64,000 nucleotides of DNA from Alphaproteobacteria bacterium (GTDB lineage: Bacteria; Pseudomonadota; Alphaproteobacteria; Caulobacterales; Aquidulcibacteraceae): assembly GCA_027485915.1 (NCBI GenBank), contig JAIXQA010000075.1, positions 1 to 64,000 of the forward strand. Direction: 5' to 3'. Of this stretch, positions 1 through 64,000 are shown piece by piece. The notes below the pieces were generated by a model. It saw only the letters and a program-made list of their open reading frames with translations, ran no database searches and was not told the origin of the DNA. The position numbers and the translations under genes are program-made. How positions within the stretch are numbered: position 1 is the first letter of the stretch; every line of letters begins with the position of its first letter.

Positions 1-559
1 CAGCCACGTCTGCCCTGCTTAATCCCGCTTACCAATCCCCAACAGTCGGCTTAACTCGGACCGAAGCTCCTCCGCATCGGGGACAGGGGCAGATTACGTG
101 AGGTTCTGGGAGTGGGGGAGAAGTTTTGTTTTATCCCTGCTGATTTCCTCCCTCCGGCCCTACGTCGCGAGGTGGATGGGGGAACTTCCGATTTCATCTA
201 GAAGGCTTTGGTGCAGGCCCTGCCTGCCCCAAAAGCCAACTTCGATTATTTGTGGGCGATTTGACGAGTCAAGTCCGCTTCGCGCCATTGACGCGCGTTT
301 GGTTCTTTTGAACCAAGTTGCGCGTCTAAATCAAAAAATTAGGTCCACTACCTTTTTAAAAAAAGGATGTGGACCTAGGGCGGCAGATTTCCGAAGGAAA
401 TCTGGACTTGACGCGACCAATCGCCCGATCACGCTATTCAAAGCGGTTTGGTGGACCAAAGGGATCACCAAAACCGCGTCTAGACAAATTAGCTCTTCAA
501 AACCACCACCATCCCCTCCGGAATGCGGGGACTTCAGGGGACTTTGCGGTCCAAGATTC
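1..559. other. Left-edge non-coding stretch
   Basis: I see no convincing gene here. The open frames on the plus strand have no family signature, weak start context and a composition driven by inverted repeats. The left part (1-240) shows nothing I can name and may be the downstream flank of a gene outside the window. The right part (about 261-477) holds a cluster of strong inverted repeats, described separately. The next real gene ends at 560 on the minus strand. Confidence 0.6.
261..477. ncRNA. Candidate multi-stem structured RNA or palindromic repeat element
   Basis: Five perfect or near-perfect inverted repeats lie back to back. A 9-bp long-range helix pairs 268-276 (GTCAAGTCC) with 404-412 (GGACTTGAC). 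Inside it are a two-part hairpin (290-296 with 320-326, then 299-305 with 310-316, TTTT loop), a hairpin 340-348 with 369-377 extended by 351-356 with 361-366, and a 9-bp hairpin 384-392 with 396-404 with a GAA loop. A further bulged stem, 443-453 with 466-477, lies outside. Together they could form a closed multi-branch junction. Because the stems are palindromic, the transcribed strand is unclear. I know of no named family that matches; a dispersed repeat element is the main alternative. Confidence 0.45.
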
Positions 560-1015
560 TCAACCGGCCGGTTTGACCGTAATCTGCATGCGCCAGATCT
601 GTTCGGCTGGGCGGCCTGCCTCTAATTCCCAGGGCCGACCGTAGCGCAGGACGAGGATTTGGCCGGCAGTACCTTGCAAATCCACAGGCGCAGAAATGGT
701 TTGGAAGCGGAAGATAGTCCAATCATTGCCACCCACCATACCTTGATTGCGGCCTTCTGGATTTTCTGGCCGCGAGGATTTATCGACCAAAACCACGCCT
801 GCAGGCAGCGATTGGACATCCCAAAGATAGCCTGCGGTTGGCGTCCCCAATAGGCGCACTTCGAAGGTCTGACCGACCTTCAACATCTTGGCAGAGCCCG
901 TCTCTGCGGTTGAAAAAATCACGCTGCTAGACTTATCGGCTGGGGGTTGGGTTGCACACCCACTGAGGGCGGCAAGCACCATACTGAATAGCGCCCATTG
1001 CTTCACCGCGATCAT
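560..1015 (-). CDS. Chagasin-family (I42) cysteine protease inhibitor lipoprotein
   Basis: The 151-residue product begins with a lipoprotein signal peptide whose lipobox ends at Cys20 (LSGC). The rest shows the three loops that define chagasin/inhibitor I42 proteins: GTPTAGYLW at about 57-65, corresponding to the NPTTGY loop, GGNDWTIFRF at 95-104, and RPW at 127-129. In this family the three loops enter the active-site cleft of papain-like cysteine proteases. The predicted place is the inner leaflet of the outer membrane or the periplasm. It stands alone, with no cysteine protease next to it in this window, so the target (own or foreign protease) is unknown. Confidence 0.85.
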   Translation of the reverse strand: MIAVKQWALFSMVLAALSGCATQPPADKSSSVIFSTAETGSAKMLKVGQTFEVRLLGTPTAGYLWDVQSLPAGVVLVDKSSRPENPEGRNQGMVGGNDWTIFRFQTISAPVDLQGTAGQILVLRYGRPWELEAGRPAEQIWRMQITVKPAG

Positions 1016-1056
1016 ATAACCCGCCTTTCAACGCCCAACTCGCTGGGTGGCCGTGC

Positions 1057-2148
<1,092 letters not shown>

Positions 2149-2200
2149 TCATCAGGCCTTTTGCGCAACTGCTTTATGGGTGAATGGTGCCCGGCTCTTG

Positions 2201-2410
2201 CTAGTTCAAACCATCCGGCGCCGTTGGATTTGGTTGATCAATTAGCGCAGCGACGGCCTCCCAATGATCGGCCATTTCTAGGTCACCCATGGCGGCAGCT
2301 TCCGCGGCCCGCATCACGGCAATCACAGCGCCATCTTCGCCATAGTGCGCCTCTAACAGGCGGGCGGCGTGGGTGATGGCGTCATGGGGATTGCCACTTG
2401 GCGCGCTCAC
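2201..2410 (-). CDS. Small hypothetical protein translationally coupled to the epimerase-like gene
   Basis: A 69-residue product starting at a GTG that overlaps the TGA stop of the upstream gene by four bases (GTGA), the usual arrangement for coupled translation. An ATG at 2449 is also in frame but lies inside the upstream gene. The sequence is helix-rich, with the pattern AARLLEAHYGEDGAVIAVM followed by MADHWEAVAALI, which resembles small uncharacterised proteins common in alphaproteobacteria. I recognise no functional domain. Its existence rests on the coupling, the codon use and the protein-like composition. Confidence 0.6.
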   Translation of the reverse strand: MSAPSGNPHDAITHAARLLEAHYGEDGAVIAVMRAAEAAAMGDLEMADHWEAVAALIDQPNPTAPDGLN

Positions 2411-3327
2411 AGAGGGGAAAGTCCGGCTTCCATCGTTTTGAATGTGCAAGTGATGCCAAGCTTTTCAAGGGCAGTGAGGTCGGCCGCCGCAGTTTGTTGG
2501 GTAAAGGCTTCGGCGGGTGCAGGGCGTGTTTCAACCCTCAAGGCTTTGCCTGTTGCCGCTTCGCTGGCCTTCGCAACTTGCGCCGCAGAGGTCAAAGACC
2601 CGGTACCCACATCGAAAAAGCCTGCATGGCCCTGCAGCACCACTTGGGCGATGAGATGAGCCGCATCATCGGCATGCACCCAATCGCGGCTTCCATGCCA
2701 AACTGAAAGGGGCTGCTCACCCGAAGCATGAACGCGCGCGCGGCTGGGCAGGCTGGCGAGAGCGCCTTTGTGGCTTTCACCTTGGCCATAGACGGAAGCC
2801 AAGCGAAAGCCGGCGGCGATTGGGGCGGCATCGGGGCCTGTGCCTTGGCTGGCTGCAAAATAGTCAAAGGCTTGCTTGGCGCGGCCAAAGGCGGTTTTGG
2901 GTTGGAAGCCTGCAATGACCTCTGAGTCGGTGGAATGGTTCGGTGAAGCATCGCCGTAAACTTGCATGGACGATGCCCAATAAAAGGCCCGTTGCTTGGC
3001 CACCGCATAATCCCACACGCGGCGGGGAAGGTAGTAAGACGTCCCAAACAAGCCATCCATATCGCCCGCACTATGGCCTGCATCGGCAAAGCACAAAACA
3101 CCGGCCACATCACGCCATGCTTTGTCCAAATGGGTCATCAGCTCATCTGGGGCCCATAGATCCGCCATTTTTGAAGGCAGATTGGCCCATTTTCCCGATG
3201 CGCTCGAACCCAAGTGATCGCAGATGATCACTTGCGCGCTACCATCCTCCGCCAAATGCCGCGCCACTGCGCTGCCGACCAGACCTGCGCCGCCAATCAT
3301 GATGAATTTCCGACCTTGAGAGGGCAT
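2407..3327 (-). CDS. NAD-dependent epimerase/dehydratase, HldD-like, lacking the catalytic Tyr
   Basis: A 306-residue extended SDR protein with the Rossmann nucleotide motif GGAGLVGS at 12-19. Its layout (VIICDHLG, the LPSKMADLW segment, FYWASSMQVYGD, RLASVYGQGE, DWVHADDAA) is closest to ADP-glyceromanno-heptose 6-epimerase, which makes a lipopolysaccharide core precursor. The catalytic YxxxK pair is altered: residue 147 is Phe, while Lys151 is present (sequence TAFGRAKQ). In E. coli HldD the corresponding Tyr is essential, so this protein may be inactive as an epimerase or use different chemistry. It is divergent from a sugar-type symporter and coupled to a small gene downstream. Confidence 0.75.
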   Translation of the reverse strand: MPSQGRKFIMIGGAGLVGSAVARHLAEDGSAQVIICDHLGSSASGKWANLPSKMADLWAPDELMTHLDKAWRDVAGVLCFADAGHSAGDMDGLFGTSYYLPRRVWDYAVAKQRAFYWASSMQVYGDASPNHSTDSEVIAGFQPKTAFGRAKQAFDYFAASQGTGPDAAPIAAGFRLASVYGQGESHKGALASLPSRARVHASGEQPLSVWHGSRDWVHADDAAHLIAQVVLQGHAGFFDVGTGSLTSAAQVAKASEAATGKALRVETRPAPAEAFTQQTAAADLTALEKLGITCTFKTMEAGLSPL

Positions 3328-3371
3328 TTTGACATCCGCTTTGTGCTAATCTCACACGTCAATGCTGCATG

Positions 3372-3388
3372 TGTGTGAATTTCACACA
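3372..3388. promoter_or_regulatory. 17-bp palindrome in the divergent epimerase/symporter promoter region
   Basis: TGTGTGAA, one T, then TTCACACA: two perfect 8-base arms around a single base. It lies between the divergent genes starting at 3327 and 3456. A loose extra half-site (CTCACACG) sits at about 3350. The spacing does not fit a CRP site, whose half-sites are six bases apart. A dimeric repressor operator is likely, but the regulator is not identifiable here. Confidence 0.45.
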
Positions 3389-3455
3389 TTTACGAGCGAA
3401 AAAGGCTGCTGTCTAGCAGCTTGGCAGCCTAGGTTGCAGGCACCATGTTAGCTGT

Positions 3456-4817
3456 ATGATAAACCAAATATCCCCCAGCGCTGCGGTAAGAATTTCTCCC
3501 CTGGGGTTATTCGCCTATGCGCTGCCGGCGGTGCCCATCGCAGCTTTGGGGCAGCCCTTTTATATGTTTGCACCGACTTTTTACGCCAAGGAAGTCGGTA
3601 TTGGCGCAGGCATGATTGGCATAATCCTCTTGATTGTCCGTGTGTTAGATGCGGCAAGTGACTTGGTCGCCGGCCGTTTGTCTGATCAGACCCCGGGGCG
3701 ATTTGGGCGACGAAAGCCGTGGGTTTTGCTGGCAAGCCCGTTGGCAGCTTGGTCGGCTTATATGATTATGACGCCGCCGGACGGCGCAGGTGCGGCTTAT
3801 TTTGCTGTCTGGACGCTCTTGGTCTCTATCTCTTGGGCCGCAATCACCTTGCCGCTCAACGCCTGGGGGGCAGAGCTTAGCCCCGATTATCGAGGGCGTA
3901 TTGTGGTTACGGCTTGGCGGGAAATCGCCACGGTCTTGGGCGTGATTGGCGCGGTAGGCCTTGTCGCGATTGTTTCAAACGGTGGTGCGCTGCGAGAGGC
4001 GCTCGCTTTATTAGGTCTGTTTGCAGCCGTGACGACCCCATTAGCCTGCGGGGTCTGCGTGCTCTTGGTGCCCGACCCACCACTGGCAGAGCAGCCGGTG
4101 GCTAGTCTGAAAGACGGCTTGAGGGATTGTGCCGCGAATGAGCCGTTTCGACGCTTGGTAGCGGCTTATGTCATCAATGGCATCGCAAATGGGCTGCCGG
4201 CTACTTTGTTCCTCTATTTCGTTTCTGAGCGTTTAGGCCGTCCAGATTTACAAGGGGCCTTACTGGGCACCTATTTTCTAGCAGGCCTGATATCGGCACC
4301 TTTTTGGGCTTGGCTGGGTGGACGATTTGGAAAGGATCGTGTTTGGCGTTGGGCGATGGTTTGGGCGTGCCTGATTTTTGCTTTGGCGTTGGGCGTTACT
4401 GGGCCACAGGATTGGGTTTTGTTTTTGGCTGTTTGTGTGGGTTCGGGTCTCGCACTTGGGGCTGACATCGTCTTACCAGCGGCCATGCAGGCCGACGTGG
4501 TTGACTTGGATGAGTTAAAGACCGGCCAAGCACCCAGAACCGGGCTCTATTTTGCCTTGTGGAGTGTCGCAACCAAGCTTGCGTTGGCGGTTGCGGCCGG
4601 GACCGCCTTCGGCATCCTTGGGTTGGTTGGCTTTAACACCCAAGGTGGGGCGCAAACCGATCTTGCACTCAACAGTCTCGTGGCTCTTTACTGCGCCATC
4701 CCGATTGGCCTGAAACTCATCGCCATTGGCATGATGCGCGGATTTCCGATTGACGCTGCCGAGCAGGCCCGGATACGGGCCGAAATCGCCGCTAACCGAG
4801 GTGCAAGGGACCTTTAG
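3456..4817 (+). CDS. MFS transporter of the glycoside-pentoside-hexuronide (GPH/MelB) type
   Basis: A 453-residue polytopic membrane protein of about twelve helices. The diagnostic stretch lies after the second helix: RVLDAASDLVAGRLSDQT followed by PGRFGRRKPW, residues 62-89. This is the MelB-type motif with acidic cation-site residues and the RxGRRKPW loop, so cation-coupled sugar or glycoside uptake is the family expectation. The substrate cannot be read from the sequence. It is divergent from the HldD-like epimerase across a region with a 17-bp palindrome, which may control both. The start lacks a clear Shine-Dalgarno; 3456 is the first ATG that stays open. Confidence 0.85.
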   Translation: MINQISPSAAVRISPLGLFAYALPAVPIAALGQPFYMFAPTFYAKEVGIGAGMIGIILLIVRVLDAASDLVAGRLSDQTPGRFGRRKPWVLLASPLAAWSAYMIMTPPDGAGAAYFAVWTLLVSISWAAITLPLNAWGAELSPDYRGRIVVTAWREIATVLGVIGAVGLVAIVSNGGALREALALLGLFAAVTTPLACGVCVLLVPDPPLAEQPVASLKDGLRDCAANEPFRRLVAAYVINGIANGLPATLFLYFVSERLGRPDLQGALLGTYFLAGLISAPFWAWLGGRFGKDRVWRWAMVWACLIFALALGVTGPQDWVLFLAVCVGSGLALGADIVLPAAMQADVVDLDELKTGQAPRTGLYFALWSVATKLALAVAAGTAFGILGLVGFNTQGGAQTDLALNSLVALYCAIPIGLKLIAIGMMRGFPIDAAEQARIRAEIAANRGARDL

Positions 4818-4819
4818 CC

Positions 4820-5500
4820 CTACTCGCGGGGCGAGCCTGAAACCGAAGTCACTTTCCGATAGTCAAAGCTCTGGCCCGCGATCTTGAACGCCGTCCGCAC
4901 CCAGCGCCCGGTCGCGTCGTACCAAAGATCGGTATTGACGGCTCCGCGCACCCGGTAATGATTGGCGCGGACATTGGCACCGCCAATTTGCAGCATTTCT
5001 TCGCCTACCCGGTTCACATTCACACGGCTCAGCTTGCCATCGCGACTGTCGAGCAGGCGGGTCTGGTTGATGGTACTAAAGCGCCACCAGCTGGATGGCA
5101 AAATGGTTGCTGGCGCAGTGCCTTTAAAGCCTGTCCCTTCCACGACAATGTTGGTACCGCGCAGATTTGCTGCAACTGATTTATTGGATCGATTTTCTTG
5201 GTCTGAACAATTCAGGCTGGTTAATTGATTGCCACGCCAGGCTTCTTCGCAACGGTGGCGATAGCTAAACCCGATCGGCCCAATTTTGCCAGCCATATCG
5301 ATCGCGATGCGAACATTGGTGATATCGGCAGACTTTGAAACCGTCACGATATGTTTGCCGACGGGCTTCCCATTCATCAGGATTTCAAACTCGGTCCGGC
5401 CGGGTGTCGCAGCTGACGCGGGTCCGGCCGCCAGAAAGGTGCTGCCAAGCACAAGCAAGGCAACCATATGGGAGGCACGAGTCACGGTTTTGGCTGGCAT
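4820..5500 (-). CDS. Secreted DUF6134-family protein
   Basis: A 226-residue protein with an N-terminal signal peptide (hydrophobic core MVALLVLGSTFLAAG, cleavage near ASA-A at about 31). The mature part begins TEFEILMNGKPVGKH and carries conserved-looking YRHRCEEAW and LWYDATGRWVRTAF blocks, matching the DUF6134 (DUF3108-like) beta-rich periplasmic family. No enzymatic residues are evident and the family has no assigned role that I know. It converges with the symporter gene, with only two bases between the stops, and lies downstream of the ChrR-like gene on the same strand. Confidence 0.72.
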   Translation of the reverse strand: MPAKTVTRASHMVALLVLGSTFLAAGPASAATPGRTEFEILMNGKPVGKHIVTVSKSADITNVRIAIDMAGKIGPIGFSYRHRCEEAWRGNQLTSLNCSDQENRSNKSVAANLRGTNIVVEGTGFKGTAPATILPSSWWRFSTINQTRLLDSRDGKLSRVNVNRVGEEMLQIGGANVRANHYRVRGAVNTDLWYDATGRWVRTAFKIAGQSFDYRKVTSVSGSPRE

Positions 5501-5549
5501 CGCAAAAGCCTCCTTTTATCGAAACAGCTGCGGTGTTTCGGTCAAATTA

Positions 5550-6173
5550 TCAATTAAAACGGTTAATCAACCATCCAAGTGGCCCTTTAAGGCGGACGTT
5601 TCCCGTCTGAGCGATCAAGCAGATACAATCACCACCCTTGGCTGCGCCTGGCTGATGCTCGCTATCTTCATCATGCACCAAGAGATCGCCACGACGATAG
5701 ATTTGGTTGCCATCATCGAGTTCACCGGACAGAACCAGCGTCACTTCAAGCCCCGAATGGCCATGCTCTGGTACTTTGCGACCGGCTTCGAGCTTAAGCA
5801 ATTCTGCGTCACAACCAGGCAAGGGCATCATCAACATGCCGGCCAGATTGCGCCGCCACCGGCCTTGGTCGAGAGATGACAGCACATGGGCCATTTCATC
5901 AATCTCGCGCAAGGCATGGTCCGAATAGTCGTGGCCTAATTCAGCTTCCAGCCAAGCAGGCTGGGCGATTTCGACCGGCTCGATTGCATCCAGCAACATC
6001 CCACCGGCTGCATCAAACGTACGTGTGATCTCGCGTGCTTGCGGCTGCAGGGCCAGATGCGCTGAGACGACAAGGGCGGGCCCACGCGGCAGGCTGCCCG
6101 CGACATAGTCCAGCATGAGCGCTTGATAGCGCTGATCCGTTTCAATCGTGTGAGCAGTCAATTCTTCGTTCAT
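5550..6173 (-). CDS. ChrR-like anti-sigma/cupin protein lacking two zinc-ligand cysteines
   Basis: A 207-residue protein with the two-domain plan of ChrR. The N-terminal anti-sigma domain (LDYVAGSLP, VVSAHLALQPQAR) keeps the His at 39, but the two Cys ligands expected four and seven residues later are Gln43 and Ala46. The C-terminal cupin keeps its metal ligands His137, His139, Glu143 and His173 (VPEHGHSGLEVTLVL, then EDSEH). In Rhodobacter ChrR the first domain binds zinc and holds the ECF sigma factor RpoE, and the cupin senses singlet oxygen. No ECF sigma gene adjoins it here. It may be a retired anti-sigma factor or a cupin sensor with a different partner. Confidence 0.82.
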   Translation of the reverse strand: MNEELTAHTIETDQRYQALMLDYVAGSLPRGPALVVSAHLALQPQAREITRTFDAAGGMLLDAIEPVEIAQPAWLEAELGHDYSDHALREIDEMAHVLSSLDQGRWRRNLAGMLMMPLPGCDAELLKLEAGRKVPEHGHSGLEVTLVLSGELDDGNQIYRRGDLLVHDEDSEHQPGAAKGGDCICLIAQTGNVRLKGPLGWLINRFN

Positions 6174-6312
6174 GGGTTTGGTTGTGCCGTTGGTTTATGA
6201 GATAGTCTTTGCAACTTACGTTGAAATCCCTTTAGTGGATCATAAGCACTGAAAAAACACCGTGTGGCACGCCTTGGGCGGGCAGCGCAAGAAGCTGGTT
6301 AAGGATACGAAC

Positions 6313-7179
6313 ATGGCAGGCTGGGCCAATCCTGATGATCCCTTGGTTTCCACTCAATGGCTTGCCGATAAGCTGGGTGCGCCTGATGTGCGTATCATTG
6401 ACGCGTCGTGGCACCTGCCGACAGCCGGGCGCAACGCCAAAGATGAGTATGATGCCGCCCATATTCCAGGCGCTGTCTTCTTTGACATTGATGAGATTTC
6501 AGACACGGCGAGCGCTTTCCCCCACATGATGCCCAGCCCTGAAAAGTTCGCGAGTCGGGTGAAGAAACTGGGCTTGGGCGATGGCCTGCGTCTTGTGGTG
6601 TATGACACTACCGGCGTGTTTTCGGCTGCCCGTGTGTGGTGGATGTTCCGCCATATGGGCCATGATGATGTCGTCGTGCTTGATGGTGGTTTGCCAAAAT
6701 GGCAGGCCGAGGGTCGTGAGCTTGAAGATATGCCACCCATCGCGCGCGAGCGGCATTTTACCGTGCGCCGCCGCGCTGATTTGATCCGCGACAAGGCCCA
6801 AGTTTTGGCAAAAGTCGAAGCCAAAAGTGCCCAAATCCTCGATGCCCGTCCGGCCGGTCGGTTTGCTGGCACCGCACCAGAACCACGCCCCAATCTGCCC
6901 AGCGGTCATATGCCCGGTGCTTTTAACGTACCGTTCTCGACCCTTTTAAAGCCCGACAACACGATGAAGGACCCAGCCGAACTGGCCGAAGTCTTCAAGG
7001 CAGCGGGCGTCGACCTGAGTAAGCGATTAGTGACGACTTGTGGTTCTGGCGTCACCGCCTGCGTCATTGCTTTAGCGTTAGCGCGTTTGGGTCTGTGGGA
7101 TGTGCCGGTCTATGATGGGGCGTGGAGTGAGTGGGCGGCAGACCTTGCCTCACCCATCGAGACAGAGGCTGCTGGATGA
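6313..7179 (+). CDS. sseA: 3-mercaptopyruvate/thiosulfate sulfurtransferase
   Basis: A 288-residue two-domain rhodanese. The N-terminal domain carries the VRIIDASW...HIPGA(V) fold motif. The C-terminal domain has ILDARPAGRF and the active-site loop CGSGVTA with catalytic Cys243, the CG[ST]GVT form typical of 3-mercaptopyruvate sulfurtransferases. It moves sulfur from 3-mercaptopyruvate to thiol acceptors or cyanide in the cytoplasm. I chose the ATG at 6313, which has AAGGA seven bases upstream; a frame open from 6262 adds a non-homologous leader. Its TGA overlaps the ATG of metC by four bases, so the two genes are co-translated. Confidence 0.92.
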   Translation: MAGWANPDDPLVSTQWLADKLGAPDVRIIDASWHLPTAGRNAKDEYDAAHIPGAVFFDIDEISDTASAFPHMMPSPEKFASRVKKLGLGDGLRLVVYDTTGVFSAARVWWMFRHMGHDDVVVLDGGLPKWQAEGRELEDMPPIARERHFTVRRRADLIRDKAQVLAKVEAKSAQILDARPAGRFAGTAPEPRPNLPSGHMPGAFNVPFSTLLKPDNTMKDPAELAEVFKAAGVDLSKRLVTTCGSGVTACVIALALARLGLWDVPVYDGAWSEWAADLASPIETEAAG

Positions 7180-8375
7180 GCAAGAAGTCAACAACGGGCT
7201 TAAGCGAAGGCTTTTCGGCTGCGACCCGACTGGTGCAAATTGGCCGCGACCCATTCGCCCACGAGCGGGTGATTAACCCCCCCATTCAGCGCGGCTCTAC
7301 CGTTCTCTTCGACCACGCCGACGATCTCTATCGTGCAGGGCCTTTGAGCGAGATGAAAGGCTATGGGTTAGAAGGCCTGTCTACCCAAGACAGGCTGTGT
7401 GACGCCTTGACGGAGATTTCAGGCGGGATTGGCACGGTTTTGGCCCCATCGGGCTTACAAGCGCTGACTCTCGCTTTGATGGCCGCGACCAAGGCAGGAT
7501 CCCATGTCTTGCTGACTGATTCCTCCTATGGCCCGACCCGGCGCTTCTGCCGCGAGGTTTTGGGCAATTATGGTGTTGAAACAGAGATTTATGATCCCCG
7601 CATTGGGGCCGATATTGCTGGTCTGATCCGGCCAAATACCTGCTTGATCATTTTAGAAAGCCCCGGCTCTTTGACGTTTGAGCTGCAAGATGTGCCCGCC
7701 ATCACCGCAGCTGCCAAGGCGCGCGGAATTGCAACCTTGATCGATGATACCTGGACTGCAGGCCTTTATATGAAGCCGTTCGATCTGGGTGTGGATATTT
7801 CCATGCAGGCCTTGACCAAATATCAGGGCGGGCATGCCGATGTGCTGGCTGGCGCTTTGATCACAAACAGCCCCGAATGGCTAAACAAGCTAAAGACCAT
7901 GCATCAGATGTTGGGCATTGGCACTTCTGCGGAAGATGCATGGCTGACCTTGCGTGGCTTGCGCACCATGGGCTTGCGTATGGCCCATCAAGACCGGGTG
8001 GCTCGCGAAATTGCAGCTTGGCTAGAGGCCCGCTCGGAAGTCGCCCAAGTGCTGCATCCGGCTCTGCCGTCGCACCCTGATCACGCGATTTGGCAACGTG
8101 ATTTTACCGGTGCAGGTGGCCTATTCTCGGTGGTGTTCAAGCCCTTTGCGGCAGTGAAGATCAATGCCATGGCCGAAGCCTATCAAATCTTCTCTATGGG
8201 CTTTTCTTGGGGCGGGTTTGAAAGCTTGGCTTTGCCCAGTACGGTGCAAGTCACGCGGCAATTCCCGGGCCTACATCCGAAAGGCCCCATTGTACGCTAT
8301 TCCATTGGCTTGGAAGCTCAGGAAGATTTACTCGCCGATCTTGAGCGCGGCTTTGCCGTGCTTAACGCCGTTTAG
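7176..8375 (+). CDS. metC: Cystathionine beta-lyase
   Basis: A 399-residue PLP enzyme of the Cys/Met metabolism family. Tyr and Gly residues of the cofactor site appear in the PSGLQALTLAL and SSYGPTRRFC segments, the Asp that holds the pyridine nitrogen is in LIDDTW (about 190), and the Schiff-base lysine is Lys215 in SMQALTKYQGGH. The pattern fits cystathionine beta-lyase, which makes homocysteine, pyruvate and ammonia. ATGA overlap with sseA makes a two-gene sulfur operon. The 3' end overlaps the end of the opposing Lrp-type gene by 14 bases. Cystathionine gamma-synthase/lyase activity is a less likely reading. Confidence 0.88.
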   Translation: MSKKSTTGLSEGFSAATRLVQIGRDPFAHERVINPPIQRGSTVLFDHADDLYRAGPLSEMKGYGLEGLSTQDRLCDALTEISGGIGTVLAPSGLQALTLALMAATKAGSHVLLTDSSYGPTRRFCREVLGNYGVETEIYDPRIGADIAGLIRPNTCLIILESPGSLTFELQDVPAITAAAKARGIATLIDDTWTAGLYMKPFDLGVDISMQALTKYQGGHADVLAGALITNSPEWLNKLKTMHQMLGIGTSAEDAWLTLRGLRTMGLRMAHQDRVAREIAAWLEARSEVAQVLHPALPSHPDHAIWQRDFTGAGGLFSVVFKPFAAVKINAMAEAYQIFSMGFSWGGFESLALPSTVQVTRQFPGLHPKGPIVRYSIGLEAQEDLLADLERGFAVLNAV

Positions 8376-8850
8376 ACTGGCTTAAGCCGAGCGGGACGGA
8401 TGTCGTGCGTTTGGCGACGCGAATCACAATGCGCGACTGCACATCCGAAACAAGTCCTTGGCCCAAGAGTTTGTCGCGTAGGAAACCGTCATAAGCGTGC
8501 ATGTCGGTCGTGACGACGCGGATCATATAATCAACCGCCCCCGTCACCGTTGCGCAATCGACAACTTCCGGCCAAGTCGCTACCGCAGCCTCGAATTTCT
8601 CGAGGTTTTCGCGGTTTGGTAGGGCCAGTTTCACCGAAGCCATCACCTCAAAATCAAGGCCTAGGGCGGCACGCTCCAAGATGGTTACCCGTTTGGTAAT
8701 GACGCCAATTTCTTCAAGGCGCTTAATGCGCCGCCAGCATGGGCTTGACGACAAGCCAACCTTGTCGGCAATCTCGGCAACAGACAGCGCTGCATCTTCT
8801 TGAACCAGATCAAGTATCCGTACATCAATGGCGTCTAATTCTTCCGACAC
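8362..8850 (-). CDS. Lrp/AsnC-family transcriptional regulator
   Basis: A 162-residue protein: N-terminal winged helix-turn-helix (ILDLVQEDAALSVAEIADKV then GLSSSPCWRRIKRLEE, about residues 11-46) and a C-terminal RAM/ACT-type ligand domain ending in the VQSRIVIRVAK strand. Such regulators sense amino acids or their keto acids. It is divergent from the indolepyruvate oxidoreductase gene, the common position for a regulator of that enzyme, and the shared intergenic region holds a TTGCG-N8-CGCAA dyad. Control of aromatic amino acid breakdown is therefore the best inference. Confidence 0.9.
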   Translation of the reverse strand: MSEELDAIDVRILDLVQEDAALSVAEIADKVGLSSSPCWRRIKRLEEIGVITKRVTILERAALGLDFEVMASVKLALPNRENLEKFEAAVATWPEVVDCATVTGAVDYMIRVVTTDMHAYDGFLRDKLLGQGLVSDVQSRIVIRVAKRTTSVPLGLSQSKRR

Positions 8851-8886
8851 GAATTTTCCTCAATTCTGGCAAAGTGGACATGTATC

Positions 8887-8904
8887 TTGCGCATTTCTTC
8901 GCAA
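8887..8904. promoter_or_regulatory. TTGCG-N8-CGCAA dyad between lrp-type regulator and oxidoreductase
   Basis: Two perfect 5-base arms separated by eight bases, centred 37 bases upstream of the regulator start and about 111 bases upstream of the oxidoreductase start. Lrp/AsnC proteins bind imperfect dyads of about this size, so this is a plausible operator for autoregulation and control of the divergent gene. Only one copy was seen. Confidence 0.4.
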
Positions 8905-9006
8905 ATAACGAAAAAAAGAGCAAGCTTTTTCCGTGAAAACAGAAGATGATGCCCAGATAAAAGCAGACCGTGTTCGCCAAGGTCACAAACCCGAGGGCCA
9001 AATCAG

Positions 9007-12000
9007 ATGCTCCATCGCGAAGTTCTTTTGACCGACAAATATGAACTCGACGAGGGTAGAGCGTTTCTGACAGGTATCCAAGCCCTTGTGCGGCTTCCTT
9101 TGGATCAAAAAAGACGTGATGTGAAGGCCGGTTTAAATACGGCAGGCTTTATCTCTGGCTATCGCGGTTCGCCCCTTGGTGGCTATGACATGCAGCTTGA
9201 GCGCGCTTCTAAGCTTCTGAAATCCCACAATATCGAATTCTGGCCCGGTCTGAACGAAGACTTGGGCGCAACGGCGGTTTGGGGCAGCCAACAATTGGGC
9301 CAGTTTGCCGGTGCGCGCTTTGATGGGGTTTTCGGGATTTGGTATGGCAAAGCACCCGGCGTCGACCGGACGGGCGATGTGTTCAAACATGCGAACTTTG
9401 CTGGCACCTCCAAGTTTGGTGGCACATTGGCGATCGCGGGCGATGACCATGTTTGTAAAAGCTCAACGCTGCCCAGCCAGTCGGAATTTGCCTTTATTGA
9501 TGCAGAAATGCCCATTCTGTCGCCCGCATCGATCCAAGATGTGTTGGACTTTGGTTTGTATGGCTTTGCCATGTCGCGTTTCTCCGGCGCGTGGACGGGC
9601 CTTATCGCATTGGCCGATACGATGGATTCGGGCGCAGTGATTGATGTCGGCGCACATCGATTTGATATTCGTCTGCCGACTGACTTTGACATGCCGCCAG
9701 AAGGGCTAAGCCTGCGTCGTGGCGATGATCCCATGGCCAAGGAAGCCCGCCTGCGCCAATACAAGCTGCCCGCCGCTCAAGCATTTGTGCGCGCTAACAG
9801 CCTCGACCGCGAAATTCTGTCCGGCAATAAGCGCCGCATTGGTTTGGTCGCGACAGGCCAAGCTACGCGCGATATTTTCGAAGCTTTGGACGCATTGGGC
9901 ATTAGCCCGGAATTGGCGGCCGATCTGGGCCTCACCATCTATAAGGTCGCCATGCCATGGCCGTTAGAGCCTTATCATTTGCGCGGCTTTGCCTTAGGTC
10001 TTGAGACGCTTTTGGTTGTTGAGCACAAGCGCGCGTTAATCGAACCTCAAATCCGCGATGCCTTGTATGACTTGCCCGATGGCAAGCGCCCACGCGTGAT
10101 TGGCAAAAGAGGCTTGGACGGCAAGCCGTTGCTGCCCGATACGGCTGCCATCTCGATTCCGGTACTGGCCAAGACCTTGTTTGATCTGGTGCCCGACGGC
10201 CCACACCGTGAACAAGCCTTGGCCTATTTGAGCCGGGTGCAAGAAAGCAAGGACCGGGCAAGAGCTTTAGAAGGTGATGCGCACCGGACACCCCATTTCT
10301 GTTCGGGATGTCCACATAATAGTTCGACAGTTGTGCCCGAAGGGTCGCGCGCCCTGGCCGGCATTGGCTGTCACTATATGGCAACCTTCATGCCCGACCG
10401 TCAGACTGACATGACAAGCCAAATGGGTGGGGAGGGGATTGGCTGGATCGGCCAAGCACCGTTCACAGAAGAAGATCATGTCTTCGTCAATCTGGGTGAC
10501 GGCACCTATTCGCACTCCGGCTCGCTGGCCATTCGCGCCGCTGTAACGGGCCAAGTCAATGTGACCTATAAGCTTTTGTATAATGATGCCGTGGCGATGA
10601 CGGGCGGTCAGTCCACCGAAAGCGGTCAGACCACGCCCCAAATAGCCAAGCAATTATTGGGCGAAGGTGTGAAAAAGGTCGTGATCGTCGCTGACGATCC
10701 AACCCGCTATGCCAATGTGGCGCTTGAGCCTTCCGTCCGCGTCTATCCGCGTGAGGAGTTGGACACTGTTCAGCGCCGCCTGCGCGAGACCAAGGGCGTG
10801 ACCGTTCTGATCTATGACCAAATGTGCGCGACGGAGAAACGCCGTCGGATCAAGCGTAAGCTGCTCAAGGCCACTTCGACCCGCGCTTATATCAACCCTG
10901 CTGTGTGCGAGGGCTGTGGGGATTGTTCGAAGCAATCCAATTGCTTGTCTATCCATCCGCTTGAGACCGAATTTGGTACCAAGCGGCAGATTGATCAGTC
11001 TTCGTGCAATCAAGATACCCGCTGTGTCGATGGGTTCTGCCCCTCCTTTGTGACGGTTGAGGGCAGCCATAACGCCAAGCGCGAACGGGCGCGTCCGACC
11101 TTTGATGCCACCAATATCCCCTTGCCAGAGCCCATGAGTTTAGAGCGGCCGCGCTCAATCGTCTTTACCGGCGTTGGCGGGACTGGGGTTACGACTGTTT
11201 CAGCCATTGTCGGCATGGCGGCCCATGTGGATGGCAAAGCCTCTTCCACGCTGGATATGACTGGCCTTGCCCAAAAGGGCGGGCAAGTGTTGAGCCATGT
11301 GCGCATCGCCAATCAGCCCAATGAAATTCGTTCAGGCCGTGTACCACCGGCTTCGGCGGACGTGATGATCGCAGGTGATTTGATCGTGGCGACCAATCTC
11401 GATGGCCTCAATCTGGTTTGCAAAGAAACCACGCGCGCTGTCGCCAATTTTGACATTCAGCCCACCAGCGAATTCATCCACAACCGCACCCGGGGCTATC
11501 GCGGTCAGCCGAAGGTCGATTTGTTTGCCCAAGCTGTCCGAGAACTAGGCGTAATTCACGCCGAAGGCTTGGCGGAAGAATATCTCTATGACGCGCTTTA
11601 TTCCAACATGATCCTCTTGGGCTTTGCGTGGCAGCGGGGGCTGGTACCAGTTTCGCTGCGCGGACTTTACAGAGCGATCAAACTCAATGGCGTGGCAATT
11701 GATGAGAATGTGCTGGCTTTTGATCTCGGCCGCCTCGCTGCTTATGACCCGGCGCGATTGAAAGAGATGGTTCCCGTTCGAGAGCCACCGCCAGAAAAAT
11801 CCCTGGATGATTTGATTGCCCATCGAATTGCGCATTTATCCGCTTACCAAAGCCAAAGCTATGCTCGCATCTATGCCGATGCCGTTGCCCAAGTCCGCAA
11901 AGCAGAGACCGAGGCAAGCTTGGGCACCGCACTGACGCGGTCTGTCGCCATCAATCTGGCGAAAGTCATGGCTTATAAGGACGAGTATGAGGTTGCGCGC

Positions 12001-12456
12001 CTGTATGCCGACCCGGCCCATATGGAAGGCCTCAATGCCACTTTGGGTGGCCGGAAGTCTTTGAAGATTTGGCTCGCCCCGCCCTTCCTTGGTGCGAAAG
12101 ACCCAGTGACGGGCTTACCCAAGAAACAGGCCTTTGGTTCTTGGATTTTAGGGGCATTCAAACTGCTTCAACATGGCAAAGTTCTGCGCGGCACTGCACT
12201 AGATGTTTTTGGTGCGACGCAGGAACGAGCGAAAGAGCGCGCATTCCGTGATCAATACTTGGCTGACGTGTCGATCTGGCTGCAAAACCTCAACGCCGGG
12301 ACCCATCGCCAGATCGTTGAGCTTGCTAATTTGCCAGACGAAGTGCGTGGATTTGGCCATGTGAAAGACGCTGCCATGGTACGTACAGAGGCCAAACGGA
12401 AAACACTCATGGCTCAACTGACCCAAAGGCTTGCCCCGAAAGTCGATGCGCACTAA
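9007..12456 (+). CDS. Indolepyruvate:ferredoxin oxidoreductase, fused alpha-beta subunits
   Basis: A 1149-residue fusion. The N-terminal part has the pyruvate-oxidoreductase alpha fold (TGIQALVRLPL, YRGSPLGGYD). A TPP-binding region follows (CSGCPHNSSTVVPEG, GGEGIGWIG, NLGDGTYSHSG, YNDAVAMTGGQ). Next comes an iron-sulfur segment with clustered Cys at about 633-680 (CEGCGDCSKQSNC, then CNQDTRC and CPSF), and a gamma-type domain (FTGVGGTGVTTVS, GLAQKGGQVLSHVRI). It oxidatively decarboxylates aryl pyruvates, from transamination of aromatic amino acids, to acyl-CoA with ferredoxin as acceptor. In aerobic proteobacteria this fused form supports phenylalanine/tyrosine catabolism. It is monocistronic, divergent from an Lrp-type regulator. 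Confidence 0.93.
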   Translation: MLHREVLLTDKYELDEGRAFLTGIQALVRLPLDQKRRDVKAGLNTAGFISGYRGSPLGGYDMQLERASKLLKSHNIEFWPGLNEDLGATAVWGSQQLGQFAGARFDGVFGIWYGKAPGVDRTGDVFKHANFAGTSKFGGTLAIAGDDHVCKSSTLPSQSEFAFIDAEMPILSPASIQDVLDFGLYGFAMSRFSGAWTGLIALADTMDSGAVIDVGAHRFDIRLPTDFDMPPEGLSLRRGDDPMAKEARLRQYKLPAAQAFVRANSLDREILSGNKRRIGLVATGQATRDIFEALDALGISPELAADLGLTIYKVAMPWPLEPYHLRGFALGLETLLVVEHKRALIEPQIRDALYDLPDGKRPRVIGKRGLDGKPLLPDTAAISIPVLAKTLFDLVPDGPHREQALAYLSRVQESKDRARALEGDAHRTPHFCSGCPHNSSTVVPEGSRALAGIGCHYMATFMPDRQTDMTSQMGGEGIGWIGQAPFTEEDHVFVNLGDGTYSHSGSLAIRAAVTGQVNVTYKLLYNDAVAMTGGQSTESGQTTPQIAKQLLGEGVKKVVIVADDPTRYANVALEPSVRVYPREELDTVQRRLRETKGVTVLIYDQMCATEKRRRIKRKLLKATSTRAYINPAVCEGCGDCSKQSNCLSIHPLETEFGTKRQIDQSSCNQDTRCVDGFCPSFVTVEGSHNAKRERARPTFDATNIPLPEPMSLERPRSIVFTGVGGTGVTTVSAIVGMAAHVDGKASSTLDMTGLAQKGGQVLSHVRIANQPNEIRSGRVPPASADVMIAGDLIVATNLDGLNLVCKETTRAVANFDIQPTSEFIHNRTRGYRGQPKVDLFAQAVRELGVIHAEGLAEEYLYDALYSNMILLGFAWQRGLVPVSLRGLYRAIKLNGVAIDENVLAFDLGRLAAYDPARLKEMVPVREPPPEKSLDDLIAHRIAHLSAYQSQSYARIYADAVAQVRKAETEASLGTALTRSVAINLAKVMAYKDEYEVARLYADPAHMEGLNATLGGRKSLKIWLAPPFLGAKDPVTGLPKKQAFGSWILGAFKLLQHGKVLRGTALDVFGATQERAKERAFRDQYLADVSIWLQNLNAGTHRQIVELANLPDEVRGFGHVKDAAMVRTEAKRKTLMAQLTQRLAPKVDAH

Positions 12457-12477
12457 ATGACGGCTCCCCGATGCGTT

Positions 12478-12554
12478 GGCTGGGTAGCTCAGCTGGTTAG
12501 AGCGCACGACTCATAATCGTGAGGTCGAGAGTTCAAGTCTCTCTCCCGCCACCA
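12478..12554 (+). tRNA. tRNA-Met (anticodon CAT)
   Basis: A full cloverleaf of 77 bases with encoded CCA. D-arm GCTC...GAGC, anticodon stem CACGA (12505-12509) with TCGTG (12517-12521), loop CTCATAA with anticodon CAT at 12512-12514, T-stem GAGAG/CTCTC around TTCAAGT. The acceptor strands are GGCTGGG and TCCCGCC, which match elongator tRNA-Met of alphaproteobacteria apart from one mismatch at position 4 (T opposite C). The initiator tRNA is unlikely. An Ile2 tRNA with a modified C34 is possible but the acceptor stem argues against it. Confidence 0.88.
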
Positions 12555-12577
12555 TCGGGTCTTCATCCTTTTAAAGG

Positions 12578-13918
12578 TTAAGCGGCGTTTGCCGCAGCTT
12601 GCGGCGTGGCAGGTACCGCAGCGACAGGTGCGTTCGCACTTCCGCTATCCGCATTGGGTGACTTGCCCCGTTTGGCCCCGTTTGCTTGTGCGCCTCGGAA
12701 GCTCGCCCCCATCATGTCGACATCGTAGAAAAGCGCTTCGCGAATGTCGGCTTGGTCGAAATTAGCGTAACGCATTTCCGCGCCGGTAAAGTCGGTTGCT
12801 TTGGTCTTGTCGGCGCTGATGCGAAGTGGGCTCAGTTTGGCATTGCGGAAGTCGGCCTTCTTCAGGCGCGCGCGCGTGAAGTTTGCCCCACGCAAGTCCG
12901 CGCCAGAGAAACAAGCGCCACGCAAGTCGGCCTCCGAGAAGTTCGCTCCTTGTAACTGGGTTGACATGAAGCGGACGCCAACGCCGTTACATTTAACCGC
13001 TGAGATAGCCGTCAAGCGCATACCTTTGAATATCGAAGCCATTGGGCGCAGGTCTTCACCATCAAATTTCGCGTGCTTACCCGCACTGCCATTGCTTTCC
13101 CACCAAGCTTGGTGGTCATTGGCCATATTTTCCAATTGGATCGCGCGGATTTTGGCGCTGTCACTTGGGTCGCCCAAGGCACCTTTAGCCATTTTGGGGT
13201 CGATTTTGCTAAAGCCCAGCGCAACCCCGCTCAAGATGGCGTCTTCAAAATGCGCACCTTCTAACCGAGCACCGGTTAGGTCTGCATCTTGCAGATCCGC
13301 ACCTGCCAAGTTGCAATCCTTCAAAATGGCGCCGGAAAGCTTTGCGCCCTTCATGGAGCAGTCTTGGAAGTCGGCACCCTTGGCTTGCACCCCATTGAAT
13401 TGCGAGCCGTCTAACGTCGCGCCGACAAACAAGGTGCCTTCGGCATCGCCAGGACGCATTCGGTGTTTGACCACCATCATGCCATTCCTTTTGTCCGCGA
13501 CTGCCACTTCGCCTTCGCGGAAGTCAGATTGGGTTAGATCGGCATGGGAAAGGTCTGCCCCGCGCAGGTTCGCCCCGCGCATATCGGCTTTCGCCATGCG
13601 GGCACCTCGTAAGTCAGCTTTGCGAAAATCACAGGCGAATAGAATGGAGCGCTCAAAGATCGTCTTGATCAATTTGGCGTTCTCAAAAATGCATCCTGTC
13701 AGTTCCGCATCTGCCAGATTGCGGCCCGACAGGTCCAAACCCGTCAGATCGACAAATTTCAAAGAGGCTCGCTTGCCACCTGGAATCCCGCCTGCATAAC
13801 GTTCATGGAGCTTCAAGACCGCTTCGAGTGTCTCAGAGTCCAGTTTTACGTAAGTAACGATGCTGCTCAAGTGCCACCTAAACTTCTTGATACTGGGTGA
13901 GTAACGAAGCGTCGACAT
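12578..13918 (-). CDS. Pentapeptide-repeat protein
   Basis: A 446-residue protein made mostly of A(D/N)LXX pentapeptide repeats, in two blocks (about 59-130 and 160-215), with a third C-terminal block at about 310-420. These fold as right-handed quadrilateral beta-helices. A charged linker around 235-290 (DHQAWWESNGSAGKH) interrupts them, and the C-terminus is a low-complexity Ala/Pro tail. No signal peptide or membrane segment is seen, so it is probably cytoplasmic. The function is unknown; DNA mimicry is known only for a few such proteins and cannot be claimed here. The gene ends just past the tRNA-Met on the opposite strand. Confidence 0.85.
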   Translation of the reverse strand: MSTLRYSPSIKKFRWHLSSIVTYVKLDSETLEAVLKLHERYAGGIPGGKRASLKFVDLTGLDLSGRNLADAELTGCIFENAKLIKTIFERSILFACDFRKADLRGARMAKADMRGANLRGADLSHADLTQSDFREGEVAVADKRNGMMVVKHRMRPGDAEGTLFVGATLDGSQFNGVQAKGADFQDCSMKGAKLSGAILKDCNLAGADLQDADLTGARLEGAHFEDAILSGVALGFSKIDPKMAKGALGDPSDSAKIRAIQLENMANDHQAWWESNGSAGKHAKFDGEDLRPMASIFKGMRLTAISAVKCNGVGVRFMSTQLQGANFSEADLRGACFSGADLRGANFTRARLKKADFRNAKLSPLRISADKTKATDFTGAEMRYANFDQADIREALFYDVDMMGASFRGAQANGAKRGKSPNADSGSANAPVAAVPATPQAAANAA

Positions 13919-14180
13919 TACCTCATGAGTGTTGTGGCTTAGTTAAAGAAAACCGATGTTACCTATCTAATGACTTCATCATACTGGGAAGGCGCGCAAA
14001 TAAAACAAATAAATACATACTTTTGATTGTGCTACTACGCGCCATTGTTGCCGCAAGGACTTGGGTCGGAACCTCGGTTCGGCTTTTCCAAGGCCTCTGC
14101 GCTCCAGCAGTTTCGGTTTGCCTGAAAATAGGCTATGGAACCGCTTCATCCCCCCGTTTTGTTTCTGTGAAAGTTTCCTC

Positions 14181-14921
14181 GTGATTGAGCCCAAACATGC
14201 GCTGGTCCTGTTCTCAGGCGGTCAGGATTCCACTGCCTGTTTGGCGTGGGCGCTCTCGCGCTATGACCGTGTCGAGACGATCGGCTTTGATTATGGCCAG
14301 CGGCACCGCGTGGAACTAGAACAGCGCTTGGTAATCTTGGACGCGATCCGCGCGACTATGCCAGACTGGGGCAAGAAGCTAGGCAGCGACCATGTTTTGG
14401 ATTTGGGACTGCTAGGCCAAATTTCCGATACCGCCTTGACCCGTGACACAGCCATTGCCATGGCAGAAACTGGTTTGCCAACAACATTTGTGCCGGGTCG
14501 CAATCTGGTGTTTCTGACCTTTGCGGGTGCTTTGGCCTATCGGCGTGGGCTGGGCGTTTTGGTTGGTGGCATGTGCGAGACCGATTATTCGGGCTATCCC
14601 GATTGTCGCCGTTCGACCTTAGATGCCATGGAACAAGCCTTATCGCTGGGCATGGATGTCTCGTTTAGGCTGGCAACGCCGCTAATGTATCTCACCAAGG
14701 CCCAGACGTGGGACTTAGCTTTTGCATTAGGTGGCGACACCTTAATTGATTTGACGGTGGAGCATTCGCACACCTGCTATGCGGGTGACCGTTCGAACCG
14801 CCACGACTGGGGCTATGGCTGTGGGACGTGTCCGGCATGTGAGCTACGTGCCGCTGGCTGGCAGCAATGGCAGGCCCAGCATCGCGGCTCCGGTGCTCTC
14901 AGCGCGCGCGTGGCCCCATGA
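14181..14921 (+). CDS. queC: 7-cyano-7-deazaguanine synthase
   Basis: A 246-residue PP-loop ATPase with SGGQDST at 12-18 and the zinc site Cys199, Cys214, Cys217 and Cys220 (the last three in CGTCPAC). It converts 7-carboxy-7-deazaguanine to preQ0 using ATP and ammonia. I chose the GTG at 14181 because the family begins just before the PP-loop; the frame is open upstream to 14061 but without homology, and no strong Shine-Dalgarno marks either start. It leads the operon queC-queE-queD, each joined by a 4-nt overlap. No preQ1 riboswitch is evident in 13919-14180. Confidence 0.92.
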
Positions 14922-15553
14922 CCTATATGGTAAAAGAGCGCTTTTACACCTTGCAAGGCGAGGGGGCCCAAGTAGGACGCCCGGCTGTATTCCTGCGCTT
15001 TGCCGGCTGTAATCTGTGGAGTGGCCGAGAGCAGGACCGCAGCGAAGCTGTCTGCCAATTCTGTGATACGGATTTCGTTGGCACCAATGGCGTCGGCGGC
15101 GGCAAATTTGAAACGGCCGAAGCCTTAGCGGAAGCTGTTGCAGAACTCTGGCCAGACCTTCAACAAGGCCGCCCCTATGTGGTTTGCACAGGCGGGGAGC
15201 CTCTGTTGCAGCTTGATGACCCCCTGATCGCGGCCTTACATCAAATTGGTTTTGAGATTGCGGTAGAGACCAATGGCACAATTGCGGCCCCAGAAGGTCT
15301 AGATTGGATCTGTGTAAGCCCGAAAGCAAATGCGGCACTGGCACAACGCTCCGGACACGAATTAAAGCTCGTCTATCCGCAGCCTTTGGCCATGCCAGAC
15401 CAGTTTGAAGGCCTCGCCTTTGACCATTTTTTCCTACAACCTATGGACGGCCCGCGTACGGATGAAAACACCCAAGCTGCAGTCGCCTATTGTCTTACCA
15501 ATCCACAATGGCGATTGAGCCTGCAAACACATAAAATGCTTGGAATCCCGTGA
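14918..15553 (+). CDS. queE: 7-carboxy-7-deazaguanine synthase (radical SAM)
   Basis: A 211-residue radical SAM enzyme. The cluster Cys are Cys31, Cys46 and Cys49, a CX14CX2C motif characteristic of one QueE subtype in place of the usual CX3CX2C. The SAM-binding GGEP motif is in [10 protein letters not shown]. It rearranges 6-carboxytetrahydropterin to 7-carboxy-7-deazaguanine. The start ATG at 14918 overlaps the queC stop (ATGA), and its own TGA overlaps the GTG of queD. Translation coupling along the whole operon is therefore expected. Confidence 0.92.
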
Positions 15554-15921
15554 CCCGCTGCCTCTTAACCAAAAGCGTTACTTTCGACGCCGCCCACCAT
15601 CTTCACCAAGGCGATGAAAGCCACCCCTATCGCCGTTTGCACGGGCATTCCTTCAGGCTGGACGTATCGGTTGAGGATGAGGCGGATGGCAAGGATCATT
15701 GGGTGCGTGACTTTGCCGAACTCGCCAAGGCAATTGGCGAAGTCCGCAATGTGCTCGATCACTCATTTTTAAATGAGATTGAGGGTCTGGAGACGCCAAC
15801 ATTGGAGAATATCTGTGCTTGGGTGGCTGAACGATTGAAGCCCAGCCTGCCCAATTTGCGCCGCGTCTCGGTTGCCCGGCCATCGCTGGGCGAAATGTGT
15901 ACGTTGGAGATCGGCCTTTAA
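15550..15921 (+). CDS. queD: 6-carboxytetrahydropterin synthase-like protein with Tyr at the catalytic Cys position
   Basis: A 123-residue member of the 6-pyruvoyl-tetrahydropterin synthase/QueD family. Zinc ligands His16 (FDAAHHL), His31 and His33 (LHGHSF) are present, as are the DH pair in VLDHSF and the C-terminal Glu in SLGEMC. The catalytic Cys of the QueD CxxxHGH motif is replaced by Tyr27 (PYRRLHGH). The operon context with queC and queE still argues for a role in making 6-carboxytetrahydropterin from dihydroneopterin triphosphate. A lineage-specific variant mechanism or another thiol (Cys110 region) would explain the change. GTG start, coupled to queE by GTGA. Confidence 0.85.
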   Translation: MTRCLLTKSVTFDAAHHLHQGDESHPYRRLHGHSFRLDVSVEDEADGKDHWVRDFAELAKAIGEVRNVLDHSFLNEIEGLETPTLENICAWVAERLKPSLPNLRRVSVARPSLGEMCTLEIGL

Positions 15922-17051
15922 GTTGCTGGCTGCTGCCGGCGGGTAGCTAGACGTGCACGGGCCCGGATATGTGCCCGCTCTACCAAGCGCCAACAAGCCA
16001 AGAGCTGACCTTTTACCGACACTTCGCATGCCCGGACAATATGTGCGCGCCGCCAGACACTTAGCCAAGCGCGCTGCAGACGGTCATTCCTGACCGGCAA
16101 GGCCAAAGCTTGACCGACTTGGCCTTCGTAGCAAAGTGGCCCGTCAATCGTCATCGGTGACTTATAGGCTTCCCCGCCGCTACCAAAGTCGAATATTTTC
16201 ATCCCCATATTTGCTGTGTGTCGAATGATATCGAAGGTCAGCAGCAAACCAGGTGAATAGCGGCTATAGGCTGGATTATAGGCCGGGAACCAGAAGTGCA
16301 GGTCTTGCCCCTCCACCAAGCAGATTTCGGCCGCCACTAATTCGTCACCACGACGATATACGCCCGCCATCAAGGATGCGTTGCCCGTTTTTTGTTCGGC
16401 CAAAGCCAACAAAAGATCGCGGGTCCAGCCACAGCTGAACACGTCATGCATCCCTGAGCGCTTATATTGATCGACCTTAAGCTTCAGAACCCAATCCAGC
16501 AATGCAGGGGAAACCTCGGTCCATTCGAACTTCAAATCTGGCAAATCCTTGGCGACGTTGCGGGTGCAGCGGCCCAAGTTTTTGAAATATTTTGGGGCAC
16601 GGGACTTTTGGCTCGCAAACCAAGCTTCAAAACCGTCGGCGACATCCGCAATCTGGCGATGTTTTGTAATCGGCGCGCGGTCGAGACCGTCTGCGCCAAT
16701 TAGGCCATTGAACTCCAACCGCTTGGCACCAGCGGCCGCGAGAAGGAGCGACCAATCCGGCGCATAACCTTCCTTCATGACGGCTGCATGATAGTCTGCC
16801 AAAGGTGCACCTGCAGGCTGCAAGCTTTGACCGCGCTTTTGATAGGCAAAGAAGCCAACAATGGCATCGCCATCATGGAAACGCGCTAACATGCCACCAG
16901 GTGTATGCGGTGCAATCGACTTTAGGAAGTCGATGGAGAAATAGGGACTACTCAGATCTGGATTTGCATCACGGAATGCGCCAAATAACGCTTCCTCCGC
17001 ACCGGTCATGCCATCAAGTGATGCTACAGAAACGTGGGTAAGCTTAGTCAT
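15918..17051 (-). CDS. GNAT/CelD-BcsL-type acyltransferase, HfsK-like
   Basis: A 377-residue protein with the FemAB/GNAT double-domain fold of the CelD/BcsL family: FLKSIAPHTPGGMLARFHDG in the first half and LVAAEICLVEG, YSPGLLLTFDIIRH, IFDFGSGGEAYKS in the second. HfsK of Caulobacter, which modifies holdfast polysaccharide, belongs to this group, and a holdfast-type locus lies some 30 kb downstream in this window. I therefore infer sugar acylation in surface polysaccharide. I prefer the ATG at 17051 over a TTG at 17105. Its stop shares the TTAA palindrome with queD, which converges on it. Confidence 0.68.
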   Translation of the reverse strand: MTKLTHVSVASLDGMTGAEEALFGAFRDANPDLSSPYFSIDFLKSIAPHTPGGMLARFHDGDAIVGFFAYQKRGQSLQPAGAPLADYHAAVMKEGYAPDWSLLLAAAGAKRLEFNGLIGADGLDRAPITKHRQIADVADGFEAWFASQKSRAPKYFKNLGRCTRNVAKDLPDLKFEWTEVSPALLDWVLKLKVDQYKRSGMHDVFSCGWTRDLLLALAEQKTGNASLMAGVYRRGDELVAAEICLVEGQDLHFWFPAYNPAYSRYSPGLLLTFDIIRHTANMGMKIFDFGSGGEAYKSPMTIDGPLCYEGQVGQALALPVRNDRLQRAWLSVWRRAHIVRACEVSVKGQLLACWRLVERAHIRARARLATRRQQPAT

Positions 17052-17329
17052 CGTTCGAATCCATTCCCAGTCAGCTTTTCCGCTAACTAGCAATATTCGG
17101 CCCAAACTCAGAAATATTACGCTAAAGTAGCCTGCTAATTTTGGCCAAATTCACTCACGTTTCCGTGATCTTTTGCGTTGATTTGGGAAACTCAGGCCCA
17201 GTCTGCAGGCTTGTTGTATCAAAGTCGGACAACCTGGCTCAGATGCACCGACTTAAAAAGGCGTTTTTGATCGACTCTGAAACAAGGATCCGTGCGCTAA
17301 TCTTGAGATCAATGCCTAGGTTCGAGAAC
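17052..17329. other. Non-coding stretch upstream of the HfsK-like gene
   Basis: Together with the adjoining terminator this makes about 345 bases without a gene. It contains the promoter side of the HfsK-like gene and a small TCACG-TTTC-CGTGA hairpin at 17155-17168. An open frame on the plus strand from 17141 runs through the terminator and has no protein-like features. I see nothing else I can support. Confidence 0.5.
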
Positions 17330-17360
17330 AAAAAAAGAGCGGGGCAGCCGGGCCCCGCTC
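17330..17360 (-). terminator. Rho-independent terminator of the 157-residue secreted protein gene
   Basis: A perfect 9-bp GC-rich stem, GAGCGGGGC (17337-17345) with GCCCCGCTC (17352-17360), has a six-base loop. On the minus strand it is followed by seven T residues (17336-17330). It lies 36 bases past the stop of the gene ending at 17397. This is the clearest intrinsic terminator in the window. Confidence 0.88.
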
Positions 17361-17396
17361 ATTTCGATTGGCTCATGCGTTTTGCCGCGCGCAGCT

Positions 17397-17870
17397 TTAG
17401 CCTGGAACAGCCTCAGCGAGCCTTCGTGCAAAGACAGATAGGGTCCGATCCGCATCCGACCAAATCCAAGCTGTATCGGCCCAAATGATATCACCGGTCC
17501 ACTCATAGCTGGCCTGCCCAATCAGATTGCCGGCGGCATCATAGGCTTTGCCGGAGACATCCGCCCCGCCAACCCCAAAGCTCTGCATAGACAAGCCTGG
17601 TTTGTCGCCTAATTCCTTGAAGGTCGGGCGATTAGCTGTCAAATCGTGGATGACGACATCGACACGAGCGACCTGATCACCAAGACGTCCACGTAGGCTC
17701 TTTTCGACCATTTCCTGTATGACGGCCTTTTCGCGCACGCCATAGGTCTTTTCAAACTTTGTTTGGGCTTTCTCGCCATAAGTCACATTGACTTGCAGGG
17801 CATCAGCAGACGCTGTTGTCGCAAAAGTCATCGCTAAGAGCAGGGCAGCGGCAGAAATTAATTTCACCAT
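17397..17870 (-). CDS. Secreted hypothetical protein
   Basis: A 157-residue protein with a classic signal peptide (KLISAAALLLAMTFATTASA, cleavage after ASA near 22). The mature part contains an amphipathic segment (REKAVIQEMVEKSLRGRLG), a beta-rich centre (VARVDVVIHDLTANRPTF) and VSGKAYDAAGNLIGQASYEW. I do not recognise the family. The ATG at 17870 has GGAGAAAG right upstream; a longer frame to 17897 is less likely. It is a single gene with its own strong terminator, so it is probably transcribed alone. A periplasmic or outer-membrane-associated location is inferred. Confidence 0.75.
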   Translation of the reverse strand: MVKLISAAALLLAMTFATTASADALQVNVTYGEKAQTKFEKTYGVREKAVIQEMVEKSLRGRLGDQVARVDVVIHDLTANRPTFKELGDKPGLSMQSFGVGGADVSGKAYDAAGNLIGQASYEWTGDIIWADTAWIWSDADRTLSVFARRLAEAVPG

Positions 17871-17995
17871 GTCTTTCTCCTCTTCGTCGAACCGCATCGC
17901 GGCATAAAGTTGGCCCCAACCACGCCTAAAGTGAGCTTAAAAAACAATTTCGGCAAGGTGGGCCAACATTAAACTTTTGGCGGTCAGCCTATTGT

Positions 17996-18538
17996 CTAGG
18001 GCTTCACGGGCTGGAATACGATGGTGGCTTCACCAAACACGATACCAAATTTTTTGACTTTGGCCCGATTGATCAAAATGCCATCGGGTTGCAGCCACAT
18101 CCGGTCGTCAAAAGTCACCAAGACCGTGCGGTCACCGACTTTCAGGTCAACATCATAGACCCAAGACAATTGATTGCCTTGAATGAGACCACGCGCAACA
18201 CCGCGGACGTCGCCTGCTGTGCCTTCATATGTGTTAGGACCAGTCTTTTTGATTTTCCAGATCCGCTGTTCTTTAACGCCATCGGCATAGTCAAAGCGTT
18301 CATCGAGCGTCAGAACCGAGCCGTCCCATTGGCCATCTATATCGACCTTGAATTGACGGATAAGGGTGCCGTTGCGATCTTGGAACACGCCCCAAGCGGT
18401 CGTTTTGCCCTTGAAATAATCTTCTAAGACAAGTTGTTGGGGTGCCTTCGCGGTTGGTGCGGCGGCGGTTGTGGCGCAACCGGCCACACTCATGGCAACA
18501 GCTGTCAGGGCGGCGGCCTTTTGGAGGGCTTTGATCAT
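17996..18538 (-). CDS. DUF3833-family lipoprotein
   Basis: A 180-residue lipoprotein with lipobox ending at Cys21 (SVAGC) and an Ala/Pro/Thr linker. The body shows the DUF3833 pattern: LEDYFKGKTTAWGVFQDRNG, LTLDERFDYADGVKEQRIW, YEGTAGDVRGVARG and MWLQPDGILINRAKVKKFG. The fold is an all-beta barrel of unknown function, anchored in the envelope. The ATG at 18538 has AAAGG eight bases upstream; a GTG at 18547 is less likely. It is on the same strand as, and 125 bases upstream of, the secreted 157-residue gene. Confidence 0.83.
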   Translation of the reverse strand: MIKALQKAAALTAVAMSVAGCATTAAAPTAKAPQQLVLEDYFKGKTTAWGVFQDRNGTLIRQFKVDIDGQWDGSVLTLDERFDYADGVKEQRIWKIKKTGPNTYEGTAGDVRGVARGLIQGNQLSWVYDVDLKVGDRTVLVTFDDRMWLQPDGILINRAKVKKFGIVFGEATIVFQPVKP

Positions 18539-18605
18539 GTTAAACACCTTTCAGTCCGTTCTACGCGCCAAGGGCCTGAATGGTTCAGTGAAACGGCCGG
18601 GTAAC

Positions 18606-19307
18606 TCAGTCGACATTGTGTTGGCTGATGCCATCCTCGTCTTCCACGGAAATGTCGGCTTCATAGGTCTTGGCCATGCGAACCAGCATACCGGCATCAT
18701 GACTAAGGCGGGCAGCAAATTGACGTACCCGGACTTGCGCAAGGGCAACCGCTTGGCTGATCGTTTGGACTTCTGAGCTATTGTCAAACCCGTCCTTCAT
18801 TCGTGGAATGTCGAGACCTTTGGGGCCGCGCCTCAAATCAAATGGGGGTAGGACATAGCGAAATGCCTCATGCCCAAAATCGAGATAGAGGCTGTCTGAC
18901 TCACTATTGAGCAGGTTTAACTTGCCGTCGGCGGCCATTTTTGAGAGGCGGTCGAGACTGTCGAGTAGTTCTTCAACGCGGGCGGCTTGAAGACCGCGCA
19001 TCAAATCATGCTCGGTGGTCTGGCCAATTCGCAGCGCTTCTGCCACTTCGGCCAAACGCTCTAACGCTTGATCGACATAAGCTGCAGTGTGTTCCAATGT
19101 ACGGACGGCACTGTAGACTTCGGTGAATTTCTTGCGCTCAATCCTAGGGTCGCGCCAAGCCGCATGCCGTAAGGCACGGTCGAGGGCGGCGGGTTCCATC
19201 AAGGGCGTGTCTGGCCCATTCGGCCGCGGACCTGAGGGGCGCGCACTGGGTTCATGTCCCGCACTGCGTTGCCGCCGGGAGGGGGAGGGAGGCTTTTGAA
19301 ACAACAT
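18606..19307 (-). CDS. Hypothetical helical protein
   Basis: A 233-residue protein without signal peptide. A basic, Pro/Ser-rich N-terminus (about 1-35) precedes long helices: VYSAVRTLEHTAAYVDQALE, RLAEVAEALRIGQTTEHDLM, LLDSLDRLSKMAADGKLNLL, and a C-terminal helix LAQVRVRQFAARLSHDAG. The helix-NLLN-strand-helix order is vaguely like the D0/D1 parts of flagellin-type proteins, but this resemblance is weak and I would not name it on that basis. The ATG at 19307 has AGGACGG upstream. Neighbours (pirin upstream, DUF3833 downstream) give no functional hint. Confidence 0.6.
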   Translation of the reverse strand: MLFQKPPSPSRRQRSAGHEPSARPSGPRPNGPDTPLMEPAALDRALRHAAWRDPRIERKKFTEVYSAVRTLEHTAAYVDQALERLAEVAEALRIGQTTEHDLMRGLQAARVEELLDSLDRLSKMAADGKLNLLNSESDSLYLDFGHEAFRYVLPPFDLRRGPKGLDIPRMKDGFDNSSEVQTISQAVALAQVRVRQFAARLSHDAGMLVRMAKTYEADISVEDEDGISQHNVD

Positions 19308-19364
19308 ACTGGCCGTCCTACTTTCGAAGAACGGCCAGCCTCGCATGTTAGCCTCAATGCAGTG

Positions 19365-20063
19365 TTAAGGCGCGTCAACCAAAACCAGTTCCGCGTCCAC
19401 GACGGCCTTAATGGTCAATTTTGGCTCGTCCTTAATGGCGGCTGCATCCCGTTCATAAAGGTCGATGCCATTGAGCTCGACGACACCTTTGGCTGCTGCC
19501 AAATAGGCGTGACGGCCAGCGGACAGATTATAGGTGACACTTTCGCCAGCCTTTAAGGTCGCACCCAAAACGCGGGCCTTCTGGCGAATAGGCAAAGCGC
19601 CTTCATCCTCTGAATAGCCCGAAGCCAGCGTCACAAACTGGCCAGAGCGGTCATCTTTGGGGAATTTTGCCGCCCCCCAGGAAGGGGCTACGCCTGCGCT
19701 TTCCGGCAAAATCCAGATTTGGTAGAGCGTCGTGGCTTTATCTTCCATGTTGTATTCAGCATGGGTGATGCCGGTGCCGGCGCTCATAACTTGGACGTCG
19801 CCTGCTTCGGTACGGCCGACATTGCCTAAGCTATCCTTGTGCGTGATGGCCCCTTCGCGGACATAAGTGATGATTTCCATATCGGCATGGCCGTGGGGGT
19901 CAAAGCCGGTGCCCGGTGCGATTTCGTCATCATTCCAGACCCGGATCGTGCCCCATTGGGTGCGTTTTGGGTCATGATAATGGCCGAAGGAGAAATGGTG
20001 GCGGGCATTGAGCCAGCTGTTTTTGAAGCGGCCCAGACTGTTGAATTCGCGTTTCTCAATCAT
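19365..20063 (-). CDS. Pirin-family bicupin protein
   Basis: A 232-residue bicupin of the YhhW/pirin type. The N-terminal cupin metal site is visible as FDPHGHADMEIITYV (His57, His59) with the later His in GTGITHAEYN and nearby Glu. The PHGHADMEI block is the pirin hallmark. Bacterial relatives act as quercetin 2,3-dioxygenase in vitro or as redox-sensing regulators. It sits four bases downstream of a flavodoxin-type quinone reductase gene on the same strand; together they form a small operon divergent from a LysR regulator. A role in quinone/electrophile stress is the natural inference. Confidence 0.9.
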   Translation of the reverse strand: MIEKREFNSLGRFKNSWLNARHHFSFGHYHDPKRTQWGTIRVWNDDEIAPGTGFDPHGHADMEIITYVREGAITHKDSLGNVGRTEAGDVQVMSAGTGITHAEYNMEDKATTLYQIWILPESAGVAPSWGAAKFPKDDRSGQFVTLASGYSEDEGALPIRQKARVLGATLKAGESVTYNLSAGRHAYLAAAKGVVELNGIDLYERDAAAIKDEPKLTIKAVVDAELVLVDAP

Positions 20064-20066
20064 GGT

Positions 20067-20642
20067 TTAACCTTTCATTTTCTTGGTAATTTCCGTGATG
20101 CGTATGCCATAGAGGCGGGCAAACTCACGGTCGCCAGCTGGCGGGGTAATCTCGGGTGATGCATTGTCAGACTGGGTGGCAACACCAACATAATAGCCCA
20201 AACGATTGACGACATCAGGGGCTGCATCGCTGTTGCTGTGAGCGCCCGGTGGCAGACCCGTACCGACCCAAATCATGCCGTGCTGCATGGCCAAGGTCAG
20301 AATTGAGTTTAAAGAATGCGCCTTGTCGCCTGCAAAGCTCAGGGAATTGGTGAAACCGCCAGCCACTTTGTCTTTCCAGCCCAAAGTGAACCAGACTTTC
20401 GAACTGGCCTCAAAAAAGGCTTTCAAAGGTGCCGAGATATCGCCCATATAGGTTGGTGCGCCAAAGATAATGGCGTCAGCTTGCGTGGCTTCATCCAAAA
20501 TCGCGCTGAAATCTTGCGCGGCAGAATCGATCTTCAACAGCACTGCTTCACCGCCAGCGTCGGTCACGCCTTGAGCCACTTGTGCCGCGACCACAGCGGT
20601 GTGGCCATAGCCCGAATGATAGATGATTGCGATTTTCGTCAT
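20067..20642 (-). CDS. Flavodoxin-fold NAD(P)H:quinone oxidoreductase/FMN reductase
   Basis: A 191-residue flavodoxin-like protein. The FMN phosphate loop is YHSGYGHTAVVA (8-19), the second FMN loop is FGAPTYMGDISAPLKAF, and the C-terminal GTGLPPGAHS stretch contacts flavin in WrbA-like proteins. It probably reduces quinones by two electrons in the cytoplasm. The ATG at 20642 begins the conserved MTKIAIIYHSG; a frame open to 20681 is not conserved-looking. It heads a two-gene unit with the pirin gene and faces a LysR-type gene across a region with two dyads. Confidence 0.88.
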   Translation of the reverse strand: MTKIAIIYHSGYGHTAVVAAQVAQGVTDAGGEAVLLKIDSAAQDFSAILDEATQADAIIFGAPTYMGDISAPLKAFFEASSKVWFTLGWKDKVAGGFTNSLSFAGDKAHSLNSILTLAMQHGMIWVGTGLPPGAHSNSDAAPDVVNRLGYYVGVATQSDNASPEITPPAGDREFARLYGIRITEITKKMKG

Positions 20643-20663
20643 GGGAGGAGACCTCTTTTCTAA

Positions 20664-20688
20664 ATCTATCGTCACAGTCACGATAGAT
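20664..20688. promoter_or_regulatory. 25-bp dyad in the flavodoxin promoter
   Basis: Perfect arms ATCTATCGT (20664-20672) and ACGATAGAT (20680-20688) around CACAGTC. It begins 22 bases upstream of the flavodoxin start. The size suits a LysR- or TetR-type dimer. The divergent LysR-type gene is the obvious candidate regulator. Confidence 0.55.
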
Positions 20689-20737
20689 GTTGAAACGCCT
20701 TATGGACGAAAGTTGATTGTTCGAATACTAGGGAAAA

Positions 20738-20756
20738 ACGAAACCGATTGTTTCGT
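20738..20756. promoter_or_regulatory. 19-bp dyad upstream of the LysR-type gene
   Basis: Perfect arms ACGAAAC (20738-20744) and GTTTCGT (20750-20756) around CGATT. It lies 27 bases upstream of the LysR start and may serve autoregulation. The arm sequence differs from the dyad at 20664-20688, so the two sites may bind different proteins. Confidence 0.45.
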
Positions 20757-20783
20757 GAATTGTATCGACAAATGGTGCCGCGC

Positions 20784-21695
20784 ATGAGCCTTGATTTAGA
20801 TCTGTTGACGACCTTCGCCAAGGTAGCCGAGCGCGCCAGTGTGACTGCGGCAGCGCGCGATCTGAATTTGTCCAAAGCAACTGTGTCAAAACAAATCGCA
20901 GAGCTGGAACAAAAGTTGGGCGTTCTCTTGTTTGCCCGAACCACACGCCTGTTCTCGCTGACAGATGCTGGCCAACGCGCCTATACCCGGGCGCAACGGA
21001 TCATGGAAGAGGCGGCCGCCTTAGCGGACGAAGCCCGTGAAACCCGAGAAGTGCCGCGCGGGAACCTCAAGATTGCTGCGCCCCAAGCCTTTGCCCGCCT
21101 GTGGCTGGCCGACCTTCTGCCGGAATTCATCCGTGCCTATCCTGAAATCAGCCTCGAGTTTGGGGTCGATGAGCGCACGGTGGACATGGTGGCAGACAAT
21201 TTCGATGTGGCCATCCGGATCGGCACGATGCCTGATTCCAGCTTGCTTGCCCGCAAGCTCGCACCGGTGCGCCTGATGACAGTTGCCGCCCCCGCCTATT
21301 GGCAAGAACGGGGCAAGCCACGCAGGCCGGAAGACCTCGCGATGCATTGCTGTTTCCGCTACACCAATACGCCTAACCACTCGCTGTGGCGCTATGTCGA
21401 TGCCGAGGGCAATGATTTGCGGGTACGCGTTCAAGGCCCAATCACCATCAATGGCGGTGAGATTGAAATGCCAGCGCTGCGCGAAGGCCTGGGCGTCGCC
21501 TATCTGCCCGACTTTTTGGTCTGTGAAGATTTGCGCGCAGGCAGGCTGGAACGCGCGCTGGAAGACTGGCGTTCGCCCGAATTGACTTTGCATCTTTTAA
21601 GCCCGCCGGGGCGGGGCAAACCTAAGCGCTTAGAAGTCTTCTCGGATTTCATGATCAAGAAATTTGGCGGTCGTATTCCGCCTTGGCATATCTAG
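20784..21695 (+). CDS. LysR-family transcriptional regulator
   Basis: A 303-residue LTTR. The N-terminal winged helix-turn-helix is clear (LTTFAKVAERASVTAAARDL then SKATVSKQIAELEQKLGVLL, about 6-50), followed by the linker helix and a periplasmic-binding-type effector domain (LKIAAPQAFARLWLADLLPE onward) of the CrgA/DsdC-like subgroup. The start is uncertain among 20748, 20772 and 20784; I take 20784, where the family usually begins. It is divergent from the flavodoxin-pirin pair and probably controls it. Its stop shares a CTAG palindrome with the convergent META-domain gene. Confidence 0.9.
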   Translation: MSLDLDLLTTFAKVAERASVTAAARDLNLSKATVSKQIAELEQKLGVLLFARTTRLFSLTDAGQRAYTRAQRIMEEAAALADEARETREVPRGNLKIAAPQAFARLWLADLLPEFIRAYPEISLEFGVDERTVDMVADNFDVAIRIGTMPDSSLLARKLAPVRLMTVAAPAYWQERGKPRRPEDLAMHCCFRYTNTPNHSLWRYVDAEGNDLRVRVQGPITINGGEIEMPALREGLGVAYLPDFLVCEDLRAGRLERALEDWRSPELTLHLLSPPGRGKPKRLEVFSDFMIKKFGGRIPPWHI

Positions 21696-22606
21696 TTGCT
21701 CGCCTCAAAGACCAACTCCTCCGGCGATGTGCTGGATTTGAGGGTCAGCTGGTTGGCCGTCAAACTGATCTGATCCACTTTACCGAGGGCTGCCATAAAG
21801 GCGGCTTCTGCGGCCATCGGATCACCGACCGCTGCCAAACACGCCCGCTGTGTCTGCATCATATTGGAGAAACGCGACCTACCCCCAGCGCGCTGGTGGC
21901 TACCTGAAAATTGATTGCACCCGGTTGAACCGCTGATGCGATTGTCCTCAAACGTGACCCGTGGCCGCAGGCTTTGCGGGTCGAGCGCCGTACCATTCAG
22001 TCGGGTCAACGTCCAAGATTTGCCATAGAGGCTTGGACCGGTTTCAGCGCGCGCGCTTACAGTTTGCAGCCGCGCCAGCACACGGCCATTGGCCGACAAG
22101 AGGCGGATTTCGCCACCGAATTTCCGGATCTGACGGGTGGCGCGTAAGGCTGCCAACACGTCGCGCTCCAACACGCCCGCAGGGCCCATGCAGGCCATTT
22201 TGCTCAAGGCAAGTGGGCCAAAACGTGTGGCATCTGCGCCTGTATGCACCAGTTTGCCAGTCAGGCGATTGCATCCAGTAGAGCCACTAACCCCATCTTG
22301 AGGCAGAAAGACCAAAGTCGCTTTGGGTTTGCCAGCGCTGCGGCTAAGTGCGCGACCATTGAGTTCAGTTGCCACAAACTCGCCTTCCAGCGTCAGGACA
22401 GGCTTGGGCGCAGCGTGGGTATGGTTGTGCCCGCCGTGGCTGAACGCCGGGCTGGCGGCAAGAGCTACCAGCCCGCAGAGCGCTAGGGCAAGACTAGTCT
22501 TGCTTAGACGGGATCCCAGGTAAAGACTCCGGCTGTGGCTTCCAGCCCCATGAAGCCGCCTTTCAAAGCGGGCAGTCCATGCTCGATCAATGTCTCTGGT
22601 GTCCAT
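21692..22606 (-). CDS. Secreted protein with two META/HslJ domains and a His-rich mature N-terminus
   Basis: A 304-residue envelope protein with two META domains, each with the GSTGCN motif (about 107-112 and 229-234) and a paired Cys further on (MACMGP; TQRACLAA). The hydrophobic segment SLALALCGLVALAASPAFS is followed by a His-rich stretch, HGGHNHTHA, right after the predicted cleavage site, suggesting metal binding. The only standard start is the ATG at 22606, with GAGGA seven bases upstream but 103 bases inside the preceding SDR gene, giving an unusually long n-region. HslJ-like proteins are linked to heat and antibiotic tolerance; the role here is unknown. Confidence 0.8.
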   Translation of the reverse strand: MDTRDIDRAWTARFERRLHGAGSHSRSLYLGSRLSKTSLALALCGLVALAASPAFSHGGHNHTHAAPKPVLTLEGEFVATELNGRALSRSAGKPKATLVFLPQDGVSGSTGCNRLTGKLVHTGADATRFGPLALSKMACMGPAGVLERDVLAALRATRQIRKFGGEIRLLSANGRVLARLQTVSARAETGPSLYGKSWTLTRLNGTALDPQSLRPRVTFEDNRISGSTGCNQFSGSHQRAGGRSRFSNMMQTQRACLAAVGDPMAAEAAFMAALGKVDQISLTANQLTLKSSTSPEELVFEASN

Positions 22607-23421
22607 CCGTCAATCCTCGATACTGAGCGGACGGGCCGTGGTTGGTCAAAAACGACCACTTCATTGCCGCGCACGCCGAATATTTGACCCGTTACATGGC
22701 TGGCGGCAGCTGAACACAGGCTGACCGCAAAGGTGGCGACTTGATCGGCGCGCATGCGCGTGCGGATCCGCTCTACTCGTTGGGCGCTAGCTTCATCCTT
22801 GACGGGGATGGTGGCGATCATGCGGGTCCATGCAAAGGGTGCGATGACGTTGGACCGGACATTCTTCAGAGCCCCTTCCATCGCGATGATGCGCGACAGA
22901 CCTGCCACACCCATTTTGGCGGCAGCATAATTGGCTTGCCCAATATTGCCGATAATGCCCGAGGTAGAGGTGAATAGCACATAAGCGCCGTCTTGTTGCT
23001 CGCGGAACAATTCCACACTGGCCCGGGTGACATTATAGGCACCGCGCAGATGCACATCGATCACCGCGTCCCAATCGGCTTCAGACATTTTGTGGAACAT
23101 GCCATCGCGCAAGATGCCTGCGGGGTTGATGATGGCATGCAGGCCACCAAACTCATCCTTGGCTTGCTCAATCATGCCCTTTACCGCGGCAAAATCGGTC
23201 ACGGAGTCAGAATTGGCAACAGCCTCGCCACCCGCAGCCTTGATTTCGTCGGCTACAGCTTGGGCAGGCCCGACAGAGCCTTCATCGCCACCAGTGACCG
23301 AGCCACCCAAATCATTGACGACAACTTTGGCACCAGCAGCAGCGGCCTGCAGCGCACATTCGCGGCCAATGCCATTGCCACCACCCGTAATCAGAATGAC
23401 TTTCCCGTCTAAAACGCCCAT
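22504..23421 (-). CDS. Short-chain dehydrogenase, 3-hydroxyacyl-CoA dehydrogenase/HSD17B4-like
   Basis: A 305-residue SDR. The cofactor loop is GGGNGIGRE (13-21), with the long VVVNDLGGSVTGGDEGSV insertion typical of the multifunctional-enzyme-2 (HSD17B4) dehydrogenase domain. Catalytic Ser and YAAAK lie in FTSTSGIIGNIGQANYAAAK. The usual NNAG is here NPAG (INPAGILRD). The C-terminal extension after the core is also seen in this subgroup. Oxidation of 3-hydroxyacyl-CoA or a steroid-like alcohol in the cytoplasm is expected. GGGAG lies eight bases before the ATG. It overlaps the META-domain gene downstream by 103 bases. Confidence 0.85.
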   Translation of the reverse strand: MGVLDGKVILITGGGNGIGRECALQAAAAGAKVVVNDLGGSVTGGDEGSVGPAQAVADEIKAAGGEAVANSDSVTDFAAVKGMIEQAKDEFGGLHAIINPAGILRDGMFHKMSEADWDAVIDVHLRGAYNVTRASVELFREQQDGAYVLFTSTSGIIGNIGQANYAAAKMGVAGLSRIIAMEGALKNVRSNVIAPFAWTRMIATIPVKDEASAQRVERIRTRMRADQVATFAVSLCSAAASHVTGQIFGVRGNEVVVFDQPRPVRSVSRIDGWTPETLIEHGLPALKGGFMGLEATAGVFTWDPV

Positions 23422-23463
23422 GGTCGTGCTCCCTAATCTTATGTTTGTTTGAGATTAGCAGGG

Positions 23464-24738
23464 TCAAGACGCTTTGGTCGAGCCCTGATTTTCTGGCGCG
23501 GCATCTTCAAAGCGGTCGGCCTCGGCCAAGGGCTTAAAGAGACGCATCCAAGCCCCAGCGATCAAGACGGCGCCAATGCCGCCCGCGACAACGGCCGTGA
23601 CCGGGCCGAGCAGGCGGGCGGCAACGCCAGACTGGAACTCGCCCATTTCATTGGAGGCAGAAATAAAGACAAAGCTGATCGCAGACACCCGCCCGCGCAT
23701 CGCATCGGGGGTTGCCAATTGCACCAGAGAAGAGCGCACATAGACAGAGATCATGTCTGCCGCGCCGGCAATCGCCAAACAGGCTACCGAAATCCACAAG
23801 GTGGTGGACAGGCCAAAGCCCAAGGTCGCCAAGCCAAACACAAAGACTGCGCCGAACATCCAGCGCCCGACATGGCGCTCAATCGGCTTGATGGCCAAAA
23901 AGATCGAGACCACGCCCGCCCCAATCGCCCCGGCTGACCGCAAAGCGCCCAAAGCTGTTGGCCCCGCATGGAGAATGTCGCGGGCAAAAACAGGCAGGAG
24001 GGCGGTGGCACCCGCGAGCAGCACAACGGCGAGATCGAGGCTTAGCGCCCCCAAAACAATTTTGTTGTCGCGCACATAAATCAGGCCTTCCTTGATCATA
24101 GCGAAGGTACGCCCGCTTTCGACTTTTTCTTGCGGTGGGGCCTTGGTCCAAAACGCCAGAATCCAGCCGCAAATAAACAGTCCCAAGGCCGCGCTATAGG
24201 GCACATTGGCCCCAAAATGGAAGAGAAGGCCGCCAAGTGCGGGGCCAAGGATTGACCCGCCCTGAAAGCTCAATGACATCAGCGCAATGGCTTGTGGCAA
24301 TTCCTCGCGGGGGACGAGATTAGACACCATGGCCGAGCTGGCTGCCGGCAAAAAGGCATTTAGCATGCCCGTGACCATGGCAACTGCAAAAATGGCGGCA
24401 ATCAAGGCATTGGGCGCAAAGCCGGATGCGGCAACCAAGGCACCTGCAATGGCGACCTTCAGCGCAATACAGCCCAGAATAATCAGACGACGGTCGAATC
24501 GGTCGGCAGCTTGTCCGCCAAACAAGGACAGGATCAAGAGTGGTACAAATTGCGATAGGCCAATTAGGCCCAAAAGAAACGCACCTTCTTCAATCGTGTC
24601 GCCCCGCGCGCGCGCGATATCATAGACCTGCCAGCCCATGGCAGTGATCTGAATCTGCGTGCCCAAAGTCCAAAAGACGCGGGCACACCAATAGCGGGCA
24701 AAGGAGGTATGTCGGAAAGGGGCTAAGGATCGGCTCAC
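23464..24738 (-). CDS. MFS exporter, EntS-like (MFS_3)
   Basis: A 424-residue, twelve-helix MFS protein with the MFS_3/EntS pattern: FARYWCARVFWTLGTQIQI at the N-terminus, the GGQAADRFDRRLIIL loop between helices 2 and 3, and LVPREELPQAIALMS before a GGSILGPALGG motif. The family includes the enterobactin exporter and macrolide-type efflux pumps. No siderophore genes adjoin it, so the substrate is unknown. Start is a GTG at 24738 with only a weak Shine-Dalgarno. It lies 42 bases upstream of the SDR gene and may be co-transcribed with it. Confidence 0.83.
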   Translation of the reverse strand: MSRSLAPFRHTSFARYWCARVFWTLGTQIQITAMGWQVYDIARARGDTIEEGAFLLGLIGLSQFVPLLILSLFGGQAADRFDRRLIILGCIALKVAIAGALVAASGFAPNALIAAIFAVAMVTGMLNAFLPAASSAMVSNLVPREELPQAIALMSLSFQGGSILGPALGGLLFHFGANVPYSAALGLFICGWILAFWTKAPPQEKVESGRTFAMIKEGLIYVRDNKIVLGALSLDLAVVLLAGATALLPVFARDILHAGPTALGALRSAGAIGAGVVSIFLAIKPIERHVGRWMFGAVFVFGLATLGFGLSTTLWISVACLAIAGAADMISVYVRSSLVQLATPDAMRGRVSAISFVFISASNEMGEFQSGVAARLLGPVTAVVAGGIGAVLIAGAWMRLFKPLAEADRFEDAAPENQGSTKAS

Positions 24739-24793
24739 CTGTCTGTGATGGGTCAGCCGACCTTCGAGGTCAATGCATGAAAGAAGATAAGGC

Positions 24794-26605
24794 CTAAAGC
24801 GGCGCAGTTGCCGCTTCGAGCCAGGCTTGCACGTCTGCTTCCACGCGCGGTCCGATCTCGGCCAGAACTTTGGCGTGATACTGGTTTAACCAAGTCCGCT
24901 CGGCTTCGGTTAGCATCTCCACCACGATCAAGCGGCGATCAATCGGGGCCAAGGTTAAGGTTTCAAAGCCTAGCATAGGCCGTTCACCGCCCTCAATTGG
25001 TGTGGCGGGCGTGACATATTGCAGGTTTTCGGTACGAATGCCGTAACCGTCGATCTTATAAAAGCCAGGCTCGTTAGATACGATCATGCCGGGTTCTAAC
25101 GCCACATGATTGGGGACTTTGGCGATGCGATGGGGTCCTTCATGGACGCCGAGATAGGAACCAACGCCATGGCCCGTGCCATGGTCATAATCAAATCCGC
25201 CTTCCCACAAGCTGATGCGCGCCAAAGCATCGAGCGCTGAGCCCGTGGTGCCCTTTGGAAAGCGCACACGGGAGAGCGCGATATGGCCCTTAAGGACGCG
25301 GGTGAAGCGGTCCTTCATTTCCGCATTTGGCGTCCCCACGGCAATGGTGCGGGTTACATCTGTGGTTCCGTCGAGATATTGGCCGCCTGAGTCGAGCAGG
25401 AATAAGTTATCTTGATCGACCTTACGATTGCTTTCGACCGTCACCCGATAATGTGGGAAGGCCCCGTTTGGGCCCGCACCTGAGATGGAATCAAAAGACA
25501 AGTCTTGTAGGGCACCCGTCGCCAAGCGGAAGCCTTCGATGGCTTTGCAAATGTCAATCTCGGTCAGCTTGCCCTTTGGCGCTTCAACGTCAAACCAATG
25601 GAGGAAATTGGCTAGTGCCACGCCATCGCGGGCATGGGCACGTTTGGTACCAGCAATCTCAACGGCATTTTTTAGGGAACGCGGCAGGATGGTGGGGTCT
25701 TGTCCGCGAACAATTTGCGCCCCCGCTGCATGTAAGGCATCAAACACATGTGCCGAAGAGAGGCTGGGATCGACCAAAACGCGCTTGCCCGTGGTTTGTC
25801 TCAAGGCCTCCACAAAGTCAGGTTCTGCGCTGATAGAAACCTCATTGCCTAAGAACCCGCGCAGTTCCGGTGTGACCTTCTCAGGTTTCACAAACAATTG
25901 CGCAGTTCCATCCTTATTCAAAATGGCACTGCCCAACGCCAAGGGCGTACGGGTGACGTCTTTGCCGCGAATATTGAATAGCCAAGCCAGAGCGGCGGGC
26001 GAAGTCAAAATGCTCGCCTCAATGCCGTCACCGGCAAGCTTTTCGCCAATCCGTGAGCGCTTTGACGCACTGCTTTCGCCCGAGAAGGTTTCAGGATGGG
26101 GGACAATTTCGGCGCTGGGCTCTGCGGGCCGATCTTGCCACGCTTGGTCAATCGGATTGACGCCAACTGCGACCAATTCAACACCGGCTTGCGCGGCAGA
26201 GTCCTTCAAGCGCGCCAAGGCATCGGGCGGGACAAGGCGGGGATCATAACCAATCTTTGCCCCAGCAGGCGCTTCAGCTTTCAGCCAAACAGCTGGGCCT
26301 TGATCGACTAAATCGCGTTGTTCAAACAATTCTGGTGCAGTTTGGCTTAGCGCCTGTTGGGTATAACGCCCGTCGGAGAACAAATAAGCCTTATCGCGCA
26401 GGATGATCGCAGCTCCTGCCGAACCGGTAAAACCTGTGGCCCAAGCCAAGCGCTCCGCACAATCCGGCAAATATTCATTTTGCCACTCATCCTCATGGGG
26501 CACAAACAGGCCATCAAGACCCAATTGCTCCAGTTGAGCGCGAATTAAAGGAAGTGCCTTTCGGCCTTGGTCTGCGCCACCGCGCACGTCATAAGTTTGA
26601 AACAT
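24794..26605 (-). CDS. Xaa-Pro aminopeptidase (M24B), three-domain form
   Basis: A 603-residue aminopeptidase P of the long type, with two creatinase-like N-terminal domains (starting FVPHEDEWQNEYLPDCAERL and ILTSPAALAWLFNIRGKD) and a C-terminal pita-bread M24 domain. The dinuclear metal ligands are visible as the Asp pair in LLDSGGQYLDGTTDVTRT, His in DHGTGHGVG, Glu in VSNEPGFY and Glu in IRTENL. It removes N-terminal residues before proline from peptides, probably in the cytoplasm. The length of about 600 residues fits the eukaryote-like/alphaproteobacterial APP subgroup. Confidence 0.92.
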   Translation of the reverse strand: MFQTYDVRGGADQGRKALPLIRAQLEQLGLDGLFVPHEDEWQNEYLPDCAERLAWATGFTGSAGAAIILRDKAYLFSDGRYTQQALSQTAPELFEQRDLVDQGPAVWLKAEAPAGAKIGYDPRLVPPDALARLKDSAAQAGVELVAVGVNPIDQAWQDRPAEPSAEIVPHPETFSGESSASKRSRIGEKLAGDGIEASILTSPAALAWLFNIRGKDVTRTPLALGSAILNKDGTAQLFVKPEKVTPELRGFLGNEVSISAEPDFVEALRQTTGKRVLVDPSLSSAHVFDALHAAGAQIVRGQDPTILPRSLKNAVEIAGTKRAHARDGVALANFLHWFDVEAPKGKLTEIDICKAIEGFRLATGALQDLSFDSISGAGPNGAFPHYRVTVESNRKVDQDNLFLLDSGGQYLDGTTDVTRTIAVGTPNAEMKDRFTRVLKGHIALSRVRFPKGTTGSALDALARISLWEGGFDYDHGTGHGVGSYLGVHEGPHRIAKVPNHVALEPGMIVSNEPGFYKIDGYGIRTENLQYVTPATPIEGGERPMLGFETLTLAPIDRRLIVVEMLTEAERTWLNQYHAKVLAEIGPRVEADVQAWLEAATAPL

Positions 26606-26678
26606 GGGATGAACCTAGAGGCATGGCTGAATTCGCGCAAGGCGATGCTGCTGACCGATTCACAATTTGTTTGCACCC

Positions 26679-26719
26679 CTTGGGCTACATAGCTCGAGCT
26701 AGTCTTTAGCTGGCCCAAG
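26679..26719 (+). promoter_or_regulatory. Leader hairpin with nested palindrome upstream of the 383-residue unknown gene
   Basis: CTTGGGC (26679-26685) can pair with GCCCAAG (26713-26719). The loop encloses a perfect 12-bp palindrome, TAGCTCGAGCTA (26690-26701). It ends 18 bases before the ATG at 26738. No T-run follows, so it is not a standard terminator. It may be a DNA operator or a 5'-leader structure. Confidence 0.35.
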
Positions 26720-26737
26720 TAAGGTCAAAGCAGATTT

Positions 26738-27889
26738 ATGCAAAGGCTGGGAGGTCTCTTAAAGAACATGCGCGGTCTTCGAAGTCTTGAAGCATTATAT
26801 CGCACGGCCTCCACGAGCCGCGTGCTGAATCTGTTTCAGGTATACGAGCAGAATAAAGAGGAGGATGAGTATGCCCGCCGTCCCTTCTTTCAAGACCCCA
26901 CTCTGAACCGCGCCATTTACGTTAAACATCGGCTTCGTTCGGACGAGACGTATTTGATGCCGCGGTCGAGCCCAGTCGCGACGAAAATTATCTTTCCATT
27001 CGACAAAACGACCTTGCGCGCCGGCGGGCAGTCGATCCTGGTTGGTCAAACGGGCTATCAAGCCACTTTGATCGAAATGCTTGGTGGCGAGCAGCACAGC
27101 ATGGAAGAAGACTTTACTTTGTTGAGTCTTCTATCGAAATTACCCTCACTCGATCCGTTTCTTCTGAAAGAAACGCTGACCCGCTATAATTATACTCCAG
27201 CCGATTGCTATTTCGCTATGTCGAATGCCGATATTGAGCGCATGCGCAGTTTTGCGGGTGAGCAAATTCGGCAATTGATTACGCTCGCCTTCGGCGGGTC
27301 AAATAATCAAATGAGCCAAAGTATCCGGCGGATGGTGGATGCAATCCTCACAAAGGACACCGAATCCCGCCTAGACCCGTTGCGCATCACTTTGGGTCTC
27401 GATGGTCAGCAGTTTGAGGATAGCATCTTTAGTTGGAAGGGCTTTTTATACTTCAAATGGCAATTTAACGGCAGCATGACCAAACTGAAGGCGCTTTCAG
27501 TGGCTTTGGACCGCGTGACCTTGGATGGGGCGATGGATCGCGCGTTGGAAACCTCGATTACAACTCAGCGCGTCTCTTTGAAAAAAGCGATTCAAAAGGC
27601 GGCTCGAGGCTGTGTAGCGATCCTTGGCCTGTATGACGATGCCTTCAATGATCTGGTGCAGCATGGGAATGCGGCGGCCTTCCGCAAGTTCCTCTTAGAA
27701 GCGCCACGCCTTTTCATTGAACTCGGTCACAGCATGGGCGTGATGAGCCATATCACCAGTTTCTGGGACTATCGCTTCCCCAACCCGAACCGCTTGCACA
27801 TGCAGGCTTCCGAATTCCACGAAATGCTGACCGAATTTTTGACCAGTCTGACCGAAACCACCTATGACGATTTAAGCCGTAGGTCCTAA
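26738..27889 (+). CDS. Uncharacterised 383-residue protein
   Basis: No signal peptide, no membrane segment and no motif I recognise. The sequence is mixed alpha-rich: a basic N-terminus (LLKNMRGLRSLEALYRTAST), a central IIFPFDKTTLRAGGQSILVG beta-like stretch, and helical C-terminal half (DALETSITTQRVSLKKAIQK-like helices, EFHEMLTEFLTSLTETTYDD at the end). Three Trp/Phe-rich patches (FSWKGFLYFKWQF) suggest a folded globular core. TAAGG lies upstream of the ATG. It stands alone between divergent pepP-like and convergent prmA. The protein looks real from its codon use and length. Confidence 0.7.
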   Translation: MQRLGGLLKNMRGLRSLEALYRTASTSRVLNLFQVYEQNKEEDEYARRPFFQDPTLNRAIYVKHRLRSDETYLMPRSSPVATKIIFPFDKTTLRAGGQSILVGQTGYQATLIEMLGGEQHSMEEDFTLLSLLSKLPSLDPFLLKETLTRYNYTPADCYFAMSNADIERMRSFAGEQIRQLITLAFGGSNNQMSQSIRRMVDAILTKDTESRLDPLRITLGLDGQQFEDSIFSWKGFLYFKWQFNGSMTKLKALSVALDRVTLDGAMDRALETSITTQRVSLKKAIQKAARGCVAILGLYDDAFNDLVQHGNAAAFRKFLLEAPRLFIELGHSMGVMSHITSFWDYRFPNPNRLHMQASEFHEMLTEFLTSLTETTYDDLSRRS

Positions 27890-27895
27890 CAGCAC

Positions 27896-28762
27896 TTATT
27901 GGGCTTTTAGAGGTCTGCGGTAGGTCAAAGTAGACCAGTTTTCTTTCCTATGGCGATGTTCCAAGACCAGACCGCGTTGACCATAGGCGCGGCGAATGGC
28001 GGGCTCTTGGTGGGTTAGAAGGCCCGAAAGGACAATTCGGCCACCTGGCTTCACGATGCTAGCCAAATCGGGCGACAAGCGCACCAAGGGTCTCATCAAA
28101 ATATTGGCAAACACCAGATCGAACGGGCCTTGCGACCGGATTAGTGCGCGACGTACACCATTGGCGACATAGGTGCGGACAGTGGGTCCTACATGGTTCA
28201 GCTTGGCATTGAGGCCAGCGATATAATTAGCGCGGGGATCAATCTCCGTGCCGACAACCACGCGGCTACCGGTCTTTGCTGCCCCAATCGCCAAGATGGC
28301 AGAACCCGTGCCCACGTCCAACACGCGCTGTGGGCGTTTGCCGCGTGTTAACAAGCGGTCGAGTGCTAAGAGACAGCCCGACGTCGTTCCGTGGTGGCCA
28401 GTGCCAAAGGCTTCGCCAGCATCAATAATGATTTCGACGGTGCCGTTTTTCGCTTTGCCTGCATCATGGCTGCCAACGACCATAAAGCGTCCGGCTGGAA
28501 CGGGTGGCAGGCCCTCGAGGGACATTTTTACCCAGTCTGCGTCTTCCAAAGGTGCTATTCGCGCATCCAGATCTGGATCGGCGATCGCAATGGCACCAAC
28601 GCCTGCTTGGGCCCCTTCCAGGGTGTAGGAATAGGCTTCCAACTTAAACTGGCGGCGCTCCAACTCCCACCAGCCGACAGCCCCAAAGCCACCCAGTGCA
28701 TCAAGAAGTTTCGAAGCGCCTTCGATGGCGGCGCGCGGACCAGTGGCGAGGATCAGATACAT
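27896..28762 (-). CDS. prmA: Ribosomal protein L11 methyltransferase
   Basis: A 288-residue class I SAM methyltransferase. PrmA hallmarks are the GEAFGTGHHGTTSGCLLAL segment, the SAM motif VLDVGTGSAILAIGA, the acidic loop GTEIDPRA and the motif IV-like FDLVFANILMRPL. It trimethylates L11 in other bacteria. The N-terminal L11-binding domain is present but divergent (GGFGAVGWWELERRQFKLEA). It is divergent from serS and convergent, six bases apart, with the 383-residue unknown gene. Confidence 0.87.
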   Translation of the reverse strand: MYLILATGPRAAIEGASKLLDALGGFGAVGWWELERRQFKLEAYSYTLEGAQAGVGAIAIADPDLDARIAPLEDADWVKMSLEGLPPVPAGRFMVVGSHDAGKAKNGTVEIIIDAGEAFGTGHHGTTSGCLLALDRLLTRGKRPQRVLDVGTGSAILAIGAAKTGSRVVVGTEIDPRANYIAGLNAKLNHVGPTVRTYVANGVRRALIRSQGPFDLVFANILMRPLVRLSPDLASIVKPGGRIVLSGLLTHQEPAIRRAYGQRGLVLEHRHRKENWSTLTYRRPLKAQ

Positions 28763-28885
28763 GCCCGCGAGATAGAACCCGCACGCGTTTTTGTCGAGTT
28801 AGACGGACAGTCTAGTCCGTTTGCCTGCGCGCGCGCTCTTTCAGGCGCGTCCAACGCGCGCTATCAGGGAAAAAGATCAACCTAG

Positions 28886-30591
<1,706 letters not shown>

Positions 30592-30682
30592 CCTTATGCA
30601 CTCCTGTTGGAAGAAATTTTACACTTAACAAATATACAGGAAATTGACCAAAGTTCATCTAGTTCCTTTCGAGGCTATGCCT

Positions 30683-31087
30683 ATGTATGATATCGTTTTT
30701 TATATTTCGGCTGGGACTCTCGCTTTCGGGGCAGGCCTTGGCGTAAAGGGCATGTTAGATCCAATGTGGGCTGGGCGGCTTGTCCGTTTGCAGCCGGAGA
30801 ATGGCCAACCTGAAGGCTATGCAGAGTTTCGTGCCACATTTGGTGGGATGTTTTTAGGTCTGCACTTGGCCGCCTTGGCCTTCTTGGTTTTCTGGGGCGA
30901 GGATGCCGGCGTTGCAGCCTGCAGCATTCTGGCCGCAGGCTGGTGGTTCACAGCTCTCGGGCGCTATTTATCTTATAGCATGGATAGCAACACCCAACAT
31001 AGCCACGTCGTGCGCTCTGTCGCGATTGAAGTCATCATTGGGTTAGCCATTGCGGTTTGGCCGATCACCTCAATCTTGCATCCTTAG
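30683..31087 (+). CDS. DUF4345-like small integral membrane protein
   Basis: A 134-residue protein with four predicted membrane helices (IVFYISAGTLAFGAGLGV; FGGMFLGLHLAALAFLVF; AACSILAAGWWFTALG; AIEVIIGLAIAVWPITSI). The EFRATFGGMFLGLHLAAL block after the first helix matches the DUF4345 type. Two ATGs are close together (30677 and 30683). I take 30683, for which GAGG is eight bases upstream. No function is known. A 7-bp hairpin at 31104-31122 follows the gene without a T-run. Confidence 0.68.
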   Translation: MYDIVFYISAGTLAFGAGLGVKGMLDPMWAGRLVRLQPENGQPEGYAEFRATFGGMFLGLHLAALAFLVFWGEDAGVAACSILAAGWWFTALGRYLSYSMDSNTQHSHVVRSVAIEVIIGLAIAVWPITSILHP

Positions 31088-31319
31088 GCCAAGGATCGCG
31101 TTCATCTTGCGGACGGCAAGATCAACCTAGACGTTAAAGTTCAGAAACTTACCTCTTTGTAATTGGCAATTGGGCCCGATAAATCCTATGTGCCATCTGA
31201 GGCGTCACGGGGGTGGCAGATGCTGTTGGCTTTCAACTGCAGCAGGCGTCTTTTGCCCCTTTTGCTTCGTATTTGCCGCCCAAGACTTGGTGCGGTTCAG
31301 CAAAGAAGAGGATTGGTCG

Positions 31320-32072
31320 ATGTCTCATTCTAACAAAGCCTATGGATGGACCATTGCGCTGGCATTGGCAGGTGCTGCATGTGTTGTCGGGCCATCCTTT
31401 GCCGACCGAAAGCCCACAAAAAATGAAAGCCAGCAAAAGGGCAAGCTCTTTGTCACGCCGCTCACGGACTTCCTTTTTGAGGCAACCACGCTCTCGACCA
31501 AGCAAGCCGGTGACGTCCTCAAACTCCGCGATGTTCTGGGGCGTTTTCAAGTCGGCGTAACCCGTACTGCCCGTTTGAAAGTCGATACGCTTCCTCGCCC
31601 TGGCGCTTATCCTCAGTCTGTTCCTGCCGGGACAACTTTGTTTCAAGTCAGTCTTGATAATGGCGTCGGGTTTTGCGCGCCTTTGCTGCCCAACCAAGGC
31701 GTTCGACAGACACAATGTTTCCGCGACCTGAACGACGATGGAACGTTTGACGCGGGCTATGTGACAGGCACAGTCGATCGTGCGGCACATATCTATAGCG
31801 CTCGACTACGTGGACTTTCACCAATTCCGCAGACCCCTTATGAATTGACTGAAGGCACCTTGATCCCCAGTGAAGAAACTGAATTGGTGGTCGGCAGTAT
31901 TTCAGGCAATATCATTCGATTTGATTATCGGTTTAATGGCGTGAAACTGACCGAAACAGAGTGCGAAATTCAAAGTGATACGCCCTGCCGCATATTGAAC
32001 CAAGAGTTTCTCTTTGAACCGCTTAAGGGTGGCGTGCGCATTCGAGCGCGCGCGGAAGTGTCCGCCTCTTAA
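31320..32072 (+). CDS. Secreted hypothetical protein
   Basis: A 250-residue protein with an N-terminal signal peptide (AYGWTIALALAGAACVVGPS, cleavage near SFA-D at about 29). The mature part is beta-rich and contains a disulfide candidate, GVGFCAPLLPNQGVRQTQCF, and a second pair, ETECEIQSDTPCRIL. An EF-hand-like acidic loop, DLNDDGTFDAG, follows the first pair and may bind calcium. I do not recognise the family. The ATG at 31320 has AGAGGA upstream; the frame is open 50 codons further but reads as unrelated sequence. Confidence 0.7.
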   Translation: MSHSNKAYGWTIALALAGAACVVGPSFADRKPTKNESQQKGKLFVTPLTDFLFEATTLSTKQAGDVLKLRDVLGRFQVGVTRTARLKVDTLPRPGAYPQSVPAGTTLFQVSLDNGVGFCAPLLPNQGVRQTQCFRDLNDDGTFDAGYVTGTVDRAAHIYSARLRGLSPIPQTPYELTEGTLIPSEETELVVGSISGNIIRFDYRFNGVKLTETECEIQSDTPCRILNQEFLFEPLKGGVRIRARAEVSAS

Positions 32073-32117
32073 GCGATAAAAAGGCGTCACCGGCAGGCGG
32101 GCATCGCAACAAATCTG

Positions 32118-32138
32118 TATGGGTGCACTTGACCCATA
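32118..32138. promoter_or_regulatory. TATGGGT-N7-ACCCATA dyad upstream of the P450
   Basis: Two perfect 7-base arms around GCACTTG, ending 69 bases before the P450 start codon. Size and position suit a repressor operator. No regulator gene is adjacent, so the binder is unknown. It could instead be a weak terminator-like hairpin of the upstream gene, but no T-run follows. Confidence 0.35.
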
Positions 32139-32207
32139 TGGCCACACAGTCCCATCGTTCCCGGAACAAGGCCTAGTCCAAAGAGGGCCACTCCGGGAGC
32201 TTAAGTG

Positions 32208-33494
32208 ATGTCTGCTGATCCAGTTCTACCAGAAGAATTATCGCGCGCTGTGGTCAGTCCAAAGACTTATGCGGACCAAGCGACGATGGATGCTATTTTT
32301 GCGAAAATTCGGGCCGATTATCCGTTGGCCAAGACCCAAATGCCTGATTTTCAGCCATTTTGGTTTGTCTCCAAACATGCTGACATCTTGGAAATCAGTC
32401 GGCAAAATGATTTGTTCTTAAGTGGTGAATTGCCCACAACCCTTACGACCAAGTCAGTTGATGCGAAGGTGCGCAAACAAACCGGTGGTTCCCCGCATTT
32501 GATCCGCACCTTGGTGCAAATGGATGCGCCGGATCATCCCAAGTTTCGCATCATGACCCAAGCTTGGTTTATGCCTCAGAACTTGCGCAAGCTTGACGAC
32601 CAAATCCGTAAGATCGCCCGCATCTATGTCGACAAAATGGCCAATATGGGCGGCCAATGCGACTTCTTGAACGATATCGCACTCTTTTTCCCATTGCGGG
32701 TGATTATGGAAATTTTGGGCGTGCCTGAAGTCGATGAGCCCCGCATGCTAAAACTCACGCAAGAATTATTCGGAGCCCAAGACCCAGAGATGAACCGCTC
32801 AGGTGGCGAGCTTCAGGACGAACAAAAGGCCTTGGCCGATATTCAGGCGGTCCTGATGGACTTCTTCATGTATTTCAATCAGATCACAGAAGCGCGCCGG
32901 GCCAATCCGACCGAAGATGTCGCCACGGTGATTGCCAATGCCACAATGGATGGGGAGCCAATCGGTGCATTTGAGGCGGTGAGCTATTATACCATCATTG
33001 CTACTGCCGGCCACGACACCACGTCGTCTTCGACGGCCGCAGGCCTTTTTGGGTTGATCATGAATCCCGATCAATTGGCCGCGGTTCAGAAGGATCTAAA
33101 TCTGATCAACGGCTTGGTCGATGAATCGATCCGGTGGGCAACACCTGTTCGCCACTTCATGCGATCGGCAACCGCCGACTATGAACTGCGCGGCCAGACT
33201 ATCAAAAAAGGTGATTGGCTGATGCTGTCCTATCCTTCAGGCAATCGGGACGAAGACGTGTTTGACGATCCTTATACGTTTCGGATTGACCGGACACCCA
33301 ATAAGCATCTCGCCTTTGGCTATGGCGCGCATTTGTGCCTAGGCCAGCATTTAGCGAAGTTGGAGATGCGGATATTTTGGGAGGAATTGCTGCCACGCCT
33401 CAAATCCGTCGAATTTGCAGGCGAACCCAAGCTTTCGGAAGCCAATTTTGTTGGCGGGCTTAAGAACCTGCCAATTCGCTATGTAATGGACTAG
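32208..33494 (+). CDS. Cytochrome P450
   Basis: A 428-residue soluble bacterial P450. The I-helix oxygen-activation motif is ATAGHDTTSSS, the K-helix ExxR is in VDESIRW, and the heme loop is FGYGAHLCLGQHLAK with the thiolate Cys377. The overall pattern resembles bacterial CYPs that act on lipids, steroids or terpenes. No ferredoxin or ferredoxin reductase gene adjoins it. The ATG at 32208 has GGGAG upstream (a GTG one codon earlier is possible). It is followed two bases later by a periplasmic protein gene and then mtnP on the same strand. Confidence 0.93.
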   Translation: MSADPVLPEELSRAVVSPKTYADQATMDAIFAKIRADYPLAKTQMPDFQPFWFVSKHADILEISRQNDLFLSGELPTTLTTKSVDAKVRKQTGGSPHLIRTLVQMDAPDHPKFRIMTQAWFMPQNLRKLDDQIRKIARIYVDKMANMGGQCDFLNDIALFFPLRVIMEILGVPEVDEPRMLKLTQELFGAQDPEMNRSGGELQDEQKALADIQAVLMDFFMYFNQITEARRANPTEDVATVIANATMDGEPIGAFEAVSYYTIIATAGHDTTSSSTAAGLFGLIMNPDQLAAVQKDLNLINGLVDESIRWATPVRHFMRSATADYELRGQTIKKGDWLMLSYPSGNRDEDVFDDPYTFRIDRTPNKHLAFGYGAHLCLGQHLAKLEMRIFWEELLPRLKSVEFAGEPKLSEANFVGGLKNLPIRYVMD

Positions 33495-33496
33495 TC

Positions 33497-34177
33497 ATGC
33501 GCGTTGCACCTCTTGCGATACTCCTCATACTCACTGCGGCGACGCTCGAGTCAGCGTCGGCTCAAGCGCAAGACCCTGCGCCTGCGGCCACCACACAGGC
33601 CCCTCTGCCCGAGGTTACAGTCACCATGGGGCGCAAGACACCGAGCGCGCCGGTGATTGCGCCATTGGAAACCAAGCAATTTGAGTTGCCGCAGGAATTC
33701 AATCCAAGTGCGGCATCGGCCCCTGCCGCTGACGCCAGCTTGCCGGCTTTGCCAAGTCCAGCCGCGGCGATGACCCCAGCAGCCCCACGTGGGCCGCTGA
33801 CACCGGCTGAGATTGCCCGCGAGATTGCGCCAAACTTTGATGTGACCAAGGATTATACCCGGTTGGTGCAATGCTATGGCACCGCCGACTTTATGGGTGC
33901 CATCACGCGCATTCAAGCCAGTCGACCCGGAGCGCCGAAGCAAGTGGTCGGGGTGGCGCGCGAGATTATGGCTTTAAGCGATGCGATGCAGCCTATGGTT
34001 TTGGCGGCTTCGACCGTGCGCGGCGAACCACGCTTTCGAGCGGACTATGATGCGTTTGCGCGTCAAGGGCAGCGCGAGCTTGCGGGGGCGAAAAATCCAA
34101 ATGCCGTGATGCAACGCCGTTTGGCCACTTTGGAGGCCTGCCGCCGCGACGTTACACGGTGGCGCAAAGAGGGTTAA
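33497..34177 (+). CDS. Periplasmic hypothetical protein with Pro/Ala-rich linker
   Basis: A 226-residue protein with a signal peptide (VAPLAILLILTAATLESASA, cleavage near AQA at about 24). A long Ala/Pro-rich low-complexity linker (about 25-100) precedes a compact C-terminal domain with LTPAEIAREIAPNFDVTKDY, LVQCYGTADFMGAITRIQAS and LEACRRDV; its two Cys could form a disulfide. I do not recognise the domain. The start is two bases after the P450 stop, and the stop is five bases before mtnP, so the three genes are likely one transcript, although their functions look unrelated. Confidence 0.68.
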   Translation: MRVAPLAILLILTAATLESASAQAQDPAPAATTQAPLPEVTVTMGRKTPSAPVIAPLETKQFELPQEFNPSAASAPAADASLPALPSPAAAMTPAAPRGPLTPAEIAREIAPNFDVTKDYTRLVQCYGTADFMGAITRIQASRPGAPKQVVGVAREIMALSDAMQPMVLAASTVRGEPRFRADYDAFARQGQRELAGAKNPNAVMQRRLATLEACRRDVTRWRKEG

Positions 34178-34182
34178 ACGTC

Positions 34183-35046
34183 ATGTCAGATTGGGTATTG
34201 GGCGTAATTGGTGGTTCTGGGCTGTATGACATTCCAGGCCTTGCGGGTGAATGGCGGACCATCGAAAGCCCATGGGGCGAGCCGTCTGATCAAGTTTTTG
34301 ATGCTGAGTTAGATGGCCAGCGCGTTGTCTTTTTGCCACGCCATGGTCGCGGCCATCGCATATCCCCGTCTGAACTTAACAGCCGCGCCAATATTGATGT
34401 GTTGAAACGGGCAGGGGTGACAGACGTCCTGTCCATCTCTGCCGTCGGCTCGCTCAAGCAAGAGCTTCCGCCGGGGCATTTTGTGGTCGTTGATCAATTT
34501 ATCGACCGCACATTTGCGCGGCCTAAGAGCTTTTATGGCACAGGCCTAGTCGCCCACGTGTCGGTTGCCCATCCGATTTGCCCACGATTGGCAGGCCTTG
34601 CTGCGGATGCCGCGCGGGCCTCTGGCGCGGATGTGACCGAAGGCGGCACCTATCTGGTGATGGAAGGCCCGCAATTTTCGACCTTGGCCGAAAGTAATCT
34701 CTATCGTTCTTGGGGCTGTTCGGTGATTGGCATGACCAATATGCCGGAAGCCAAGCTCGCCCGTGAGGCAGAACTGCCCTATGCCTCTGTCTGCATGGTG
34801 ACCGACTATGATTGTTGGAATGAAGACCATGCTGCGGTGGAGGTGTCCGCCATCTTGGAGGTCATGCATGCCAATTCGAGCAAGGCGAAAGCGATGGTAG
34901 CGGACTTAGCCCGTTTGCTTAAGTCGGTTGCGCGGACACCCTCGCCAATCGACACATGCCTCGATTTTGCGCTGATAACCGCACCCGAAGCCCGGGACCC
35001 AGCTCTTTTGGCGAAGTTATCCGCGGTGGCAGGAAGGGTGCTTTAA
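34183..35046 (+). CDS. mtnP: S-methyl-5'-thioadenosine phosphorylase
   Basis: A 287-residue trimeric purine nucleoside phosphorylase-fold enzyme. Phosphate-binding GGSGLYD (about 9-15) and LPRHGRGHRISPSELNSRAN are present. The substrate pocket blocks YLVMEGPQFSTLAESNLYRS and GMTNMPEAKLAREAELPY with VTDYDCW are all of the MTAP type. It splits methylthioadenosine to adenine and methylthioribose-1-phosphate in methionine salvage. The adenine produced could feed the adenine deaminase at 1057-2076. GAGGG precedes the ATG at 34183. Its TAA shares the TTAA palindrome with the convergent tetR-type gene. Confidence 0.94.
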   Translation: MSDWVLGVIGGSGLYDIPGLAGEWRTIESPWGEPSDQVFDAELDGQRVVFLPRHGRGHRISPSELNSRANIDVLKRAGVTDVLSISAVGSLKQELPPGHFVVVDQFIDRTFARPKSFYGTGLVAHVSVAHPICPRLAGLAADAARASGADVTEGGTYLVMEGPQFSTLAESNLYRSWGCSVIGMTNMPEAKLAREAELPYASVCMVTDYDCWNEDHAAVEVSAILEVMHANSSKAKAMVADLARLLKSVARTPSPIDTCLDFALITAPEARDPALLAKLSAVAGRVL

Positions 35047-35717
35047 GCCTTACCCCATCCACGCAAGAAGACGCGCACGCAAGACTTCACAAACAGAGTC
35101 AATTCTTGCTCGTCGACGCCACTGGTGACGCCGAGTTCCTGTTTATAGCGAAACTCGCCTTGCACCATGGCAATAAACTGTACAGCGGCCAAATAGGGTT
35201 GATCACATACTATTTCGCCACGTTTGTCGGCAATAGTCAGGACATCCGCTAACATCATTGTTGAATGATGGACCACGCGCTCATAAAAAGCGCGCGGCAA
35301 TTCGGGCTGGGTTGCGAGCGCCTGCATCATGACCCCATGCAAGGCCGAGATTTCAGGGTGCAGCATCATTTTGATGAAGTCGATGCCCAGCCGCTCCAAG
35401 GTTTCTGTTATGGGCTTGCCTGCTTCCACCTCCAGCTTGGCCTGTTCATAAATCGGGCTGCAGCCAACGCTCATGGCTGCCACAAATAACTGATCCTTTG
35501 ACTTATACTTTGCGTAAAGCGTGACCTTAGACACCCCCGCCCGTGCCGCTAAAGCATCCATGCTGATGCGATCATAGGGATTTTCAAGGAAGGCGGTTTT
35601 GGCAGCTTCGAGAATTTTGGCTTCTTTGGCTAAGTCGACAGGGCGGCCCATGCGGGCGGACGGCATCTGGTTTGAGGCTTCCACGGCCAAAATTTTTTGC
35701 TCCCGGTCTCTTGACAT
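35043..35717 (-). CDS. TetR/AcrR-family repressor
   Basis: A protein of up to 224 residues. After an N-terminal GRPVDLAKEAKILEAAKTAF helix comes the TetR helix-turn-helix (ISMDALAARAGVSKVTLYAK, then YKSKDQLFVAAM) and an all-helical effector domain. The ATG at 35717 directly abuts a 15-bp palindrome and has no room for a Shine-Dalgarno; the in-frame ATGs at 35666 or 35651 just before GRPVD are attractive alternatives. It is divergent from a four-gene exporter and very probably represses it and itself through the palindrome at 35718-35732. Confidence 0.88.
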   Translation of the reverse strand: MSRDREQKILAVEASNQMPSARMGRPVDLAKEAKILEAAKTAFLENPYDRISMDALAARAGVSKVTLYAKYKSKDQLFVAAMSVGCSPIYEQAKLEVEAGKPITETLERLGIDFIKMMLHPEISALHGVMMQALATQPELPRAFYERVVHHSTMMLADVLTIADKRGEIVCDQPYLAAVQFIAMVQGEFRYKQELGVTSGVDEQELTLFVKSCVRVFLRGWGKA

Positions 35718-35732
35718 ACTGAACCGTTCAGT
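35718..35732. promoter_or_regulatory. TetR-type operator ACTGAAC-C-GTTCAGT
   Basis: A perfect 15-bp palindrome next to the annotated tetR start and 128 bases before the exporter permease. A related imperfect copy, CAGTTCGGTTCAG, lies at 35761-35773. This form (TGAACcGTTCA) is typical of TetR-family operators. Two sites would allow control of both divergent transcripts. Confidence 0.7.
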
Positions 35733-35860
35733 TAATTCACTTCGTACTTATTGAACTTAACAGTTCGGTTCAGAAATTGCCAGTGCCCTGATGAGGTTTT
35801 TCAGAAGGGCAACGACACCGCAAAAGCGACGAACACGAACTAAAACCTAGAAGTAGACTT

Positions 35861-37045
35861 ATGGTTTCGTTTGGTACTCAACCGGGGTCCCGGTCTTATT
35901 TGGGCATGATTGGCGTTGCGCTCAAAATGCTCATGGGCGACCCTGTCAAATATTTCGGGCTGGTATTTGGTATCGGCTTCTCCACGCTTCTAATGAGCCA
36001 GCAAGCGTCTATTTTCGTGGGTCTTTTGACGTGGGGTGCCAATCCGGTTCTCGATGTCCGGCAAGCCCAAATTTGGGTAATGGACCCACGTGTGAAACAG
36101 CCCGACCAAGGCCAGCCGATCAGCGATCAGAGCCTGTACCGCGTTCGCTCGGTCGATGGTGTCGCCTGGGCAGTGCCCTATGCCCGGTCTGCCGCCACGG
36201 TGAAAACCATGCAAGGCAATATTGCCGCTGTGACCCTCGTCGGCGTCGACAATCAGTCCATGGTTGGTCTCCCGGAGGAGAATTTGGCCAATAGCATGGA
36301 AGCGATCCGCGGGCGCAATGCGGCTATTCTCGATGGCAATACCACCCATCTCATCTGGTCAGATGGCCGCGATCCAATCGGGGAAGCTGTCGAAATCAAT
36401 GACAATCGCGTCGTAGTGACCGGGCTGACCAGTTCTTTAACCAATTTCAGCGGCCTACCTACGCTTTATATGAAATATTCGGATGCGATTGCCATTACTC
36501 CGCCGGAGCGGAATAAACTCTCCTTCGTCCTGGTGGAGGCCAAACCCGGTATAGCGCCCGAGGCTCTGGCCCAGCGTATTTCCGAAGTGACAGGCCTGAA
36601 AGCCCTGACACGGCAGCAATTTGCAGCAGCGGGCACGCAGTTCATTATCGAGAATACCGGGATTCCCATCTCGTTTGGCGCAGCCATTGGGCTTGGTATT
36701 CTGGTTGCCGTCGTCATTACCGCGCTGACCTTAGCGATGTTTGTGGCTGAAAATCTCAAAAATTTCGGGGCGCTCAAAGCAATCGGGGTTACCAATCGGC
36801 AGATTTTGGTAATGGTGTTGAGCCAGGCCTTGTTGGTTGGCTTCATCGGCTATGGGATTGGCATTGGGGGCACTGCCGCCTTCCTTTATTTCGGACAGGC
36901 AGATCCAAGTCTTCGCGGGTTCAAGGCCTTGGGCGAGATAGTCGGTGGCAGCGCCTTGTTGGTGATGGTTATCGCTTTGGGCTCAGCTTATGTCAGTGTC
37001 CGCAAAGTCCTGAAGCTTGACCCCGCCATTGTGTTCCGGGGTTAA
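35861..37045 (+). CDS. ABC exporter permease, FtsX/MacB type (DevC-like)
   Basis: A 394-residue permease with the MacB/FtsX topology: one helix near the N-terminus (YFGLVFGIGFSTLLMSQQAS), a periplasmic domain of about 200 residues, then three C-terminal helices (IGLGILVAVVITALTLAMFV; SQALLVGFIGYGIGIGG; GGSALLVMVIALGSAYVSV). The C-terminal LDPAIVFRG end is common in DevC-like proteins. It works as a dimer with the ATPase encoded four bases downstream and the fusion protein after that. Substrate unknown; MacB-type systems move molecules out of the periplasm. Confidence 0.9.
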   Translation: MVSFGTQPGSRSYLGMIGVALKMLMGDPVKYFGLVFGIGFSTLLMSQQASIFVGLLTWGANPVLDVRQAQIWVMDPRVKQPDQGQPISDQSLYRVRSVDGVAWAVPYARSAATVKTMQGNIAAVTLVGVDNQSMVGLPEENLANSMEAIRGRNAAILDGNTTHLIWSDGRDPIGEAVEINDNRVVVTGLTSSLTNFSGLPTLYMKYSDAIAITPPERNKLSFVLVEAKPGIAPEALAQRISEVTGLKALTRQQFAAAGTQFIIENTGIPISFGAAIGLGILVAVVITALTLAMFVAENLKNFGALKAIGVTNRQILVMVLSQALLVGFIGYGIGIGGTAAFLYFGQADPSLRGFKALGEIVGGSALLVMVIALGSAYVSVRKVLKLDPAIVFRG

Positions 37046-37049
37046 GCCA

Positions 37050-37769
37050 ATGTCTCTGATTTCTCCCCAGGCGGCACTGATTGATCAAGTCATCAAGGAG
37101 TTTCCCAGCGGCAATGATGTCATTCGGGTCCTTCACGGCATTTCGCTGGGTATTGACTACGGCAAAATGACCATGCTGGTCGGTCCTTCCGGATGTGGCA
37201 AGACAACGGTTCTGTCTATCTTATCTGGCACTTTGTCGGCGACTTCCGGCACAGTCACTGTAATGAATGAACGACTAGACCGCTTGAAGAACGATGATTT
37301 GGTGCGGTTCCGGCGGCGAAAAATCGGTTTCATCTTCCAGCAATATAATCTCATCCCTACGCTTAATGTCGCTGAGAATGCGGCCATACCCCTCATTTCT
37401 GACGGGGTGGCGTGGGAAGATGCGCTGAACCAATCAGGCCGTATGCTAGACCATTTGGGGCTTGGCCCTCACAAGGCGAAATACCCTCGGCAATTATCCG
37501 GTGGCCAGCAGCAACGTGTCGCCATCGCGCGTGCCTTGTCTCACAATCCCGCTTTGGTCGTATGTGACGAACCAACGGCTGCTTTGGACGCCGCTTCCGG
37601 GCAAGCGGTAATGGCCTTGCTGGATGAAGCCGCTGACGATCCTAATCGCGCGGTCCTTGTCGTCACCCATGACGACCGCATTTTTTCCTTCGCCGATCGC
37701 ATCATCCGCATGGAAGACGGGCGTGTGATCGACGACGGCCTTAGCCAATCCCTCCCCCAAAAGGTTTAA
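37050..37769 (+). CDS. ABC exporter ATPase, MacB/LolD type (DevA-like)
   Basis: A 239-residue ATPase. Walker A is GPSGCGKTT (45-53), the Q-loop is FIFQQYNLIPTL, the signature is LSGGQQQRVAIARAL, and Walker B is LVVCDEPTAALD with a following His switch (VVTHD). The QQYNLIPTL(N)V(A)ENAAIPL stretch is characteristic of the LolD/MacB/DevA subgroup. The ATG at 37050, four bases after the permease stop, is preferred over an in-frame start inside the permease. It powers the exporter from the cytoplasmic side. Confidence 0.93.
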   Translation: MSLISPQAALIDQVIKEFPSGNDVIRVLHGISLGIDYGKMTMLVGPSGCGKTTVLSILSGTLSATSGTVTVMNERLDRLKNDDLVRFRRRKIGFIFQQYNLIPTLNVAENAAIPLISDGVAWEDALNQSGRMLDHLGLGPHKAKYPRQLSGGQQQRVAIARALSHNPALVVCDEPTAALDAASGQAVMALLDEAADDPNRAVLVVTHDDRIFSFADRIIRMEDGRVIDDGLSQSLPQKV

Positions 37770-37773
37770 GAAG

Positions 37774-39057
37774 ATGAAAGTCACCCCCCAGCTCCTGCGC
37801 CGCCTTGCTTTGCCAATTGGTGCGACCGGCCTGATTGGCTTTGCTGTTCTAACTCTGTCGCCACCGGATAAAGCAGGCGCAGCACCGCCTGCTCCTCCGG
37901 CATCAGCCCCTGCTGATCAAAGCTCCGTCGTGGCCGCCTTAGGCGTGATTGAGCCTTCGAGTGAAGTGATTGGCGTGGGCTCTGAATTGTCAGGGGTCGT
38001 GCGCGAAGTCTTCGTAAAGCCGGGCGATCAAGTCGCCGCAGGTGCCCCCCTTTTTCGCCTCGATGGCCGCGCTTTGGGTGCTAATCTTGAAGCGCAACTC
38101 GCGGCGGCCCAGCAGGCGCGCGCCAATAGTGCGGCGAGCGCCAGCCGCGTGCCGTCCTTACAAGCCAATGCTGCTAATGCCGCTGCCGGCATCGCCCAAG
38201 CTGAAGCCGGGGTCACCACGGCGCGCGGTGCGGTTACGCAAGCCGAAGGGCGTTTGGCCAATACACAAGCCGCTGCCGATGTTGCGCGCCTTGCCCTCGC
38301 TGATGCGCAAGCTCGGTTGGGACTATTTGCAACGATTTCAGATCCCCGAGCGGTGTCAACTGATGAGCGCGATCGGGCAAAATTTGCCATGGAACGGGCC
38401 AAAGCTGCGTATGATCAGGCGCGCGGAGCGGTGTTGGAGGCGGAAGGCGGGCTGACCTCTGCACGTGGAGGCCTAGGCGATGCCCAAGCCCGATTGGCTG
38501 CGGCAAAAGCTGCCAGCGCCAGTGCGAAGGCCTCCATCCTTGAAGGCCAACAAGCAGCGCTTGCGGCCCAAGCCGGGGCGGCCCAAGCTGCTGCACAGGC
38601 CAAAGTCGTCTCAACCGATCTGGAGCGGTTGATTGTGCGCGCACCGATTGCGGGTCAAGTTTTGCGCCTCAATATTCGCGTGGGGGAATTTGCCAGCGCT
38701 GGGCCATTGGCTGAGCCCTTGGTTGCCATGGGCGCGGTCACGCCCATGCATGTGCGCGTCCAGATTGATGAAGAAGACGCGGCCCGTGTAGCCGCTGGTG
38801 CGCCGGCACAAGCAAGTCTGCGCGGCGATGCATCCAAGCGTATCCCTTTGACCTTTGTGCGGTTTGAGCCTCAGGCCATGCCAAAGAAGAACCTTAATGG
38901 CGGGGCAGAGCGGGTCGACACCCGCGTGGTTGAAGCGATTTATGCTTTTAACCCATCAGGCATCCAGGCCTTTGTTGGCCAACAAATGGATGTGTTCGTG
39001 ACGGCCAAACCAATTGCGCGCGCTGCAGCCTCGCAAAAATCAGGGGATGCGAAATGA
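37774..39057 (+). CDS. Periplasmic membrane-fusion protein (HlyD/DevB type)
   Basis: A 427-residue adaptor. One N-terminal membrane anchor (PIGATGLIGFAVLTLS) is followed by a Pro/Ala linker, a first biotinyl-lipoyl half (SELSGVVREVFVKPGDQVAA), a very long Ala-rich coiled-coil hairpin (about 105-285) and the second lipoyl half plus barrel (LIVRAPIAGQVLRLNIRVGE). The long hairpin suits direct docking onto a TolC-like channel, which is the next gene. The stop overlaps that gene's ATG by four bases (ATGA). Confidence 0.92.
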   Translation: MKVTPQLLRRLALPIGATGLIGFAVLTLSPPDKAGAAPPAPPASAPADQSSVVAALGVIEPSSEVIGVGSELSGVVREVFVKPGDQVAAGAPLFRLDGRALGANLEAQLAAAQQARANSAASASRVPSLQANAANAAAGIAQAEAGVTTARGAVTQAEGRLANTQAAADVARLALADAQARLGLFATISDPRAVSTDERDRAKFAMERAKAAYDQARGAVLEAEGGLTSARGGLGDAQARLAAAKAASASAKASILEGQQAALAAQAGAAQAAAQAKVVSTDLERLIVRAPIAGQVLRLNIRVGEFASAGPLAEPLVAMGAVTPMHVRVQIDEEDAARVAAGAPAQASLRGDASKRIPLTFVRFEPQAMPKKNLNGGAERVDTRVVEAIYAFNPSGIQAFVGQQMDVFVTAKPIARAAASQKSGDAK

Positions 39058-40397
39058 GCGCCTCCCGTGATCGAGCAACATTCTGTTTGCTCGCGACAAG
39101 TCTAATCTTGGTGGGCTGCGCTACAGGTCCCAGCGCGCAAATCGCCGGCGAGACGCGCAAGGCTTTGCCGAGTGTGTGGCAGGAAACGGCGCGCCTGCCG
39201 GATGTGGCGACAAGCCAAGATGCGGTCTTAACGGAATTGCTTTACCGCGTGCAAATAGGGCCTGACCTTGCGATTGCGCAGAGCCGCCTGAAAGAAGCTG
39301 AAGCCCGCTTGGTGGTCGCGCGTGCGGGTCTGTTGCCATCTTTGGGTGTCCGCGGCAGTCAAGCCCGCACGGAAATTGACGGTGGTAATTCCAGTCTTGA
39401 AAAGATCGGTATCGCTACCCTGACAGTCCCGCTAGACCTCTTCGGAGCGAACTTGGCGCGGGCGGGGGCCAGCAGAGCGAGGGCTCAAGCTGCCCGCTTT
39501 GATACCCAGCGCGTCGCGAGTGCCACCCGCACCAGTCTCGCTCAGCTTTATATCGCTTATCGAGCTGCCCAAGCCCAAGTTGCGGTGACGAGGGCCAATT
39601 TGGCCAGCGCAGAAGATAGCCTCAGTTTAGCCAAGGCGCGGCAAGTGGCAGGTCTTGAAACCGGCCTTGGTGTGGCCCAAGCCACGAGCAATCGCGACGC
39701 AATCGCTGCGCGCTTGCCCAGTTTTCAGCAAGCCCAAACGGCAGCACGCCTCGGGCTTGAAGCTTTGATCGGCGATAGGCCCGGCAGTCTCGCAGGCCTG
39801 CTTGAACCCCATGCCCCAATCCCACAGCTCGATTCCCGTCAGGCTATTGTGGCCCCACAAGTGTGGCTCGATTCCCGACCTGATCTTGCGGCGGCTCAAC
39901 AGCGCTTGCGAGCGGCGGGCCTTGACGCGCGCGCTGCACTGCGCGACCGCTTGCCAACTCTCTCTCTCTCAGGGCTTGGCCTAGAAACAGATAGTGGCCA
40001 GGGCGTCAGTTTAGCTTCCAACAATGTCACGGGGGCTATCGCGCTTACTTTGTTTGACTTTGGCCGTCTGCGTGGTCTCGCAAAAGCGGCAGGCGCGCAA
40101 GCCGAAACCGAAGCTTTGGTCTATCAGAAGAGCGTGTTGCAAGCCTTGGCCGAATTAGAAACAGAAGCCTCCGCCGTTCGTCTAGGTGACCTTAGTGCGA
40201 AAGCCCAAGCCGCTAACGTCGCCTCTGCAGCTGATCAAGCTCGATTGGCCCGGGTTCGCTATACATCCGGCCTGTCTGGCTTCTTAGACGTCCTGACAGC
40301 TGAACGGGCGCTTTATGAGGCGCAAAGTGCCGAAGTGGTTGCCAAGGCCGAAGCCGCGAACGCCCAATTCGCCTTTGCCTTAGCGCTTGGCCTCTAG
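39054..40397 (+). CDS. TolC-like outer-membrane efflux lipoprotein (NodT type)
   Basis: A 447-residue outer-membrane factor with lipobox ending at Cys22 (LILVGC). It has the duplicated OEP structure: two long helical repeats each ending in a beta-hairpin region (SLEKIGIATLTVPLDLFGAN in the first; ASNNVTGAIALTLFDFGRLR in the second), with the usual VRYTSGLSGFLDVLTAERAL near the end. It forms the trimeric exit duct for the ABC exporter encoded just upstream. It is coupled to the fusion-protein gene by ATGA. Confidence 0.93.
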   Translation: MSASRDRATFCLLATSLILVGCATGPSAQIAGETRKALPSVWQETARLPDVATSQDAVLTELLYRVQIGPDLAIAQSRLKEAEARLVVARAGLLPSLGVRGSQARTEIDGGNSSLEKIGIATLTVPLDLFGANLARAGASRARAQAARFDTQRVASATRTSLAQLYIAYRAAQAQVAVTRANLASAEDSLSLAKARQVAGLETGLGVAQATSNRDAIAARLPSFQQAQTAARLGLEALIGDRPGSLAGLLEPHAPIPQLDSRQAIVAPQVWLDSRPDLAAAQQRLRAAGLDARAALRDRLPTLSLSGLGLETDSGQGVSLASNNVTGAIALTLFDFGRLRGLAKAAGAQAETEALVYQKSVLQALAELETEASAVRLGDLSAKAQAANVASAADQARLARVRYTSGLSGFLDVLTAERALYEAQSAEVVAKAEAANAQFAFALALGL

Positions 40398-40438
40398 AGC
40401 GGAGGCAAGGGTCTTCACTTCTCCGCGAGTTGAGACGG

Positions 40439-40450
40439 AAATACGTATTT
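40439..40450. promoter_or_regulatory. AAATACGTATTT palindrome upstream of the beta-barrel gene
   Basis: A perfect 12-bp palindrome in the 107-base gap between the TolC-like gene and the alginate-export-type gene. It may mark a separate, regulated promoter for the latter. The sequence is short and AT-biased, so chance is possible. Confidence 0.3.
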
Positions 40451-40504
40451 TGGGTGAGTGTGACCTTTGCCATAGTCCCCAGCCTGAAGTAGGCAGCCTG
40501 CCTG

Positions 40505-41983
40505 ATGTCGCGATGCCTTTTTGGCGACCTCCCACAGTCAGTGAAGGACACTAGTCTCACCGTGCGCCAGATTTTAGTGGCAAGTGCCGCGCTCGCCTTG
40601 GCGACTTCCTTGCCCGACCCATTGCGGGCCCAGACTGCTCAAGGCAATAGCCCCGCCGCCGCCCCAGAACGGATTTTGCCCAATTGGTTGAGCTTGTCTG
40701 GTGAAGCGCGCGTTCGCTATGAAAGCTTGGATGGGCAGTTTCGCGCCGGCGGCAGAGGCGGTGACCAAGCGCTGGCATTTCGCACCACAGTCTTGGCGGA
40801 AGCAGAGTTTGACCCCGTCACCTTAGGTATCGAGCTCCAGGACAGCCGCAAGGAACTGAATGATGCGGGTTCCACGCTCAGCGCCTCGCTCGTTAATCCG
40901 CTTGATTTCTTACAGGCTTACGCGTCCGTTGATCTGAGCGGATCTGGCTTTGCCACAGCCTTGAAACAGGATAAAGCGCGCTTGAAACTAGGTCGCCAGA
41001 CGTTGGATATCGGGGGTCGGCGCATCCTTGAACGTGCCGACATGGCCAATGTGCTGTTGAACTTCACTGGGGCTTATTGGCAGTCGAGCACGACGCGCGG
41101 CGATGCATGGAATATTGTTGCGGTGGTCCCAGTTGGTCGACTGCCGCAAGATCGCGCCAGCCTCGAAAAAAATGAGATTCAGCCTGACCGCGAGGAATGG
41201 TCGCGTTTGCTTTTGGGCGTGCATTATCGCCGCGCCAATCTTTTAGGTGACCTGCTGCCTGACACCTCTGGCGAATTGTTCGTGTTTCGTCTGAAGGAGC
41301 ACGATACAGCCAGAACCAACACCCCCAATCGGGACTATCTTCAGCCGGGGTTCCGCCTGTTCAAACCTCCGCAAAAGAGCCAGTGGGACTTTGAACTCGA
41401 CACGTCTTGGCGCACGGGCACGCGTCGGGCGACCAATGCGCCAAGCGACACCATTGACCTGAAGGTGCGGACGTTCGCCGCCCACGCCCATCTTGGCTAT
41501 ACATTTGACGCACCTTGGCAGCCGCGTCTGGTTCTGGATTGGGACTTTGGTTCCGGGGACCGCAATCCCAATGACCTCAGATTTGAACAGGCCGAGCGCT
41601 TGTTTGGCGGGCGGCGCACCGATCTGGGCAACACGGGTATTCATGGGCCTTTGACGCCTGCTAATATCAATGCTGCCGGTGGGCGGATTGAGTTAAAGCC
41701 AAATGCCCGCAGTGATATGCGCTTAGCCTTCAAGCTCGCCCATTTGGATGAGGCCCGCGATGCATGGGTGGTCGCACGCGTTCAAGATCGCACAGGCCAG
41801 TCTGGCACTTTCATCGGCACCACGATTGATGGCCGTGCCCGTTATTGGCTTCAGCCCAACAAGCTGCGGCTTGAAGTTGGGGCGTCTGCCTTGATCCCCG
41901 GTCGTTTTGCGCGGACAGCGCCTAATGCCACACGCCAAGGCACGACTAATTATGGCTATGTGGCGATGACGCGTTTCTTCTGA
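40505..41983 (+). CDS. Alginate-export-domain outer-membrane beta-barrel protein
   Basis: A 492-residue outer-membrane protein of the alginate_exp (AlgE-like) family. A signal peptide (QILVASAALALATSLPDPLR, cleavage near RAQ at about 43) leads to a barrel with repeated amphipathic strands, such as LSLSGEARVRYESLDGQF, ALAFRTTVLAEAEFDPVTLG, KLGRQTLDIGGRRILERADM, and the C-terminal Phe (VAMTRFF). The family includes porin-like channels in bacteria that make no alginate. In-frame GTG starts at 40541 and 40562 are possible and would shorten the n-region. It follows the exporter genes on the same strand, but the gap allows its own promoter. Confidence 0.83.
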   Translation: MSRCLFGDLPQSVKDTSLTVRQILVASAALALATSLPDPLRAQTAQGNSPAAAPERILPNWLSLSGEARVRYESLDGQFRAGGRGGDQALAFRTTVLAEAEFDPVTLGIELQDSRKELNDAGSTLSASLVNPLDFLQAYASVDLSGSGFATALKQDKARLKLGRQTLDIGGRRILERADMANVLLNFTGAYWQSSTTRGDAWNIVAVVPVGRLPQDRASLEKNEIQPDREEWSRLLLGVHYRRANLLGDLLPDTSGELFVFRLKEHDTARTNTPNRDYLQPGFRLFKPPQKSQWDFELDTSWRTGTRRATNAPSDTIDLKVRTFAAHAHLGYTFDAPWQPRLVLDWDFGSGDRNPNDLRFEQAERLFGGRRTDLGNTGIHGPLTPANINAAGGRIELKPNARSDMRLAFKLAHLDEARDAWVVARVQDRTGQSGTFIGTTIDGRARYWLQPNKLRLEVGASALIPGRFARTAPNATRQGTTNYGYVAMTRFF

Positions 41984-41990
41984 CGCGGGT

Positions 41991-42644
41991 TTAGCTGCGA
42001 TCAAACAGATCGAGGGTCCGTCCCCAAGCGATATCTGACTGCGTCGGATCAAAATCATGGCCGCGGTCTGAGAAGAAGCCGTGGCCTGCCGGGTAGAGGT
42101 GGATCGGCACGGCTGAATGAGCTGCGCGCACTTCTTCTACCAAGCTCAAGGGAATGCCGGGGTCATTGTCGCCATAATGCAGTTCGATGGGGGCTTTGGG
42201 CGTTTCAGCCAGAAACATATTGATCATCCGGCCATAAAAACCAGACGCGGCTGTAACCCCCGCGCAGCGACACGCGGCTACCCAGGCAACTGTGCCGCCC
42301 CAGCAAAAGCCCGTAACAAAGATTCGCGATTGGCTTTGGGCGAGTTGCTCGATCGCCGCTTGTGTATCGGCCGTGACTTGATCCCAAGACGTAGCCCGCA
42401 CGGCAGACAATCCCTTTTGAATGCCGTCTGGGTCATAGGGGGCTGTAAAGCCTGCCTCGATCCGGTCGAAATAGGCAGGCGCGACAACGTCAAAGCCATC
42501 GGCCGCAAAGCGGTCGCACAACGCTCGAATATTGTCATTCAGGCCAAAAATCTCTTGTGCCACCACCAAGCCGCCCCGGCGCTTGGCGCCTGAGGCGGGC
42601 ACAAACACAGCAGGAATGCCGGTTGAAAGTTGGATCATCGCCAT
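41991..42644 (-). CDS. Dienelactone hydrolase family protein
   Basis: A 217-residue alpha/beta hydrolase. Glu31 (AQEIFGLN), the nucleophile Cys114 in GFCWGG, Asp in HYGDNDPGIP and His in PAGHGFF form the classic dienelactone hydrolase set with a Cys nucleophile. It would open dienelactone or related lactones/carboxy esters. No other aromatic ring-cleavage gene is nearby, so the natural substrate is uncertain. It follows the Nudix gene on the same strand by three bases and probably shares its transcript. Confidence 0.9.
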   Translation of the reverse strand: MAMIQLSTGIPAVFVPASGAKRRGGLVVAQEIFGLNDNIRALCDRFAADGFDVVAPAYFDRIEAGFTAPYDPDGIQKGLSAVRATSWDQVTADTQAAIEQLAQSQSRIFVTGFCWGGTVAWVAACRCAGVTAASGFYGRMINMFLAETPKAPIELHYGDNDPGIPLSLVEEVRAAHSAVPIHLYPAGHGFFSDRGHDFDPTQSDIAWGRTLDLFDRS

Positions 42645-42647
42645 AGC

Positions 42648-43415
42648 TTAGCCTCGCATGGCTGTGTCGAGTGTTTCTTCGGTGACCGGGTAGCCAAGGT
42701 CAGAGCGTATCTTCAACACGCCATTTTCAATGATCGGTTGAACGATGCCCTGTGGACGAGCGGCCAAATCGACGAGGGCCTGTTCAACCGTCTTGGACAG
42801 CGCCAAGAGTTCGAGGTTGCGCGCGGTTGGAAAAATGATCTTGCGACGGCCTGCTGCCAGATCATCCAAAGCTGCTTGTGGCTTAATCCAGACCAGATCG
42901 ACCGCTTCGCTGCCGTCTTGGACCCCGTCTTGGCCTGCGGGCACGGGGGTCAGATAGAAGCGGGTATCAAAGCGCTTGTGCAAGGCAGGGGGCGGGATCC
43001 AGCGTGCAAAGGGGCGAAGGGCGCTGGTCGCCAGTTTCAAGCCATGGCCGCGCACCAAGGGCTGAAACAAAGTCGCATCGCGGTCCACGCGCTTGCGCAT
43101 ATCGGTTAGGTCGAGGGCTTGGGCACCAATCGGCACGCCATTCCGGGTTGCGAGCAAAATGCCGGTCTCTTCATAGGCCTCGCGAAGCGCTGCGACCCGG
43201 GCGGCACGCTCATCGGAGTCTAAGCCCTCCAGGCCTTCGGCGGCCTCCAGCCAGCCTTCGTCAAAGTCTGCGGGATCTACTTTGCCGCCGGGCCACACCA
43301 TCGCCCCGCCGGCAAAACCGATATTGGCGTGGCGTTCTACCATCATAACCTCTAGGCCGTCCGCGCCATCGCGGACCAACAATATCGTCGCAGCGGGGAA
43401 TAAAGTGTCATCCAT
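42648..43415 (-). CDS. Nudix hydrolase, NUDT19/CoA-pyrophosphatase-like
   Basis: A 255-residue Nudix protein. The box begins GGKVDPADFDEGW and, after an insertion of about 25 residues, ends REAYEETGILL; such a split box is typical of the NUDT19/RP2 type. N-terminal AATILLVRDGADGLEVMMVE and the WPGG turn are conserved. Family members hydrolyse CoA or other nucleoside diphosphate derivatives. The C-terminal domain (FDTRFYLTPVPAGQDG, then EAVDLVWIKPQAAL) is also of this subgroup. It is divergent, with only 20 bases between starts, from the alpha/beta hydrolase gene. Confidence 0.85.
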   Translation of the reverse strand: MDDTLFPAATILLVRDGADGLEVMMVERHANIGFAGGAMVWPGGKVDPADFDEGWLEAAEGLEGLDSDERAARVAALREAYEETGILLATRNGVPIGAQALDLTDMRKRVDRDATLFQPLVRGHGLKLATSALRPFARWIPPPALHKRFDTRFYLTPVPAGQDGVQDGSEAVDLVWIKPQAALDDLAAGRRKIIFPTARNLELLALSKTVEQALVDLAARPQGIVQPIIENGVLKIRSDLGYPVTEETLDTAMRG

Positions 43416-43435
43416 TTTGAGGTTTCCGTTTCGTC

Positions 43436-44251
43436 ATGACCTTGCAAACTGCGCGGCGGCGTTCCACACGCTCTGTCATGAACGACGTTGTGACTCATGC
43501 CAAGCATCTTTTGAACCAGTCCGGCCAGCCTAAGCGGCGGGCGGTTCCCCGTGTTAGTCCACTTTTGCATCAAGCTGACCATGAGATGGTAGGGCCTGTA
43601 GGCGGGCAGATTGCTAGTTGGTATTTGCTTGGCCACCGCTTTGAGGAGCCACCTGTGCTGTTGGTCCATGGCTGGGAAGATGACACCAGTCTGTGGTCGC
43701 CCTTGATTGGCTTGTTAAATCAGCGTGGCCGTTCTGTTGTTGCCTTTGACTTACCCGGCCATGGCCATAGCGATGGCGATCGCTGCAGCTTAGAATTGGC
43801 GGCTGATGCGATCTTGGCCCTTCAAGAACGCTTTGGACCTTTTGCGGGTGCTGCAACCCACTCCTTCGGTGGGCCTGCTTTGGCGAAGGCATTTCAGCTT
43901 GGCTTGGAGCTAGACCATGTCGTGCTGATCTCCCCGCCGGTTGTACAAGCGCGCCAGTTTGAACGGGCGTGGCGGCGCTATGGCGTCGAAGAGCCAATGA
44001 TTGAGGCCGCTTTGGCAGTTGGCCATCAAGAGGGTCGCTTCTTCGATTTGGCTGCGGCTGCGCCCAGCATGACGGCAGAAGCGTTGTTCATCCATTCCCT
44101 CGACGATGAGCAATGCCCAGCTTCGGAGGGCAAGCGCGCCGCAGAGGCTTGGCCCGGGGCACGCTTTTGGTCGGTTGATGGGCTTGGGCACCGTGCCTTG
44201 GTACAGGATGAGGAAGTGGTCTCGATGGCTGCGAGCTGGTTGGACGCTTAA
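43436..44251 (+). CDS. Alpha/beta hydrolase
   Basis: A 271-residue alpha/beta-fold hydrolase. The oxyanion HGW lies in PPVLLVHGWEDD, followed by FDLPGHGHSDGD, the nucleophile elbow THSFGG with Ser143, an acidic residue in IHSLDDEQCP and the His in VDGLGHRAL. The elbow has a Thr-His start in place of Gly-His. It may act on small esters. An alternative ATG at 43478 would remove a basic N-terminus. The stop shares a TTAA palindrome with thrB on the other strand. Confidence 0.85.
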   Translation: MTLQTARRRSTRSVMNDVVTHAKHLLNQSGQPKRRAVPRVSPLLHQADHEMVGPVGGQIASWYLLGHRFEEPPVLLVHGWEDDTSLWSPLIGLLNQRGRSVVAFDLPGHGHSDGDRCSLELAADAILALQERFGPFAGAATHSFGGPALAKAFQLGLELDHVVLISPPVVQARQFERAWRRYGVEEPMIEAALAVGHQEGRFFDLAAAAPSMTAEALFIHSLDDEQCPASEGKRAAEAWPGARFWSVDGLGHRALVQDEEVVSMAASWLDA

Positions 44252-45213
44252 GGCGCACCATAATCAGAGGCATCCCGCGCAGCGCGGTGAAAGGCAAGCC
44301 GCCCTGCATAATCGCGAGGGTCTTTTTTGCGCACCAAGGCCCCATCCATCGGTGTCATCCAATCCACCAGACGGGTTAGGAAGAAGCGCAAAGCAGCACC
44401 ACGCGCCAACAAGGGCAGGGCCGCGCGCTCTGCTGCACTTAAGGGCCGCACACTCTCGTAGCCTGAAATCAAAGCGCGGCCTTTGACGAGGTCAAACTCA
44501 CGCCCATTGGCTTCAAAGCACCACGCATTCAGCATGACGGCGACATCATAGGCCAAAAAGTCATTACAGGCGAAATAGAAGTCGATCAGGCCGCTGACCG
44601 CATCGCCCAGAAACAACACATTGTCTGGGAACAGATCGGCATGGATGATGCCGCGCGGCAAATCTATGGGCCAGTCGGCCTTAAAGCGTTCAAGGTCGCC
44701 TTGGATCGCACTCGCAATGCCTGGCTCCAGCGCTTCTGCGTGACGTGACCGGCCCTTCCAAAGGTCCGCCCAATTGTCTGGACCCAAGTCATTTGGGCGC
44801 GCCAAGTCAAAACCATCCAAAGCCTGATGCAACTGCGCCAAGGCGGCACCGACGGCACGGGCGTGGCTGGCAGGGGGGCGTTTGGAGGAGACCCCATCTA
44901 AAAAGCTGCATAGCGCGGTGGGCTTGCCCCGGATCATTTGCACCACTTGGCCCTCTTGTGTGCGGATCGGTCGGGCGGCGGGCAGGCCCGCATTCGCGGC
45001 CCGCTCGGTCAAGCCCAGATAAAAGGGTAAGTCTTCCAACGCGACGGACTTTTCATAAATCGTCATGATGAAGCGGCCTTGGGCAGCTTCCACCAGGAAG
45101 TTTGAGTTTTGAACCCCTTCGGCAATCCCTTTGAAATTCCGAAGGCCATCCAAGCCCCACCCCCGCAAGAGTACTTCTAATTCTTCATCAGTGGGTTCGG
45201 TATAGACGGCCAT
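44248..45213 (-). CDS. thrB: Homoserine kinase (ThrB, APH-fold type II)
   Basis: A 321-residue kinase of the aminoglycoside-phosphotransferase fold, the form of homoserine kinase found in many alphaproteobacteria. EGVQNSNFLVEA is the nucleotide loop, HADLFPDNVLF is the catalytic loop, and GLIDFYFACND the metal-binding segment. It phosphorylates homoserine for threonine synthesis. It lies seven bases downstream of a small hypothetical gene and probably shares its transcript. The ThrB of the GHMP superfamily is unrelated in sequence. Confidence 0.93.
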   Translation of the reverse strand: MAVYTEPTDEELEVLLRGWGLDGLRNFKGIAEGVQNSNFLVEAAQGRFIMTIYEKSVALEDLPFYLGLTERAANAGLPAARPIRTQEGQVVQMIRGKPTALCSFLDGVSSKRPPASHARAVGAALAQLHQALDGFDLARPNDLGPDNWADLWKGRSRHAEALEPGIASAIQGDLERFKADWPIDLPRGIIHADLFPDNVLFLGDAVSGLIDFYFACNDFLAYDVAVMLNAWCFEANGREFDLVKGRALISGYESVRPLSAAERAALPLLARGAALRFFLTRLVDWMTPMDGALVRKKDPRDYAGRLAFHRAARDASDYGAP

Positions 45214-45219
45214 GATTAA

Positions 45220-45627
45220 CTATCGCACCTTTGCCGCCAGCCTGACAATCCAGCCACCACCTTGGGCTGGCATGGCGCGTACGGCTTGGCCATGCTTAAT
45301 GGCATCGCGCAATCGTCTACCCACGGGCTGAAACAAAGTTTCCCCACCGCCGGGGGTAGGCGGATCAAATTTGAACCACAGCTTAACCTCTTCCTCGCGC
45401 CGTAGGTCGTGCAGGGCGGCTTCGATAATGGCTAAGGCCTCGACTGCGCCCTTTCCGTTCAAATCAAAAACCTGAGAGACGTCCAGATTTTCGGTTGATA
45501 GAGCGTTAGCATCTTCGGGTTCGAAAAAAGGCAAGTTTATCAATCTCTGAGCAAAGTAGCTGAAGGAGTCATGAATCACGTTGGAGGGCGTGAACCACCT
45601 GTTTACGTAAAAGGTACTGAAATTCAT
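45220..45627 (-). CDS. Small hypothetical protein upstream of thrB
   Basis: A 135-residue product if started at the ATG at 45627; a GTG at 45660 is also in frame. The second half looks protein-like: AVEALAIIEAALHDLRREEE, VKLWFKFDPPTPGGGETLFQ and VRAMPAQGGGWIVRLAAK. The first part is less convincing, so the true start may be further downstream. I do not recognise a family. The seven-base gap to thrB suggests co-transcription. Confidence 0.5.
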   Translation of the reverse strand: MNFSTFYVNRWFTPSNVIHDSFSYFAQRLINLPFFEPEDANALSTENLDVSQVFDLNGKGAVEALAIIEAALHDLRREEEVKLWFKFDPPTPGGGETLFQPVGRRLRDAIKHGQAVRAMPAQGGGWIVRLAAKVR

Positions 45628-45761
45628 TTTATAGCAAGGTCTTGGGAAGATTCGATTCACTATCAGCCGTCACATTGTCCCTGCGAGCGGCCAAATAGGC
45701 CAATCGGTAGAAAAAGCACTTGGCCCAGAATGTGGTCAATATGGTTAGGGGAAAGACTAAA

Positions 45762-46043
45762 ATGGCTTATGATATGAGCAGCGCTTTAGAGGTCACAACG
45801 ACCAGTGAAGTTGAGACCAATGAAGTCGGCACCGACTTGTTTGCTCTGGGTCTATCGCATGCAACCGGCGTTGGTGCGGACGTAGATTATGTCGAAGCGC
45901 ACAAGTGGTTCAACATTGCTGCGATGCGCGGTGATAGCGAAGCAAAACTGCGTCGCCAGGAATTGACCGCGATGATGACCCAAAGCCAAGTCTCGGCAGC
46001 GCAACGCGCTGCACGCGAGTGGCTTCAGCGCACGGCCAACTAA
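45762..46043 (+). CDS. Small Sel1-repeat protein
   Basis: A 93-residue protein with a single Sel1-like repeat in LFALGLSHATGVGADVDYVE followed by AHKWFNIAAMRGD (about 26-58). An acidic N-terminus and a C-terminal helix (QVSAAQRAAREWLQRT) flank it. Sel1 repeats mediate protein contacts. The ATG at 45762 has AGGGGAAAG upstream; the frame is open to 45720 without such a signal. It converges with hfsD, separated by a hairpin, so any link to the polysaccharide locus is only positional. Confidence 0.72.
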   Translation: MAYDMSSALEVTTTSEVETNEVGTDLFALGLSHATGVGADVDYVEAHKWFNIAAMRGDSEAKLRRQELTAMMTQSQVSAAQRAAREWLQRTAN

Positions 46044-46057
46044 ACCGCATCTGCTCT

Positions 46058-46079
46058 CAGACCGCGCTGTAGCGGTCTG
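46058..46079. terminator. Hairpin between convergent sel1-type gene and hfsD
   Basis: Perfect 8-bp stem CAGACCGC (46058-46065) with GCGGTCTG (46072-46079), six-base loop. It sits in the 42-base gap between two stops and could end both transcripts. No T-run follows on either strand, so it is not a standard intrinsic terminator. Confidence 0.45.
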
Positions 46080-46085
46080 CTGCGC

Positions 46086-46868
46086 TTATTGGATGATGTT
46101 TGAGCCGATGCTATAGTTGAAGCCGATGGTGATCGGCAGCGCGTCGCGCACGAATTGCTGGGTAAATTGCCCCAGTTCTGAAATGCGCGACTTGGGCACC
46201 CAAACAACGTCAAAACGGCGCAAACGCGGCAACTCGGCCAAGAGAGCTTGGCTTGCCCAAACAGAGCGAAGGTCATAGACCCGCATATAGGGCGTGCCAC
46301 CAGCGCCCCGGCGTAACACGACGACTTCCTCCCGCCGCGCGGTGTTTAAAAAGCCGCCTGCCGCCGTAATGGCCTGCAAGGGGTCCATCTCCCCCGATAA
46401 ATCATAAAGTCCGGGCTTGGCCACTTCGCCACCGACAAAGAATTTCTGCGACGCGAACGTATCAGGGGCGAGCGCAACGGCAGGATTGCGCAAATAGGTG
46501 GCATATTGGCCCTGTAGCTCTAGCTTAAGATCATCCGGTGTGCGGTCGGCTGCCATAATCGCTTCCAACATGGGTGGATGGATGCGGCCATCGGGCGCGA
46601 CTGTTAACTTGCGGCTGAGTTCTGGAGCGCCAACCGATTGGAAATCGATCACATCGCCTGGAAAAAAGCGATAGGTTTCATCTTCTGCGGTCCAGCTTGG
46701 AAAAGTTGGAATAGCTGGGAAATCGACGGTGGCAACCGGCCGCGGTGTTTGCCAATTTTTGCCGTCTGTGCGCAGGGCATCAACATAGCCTCTTGGCGCA
46801 CAAGCGGTGAGCCCGATACTTGCAAGAACCACCCAAGACCAAAGGATAGCGGTGGTTTTGGCACGCAT
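46086..46868 (-). CDS. hfsD: Polysaccharide export lipoprotein, HfsD/Wza type
   Basis: A 260-residue outer-membrane export protein with lipobox ending at Cys23 (IGLTAC). The Poly_export domain begins YRFFPGDVIDFQSVGAPELS and KLTVAPDGRIHPPM; an SLBB-type domain follows (KFFVGGEVAKPGLYDLSGEM, DPLQAITAAGGFLNTARREE). HfsD is the outer-membrane pore for holdfast polysaccharide in Caulobacter; Wza/GumB/KpsD relatives serve other polymers. It is divergent from hfsA across 140 bases, an arrangement close to the Caulobacter hfs locus except for orientation. Confidence 0.85.
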   Translation of the reverse strand: MRAKTTAILWSWVVLASIGLTACAPRGYVDALRTDGKNWQTPRPVATVDFPAIPTFPSWTAEDETYRFFPGDVIDFQSVGAPELSRKLTVAPDGRIHPPMLEAIMAADRTPDDLKLELQGQYATYLRNPAVALAPDTFASQKFFVGGEVAKPGLYDLSGEMDPLQAITAAGGFLNTARREEVVVLRRGAGGTPYMRVYDLRSVWASQALLAELPRLRRFDVVWVPKSRISELGQFTQQFVRDALPITIGFNYSIGSNIIQ

Positions 46869-47008
46869 GAATAGGCTCCCTCCGTCAAGTGTCGATAACT
46901 CGTTTCTTAGAAACCCAATCGTTAAACGTTTCGTTAATGGATAATGGATGATTAACGTTTCAGGGAAGCAAAATGCTTTGCCAAACGTCCTGACGCGCGG
47001 AATCTAGA

Positions 47009-48490
47009 ATGACCTACCACACGGGCCCAAGCTATCCCCGCTCTAGCGGCTATGAGCCGATGGGCAGCGCGCGCCCGCAGCTTGACCTACGCGATTGGAT
47101 TGGTCTGCTGTGGCGCGAGAAATGGCTAATGATCATTGTTTTTATTTTAATTTCTGCATTAGGCATTGCCTTTGCGACGACGCTTCAGAAGAATTATACG
47201 GCCAATGCGCGGCTCTCTATCCTGCTGGGGCAGGAATATGTTTTCACGCCGCGCGTCGGCGCGGCGGGTGAAGGGGCAGCGCCAAAGCAAGAACAAATTG
47301 TTCAATCCGAAGTCGAGGTGATCAAATCAGCCCAAATCGCAGAGCGTGTGATTCGAAAAATTGGCCTGGATCGCCTATTCAATCCTGAAGATATCCAGAT
47401 CACTCAAGGCCCAGATACGCCAGAGCGCCGCATCGCTTTTGGCGTTGATCAGTTCCAGCGTAATTTTTCTGCAGAAGCCTCGACCAATACAACCGTGATT
47501 AAGCTCGGATATCAGAGCAAAGATCCTGTAATCGCCGCCACAGTACTCAATACGATGATTGATGAGTATTTGACCTATCGCCGTGAGGTTTTGTTTGAAG
47601 ACCAAACCGGTGCGTTACGGGTGCAACGCAATGAGTTTGATACACGCCTGCAAGAGTTAGAAGCTGAGATCACGGCGTTTCTGGGCGCGAATGGTGTGGC
47701 GGACTTTGAAGGTGAACGCGCGGCCCTGCAATCCTTGTTGTCGACCGCCCGAGCAGATCTATTAAATGTTCAGTCGCGCCAGCGCGAGGCGGAGGGCCGC
47801 TTTGCTGCCAGCGACCGCAGCTATCGCAGCGAACCTCGCGAAGTGCGCCTGTCGTTTGAGACCGACAATTCCCGCCGTCGGATTGAACTTGCGAGTCAAT
47901 TGGCGGAATTACAGACCCGCTATACCGAGCAAAGCCAACCCGTGCAGGATATGCGGCGCAGGATCGAAGCTTTAGATGAGCTTCTGGGCTCCGAACAAGG
48001 TCGCGCAGCTGGTACCACTAAGACGGGGGCAAACCCTGTCCGGGATACTTTGGCGGCTGATCGTGCCCGTAATGCCGCCGAAGTCGAAGCTTTAACCCAG
48101 CGCGAAGCTATTCTAGAAGCGCAAGTTGCCCAATTGCAGGCACGCGCCATTCAGTTAAGCCAAGTAAAGCCGTTGTTTGATGATTTGATGCGTCGCAAAG
48201 CAATCTTAGAAGAGCAAGTCAAACAATTCTCTACCCGGGAAGCTTCTTCTCAAGCCCAAAATGAACTGAGCCGCACGTCTAATGAAAATATTCGGGTCAT
48301 TGAACGTGCTAATGTGCCGACTCGTGGCAAGAGCTGGAAGAAGGAAGTTGCGATGCTCTCTGTCTTCTTCGCGGCCTTAACGGCATTGGCGGCTGGTTTG
48401 ATGCGGGCATTCTCGCGAACAACCTTCCCCACGCCGTCCTCGATCGGTCGGACTCTGGGCCTTCCGATCTTAGCGACGGTAACGCGTTAA
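47009..48490 (+). CDS. hfsA: Polysaccharide co-polymerase, HfsA/GumC/Wzz type
   Basis: A 493-residue inner-membrane protein. Helix one is LMIIVFILISALGIAFATTL (about 40-59). A Wzz domain and a long periplasmic coiled coil follow (QREAEGRFAASDRSYRS through RKAILEEQVKQFSTREASSQ). The Pro-containing GNVR-like/second helix region comes near the end (VAMLSVFFAALTALAAGLMR). There is no C-terminal kinase domain; that part is encoded separately by the next gene, as in Caulobacter hfsA-hfsB. It would control chain length and bridge to HfsD. Confidence 0.85.
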   Translation: MTYHTGPSYPRSSGYEPMGSARPQLDLRDWIGLLWREKWLMIIVFILISALGIAFATTLQKNYTANARLSILLGQEYVFTPRVGAAGEGAAPKQEQIVQSEVEVIKSAQIAERVIRKIGLDRLFNPEDIQITQGPDTPERRIAFGVDQFQRNFSAEASTNTTVIKLGYQSKDPVIAATVLNTMIDEYLTYRREVLFEDQTGALRVQRNEFDTRLQELEAEITAFLGANGVADFEGERAALQSLLSTARADLLNVQSRQREAEGRFAASDRSYRSEPREVRLSFETDNSRRRIELASQLAELQTRYTEQSQPVQDMRRRIEALDELLGSEQGRAAGTTKTGANPVRDTLAADRARNAAEVEALTQREAILEAQVAQLQARAIQLSQVKPLFDDLMRRKAILEEQVKQFSTREASSQAQNELSRTSNENIRVIERANVPTRGKSWKKEVAMLSVFFAALTALAAGLMRAFSRTTFPTPSSIGRTLGLPILATVTR

Positions 48491-48524
48491 GGCAGCGTGG
48501 GCGCGTGTTTGAGTTGGGGTCTGG

Positions 48525-49199
48525 ATGGGAAGCATTCAAGGACAGATGAACGGAGTCTGGTCTGCTGTTGCCGCTGCAACAGGGGGAGCAGGTGCTGCCG
48601 TTATGTTCATTGGTGCCAAACATGACGTCGGCATTTCTGAAGTCGCGCGCGCCTTTGCCGAGCTCGCAGCCGAGCGCGCGGCAAAGTCAGCTTGGCTGAT
48701 TGATTTAGACTTCTTTGGTCCTGGCCAATTTTCTGCTTTGGGTGGGGCTTCTGCCAGTTTCAAAGGCCCCTTCGACATGACGTTTGGGGTGACACCTTTT
48801 TGGCGGGCGCAACCGCGAGCACCGGATGGGGCGCAAGGGGAGGGGGCCGTCGTGAGCTACAAGACTTCTATCCCTAAACTTTATGTTAGCCGCTTCAATC
48901 GCACAGCATTGGCTAGCAATCAAAAGTTACAAGTCGCGCCAGCGCCTGACTATTGGCGCGCGGTGCGCCGCTCCGTCGATTTGACTATTATCGATGCCCC
49001 GCCGCTCGAACAGTCGCGGGCGGGTCTCGCTTTGGCCGCGGATATGGACGGCGTTATTCTGGTTATTGATGGTAACAAAAGCGATGTTCGTGAATCGATT
49101 GATTTGCGCGATGAGGTCGTTGGGCGTGGTGGACGCTGTCTCGGAATCGTGGTGACTGGCCAATCCCGTACTGCCCTTAAGTTAAGCCGAAACCGCTAA
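48525..49199 (+). CDS. hfsB: HfsB-like ParA/BY-kinase-fold protein with degenerate Walker A
   Basis: A 224-residue cytoplasmic protein of the CpsD/CapB/ParA fold. The position of the P-loop reads MFIGAKHDVGISEVARAFAE, without the GKS/GKT residues. The deviant Walker motif A' region is kept as SAWLIDLDFFGPGQFS and the Walker B as TIIDAPPLEQS. No C-terminal Tyr cluster is present. It therefore probably does not bind ATP in the normal way and lacks tyrosine autokinase activity; it may be a structural partner of HfsA. The gene lies 34 bases after hfsA and one base before the polymerase-like gene. Confidence 0.75.
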   Translation: MGSIQGQMNGVWSAVAAATGGAGAAVMFIGAKHDVGISEVARAFAELAAERAAKSAWLIDLDFFGPGQFSALGGASASFKGPFDMTFGVTPFWRAQPRAPDGAQGEGAVVSYKTSIPKLYVSRFNRTALASNQKLQVAPAPDYWRAVRRSVDLTIIDAPPLEQSRAGLALAADMDGVILVIDGNKSDVRESIDLRDEVVGRGGRCLGIVVTGQSRTALKLSRNR

Positions 49200-49200
49200 C

Positions 49201-50370
49201 ATGGTCGCTCCTAAATTGTCGTTGCGCTGGGACATTGCCATCTTGGCTTTGGGCCTTGCTTGTTTTAGCGCGGGTTTTTGGCGCTTGTGGCCGGGGGCTG
49301 GTGGCTTAGATGAAGCCCCGCTTGGAACGATGATTTTGAAGGCTGGTGTCGCCTCTATGGGCCTGGTTGCCTTCGCGGTGCGTTGGGAGGCTTTGGCCCC
49401 AATTCTCCTGCGGCGGATCGATGGATTACTGCTTGTTGCGGTTTGTATGATCTCTGCTGCTTGGGCTCTGGCCCCGGCACTTGCCTTGCAGCATAGTATT
49501 TTGCTTCTGCTTGTTTGGGTGTTCGGCCTCACAATTGCAGCACGACTTCCAGCCGTTGAGCTAGCCTTTAGCGCTGCTTTTGCTGGTATTTTAGCGCTTT
49601 CGGCCCAGCTGGTTGCCGCGCGGGGTCTGATGCCTCTTAGCGCACTCGATGGGGATTTAAGCTTCGCGCTATGTGCGGCCCTATGGGCCTCAGCGGCCAG
49701 CGCCACGTGGCGCTGGATTTGGTTGACGTGGTCGGCCGCTTTAGTCGCACTAGCCCTTCTTTTGGGTGACCTAGCAAGCGTGAAGGCAGCAGGCATTGGC
49801 CTTGCTGCAGCGGGCCTCGCCTTTGGTTTACGCTGGATGTCTGCCCGTCGCCCTTGGAGCCCGATCGATGTTGCCGTCACCTTGGCCTGTTCGATCTTGA
49901 CGGTGACCTTACTCGGCCTGTTTACGCCCTTGGCACTATCATCAGATCCATTTGGCGCAATCAACTGGATCGGCTATGGCTTTGGCGTGGCTGGTGCTTC
50001 GGTTAGCGAAGGATTTGGACAGGGTCTCGGTGTGCTGGGCCTCGGCTTGGCAGGCCTCTGGGCGATTGTCGGCACGGTGCGCTTGGCGCTGGATCGCCGC
50101 GCTTCTGACCAGGATAGTGCGCTAGTTTTTGGCGTGTGGTGCGCTGGCCTTGCGGCGCTTCTACTTGCACCCGCGGAGGTTTCAGTTCTTGGGCCTTGGG
50201 TTGCTTTGTTGGCGGGCTTGAGTTTCGGCGTCGGCATCAGCCCCTTGGCCCCGGCATGGCCACCCCGCGTAACACCGCCCATGCCGGCTGGGGCACCTCT
50301 TCGGGGCGCTTATCCTCCTTCGCCTGTGCAGGCGCGGCCTCGCCCCGTTACGCGTGATCGCCTTAATTAA
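49201..50370 (+). CDS. Wzy/O-antigen-polymerase-like membrane protein (HfsC/HfsI-like)
   Basis: A 389-residue integral membrane protein of about ten helices. The middle stretch ISAAWALAPALALQHSILLL resembles the WSxxPxxAL signature of O-antigen ligase/polymerase proteins. The Pro-rich cytoplasmic tail (APAWPPRVTPPMPAGAPLRG) is unusual. By position after hfsA-hfsB it is likely the repeat-unit polymerase of the locus, as HfsC or HfsI in Caulobacter. A second, redundant polymerase is not seen in the window. Its 3' end overlaps the convergent glycosyltransferase gene by eight bases. Confidence 0.72.
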   Translation: MVAPKLSLRWDIAILALGLACFSAGFWRLWPGAGGLDEAPLGTMILKAGVASMGLVAFAVRWEALAPILLRRIDGLLLVAVCMISAAWALAPALALQHSILLLLVWVFGLTIAARLPAVELAFSAAFAGILALSAQLVAARGLMPLSALDGDLSFALCAALWASAASATWRWIWLTWSAALVALALLLGDLASVKAAGIGLAAAGLAFGLRWMSARRPWSPIDVAVTLACSILTVTLLGLFTPLALSSDPFGAINWIGYGFGVAGASVSEGFGQGLGVLGLGLAGLWAIVGTVRLALDRRASDQDSALVFGVWCAGLAALLLAPAEVSVLGPWVALLAGLSFGVGISPLAPAWPPRVTPPMPAGAPLRGAYPPSPVQARPRPVTRDRLN

Positions 50371-51292
50371 GCGCGTCGGCAGCCCATAACGCCCGCCACA
50401 GCCGCGCACCTTGCGCGCGAAGGCTGAGAGGTAGAGCCTCTGACAGCACCATCGCCTTCAATCCAGCCTTAATCCAAGACCGTGCAGGCACATGCGAGAG
50501 CATCTGGGCCAGCTTGGTGCCCGGCAGCCTCGCCATCGAAGGATGGCGCTCCATCATGCGGCGGAAATTTGGTCCCGCTTTTGCAAATTTATCCAGAAGC
50601 GTTGCGGCATCATCTAGGCCTAAATGCGTCGCTGGGATATCGACGTGGCGCACCACATGACCTTTGGCATCGGCCCGCAAGGCCCAATCGACATCTTCCC
50701 AGCCCCAGCCTGAGAAACCGGCATCAAACGGAGTGTCGTCCAAAATCGATTTGCGCACCAGAAGATTGGATGTCGCGATCGCCAACGCACCCTTGTTTTG
50801 TCGCTCAGCCGCGGAAGCGCAATCCGATTTGGCGGCCACCATTTTCGCCAAGGCCAAAGCTGCACAATCCGGGACTTGCAAGGTTGAAAACCCACCATAA
50901 GCAATTTCGGTTGCAGGATCGCGGGCGATCTTTAGCCAATCCGCTATAAAGCTTCCTGCATCTGGGGCCATATCAGAATCGAGAAATAAAATGACAGGGG
51001 CTTGGGCTTGAGCAATCAGGCGATTGCGCGCGGCAGAGCGCCCCTGATTGGTGTGCAAAGTGATTAGGCTGGCTGGCACAGGTAAGCCATTGAGCGTGGC
51101 CTCCAGCTTTGCCGTCAAGGCCGGGTCTCCTGAACCATCATCCACCATAATCAGCTCGACGGCTTCGCCCGCCATTTGGTTGGATAAGATGTCTAACAGC
51201 ACACTCGGATCATTGCAGAAGAATGGTGTTGCAATGCTCAGCGCCATCGGCCCTTCGGCTTGGACGCCATTGGTAAAGATTGTCTCGCTCAT
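50363..51292 (-). CDS. hfsG: Family 2 glycosyltransferase, HfsG-like
   Basis: A 309-residue GT-A glycosyltransferase. Nucleotide-sugar binding is shown by LIMVDDGSGDPAL, the DxD-like metal site by ILFLDSDMAPD and the acceptor/ED motif by GWGWEDVDWALR. It likely adds one sugar to the lipid-linked repeat unit begun by HfsE. The ATG at 51292 overlaps the flippase stop by four bases (ATGA). A frame open to 51475 runs back into the flippase gene and is not the start. The symbol is assigned by locus context and is less sure than the enzyme class. Confidence 0.78.
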   Translation of the reverse strand: MSETIFTNGVQAEGPMALSIATPFFCNDPSVLLDILSNQMAGEAVELIMVDDGSGDPALTAKLEATLNGLPVPASLITLHTNQGRSAARNRLIAQAQAPVILFLDSDMAPDAGSFIADWLKIARDPATEIAYGGFSTLQVPDCAALALAKMVAAKSDCASAAERQNKGALAIATSNLLVRKSILDDTPFDAGFSGWGWEDVDWALRADAKGHVVRHVDIPATHLGLDDAATLLDKFAKAGPNFRRMMERHPSMARLPGTKLAQMLSHVPARSWIKAGLKAMVLSEALPLSLRAQGARLWRALWAADALN

Positions 51293-52740
51293 AAGGCCCC
51301 CGTTTGTGGGCGAAGGCGGATCCATAAGGATTTGGCGAAATCGCGGGCACCCGCCACATTTAAGGTCACGATGGAGGCCCCATAGCTGAGGGCACCTAAG
51401 CCGCCTTTCACCACAAGGTCTTGAAATGCCCCAAAACTTGGTAAGGCCAGTACCACGCCTGCCATCAGCGCGCACGCAAGCGCAATCTTGGCCGTCTCAA
51501 ACAGGGGGATTGGCAGGGCCACATAGCGGCGGCCAATCCAAGCCAACAATGTCATGCCAAGACCATAAGCCGCAACATTGGCATAAGCGGCCCCCATTAA
51601 TCCAAGTTTCGGGAGCAAGAGTACATTTAAACTAAGGCTGGTAATCACTGGCACCAGCAACAACAAGGCTCGTTGCAACGCTTTCTTAGACAACATGAAA
51701 GCTTCGGAAAAATAGTCGCACATGCCGGCCAGCAAGGCCGAAAAGGCGATCCATGGCACGACTTGGATCGCACGCTCGCGCAAGGCTTCCCCGATCAAAA
51801 TCTCGCAGATGGGGACGGCAAGGAGGCCGAGGCCCAAGGCCGCCGGTGCGCCAATCCCAAGGCGAATAACATAGCCCTGATGGGCCGCCTTGACGGCCTC
51901 TGCCGGCCCGCCGCGTTCATAGGCCGCAATTAGGATCGGCGTGACGGCCGCCGCACCCCAGGTGAAAATGATATCGAGGATACGGGCACCAACTTGATAG
52001 CCCGCCGAATAGGCCCCAACATCGCCTTCGCCTAGAAAGGCTGCGATCACAAAGCGGTCACCACTGGTTAACGCAAGACTCAGGACAAGGCCACCTGCCA
52101 AAGGCGCGCCATAGGCGAAATAGGCTTTAGCACGTGCGGCCTCTAGCGCGCCCTTGCGCGCCGCAAACCACAAGGCTGGCCCCTCTATCGCGAGCACGAT
52201 AAGAGAAGCGATCAGCATGCCGATGAATGGGCCTTCCGGCCCCATGGCAAAATACACCACGCAACCAATGCCCAGCCCAAAGGCGAGCAGTGTGTGGAGC
52301 GTGTCCACGATAGCAAAGCGCTTGGCTTCTTGCGCCATGCGCCTTGTTTCCAATGCGATCTTGATCAGAGAGCGTGTAATCACACTGCCAAAGGCTGCCG
52401 CGACCACAATCTTCAAGTTTGCATCCGCAGGCCACAGGAATAGGGCGGCGATCGAGATCAGCGCAAAGGCCCCCGCACACCAGCTAAACAGCGTGATCAT
52501 GGTCGCGAAATGGGCGGGCTTCTCGCCTTTTTCCGCCGCGTCGGCATAGAAGCGAGCCGCGGCTGCCTCAATCCAGACAACAGAGAGATATTGAGCCAGT
52601 GTCATGGCCGCATAGACCAAAGTATAGCGGCCATAGTCATCGTCGGTTAGGAGACGCGTTAGAATGGCGACCATGCCAAAACTGGCCACAGCTTGGGCCA
52701 GATTTGGGATGAGATAGGTCATGAGGTGACGACCCATCAT
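51289..52740 (-). CDS. hfsF: Polysaccharide flippase, HfsF/Wzx type
   Basis: A 483-residue membrane protein of about fourteen helices of the MATE/MviN-like Wzx superfamily. Typical elements are LIPNLAQAVASFGMVAILTR at the start, AVYAAMTLAQYLSVVWIE-like helix two, a basic cytoplasmic loop and KKALQRALLLLVPVITSLSL near helix ten. It flips the lipid-linked repeat unit to the periplasm. The start could be a TTG at 52761 or ATGs at 52740, 52737 or 52722; I use 52740, preceded by GAGG at some distance. It is followed directly by the glycosyltransferase gene. Confidence 0.82.
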   Translation of the reverse strand: MMGRHLMTYLIPNLAQAVASFGMVAILTRLLTDDDYGRYTLVYAAMTLAQYLSVVWIEAAAARFYADAAEKGEKPAHFATMITLFSWCAGAFALISIAALFLWPADANLKIVVAAAFGSVITRSLIKIALETRRMAQEAKRFAIVDTLHTLLAFGLGIGCVVYFAMGPEGPFIGMLIASLIVLAIEGPALWFAARKGALEAARAKAYFAYGAPLAGGLVLSLALTSGDRFVIAAFLGEGDVGAYSAGYQVGARILDIIFTWGAAAVTPILIAAYERGGPAEAVKAAHQGYVIRLGIGAPAALGLGLLAVPICEILIGEALRERAIQVVPWIAFSALLAGMCDYFSEAFMLSKKALQRALLLLVPVITSLSLNVLLLPKLGLMGAAYANVAAYGLGMTLLAWIGRRYVALPIPLFETAKIALACALMAGVVLALPSFGAFQDLVVKGGLGALSYGASIVTLNVAGARDFAKSLWIRLRPQTGAL

Positions 52741-52780
52741 GACCGGCGCCGTGCCTCGCAAGCTAAGGATCTTAGAGGGC

Positions 52781-54271
52781 TCACCTGATCGACCCTTTGT
52801 CGCCCAACAGAGCAGGCAGAGTTCTTAGCATGATCCAAAGGTCAAGCCACAAGCTGGCGTCGCGAATATAGGCAATGTCATAGGCTACGCGTTCAGCCAC
52901 TTGTTCTGCATTATGGACCGGTCCGCGAGAGCCATGGATGGCGGCCCATCCGGTCATGCCAGGCTTTATCCGGTGCCGGTGGGCATATTCGGCCACCAAA
53001 GCTTCGCTCTCCTGATCGCCGGTTTTCATGCCAATGGCATGAGGACGTGGCCCGACCAAAGACATTGTTCCCATCAAGACATTGAAGAGCTGGGGTAATT
53101 CGTCCAACGACGTGGCGCGAATGAGGCGGCCGATGAGGGTAACACGTGGGTCGTTCTGGGTTACTTGCTGTGCGGCACAGGCATCGGTCATTTCCACCCG
53201 CATGGAGCGGAACTTCCAGCATTCAAAGGCTTGGTTGTTAAAGCCATGGCGCTTTTGTTTGAAGAAAATTGGCCCTTTGCTATCCAGCTTAATGGCTACA
53301 GCGATCAGAGCCATGACGGGACTGGCCAAAATAAGCAAGACGCTGCCCAAGATTAAGTCTTGTACGCGTTTCCAAAAGGCGCGCTTGGCATCCTCAGGCG
53401 CACCGGAAACATAAGCGACAGGCCGGTTGCCGATCCGTCCAATTGTGGTTCCATCACTATCAAAGCCCTGCATATCGATTGCCAGCACGACCTTATTGGG
53501 CATGGAACGCAATTTGTTGACCAACTGCAGAACACGGCTTTGGGCCGTGCTGGAAACTGCCACAATCACGCGGTCGATGCTGGGCAAATGCGGCCAACTC
53601 ATAAGATCATCAAGATCACCCAAGAGTTTCACATGGTTTGGCAAGGGCTTTGCTCTGTCTAACCGATCGTCAAACACCCCAAGGACGGAAATATCGCCAG
53701 ACGCTTTGGCCTCTTCGATCAGCTTATGGGCAAGCGGTGTGGCTCCGACAATCACAACATTGAGCGAAAATAGCCCAGCCCGGTTCATCGCGCCCATGAT
53801 CAGAGCGGCAAAGACATGGATCGAAACAATGATGCACCCGGCCAATAAAGCTGCGATGCCGGTCTCCCACGCGCCAGCCTCCCCGGGTCGGCCCACGGCT
53901 ATAGCGACCAACGCTCCGATCCCCGCAGTCGTCGGCAGGGCCAGTACAACCGCGCCTAGGGTTTTCACCCCGTGCGTCACGGCTGAAGGTTCTGCGTTGA
54001 AGCGATAAACATCATGTTCCCGAAAAATCCACCAAAGGCACAGCCCGCCAAAGGCCAGCGGCAAAAACGCGCTTAACGGGGCGGTGAGAACATGGTCGTC
54101 TGTAACAACATTGAGCACATAAGTTGCGACCAGTATCATGATAGCTACATCGAGCATCTCCAGCGCCCGACCAAAGCTGGACCGGTACCAACGTGCGCCA
54201 CGGGCCGCCTTACGTGCGGTTGTCGCCGGCACGTGGCCAGCGATGTCGTTCGTGAATTCTACCCGTGCCAT
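52781..54271 (-). CDS. hfsE: Polyprenyl-phosphate hexose-1-phosphate transferase, HfsE/WcaJ type
   Basis: A 496-residue initiating sugar-phosphate transferase. Four N-terminal helices (about 35-155) precede a CoA-binding-like Rossmann domain (SLNVVIVGATPLAHKLIEEA). Then comes a membrane hairpin (LILGSVLLILASPVMALIAV) and the catalytic region with FFKQKRHGFN, CWKFRSM, SLDELPQLFNVLMG, SLVGPRPHAIGM and the KPGMTGWAAIHGSRG end. It loads the first sugar phosphate on undecaprenyl phosphate. It heads the operon hfsE-hfsF-hfsG, transcribed towards hfsA-hfsB-polymerase. Confidence 0.88.
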   Translation of the reverse strand: MARVEFTNDIAGHVPATTARKAARGARWYRSSFGRALEMLDVAIMILVATYVLNVVTDDHVLTAPLSAFLPLAFGGLCLWWIFREHDVYRFNAEPSAVTHGVKTLGAVVLALPTTAGIGALVAIAVGRPGEAGAWETGIAALLAGCIIVSIHVFAALIMGAMNRAGLFSLNVVIVGATPLAHKLIEEAKASGDISVLGVFDDRLDRAKPLPNHVKLLGDLDDLMSWPHLPSIDRVIVAVSSTAQSRVLQLVNKLRSMPNKVVLAIDMQGFDSDGTTIGRIGNRPVAYVSGAPEDAKRAFWKRVQDLILGSVLLILASPVMALIAVAIKLDSKGPIFFKQKRHGFNNQAFECWKFRSMRVEMTDACAAQQVTQNDPRVTLIGRLIRATSLDELPQLFNVLMGTMSLVGPRPHAIGMKTGDQESEALVAEYAHRHRIKPGMTGWAAIHGSRGPVHNAEQVAERVAYDIAYIRDASLWLDLWIMLRTLPALLGDKGSIR

Positions 54272-54428
54272 CGGCCAGATGCTCCTTAAGGCATCTGTTT
54301 ACCAGCATTGGGTAGACGCCCTATTAACGAAACCGCGCCGAAAGCAGGCGCTCAACACCCCCTGTGCAGCTTCACTGAAGTGATGCTCTTGCTCTGTCCC
54401 CTTTTGTCGGGCTATCAGGCGTGTGTGC

Positions 54429-54519
54429 GGAGACGTGGCCGAGAGGCTGAAGGCACTCGTTTGCTAAATGAGCGTGCTCCAAAAGGGCACCGAGGGTTCG
54501 AATCCCTCCGTCTCCGCCA
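54429..54519 (+). tRNA. tRNA-Ser (anticodon GCT)
   Basis: A class II tRNA of 91 bases with encoded CCA. The acceptor GGAGACG pairs fully with CGTCTCC (54509-54515), the discriminator is G. The anticodon stem CTCGT/ATGAG encloses TTGCTAA with anticodon GCT, the long variable arm GTGCTCCAAAAGGGCAC follows, and the T-arm is GAGGG-TTCGAAT-CCCTC. It reads AGC/AGU serine codons. Confidence 0.96.
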
Positions 54520-54551
54520 GTTTTTTGTCGAAATCTGATGTCAGTTAGCCA

Positions 54552-55622
54552 TTATTGCCAATGGCGGTTCTTAGTTCTGCGCCCTTTCGTGGGGGGTGGC
54601 AGATCGAGGTTCAGCGCCATGTTGGATTGTTTGATCTTGAAACCAAGCCTGGCGGAAACTCTTTCCTGTTCCGGCCCGGACAGCGCGGCGAACTGACTGC
54701 GAAGATCGAGCCAACAGGCAGCGCGATAGGCTGAGGTGGGAATCTCAAACCGTGCGCCGAAACTCTCAAACATGACGCGGGGGACACCGTGTGCCACCGC
54801 TTCTAGATTGGCTTCAAGATAGGGTAAATAATCGGCCCCGATGCAGCGGAGGAGCGGGTCAAGGTCGGCAGGCGCATCTGCGACCGTAGGGGCTTTGGCA
54901 AAACTGTTTGGCGTCGCGGCCCATAACCGGGCAATCCACCGCATAGTATTCGGTGCCCGCTCCCTCAAGACCCTTGCCGGGGTTGGGTCATGTGAGAAGT
55001 GGCGAAACATCGGGCCAAATAGGCCGAAGTCTGCTTCGCAGGGTCGATCGCCCAACAAATAGGGCCGTGCCGTGAAGACCGGTTCCAGCAAGTCGAGCAG
55101 TGTCAAATAATGGCGTTCAATCGCAGGTCCATTCTCACGGTTCACGCCGTCACGGTGCAGGTATTCTCGTTGCTGCCGTTTCGTCACCCAAAAGCTGCGC
55201 ATCCATAAGGGTGCGGGCAGGTCGCGCAGCAGGGTCCTCGCGATCTGGCGACCCATTAGCCGGGAATCCTCGGCAAATGCCCAACGATAATAAAGTGCAG
55301 GTCGCCAAAGCCATTCATCGAAGGCATCTTCCAGTAAGCGGCTTAGAAAGGCACCGACCGCCGTTGACGGGCGAAACCGCGGCTCGGCGGCTTGGTTCTC
55401 GAAATGTGCAATGATCGCAGTTGTGTCGGTGAGCCAAGCTCCCTGCGGGGTGAGGAGTTGCGGCATTTGGGCCACGCCGGTCTCTCTGGCGCACCGTTGG
55501 AAGTCGGCCAAATTCATTTCCATGAACTTGAACGCGATTCCCTTGGCGCGCAGATAGGCTTCTAGCTTACCCGTGAAATAGGAGAGCTTTAGCCCGTATA
55601 AGGTGTATGGCTGAGCGGTCAT
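54552..55622 (-). CDS. Glutathione S-transferase-like protein
   Basis: A 356-residue protein with a thioredoxin-fold N-terminal domain. It begins YTLYGLKLSYFTGKLEAYLR and has the cis-Pro/Ser-Asp region of GSTs in AQMPQLLTPQGAWLTDTTAI (about 51-70). The helical C-terminal domain (YLLGDRPCEADFGLFGPMFR) is also GST-like and is followed by about 120 extra residues, longer than the usual 200-230 residue enzyme. The substrate and any glutathione dependence are unknown. It lies just past tRNA-Ser on the opposite strand. Confidence 0.78.
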   Translation of the reverse strand: MTAQPYTLYGLKLSYFTGKLEAYLRAKGIAFKFMEMNLADFQRCARETGVAQMPQLLTPQGAWLTDTTAIIAHFENQAAEPRFRPSTAVGAFLSRLLEDAFDEWLWRPALYYRWAFAEDSRLMGRQIARTLLRDLPAPLWMRSFWVTKRQQREYLHRDGVNRENGPAIERHYLTLLDLLEPVFTARPYLLGDRPCEADFGLFGPMFRHFSHDPTPARVLRERAPNTMRWIARLWAATPNSFAKAPTVADAPADLDPLLRCIGADYLPYLEANLEAVAHGVPRVMFESFGARFEIPTSAYRAACWLDLRSQFAALSGPEQERVSARLGFKIKQSNMALNLDLPPPTKGRRTKNRHWQ

Positions 55623-55810
55623 GCGGGCTCCTTCGACCTCATGGGCGAGGTACGTTTGGCCGTTTGATTAAACTTTACCTGATTTTTTGGCACAAATAGT
55701 GTCATTAGGTCAATGTTGGTCTTGTGGAGGAAATTGCAGGTGGGTCTCGGCTAGACGGCGCTTGGCTTGTACACATCACAAAATTCACTCAGTGCCATAG
55801 GGGACAGTTC

Positions 55811-55864
55811 ATGCCCAATTCAATGGCCCAACCCCCGGAACCCCCGCCGGCTTCACGCGTTTGA
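55811..55864 (+). CDS. Possible 17-residue proline-rich leader peptide
   Basis: A short frame reading MPNSMAQPPEPPPASRV with a very good Shine-Dalgarno, AGGGGA at 55799-55804, six bases before the ATG. It ends 31 bases before the ATG of the PRC-barrel gene. The PPEPPP run is the sort that stalls ribosomes without EF-P, so a translation-sensing leader is conceivable. It could equally be chance; the codon count is too low for statistics. Confidence 0.3.
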   Translation: MPNSMAQPPEPPPASRV

Positions 55865-55895
55865 CTGGTTCTCCCACCTTGAATTGGAAACCAGC

Positions 55896-56255
55896 ATGCA
55901 AGAAGAAAACATCCAAAAAATCGTCGAACAAACCGATGCGATCCTGATTTCCAGTTCCAAAGTCGAAGGGGTCGGCGTTTACCGGCCTTCAGGTGATCGG
56001 ATCGGCACGATCAAACATATCATGATCAACAAGCGCACCGGCCAAGTGGCCTATGCCGTGATGAATTTTGGTGGATTCATGGGGCTGGGCGAGGAGGGCT
56101 ATCCGATTGCTTGGGGCCTTTTGACTTTCCGGGAATTACCAGATGGCTATGTTGTCAATCTAACCGATGAGGAATTGGCCAATGGCCCCGATCGCTCTTT
56201 CGATTTGACGGGCACCACCGACCAAAAATGGGCTGATGGCGCGGCCAGCATTTAG
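55896..56255 (+). CDS. PRC-barrel domain protein
   Basis: A 119-residue protein with a PRC-barrel: ISSSKVEGVGVYRPSGDRIG, TIKHIMINKRTGQVAYAVM and NFGGFMGLGEEGYPIAWGLL, residues about 16-82. In photosynthetic bacteria this beta-barrel is part of reaction-centre H subunits; stand-alone versions are common and bind RNA or act in stress or sporulation-like roles. The ATG at 55896 has GGAAA upstream. It is followed six bases later by a small membrane-protein gene with a perfect Shine-Dalgarno, so the two form an operon. Confidence 0.85.
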   Translation: MQEENIQKIVEQTDAILISSSKVEGVGVYRPSGDRIGTIKHIMINKRTGQVAYAVMNFGGFMGLGEEGYPIAWGLLTFRELPDGYVVNLTDEELANGPDRSFDLTGTTDQKWADGAASI

Positions 56256-56261
56256 GAGGCG

Positions 56262-56411
56262 ATGATGATTAAAGATCCTCTCATCGTCAAAACCGTGGAT
56301 GATGCGCGTCAAGGCGTACGCGTCAAAGGCATGACGACCGTTCTGGCCGTATCCTTGATCGCCGCCATCGTTTTAATATCCGTCATCGCCATGATGTCGG
56401 CTCATCGATAG
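56262..56411 (+). CDS. 49-residue single-pass membrane protein
   Basis: A short gene with AGGAGG at 56254-56259, directly before ATG ATG. The product starts MMIKDPLIVKTVDDARQGVR, has one hydrophobic helix (VLAVSLIAAIVLISVIAMM, about 27-45) and ends SAHR. It looks like a genuine small inner-membrane protein with N-terminus in the cytoplasm. I do not recognise a family. It is coupled to the PRC-barrel gene and followed by a 9-bp hairpin, so the unit is closed. Confidence 0.72.
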   Translation: MMIKDPLIVKTVDDARQGVRVKGMTTVLAVSLIAAIVLISVIAMMSAHR

Positions 56412-56445
56412 CAATTGGTCCCTGCCGGGGGCAATTCTGCGGTAC

Positions 56446-56473
56446 CCTCCTGCCGACAAGACGTGGCAGGAGG
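56446..56473 (+). terminator. Hairpin after the PRC-barrel/small membrane protein unit
   Basis: Perfect 9-bp stem CCTCCTGCC (56446-56454) with GGCAGGAGG (56465-56473), ten-base loop. It separates the PRC-barrel operon from the riboswitch leader. No T-run follows, so it may act with Rho or only as an RNA end. Confidence 0.4.
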
Positions 56474-56519
56474 TCGCGCTTGGCAAAGCAAGCGCTTGCT
56501 GATAACCTCTAAGCGAGAT

Positions 56520-56707
56520 GGTGCTTCAGGAAACTGGGGTGAAAAGGGAATGCTGTGCGAGGGTTAGCCCCCAAATCAGCAGCCGTGCCTGCGACCGTAA
56601 GCGGATAGCCGCGTTTCTCTTGGCCAAAGCCAAGATGTGCCACTGGACCCCATTTGGGTTCGGGAAGGCCGAAACTAAGCCATGACCCGTAAGTCGGGAG
56701 ACCTGCC
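56520..56707 (+). promoter_or_regulatory. Cobalamin (B12) riboswitch
   Basis: The aptamer core is recognisable in order: GGTGCTTCAGG at 56520, GTGAAAAGGGAATGC at about 56540, a GCAGCCGTGCCTGCGACCGT segment, GGGAAGGCCG near 56662, and the B12 box AGCCATGACCCG...AGTCGGGAGACCTGCC at about 56678-56707. This is the proteobacterial adenosylcobalamin-type layout. It lies upstream of btuB and would switch off the transporter operon when B12 is plentiful. The following 150 bases can form competing helices that hide or free a strong Shine-Dalgarno (see findings), suggesting control of translation. Confidence 0.93.
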
Positions 56708-56815
56708 ATCGCCGTCGTTCGTCCGTCCTGCCAGGGTCAGCGGGAAGGCCGGAGTATACCTCCGATGCAACGACTGCAGGACGTGGGGCGCGTTGTGCGC
56801 ATCCGCCACTCTTGC

Positions 56816-56854
56816 ATGCAAGGAGGATTGGCCGTGGAGAACTGGCCAAGATAA
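56816..56854 (+). CDS. Mini-ORF in the riboswitch leader, in frame with btuB
   Basis: A perfect Shine-Dalgarno, AAGGAGG (56820-56826), is placed seven bases before a GTG at 56834 that opens a six-codon frame ending TAA at 56852-56854, three bases before the btuB ATG. The frame is the same as btuB and also opens at an ATG at 56816. The Shine-Dalgarno is 31 bases from the btuB ATG, too far for direct use. Translation of the mini-ORF with re-initiation at btuB is a reasonable reading; a base error in the stop codon is the alternative. Confidence 0.4.
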   Translation: MQGGLAVENWPR

Positions 56855-56857
56855 AGT

Positions 56858-58825
56858 ATGACAAGCAGAGTTTGCCGATTGGCAAAAACCATTCTTGTGC
56901 CCATCAGCGCAGCATTATTCCAATTCGCTTGGACGTCCCCAACTGCCGCAAAAGATGTCCAAGCTACCCCCGCTCAACAACAGCCTGAAACAATTGTTGT
57001 AACCGCCACACGCACGCCAACCCGGGCGTCGCGGGTTGGTTCCTCCATTACGCTGCTCGAAGCAGCTGAGATCGAGCGCGCCCAATCTATCCCAGTAATA
57101 GACTTGTTACGTGATGTTCCCGGAGTTGCTTTCAGCCGGACTGGCGGCGTTGGCAGCTTGACCACGGTGCGGATCCGCGGTGCCGAAAGCGATCAGACTG
57201 TTTTGCTGGTGGACGGGGTGAAACTCAACGATCCATCCGGCCCGGGCGGCGGGTTTAACTTCGCCAATCTGTTAGCCAGCAATGTCGAACGGATTGAAGT
57301 TCTGCGTGGGCCACAATCGACTCTTTATGGCAGCCAAGCCATGGGTGGGGTTGTGCAGATCATTACCCGTCGTGGCGACGTGCCTTTTGGTGCAGATCTG
57401 ACCCTTGAAGGCGGGGATTTGAACACCAAACGGGCAAGTGGCTCAATACGAGGTCAAACCGGCGACTTTTCTTATGCGCTTGCTGCCGGCCAGTTTGAAA
57501 CCGACGGCGTTAGTTCCGCTAAGGCAGGTCAGGAGCGTGATGGCTTTAAGAATATCCTCGCACAGAGCCGGATCGATTATGCCCTGAATAATCACTTGAG
57601 CTTGGAGGCCCGAGCTTTTTGGTCTGATAGCGAGATTGGCATTGATGGTTTTCCAGCCCCCAGCTTTGCCCTTGCCGATACGGCAGAACGCTCAAAGACC
57701 GAGGAATTGATCGTCTACACAGGCGCTAAACTGACTTTGTTGGATGGCAGGTCCCAAACACGCTTTGGTATCAGTGAAACCCAGACCGATCGAACCAATC
57801 TCAATCCGATCTTGGCTGTCCAGACCACGTTCATCGGCACTGGCACCAATCGCCGGGCAGAGTTTCAGTCAAGCTTGGATGTGACACAGCAGTTCCAGAT
57901 AGTAGGTGGCGGTGAATTTGAGCAATCCCGCTTGCGTACTTCAAGCCCTTCGGTTTCCAATCCGAACCCCACCCCTTTACACGTCAAAAGTGAATTGAGT
58001 GCACTTTATGTGCAGGGCCAAGCTTCGCCGACACCTTGGTTGACGGCGACCTTGGGCGTACGATGGACGGACCACGATAGCTTTGGTGAAGCTTTAAATA
58101 CGCGCGCAACTGTTGCCGCTGCGATGAATGGCGGAAACACAATCCTGCGGGCGAGTTTGGCCGATGGCTTTAAATCTCCGACCCCGTTTCAACTCTTCTC
58201 CAACTTCGGCAATGCAAAACTTGAACCCGAAGAGGCGCGCTCCGCGGAGATTGGGTTGGAGCAGGCTTTGTTTTCGCGCCGTTTGATCGGGGCCATCACC
58301 TATTTTCAGCGCGACACGATCAACCAGATCGACTTTGTCTCTTGCTTTGGCAATTCCGCTGCCATTTGTGTTGGTCGACCCAGTGGCACTTACGACAACA
58401 TTGCCCGAACCAAGGCCGACGGTACCGAATTCTCGCTGGAAGCCAAACCAATCCCCCAATTGAGTCTTTCGGCAGGTTTTGCGACCTTGGATGCGCGTAA
58501 CAAAGTGCGGGGCACCGCCAACTTTAACCGCCTCTTGCCGCGTCGGGCCAAAGAGACAGGCTTTGTCACCATCGGCTATCTGTTCGATTTTGGCCTCGAC
58601 CTTTCGGGGACGTATTCCCGCATCGGTGATAGTTTTAACAATGCCGGGAATACGGTCGTGATCAAGGGCTATGATCTGGTGACTTTGCGGGCGAGCCAGA
58701 AGATTAGTGCCAATTGGACAGTCTTTGCCCGGGTCGAAAATGCGGGCGATGAGATCTATGAAACCATCACCGGCTATGGATCGCCACGGCGACAGACCTT
58801 GGTGGGGTTACGTGCGGCCTTCTAG
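56858..58825 (+). CDS. btuB: TonB-dependent vitamin B12 receptor
   Basis: A 655-residue outer-membrane receptor. A signal peptide (LAKTILVPISAALFQFAWTS) leads to the TonB box ETIVVTATRTPT at about 44-55, a plug domain (VIDLLRDVPGVAFSRTGGVG, SLTTVRIRGAESDQTVLLVD, IEVLRGPQSTLYGSQAMGGV) and a 22-strand barrel ending in Phe (VGLRAAF). The short plug and GPQSTLYGSQAMGGVVQIIT wording are typical of BtuB. It takes up cobalamin with energy from TonB. The riboswitch upstream and btuFCD downstream support the assignment strongly. Confidence 0.94.
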   Translation: MTSRVCRLAKTILVPISAALFQFAWTSPTAAKDVQATPAQQQPETIVVTATRTPTRASRVGSSITLLEAAEIERAQSIPVIDLLRDVPGVAFSRTGGVGSLTTVRIRGAESDQTVLLVDGVKLNDPSGPGGGFNFANLLASNVERIEVLRGPQSTLYGSQAMGGVVQIITRRGDVPFGADLTLEGGDLNTKRASGSIRGQTGDFSYALAAGQFETDGVSSAKAGQERDGFKNILAQSRIDYALNNHLSLEARAFWSDSEIGIDGFPAPSFALADTAERSKTEELIVYTGAKLTLLDGRSQTRFGISETQTDRTNLNPILAVQTTFIGTGTNRRAEFQSSLDVTQQFQIVGGGEFEQSRLRTSSPSVSNPNPTPLHVKSELSALYVQGQASPTPWLTATLGVRWTDHDSFGEALNTRATVAAAMNGGNTILRASLADGFKSPTPFQLFSNFGNAKLEPEEARSAEIGLEQALFSRRLIGAITYFQRDTINQIDFVSCFGNSAAICVGRPSGTYDNIARTKADGTEFSLEAKPIPQLSLSAGFATLDARNKVRGTANFNRLLPRRAKETGFVTIGYLFDFGLDLSGTYSRIGDSFNNAGNTVVIKGYDLVTLRASQKISANWTVFARVENAGDEIYETITGYGSPRRQTLVGLRAAF

Positions 58826-59696
58826 ACTGGTCCCTATTGTCTGTATTTTGGCTGCGGCAGGGTGCACCCAGCCGCAGCCACATGGCGTCATTGGCGCTAA
58901 AAATCAGGACAGGCCACCGCTGCGCGTCGTCTCACTCGACTTCTGTGCCGATCAATTTGTGATCAAGCTCGCGGATCGAGCTTCAATCGTGGCGGTTTCG
59001 CCCGACGCCACTCGCGACTTTTCATTCATGCGGAAAGAAGCCAAAGGCTTGGTGCAAGCTCGCCCCGATGCCGAGACGATCTTGGCTTTGAAACCCGACA
59101 TTGTTTTTCGCTCTTATGGGGGCGGACCCCAGATGGTGCCCTTCCTTGAGCAGGCTGGTATTCAAGTGCATCAGATCGGCTGGGGTGAAGATTTTGCCGC
59201 AGTTCGCTCCAATGTGCGCGAAGCCGCCACGGCCTTAGGTCAAAAAGCGCGGGGCGAGGCTGTCGTGGCAGATTTTGACCGCAGGCTCGCAAACCTTAAG
59301 CCTGCACCGCAGGTTTCGGCCCTATATGTGACCCCAGGCGGCGTAACAACAGGACCAGGCTCACTCGTCGATCGCATGATGGGCAAGGCCGGCCTTGTGA
59401 ACTTTCAGACACAAGAGGGGTGGAACCCGCTACCTTTGGAGCGCTTAGCAACAGAGCGTCCAGCCATGGTGGTGACAGCTTTCTTCACGGCGCAAAGCCC
59501 GCATCAAGATTATTGGAGCCAAGCGCGTCATCCCCTGGTGCGGCAAATCCTTGCCGACTTGCCCGTGGCGCGACTTGACGGTGGTGCAACAGCTTGCAGT
59601 GGTTGGTTTATGGTCGATGCGATGGAGGTTATGGCCGCAACAGGGCGGCGTATTTCTGCCGAGAAAAGTGCGTTGCCACCGGATATGCAGCCATGA
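58812..59696 (+). CDS. btuF: Cobalamin ABC transporter substrate-binding protein
   Basis: A 294-residue class III binding protein with lipobox ending at Cys18 (LAAAGC). The fold begins LRVVSLDFCADQFVIKLADR, followed by ARPDAETILALKPDIVFRSY and GIQVHQIGWGEDFAAVRSNV, the long-helix backbone of BtuF/FhuD proteins. It would deliver B12 to BtuCD. I choose the GTG at 58812, which overlaps the end of btuB by 14 bases and gives a proper lipoprotein signal; the frame is open to 58707 inside btuB. The stop overlaps the btuC ATG (ATGA). Confidence 0.88.
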   Translation: MRPSRLVPIVCILAAAGCTQPQPHGVIGAKNQDRPPLRVVSLDFCADQFVIKLADRASIVAVSPDATRDFSFMRKEAKGLVQARPDAETILALKPDIVFRSYGGGPQMVPFLEQAGIQVHQIGWGEDFAAVRSNVREAATALGQKARGEAVVADFDRRLANLKPAPQVSALYVTPGGVTTGPGSLVDRMMGKAGLVNFQTQEGWNPLPLERLATERPAMVVTAFFTAQSPHQDYWSQARHPLVRQILADLPVARLDGGATACSGWFMVDAMEVMAATGRRISAEKSALPPDMQP

Positions 59697-60700
59697 AAGT
59701 GCACAACCACGCTTCAACTTTGATCGTGACGCTGATTGCTTTCAGTGCACTCGCCTTGGCGGCTTCCTGCTTGATTGGTGCCACCCCTTTGCCAATGGAG
59801 CGGCTGATCGCGGCGCTAATCGGGGCAGGGGACCCGCAGGCCGAACTCATCGTCTGGGAAATTCGCTTGCCCCGTGCCTTTGCGGCTTTTCTTGTCGGTA
59901 TGGCTTTAGCGGGCAGTGGGGCAGCCCTACAGGGCCTATTGCGTAACCCCTTGGCCGAGCCCGGCGTGCTCGGTGTTTCAGCAATGTCTAGCCTGTTTGC
60001 GACCATTACCATTTACTGGGGCATGGTGCAGCTTTCGCCTTGGATGTTGCCCTTGGCGTCGATTGCCGGAGCATTATTGGCAACAGGGCTCCTCGCTCTT
60101 GTCGCCCCGCGGGTCCAGTCTGTGGTCACTTTGGTGCTCGTAGGGGTTGGGATATCCAGCCTAGCTGGGGCTTTCATGTCGCTCCTGATTAATCTGGCAC
60201 CCAATCCATTTACGTTGTCGGATATGATGAATTGGATGATGGGGTCTGTCGCTAATCGCTCGCTCGAGGATTTGGCGTGGGCTGCCCCCTTCTGGTTTTT
60301 GGGCGTGGTGATGATTTGGATTAGCGCCCCAGGTCTGCGCGCTTTGACCTTTGGCGAGGAAGCCGCAAGTGCGCTAGGGTTAGATGTCGGTCGCTCGCGC
60401 ATCTGGGTGGTGCTGGGAACAGGACTCTTGACAGGCGCTGCAGTGTCGGTCGCGGGTGCTGTCGGCTTTGTCGGCATCATTGCGCCGCATTTGGTCCGTC
60501 CGCTTGTGGGCCATGACCCCGCGCGTACTTTGGTACCAGCTGCTTTGTTAGGTGGCCTTGTCTTGGTGGTGGCAGATCTGGTTGCACGGCTTGTTCCAAC
60601 CGGTCAGGAGCTGAAACTGGGCGTGGTTGCTGCGCTCATTGGCGCGCCCATCTTTATCTGGATCGCCGTGCGTCGTCGCACGCTGGAGGCCGATCAATGA
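59693..60700 (+). CDS. btuC: Cobalamin ABC transporter permease
   Basis: A 335-residue FecCD-family permease of about ten helices. Hallmarks are IRLPRAFAAFLVGMALAGSG, LQGLLRNPLAEPGVLGVSAM, the cytoplasmic GEEAASALGLDVGRSR coupling loop and VAGAVGFVGIIAPHLVRPLV with GHDPARTLVPAALLGG. The ATG at 59693 overlaps the btuF stop. FecCD permeases also move haem or siderophores, but the B12 riboswitch and btuB make cobalamin the clear choice. Confidence 0.93.
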   Translation: MKVHNHASTLIVTLIAFSALALAASCLIGATPLPMERLIAALIGAGDPQAELIVWEIRLPRAFAAFLVGMALAGSGAALQGLLRNPLAEPGVLGVSAMSSLFATITIYWGMVQLSPWMLPLASIAGALLATGLLALVAPRVQSVVTLVLVGVGISSLAGAFMSLLINLAPNPFTLSDMMNWMMGSVANRSLEDLAWAAPFWFLGVVMIWISAPGLRALTFGEEAASALGLDVGRSRIWVVLGTGLLTGAAVSVAGAVGFVGIIAPHLVRPLVGHDPARTLVPAALLGGLVLVVADLVARLVPTGQELKLGVVAALIGAPIFIWIAVRRRTLEADQ

Positions 60701-61455
60701 GCCTGATGCTTCAAGGGGCGAGCGTCTTCATCCAGGGCGCACACTTGTTAGAAAAGGTCTCGTTTGAAGTTCGGCCCGGCAAGTTGGTCGGCCTCTTGGG
60801 CCCTAATGGCGCTGGGAAGACCACTGCCGTCCGCGCCCTCCTTGGCCTTCAAGCCTTGAGCGAAGGCAACGCCTATTTGCATGATAAGCCCGCCCACAGC
60901 CTGACCGCAAAGCAACGTGCCCTGCAGGTGTCCTACCTACCCCAAATGCGCAAGCTTGCGTGGCCAATCTCGGTCAAAGAGGCTGTAGCGCTCGGACGTT
61001 TTGCTTATGGGGGGGCTATGGGCAGGCTCAGCCCGGCCGACGCGCTGGCGGTGGAGGATGCTTTGGGCCGTTGTTCCCTAAAGGGTTTGGCAGACCGCTC
61101 TGTTGCCAGCTTGTCCGGTGGCGAGTTGGCGCGCGTCCATTTAGCCCGTGCCCTTGCGAGCCAAGCCCCGGCATTGATTGCAGATGAACCGACGGCTGCA
61201 CTCGATCCAGGTCATAGCTTGGACGTTTTAGCGGCGCTGCAATCCCAAGCCCGGGCCGGACAGGCGGTTTTGGTCGTTGTGCATGATCTGGCGCTGGCCG
61301 CACGGTTTTGCGACGAGATCATTTTGCTCAACCAAGGCCGGTTGGTCATCCAAGACCGTCCAGAGGATGCCTTGTCTGCGGCGAGTCTGGCCGACGTTTA
61401 TGGCGTTAAGGGCACTTGGTCCCGGGGTCAGCTGTATCTTTCAGGCCGAATATAG
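60697..61455 (+). CDS. btuD: Cobalamin ABC transporter ATPase
   Basis: A 252-residue ATPase with Walker A GPNGAGKTT (35-43), the Q-loop region YLPQMRKLAWPISVKEAVAL, the signature LSGGELARVHLARALASQ, Walker B ALIADEPTAALDP and a His switch (VVVHDLALA). It energises BtuC. The ATG overlaps the btuC stop (ATGA), closing a tightly coupled btuB-F-C-D operon. A terminator-like hairpin with a T-run follows at 61499-61535. Confidence 0.93.
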   Translation: MSLMLQGASVFIQGAHLLEKVSFEVRPGKLVGLLGPNGAGKTTAVRALLGLQALSEGNAYLHDKPAHSLTAKQRALQVSYLPQMRKLAWPISVKEAVALGRFAYGGAMGRLSPADALAVEDALGRCSLKGLADRSVASLSGGELARVHLARALASQAPALIADEPTAALDPGHSLDVLAALQSQARAGQAVLVVVHDLALAARFCDEIILLNQGRLVIQDRPEDALSAASLADVYGVKGTWSRGQLYLSGRI

Positions 61456-61498
61456 CGCTTTTCACAGGCCACAGGGACGCGCAAATTCAAAATCTGTG

Positions 61499-61535
61499 GG
61501 TAACTTTTCCGCTGTTACCAGAGGTTTGTTTTTTT
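61499..61535 (+). terminator. Terminator-like hairpin after btuD
   Basis: GGTAAC (61499-61504) pairs with GTTACC (61514-61519) around a nine-base loop; a T-rich run GGTTTGTTTTTTT follows, with seven Ts at 61529-61535. The stem is short and the T-run starts a few bases late, so efficiency may be moderate. It lies 44 bases past the btuD stop. Confidence 0.5.
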
Positions 61536-61830
61536 GGCGCCAAATTCGTCGTCTTATACAATTGAAACATTTTCATGCCATCTATCATTCAGCACCTTCG
61601 ACAATCTTCGCGGCTACTGCACCCTTTAATCTCGTGATTTATAGTAAATTTAAATATTATGAGAAGTATTTAACTCAAAAATATTTAAATATAAAATAAA
61701 ATTATAGTACAATTTTAGTGATATTTTCGCCAAATTGGGGAAATAGTATACCTTGAGTAACCTTATTAGGGTAAATGAATTAACTGTAATAATTCCAAAT
61801 TTACTATATTTTTGTGATTGCCAGCACATT

Positions 61831-61840
61831 ACCCATGGGT
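61831..61840. promoter_or_regulatory. ACCCATGGGT palindrome in the csgF upstream region
   Basis: A perfect 10-bp palindrome at the right border of the AT-rich island, 120 bases before the csgF ATG, followed by TTAATAAAAG. It may be an operator for the curli-type operon. No regulator is recognisable nearby. Confidence 0.3.
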
Positions 61841-61960
61841 TAATAAAAGATTGAGGGCTTCGGATGAAGTGTGGCGGCCTTGCTCCGCCACCCCATTTTG
61901 AGCGCTCAACGACATTGTGTGTATCTCAAAAAACAAGAGACCTCTTTGGTGGGGGCCATA

Positions 61961-62425
61961 ATGGCTAATTTATTGACGATGGTGTCGCACCCTGTGCGCA
62001 TACTCAGAGTAATCGGGTTTGTCGGCGTCGGCGTGTTGGCCTTCGGGCTGACCTCTGCAGCTTCGGCGCAAGATCTGACTTATAAGCCTATCAACCCAAC
62101 ATTTGGCGGAAATTCCTTTAACTCTGGCCATCTTTTGGGCGTCGCAAACGCGCAAAATGATTATCGCGAGAAGAGCAGCGCAAGCGCCAATTCTCAGGCC
62201 GATTCCTTTGCGCGGCAATTGCAATCACGCCTTTTGTCAGCCGTCTCTTCGCAAATTGTAGATGCAATCTTTGGCGAAAATCCTCAAGAGCGCGGCAGGA
62301 TCTCGCTTGGCGGGCAAACGATTGAGTTTGTGCGCGACCTCGTCAATGTCACCATCACTATTACCAATGACACAACCGGTGAAGTCACCACCTTGGTGGT
62401 ACCGCTTTTTGTGGAAATCAAGTGA
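61961..62425 (+). CDS. csgF: Curli assembly protein CsgF
   Basis: A 154-residue secreted protein. A hydrophobic signal (VIGFVGVGVLAFGLTSAASA) is cleaved before QDLTYKPINPTFGGNSFNSG and HLLGVANAQNDY, the conserved N-terminal CsgF motif that binds the CsgG constriction. The C-terminal half has the usual helix and GRISLGGQTIEFVRDL beta region. CsgF couples the secretion pore to fibre nucleation at the cell surface. The ATG at 61961 follows GGTGGGGG; a frame to 61871 is not conserved-looking. Its TGA overlaps the csgG ATG by one base (TGATG). Confidence 0.92.
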   Translation: MANLLTMVSHPVRILRVIGFVGVGVLAFGLTSAASAQDLTYKPINPTFGGNSFNSGHLLGVANAQNDYREKSSASANSQADSFARQLQSRLLSAVSSQIVDAIFGENPQERGRISLGGQTIEFVRDLVNVTITITNDTTGEVTTLVVPLFVEIK

Positions 62426-63525
62426 TGCGCGCGCTCATCCTTTCTATCAGCCTCTTGGGCTTGGGGGGCTGTGTCTCTTCAACCGCGAAGGTGATGCCGT
62501 TGGGCAAGAGCCCGTCCTTGCCGGCCATTCAACAGCAAACCAGCACCCAGCGTTTATTGCAGGCCTTGCCCGCAGCTGAGCGGCCGGTGCCAGTCGCCGT
62601 CTATAACTTCACGGATCAAACTGGTCAGTTTCGAGCTTCTGAAACAGGACAAACCCTATCTCGCGCGGTCAGCCAGGGCGGTACATCCATCCTGATGAAG
62701 GCCCTGCAAGATGCCGGGCGGCGCAATTGGTTTACAGTTCTGGAGCGGGAAAACCTCTCTAACCTGTTGAATGAGCGTCAAATCATCCGCGAAATGCGGG
62801 AACGCTATTTGGGTGAGACCAAGGTTAACCCGGATGCCCTGCCATCGCTATTATTCGCCGGCGTTATTTTGAGTGGCGGGGTCGTTGGTTATGACACCAG
62901 CACCATGACGGGCGGGGCAGGGGCAGGCTTCTTGGGCATCAGCGCCCGCACCGAATATCGGCAAGATACGGTCACCGTTGCGTTGCGCGCTGTGTCCGTT
63001 CGGACGGGGGAAGTCTTAGCTCAGGTCACTACCACCAAATCTATCGCATCTTATGCGGTAGGGGGCGGGGCCTTCCGCTATGTCGGGTTCAAACAGCTCT
63101 TGGAAGCGGAAACCGGCATGACGACGAATGAGCCAGATCAAGTTGCCTTGCAACAAGCCATCGAAAAGGCCGTCTATGCCTTGATCATGGAAGGGGCGGA
63201 GCAACAATTATGGGCCTTCTCTGACACCAAGCGCGGCAATGAACTCCTCGCCAGCTACCGGGATGAGCGGGAAGGCAAGGTGACAGCCGAGCAAGTGCGC
63301 GACGCGGCCAAAAAAGCCGAAAAGCGTCAAAAGAAACAGAAACGTGGGCGCAAGGTCGAGGCACGACCAGCAGTGAGTGCTGCGCCTGCGCGCCCAAACA
63401 TGACCGCCCTCCAGCAGATGCCGTCTCGAAACGTGCAATCCCCTGCTGTGGCGGAGGTGACACCTTCTGCCCGTCGCAATCCCGCGTCGGGCAAATCCGA
63501 ACCGACCGCTAGGCCGGGAAATTAG
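62425..63525 (+). CDS. csgG: Curli secretion channel CsgG with C-terminal basic extension
   Basis: A 366-residue lipoprotein (lipobox to Cys16, LGLGGC). The CsgG core is clear: VPVAVYNFTDQTGQFRASET, LMKALQDAGRRNWFTVLERE, NLLNERQIIREMRERYLG, FAGVILSGGVVGYDTSTMTG and VGFKQLLEAETGMTTNEPDQ. It forms a nonameric outer-membrane pore for curlin subunits. E. coli CsgG is about 277 residues long; here some 90 more residues follow the core, Lys/Arg-rich (KKAEKRQKKQKRGRKVE) and then Pro/Ala-rich. This tail would face the periplasm. TGATG coupling to csgF. Confidence 0.93.
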   Translation: MRALILSISLLGLGGCVSSTAKVMPLGKSPSLPAIQQQTSTQRLLQALPAAERPVPVAVYNFTDQTGQFRASETGQTLSRAVSQGGTSILMKALQDAGRRNWFTVLERENLSNLLNERQIIREMRERYLGETKVNPDALPSLLFAGVILSGGVVGYDTSTMTGGAGAGFLGISARTEYRQDTVTVALRAVSVRTGEVLAQVTTTKSIASYAVGGGAFRYVGFKQLLEAETGMTTNEPDQVALQQAIEKAVYALIMEGAEQQLWAFSDTKRGNELLASYRDEREGKVTAEQVRDAAKKAEKRQKKQKRGRKVEARPAVSAAPARPNMTALQQMPSRNVQSPAVAEVTPSARRNPASGKSEPTARPGN

Positions 63526-63703
63526 GGGGGAGACGATCGACATCAACCCTCACGCATGCGGCGGCTAAGGTCTGTGAAACAGCAGGCCTATTAGACCCCA
63601 TAACAAAATTTGTAAATTAACCTGTTGATTATGCTGGATTTTACCAGCGAACAACCCCTAACAGTCACGACAAGCCGTCGGACTGAACAATGGAGCTATG
63701 ACC

Positions 63704-64000
63704 ATGAAAAAGCTAATTTTGGCTTCCGCCTCTGCCCTTGCGCTGATGGCTGCAGCATCTGGTGCCTCGGCCCAAACGGCAACATCGAGCCCAGTTCAAG
63801 TGTTAAACCAAAGCGGTGATAATAATACGGCAGTCATCAGTCAGACGGCTGCAGCCTCAGTTACAATGCTGAATGTGTCTTCTACGGTCAGCCAAACTGG
63901 TGGTGGAAACCGCGCAGAGGTTGCCCAAACTGCCTCTGGAAGTGGTGCGAGTTCTAATGTCACCATCAATCAGTTAAGTGCGGCCGGCGCTACGGCGGTC
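63704..64000 (+). CDS. Curlin-repeat amyloid subunit (CsgA/CsgB-like), partial
   Basis: The gene runs off the window; 99 codons are seen. GGAG lies eight bases before the ATG. A signal peptide (LILASASALALMAAASGASA) ends before QTATS. The mature part shows curlin repeats of the QxGxxNxAxxxQ type: QSGDNNTAVISQ and QTGGGNRAEVAQ, then a looser VTINQLSAAG unit. It is the likely fibre subunit or nucleator exported by CsgG. The 178-base gap from csgG suggests its own promoter. Confidence 0.88.
   Translation, partial: MKKLILASASALALMAAASGASAQTATSSPVQVLNQSGDNNTAVISQTAAASVTMLNVSSTVSQTGGGNRAEVAQTASGSGASSNVTINQLSAAGATAV

Follow-up and report, generated by a model that had tools for sequence, protein, structure and literature searches.

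We asked what kind of sequence occupies the left end of this DNA, where the first-pass annotation had reported nested hairpins outside any gene and had offered three readings: a structured RNA, a riboswitch-like leader for a gene beyond the edge, or a palindromic mobile repeat. The window, that is, the whole 64,000-nt stretch analyzed, comprises bases 1–64,000 of contig C63, from a 3.3-Mb genome in 82 contigs; its start is the contig start, and the element lies at this contig end. Rather than an RNA gene, the element is most likely a mobile DNA repeat. Elsewhere in the window lie a cobalamin riboswitch (56502–56724; RF00174, 101.3 bits) and tRNAs (12478–12551 and 54429–54516).

Anatomy of the window copy

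The hairpins originally reported (290–326, 340–377, and 384–404) and the stem at 443–477 are all present, and all appear in the predicted fold. The perfect 9-bp long-range helix said to enclose the first three, 268–276 with 404–412 (GTCAAGTCC/GGACTTGAC), is exact and extends further, into 23-nt arms (254–276/404–426) that are 87% matched. The suspicion that such nesting exceeds chance was borne out on both strands: the minimum free energy of 255–480 was −104.8 kcal/mol compared with −62.3 ± 4.6 kcal/mol for 200 shuffles (z = −9.3), and the opposite strand folded equally well (z = −9.2). Folded as DNA, 254–426 gave a z of −11.2.

The repeat unit spans approximately 197–484 (about 290 bp) and has TCTAGA-type ends. 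Working inward, an outer inverted repeat encloses a left hairpin and then a central stem that is capped by a branched tip; a right hairpin stands beside this stem. The outer inverted repeat (197–202 with TCTAGA at 479–484), the left hairpin (L1; 204–237), and the repetition of the unit across the genome were features absent from the first description. The central stem pairs a left arm (254–266), the part that varies among copies, with a right arm (414–426); the left arm ends in TTGACG, which is present as a direct repeat at 261–266 and 408–413. The branched tip (268–412) completes this stem. Its own stem (268–276 with 404–412) carries hairpin 1 (277–283, GCTTCGC), hairpin 2 (284–384), and hairpin 3 (385–403, AGATTTCC-GAA-GGAAATCT), the last showing double changes from A-U to C-G in relatives. 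Hairpin 2 is enlarged by an insert at ∼287–380 that contains the two extra hairpins at 290–326 and 340–377; this insert was found in the window and in 10 other aligned copies from three relatives, and short copies have GCCGC-NN-GCGGC in its place. In short genus copies, the predicted fold of the tip is a four-way junction from which three small hairpins extend. The right hairpin (R; 443–477) has a loop that is largely genome-specific, with GACCAAAG in 26 of 32 exact own-genome matches and GACCATAG or GACCATGG in seven of 12 Phycosocius matches.

Other repeats adjoin the unit. The contig begins within a separate multi-copy repeat of ∼500 bp, which we call the hub, whose right end (F5) occupies 1–191 on the plus strand; F5 is also close to the contig ends of C25, C42, C13, and C52. 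In the complete UKL13-1 genome, the hub repeat (L117:1290–1800) is present in 24 long copies, and seven of the nine genus genomes contain matches to it. In the draft genomes, many contig ends, the window start among them, carry the element and the hub. There was no fitting Rfam match for the hub in the loci scanned, and its identification as a HEARO/omega RNA was left unsupported by that scan. Adjoining the hub is an open reading frame of 126 aa, found once each in five genus genomes (L112, L123, and L156 among the loci) and present in the own genome only as C-terminal relics, of which the one in the window (22–141, minus strand) has one stop. It had no Pfam match at the family cut-off, and we found no support for it as a helper, since it is absent from G009, G012, and G013, which carry the frame of the element. 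On the other side, a repeat segment (F3; 487–549) follows the right hairpin in many own-genome copies. By eye, F3 and the segment B2 (L009:401–521) resemble head-to-head CGTC-tagged REPs as described in the accessible part of PMC3733652.

Copies and orthologous sites within the genus

The segment 255–480 matches 60 places in its own genome, and a copy lies no more than 700 bp from 28 of the 164 own contig ends (counted by hand), mostly pointing inward. A search with 1–549 matched nine of 120 genomes, namely, the own genome and eight others of the same genus, and none of the remaining 111. The R-hairpin pattern was recorded in Aquidulcibacter, Candidatus Phycosocius, and Hyphomonadaceae bacterium UKL13-1 (a complete genome), as well as in another Hyphomonadaceae assembly and an assembly labeled Maricaulis salignorans. 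The exact pattern occurred in no viral contig, and viral spread was rejected.

The copies, dispersed in these freshwater bacteria, are mosaics of palindromic modules in intergenic DNA. Among the extracted loci there were 92 distinct frames, classified by BLAST with hand-picked modules and with cut cores counted as forward or inverted: the core was forward in 39, inverted in 23, and unrecognized in 30. A second subfamily follows the same plan with a different left hairpin (L2) and a different core (K). The same plan with yet other arms (CGCGCAAGAT type) was seen at L321, L323, and L324 in the own genome and at L287–L289 in G008, a third subfamily. Only seven of the 92 frames overlap an open reading frame longer than 150 aa; one is the window copy, and we take the reading frame that crosses it (98–625) to be a chance one.

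The window's own site was compared in nine genomes, with modules identified by BLAST and remnants by eye. A full copy is present in the own genome. In the relative G014, the copy belongs to the same subfamily and its stem is emptied, GGGCGATTTGACG being joined straight to CGACCAATCGCCC; in G010, it belongs to the other subfamily and its core is cut. A collapsed remnant is seemingly present in G007 (by eye), and G013 has a right-end remnant at which its contig begins. The element is absent from the site in G008, G011, and G009, and G012 has different neighbors. At a second site (L021), the frame was found only in the own genome among the genomes compared. The same gene pair nearly abuts in six of eight relatives (G014, G013, G007, G010, G008, and G011), G009 has a short spacer, and G012 has another neighbor; the own genome contains other inserted sequence here too, so the gain was not a single clean insertion. 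At a third site (L018), the frame occurs in G014 as well as in the own genome, and other relatives have other palindromes or none (by eye).

Across 15 shared sites we collected 40 orthologous frame pairs, most of them anchored by one flank because copies end contigs. The subfamily differed in 16 of the 40 pairs, and the orthologue was the mutual best match in only two of the 24 pairs alike in subfamily, a comparison of one orthologue with the best of many paralogues and thus biased toward paralogues. Frame orientation was opposite in one pair, weakly. Our reading of these patterns is that copies at long-occupied sites probably exchange sequence with one another and that new copies are occasionally gained. 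By eye, we saw no clean target-site duplication in the repeat-rich flanks. A clean insertion with a GACG duplication was considered for the window site and set aside, the sequence being equally readable as slippage between the TTGACG repeats; slippage is preferred because losses of K-type cores use other short repeats and other junctions (by reading). Among the three readings first proposed, the palindromic mobile repeat is thus the one that these data favor, with many unlinked copies and with presence, absence, and differing versions at orthologous sites.

Compensatory change and the branched tip

Compensatory change was analyzed in an alignment (A1) of 11 full-form copies with a forward core, inverted and truncated copies being left out. 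Overall, 95.2% of cells were paired, and 13 of 91 pairs had changed on both sides, compared with a shuffled mean of 7.0 that none of 500 shuffles raised to the observed value. When partners were slid, pairing fell to 48.9% or less; because structures were derived from the very alignments tested, they are favored over slid versions, and cells count sequences rather than events. Four of the six pairs of the closing TCTAGA helix had changes on both sides, and helix 2 (the left hairpin) was 96.5% paired without any double-change pair. Departures from Watson–Crick pairing comprised 15 G.U and 12 A.C, and unpaired columns were less conserved than paired ones (0.78 vs. 0.93).

Cores of the K type (n = 35) were nearly perfectly paired, with 1242 of 1260 counted cells Watson–Crick and departures that included seven G.U and no A.C. 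An alignment of 26 cores that joined 18 of these 35 with seven A cores and one Phycosocius intermediate was 98.6% paired, with 102 double-change cells compared with 31.6 after shuffling. The tips of the two core types, A and K, are homologous. The structure of the element is under constraint or active upkeep. The first-pass annotation had posed covariation, as the sign of an RNA, and many copies, as the sign of a repeat, as alternatives; the search for copies and for compensating changes in this genome and its relatives found both together.

Relatives of the tip are present in further families within the order. When 299 relatives were searched with a covariance model built on the tip (E ≤ 0.01, with up to 14 candidates per genome scored), 33 matched, comprising the nine genus genomes and 24 others (two from the family and 22 from the order), some with weak scores. 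A second model, run on 385 genomes of the class (E ≤ 0.001, up to 12 candidates per genome scored), matched 10, the own genome included; of the other nine, G549, G649, G404, and G400 matched at E ≤ 2 × 10^−5, and five are doubtful. Four same-order genomes in the class sample had no match to this second model. Model E-values are rough and the filters strict.

Of 48 order-level copies, 47 have the letters TCAAG...CTTGA at the tip, and the remaining one is interrupted by a contig end. They were altered in three of the six copies displayed from G549, G404, and G649, and also in two A1 copies from G012. Many of the tips from beyond the genus carry two hairpins, with a short unpaired stretch in place of the third one seen in the genus. 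The sequence of the stem below the tip is near-random. We aligned (A4) 40 of the 47 copies (seven near-duplicates were removed, and two of the 40 come from genus member G008) with four typical genus cores, and counted 363 double-change cells compared with 118.5 after shuffling. Identity among copies was 0.32 in the 15 outer arm columns (composition expectation 0.27) and 0.76 in the tip. Of 653 arm cells, 561 (86%) were Watson–Crick, 15 G.U, 18 A.C, and 59 other; the search models score paired arms, so that matched arms were partly selected for and copies with poor arms missed. The models rank G.U above A.C, which leaves the equality of the two unexplained by search selection. Perfect arms of 19–20 nt, past the modeled arm, were seen in five copies from G135 and in several single copies, and G019 and others had several arm mismatches.

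Competing explanations and known systems

The first alternative to weigh is a family of structured noncoding RNAs with many gene copies, in which the branched tip would be a functional RNA fold. The strong compensatory change in all three alignments (A1, A+K, and A4) is what such a family predicts, as is the bias of the few departures in K cores toward G.U. Against it, the core lies in both orientations within its frame, the two strands fold alike, and the unpaired columns of A1 are the less conserved ones. A selected RNA fold is expected to tolerate G.U far more than A.C; the two are about equally rare in the order-wide arms, and DNA-level pairing is therefore favored. The Rfam check proposed at the outset returned no gathering-level match at the window element, and scans of 12 and a further six loci gave weak microRNA matches below gathering scores and one unrelated sRNA, none fitting the element. 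We consider the RNA reading unlikely: its covariation stood, and the strand symmetry, the inverted cores, and the G.U to A.C balance spoke against it. The segment L318:1613–1730 matches Rfam Cis8_sRNA (RF02646) with 65.2 bits, above the gathering score of 58. The other RNA reading, a riboswitch-like or other leader for a gene outside the window, has nothing beyond the fold itself in its favor, and we give it practically no credence. The gene that adjoins the element encodes a chagasin-family inhibitor (560–1015, minus strand; the next gene beyond encodes an adenosine deaminase) and runs toward it. On the other side, seen in five relatives (G007, G008, G010, G011, and G009), a small gene (DUF465, from one peptide tested) runs toward the site, and a terminator-like hairpin comes after it (by eye). 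Genes on both sides thus converge, and the site is 3′ of both; this orientation contradicts a leader at the window site, and three relatives have no element there at all. More generally, the repeat sits between genes, with a bias toward their 3′ sides: a direction could be assigned to 129 flanking genes, of which 82 point at the frame. This count relied on simple ORF calling, and orthologous sites enter it repeatedly.

Two further explanations accept mobility and name a transposase. The element could be a REPIN or other REP-type element moved by a RAYT (Y1) transposase, and it does behave like REP clusters, being extragenic, palindromic, built of paired hairpins, and biased to 3′ sides. The Y1 family (PF01797) was absent from all nine genus genomes, in a search whose control was positive in five of 14 named genomes, and no GTAG tag was apparent at the ends by reading; we regard this origin as very improbable. 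Alternatively, the tip could be a fragment of, or be carried by, IS110-family elements and be spread by their RNA-guided transposase. This is suggested by G649, a distant alphaproteobacterium in which a tip lies inside a ∼1.5-kb sequence with an IS110 transposase (L314:3516–5036), ∼150 bp from one end; the sequence is present in four near-identical copies. The case involves one genome only, where the element may simply have acquired the tip, and no transposase was among the proteins tested at three G549 loci, so we find the idea unlikely; the co-occurrence is a lead, not a link.

Taken together, the element is probably a dispersed, noncoding, non-autonomous palindromic mosaic DNA repeat, whose copies are homogenized by recombination and whose core is prone to loss and inversion. 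Under this reading of a mobile DNA repeat, the element would act, or be maintained, as a DNA hairpin or cruciform, and copies at long-occupied sites would be homogenized by recombination with other copies. The core could be lost by slippage between short direct repeats, for which TTGACG (261–266/408–413) gives the exact emptied form, and its orientation could be flipped by way of the inverted arms. An enzyme supplied in trans may have been needed for first insertion. The strong conservation of TCAAG/CTTGA in the stem suggests that a protein recognizes these letters. If the element affects its host, for example by insulating converging genes, that role would be secondary.

Possible, though doubtful, is a more specific extension, in which the tip is a minimal mobile DNA device at the axis of a palindrome whose stems are rewritten by arm-to-arm copying, and a host or trans-supplied protein that binds TCAAG/CTTGA drives its spread across the order and, sparsely, into other Alphaproteobacteria. 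The copying might take the form of hairpin replication or of self-templated repair, accompanied by flip/flop inversion like that of hairpin-ended replicons, and would keep otherwise unrelated stems matched, mostly without G.U or mismatched intermediates. The upkeep of common intergenic palindromic repeats is poorly understood, and a conserved tip on near-random, largely matched stems, with G.U no commoner than A.C, offers a testbed for separating selection on a fold from arm-to-arm DNA copying.

We found no published description of these repeats in the literature consulted, largely its openly readable part (including PMC2229807, PMC3733652, PMC10969869 on MITEs, and PMC10008586). Several known families are comparable. 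The CIR repeats of Caulobacter are described in the available text of PMC2229807 as intergenic, ∼110 bp long, and two-armed, with a conserved GANTC at the loop. Our element shares with them a home among Caulobacter relatives and the arms of an intergenic repeat, and differs, by that description, in being multi-branched and in lacking a conserved GANTC near the core, where the window has GAGTC and most A2 copies have GGGTC. CGTC-tagged REPs are likewise alphaproteobacterial and palindromic, with no dedicated transposase reported in the part of PMC3733652 that we could draw on; they are hairpins of 20–40 bp with CGTC at one end, whereas by reading our ∼290-bp element has TCTAGA-type ends. The MITEs RUP, Correia/NEMIS, and ERIC, as far as the accessible text of PMC2229807 covers them, share with the element non-autonomy, terminal inverted repeats (here the compensated outer helix), and long stem-loops, and the element is also dispersed, noncoding, and polymorphic for presence. 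It differs in having hairpins nested within hairpins and in that the Y1 search found no parent insertion sequence. Finally, the BIME/REP families, for which PMC3733652 is one source, are, like our element, extragenic mosaics of palindromes with many copies and 3′ enrichment; compared with them, the element is longer, was found without a RAYT, and combines a nested branched tip with two core orientations and variable paired arms.
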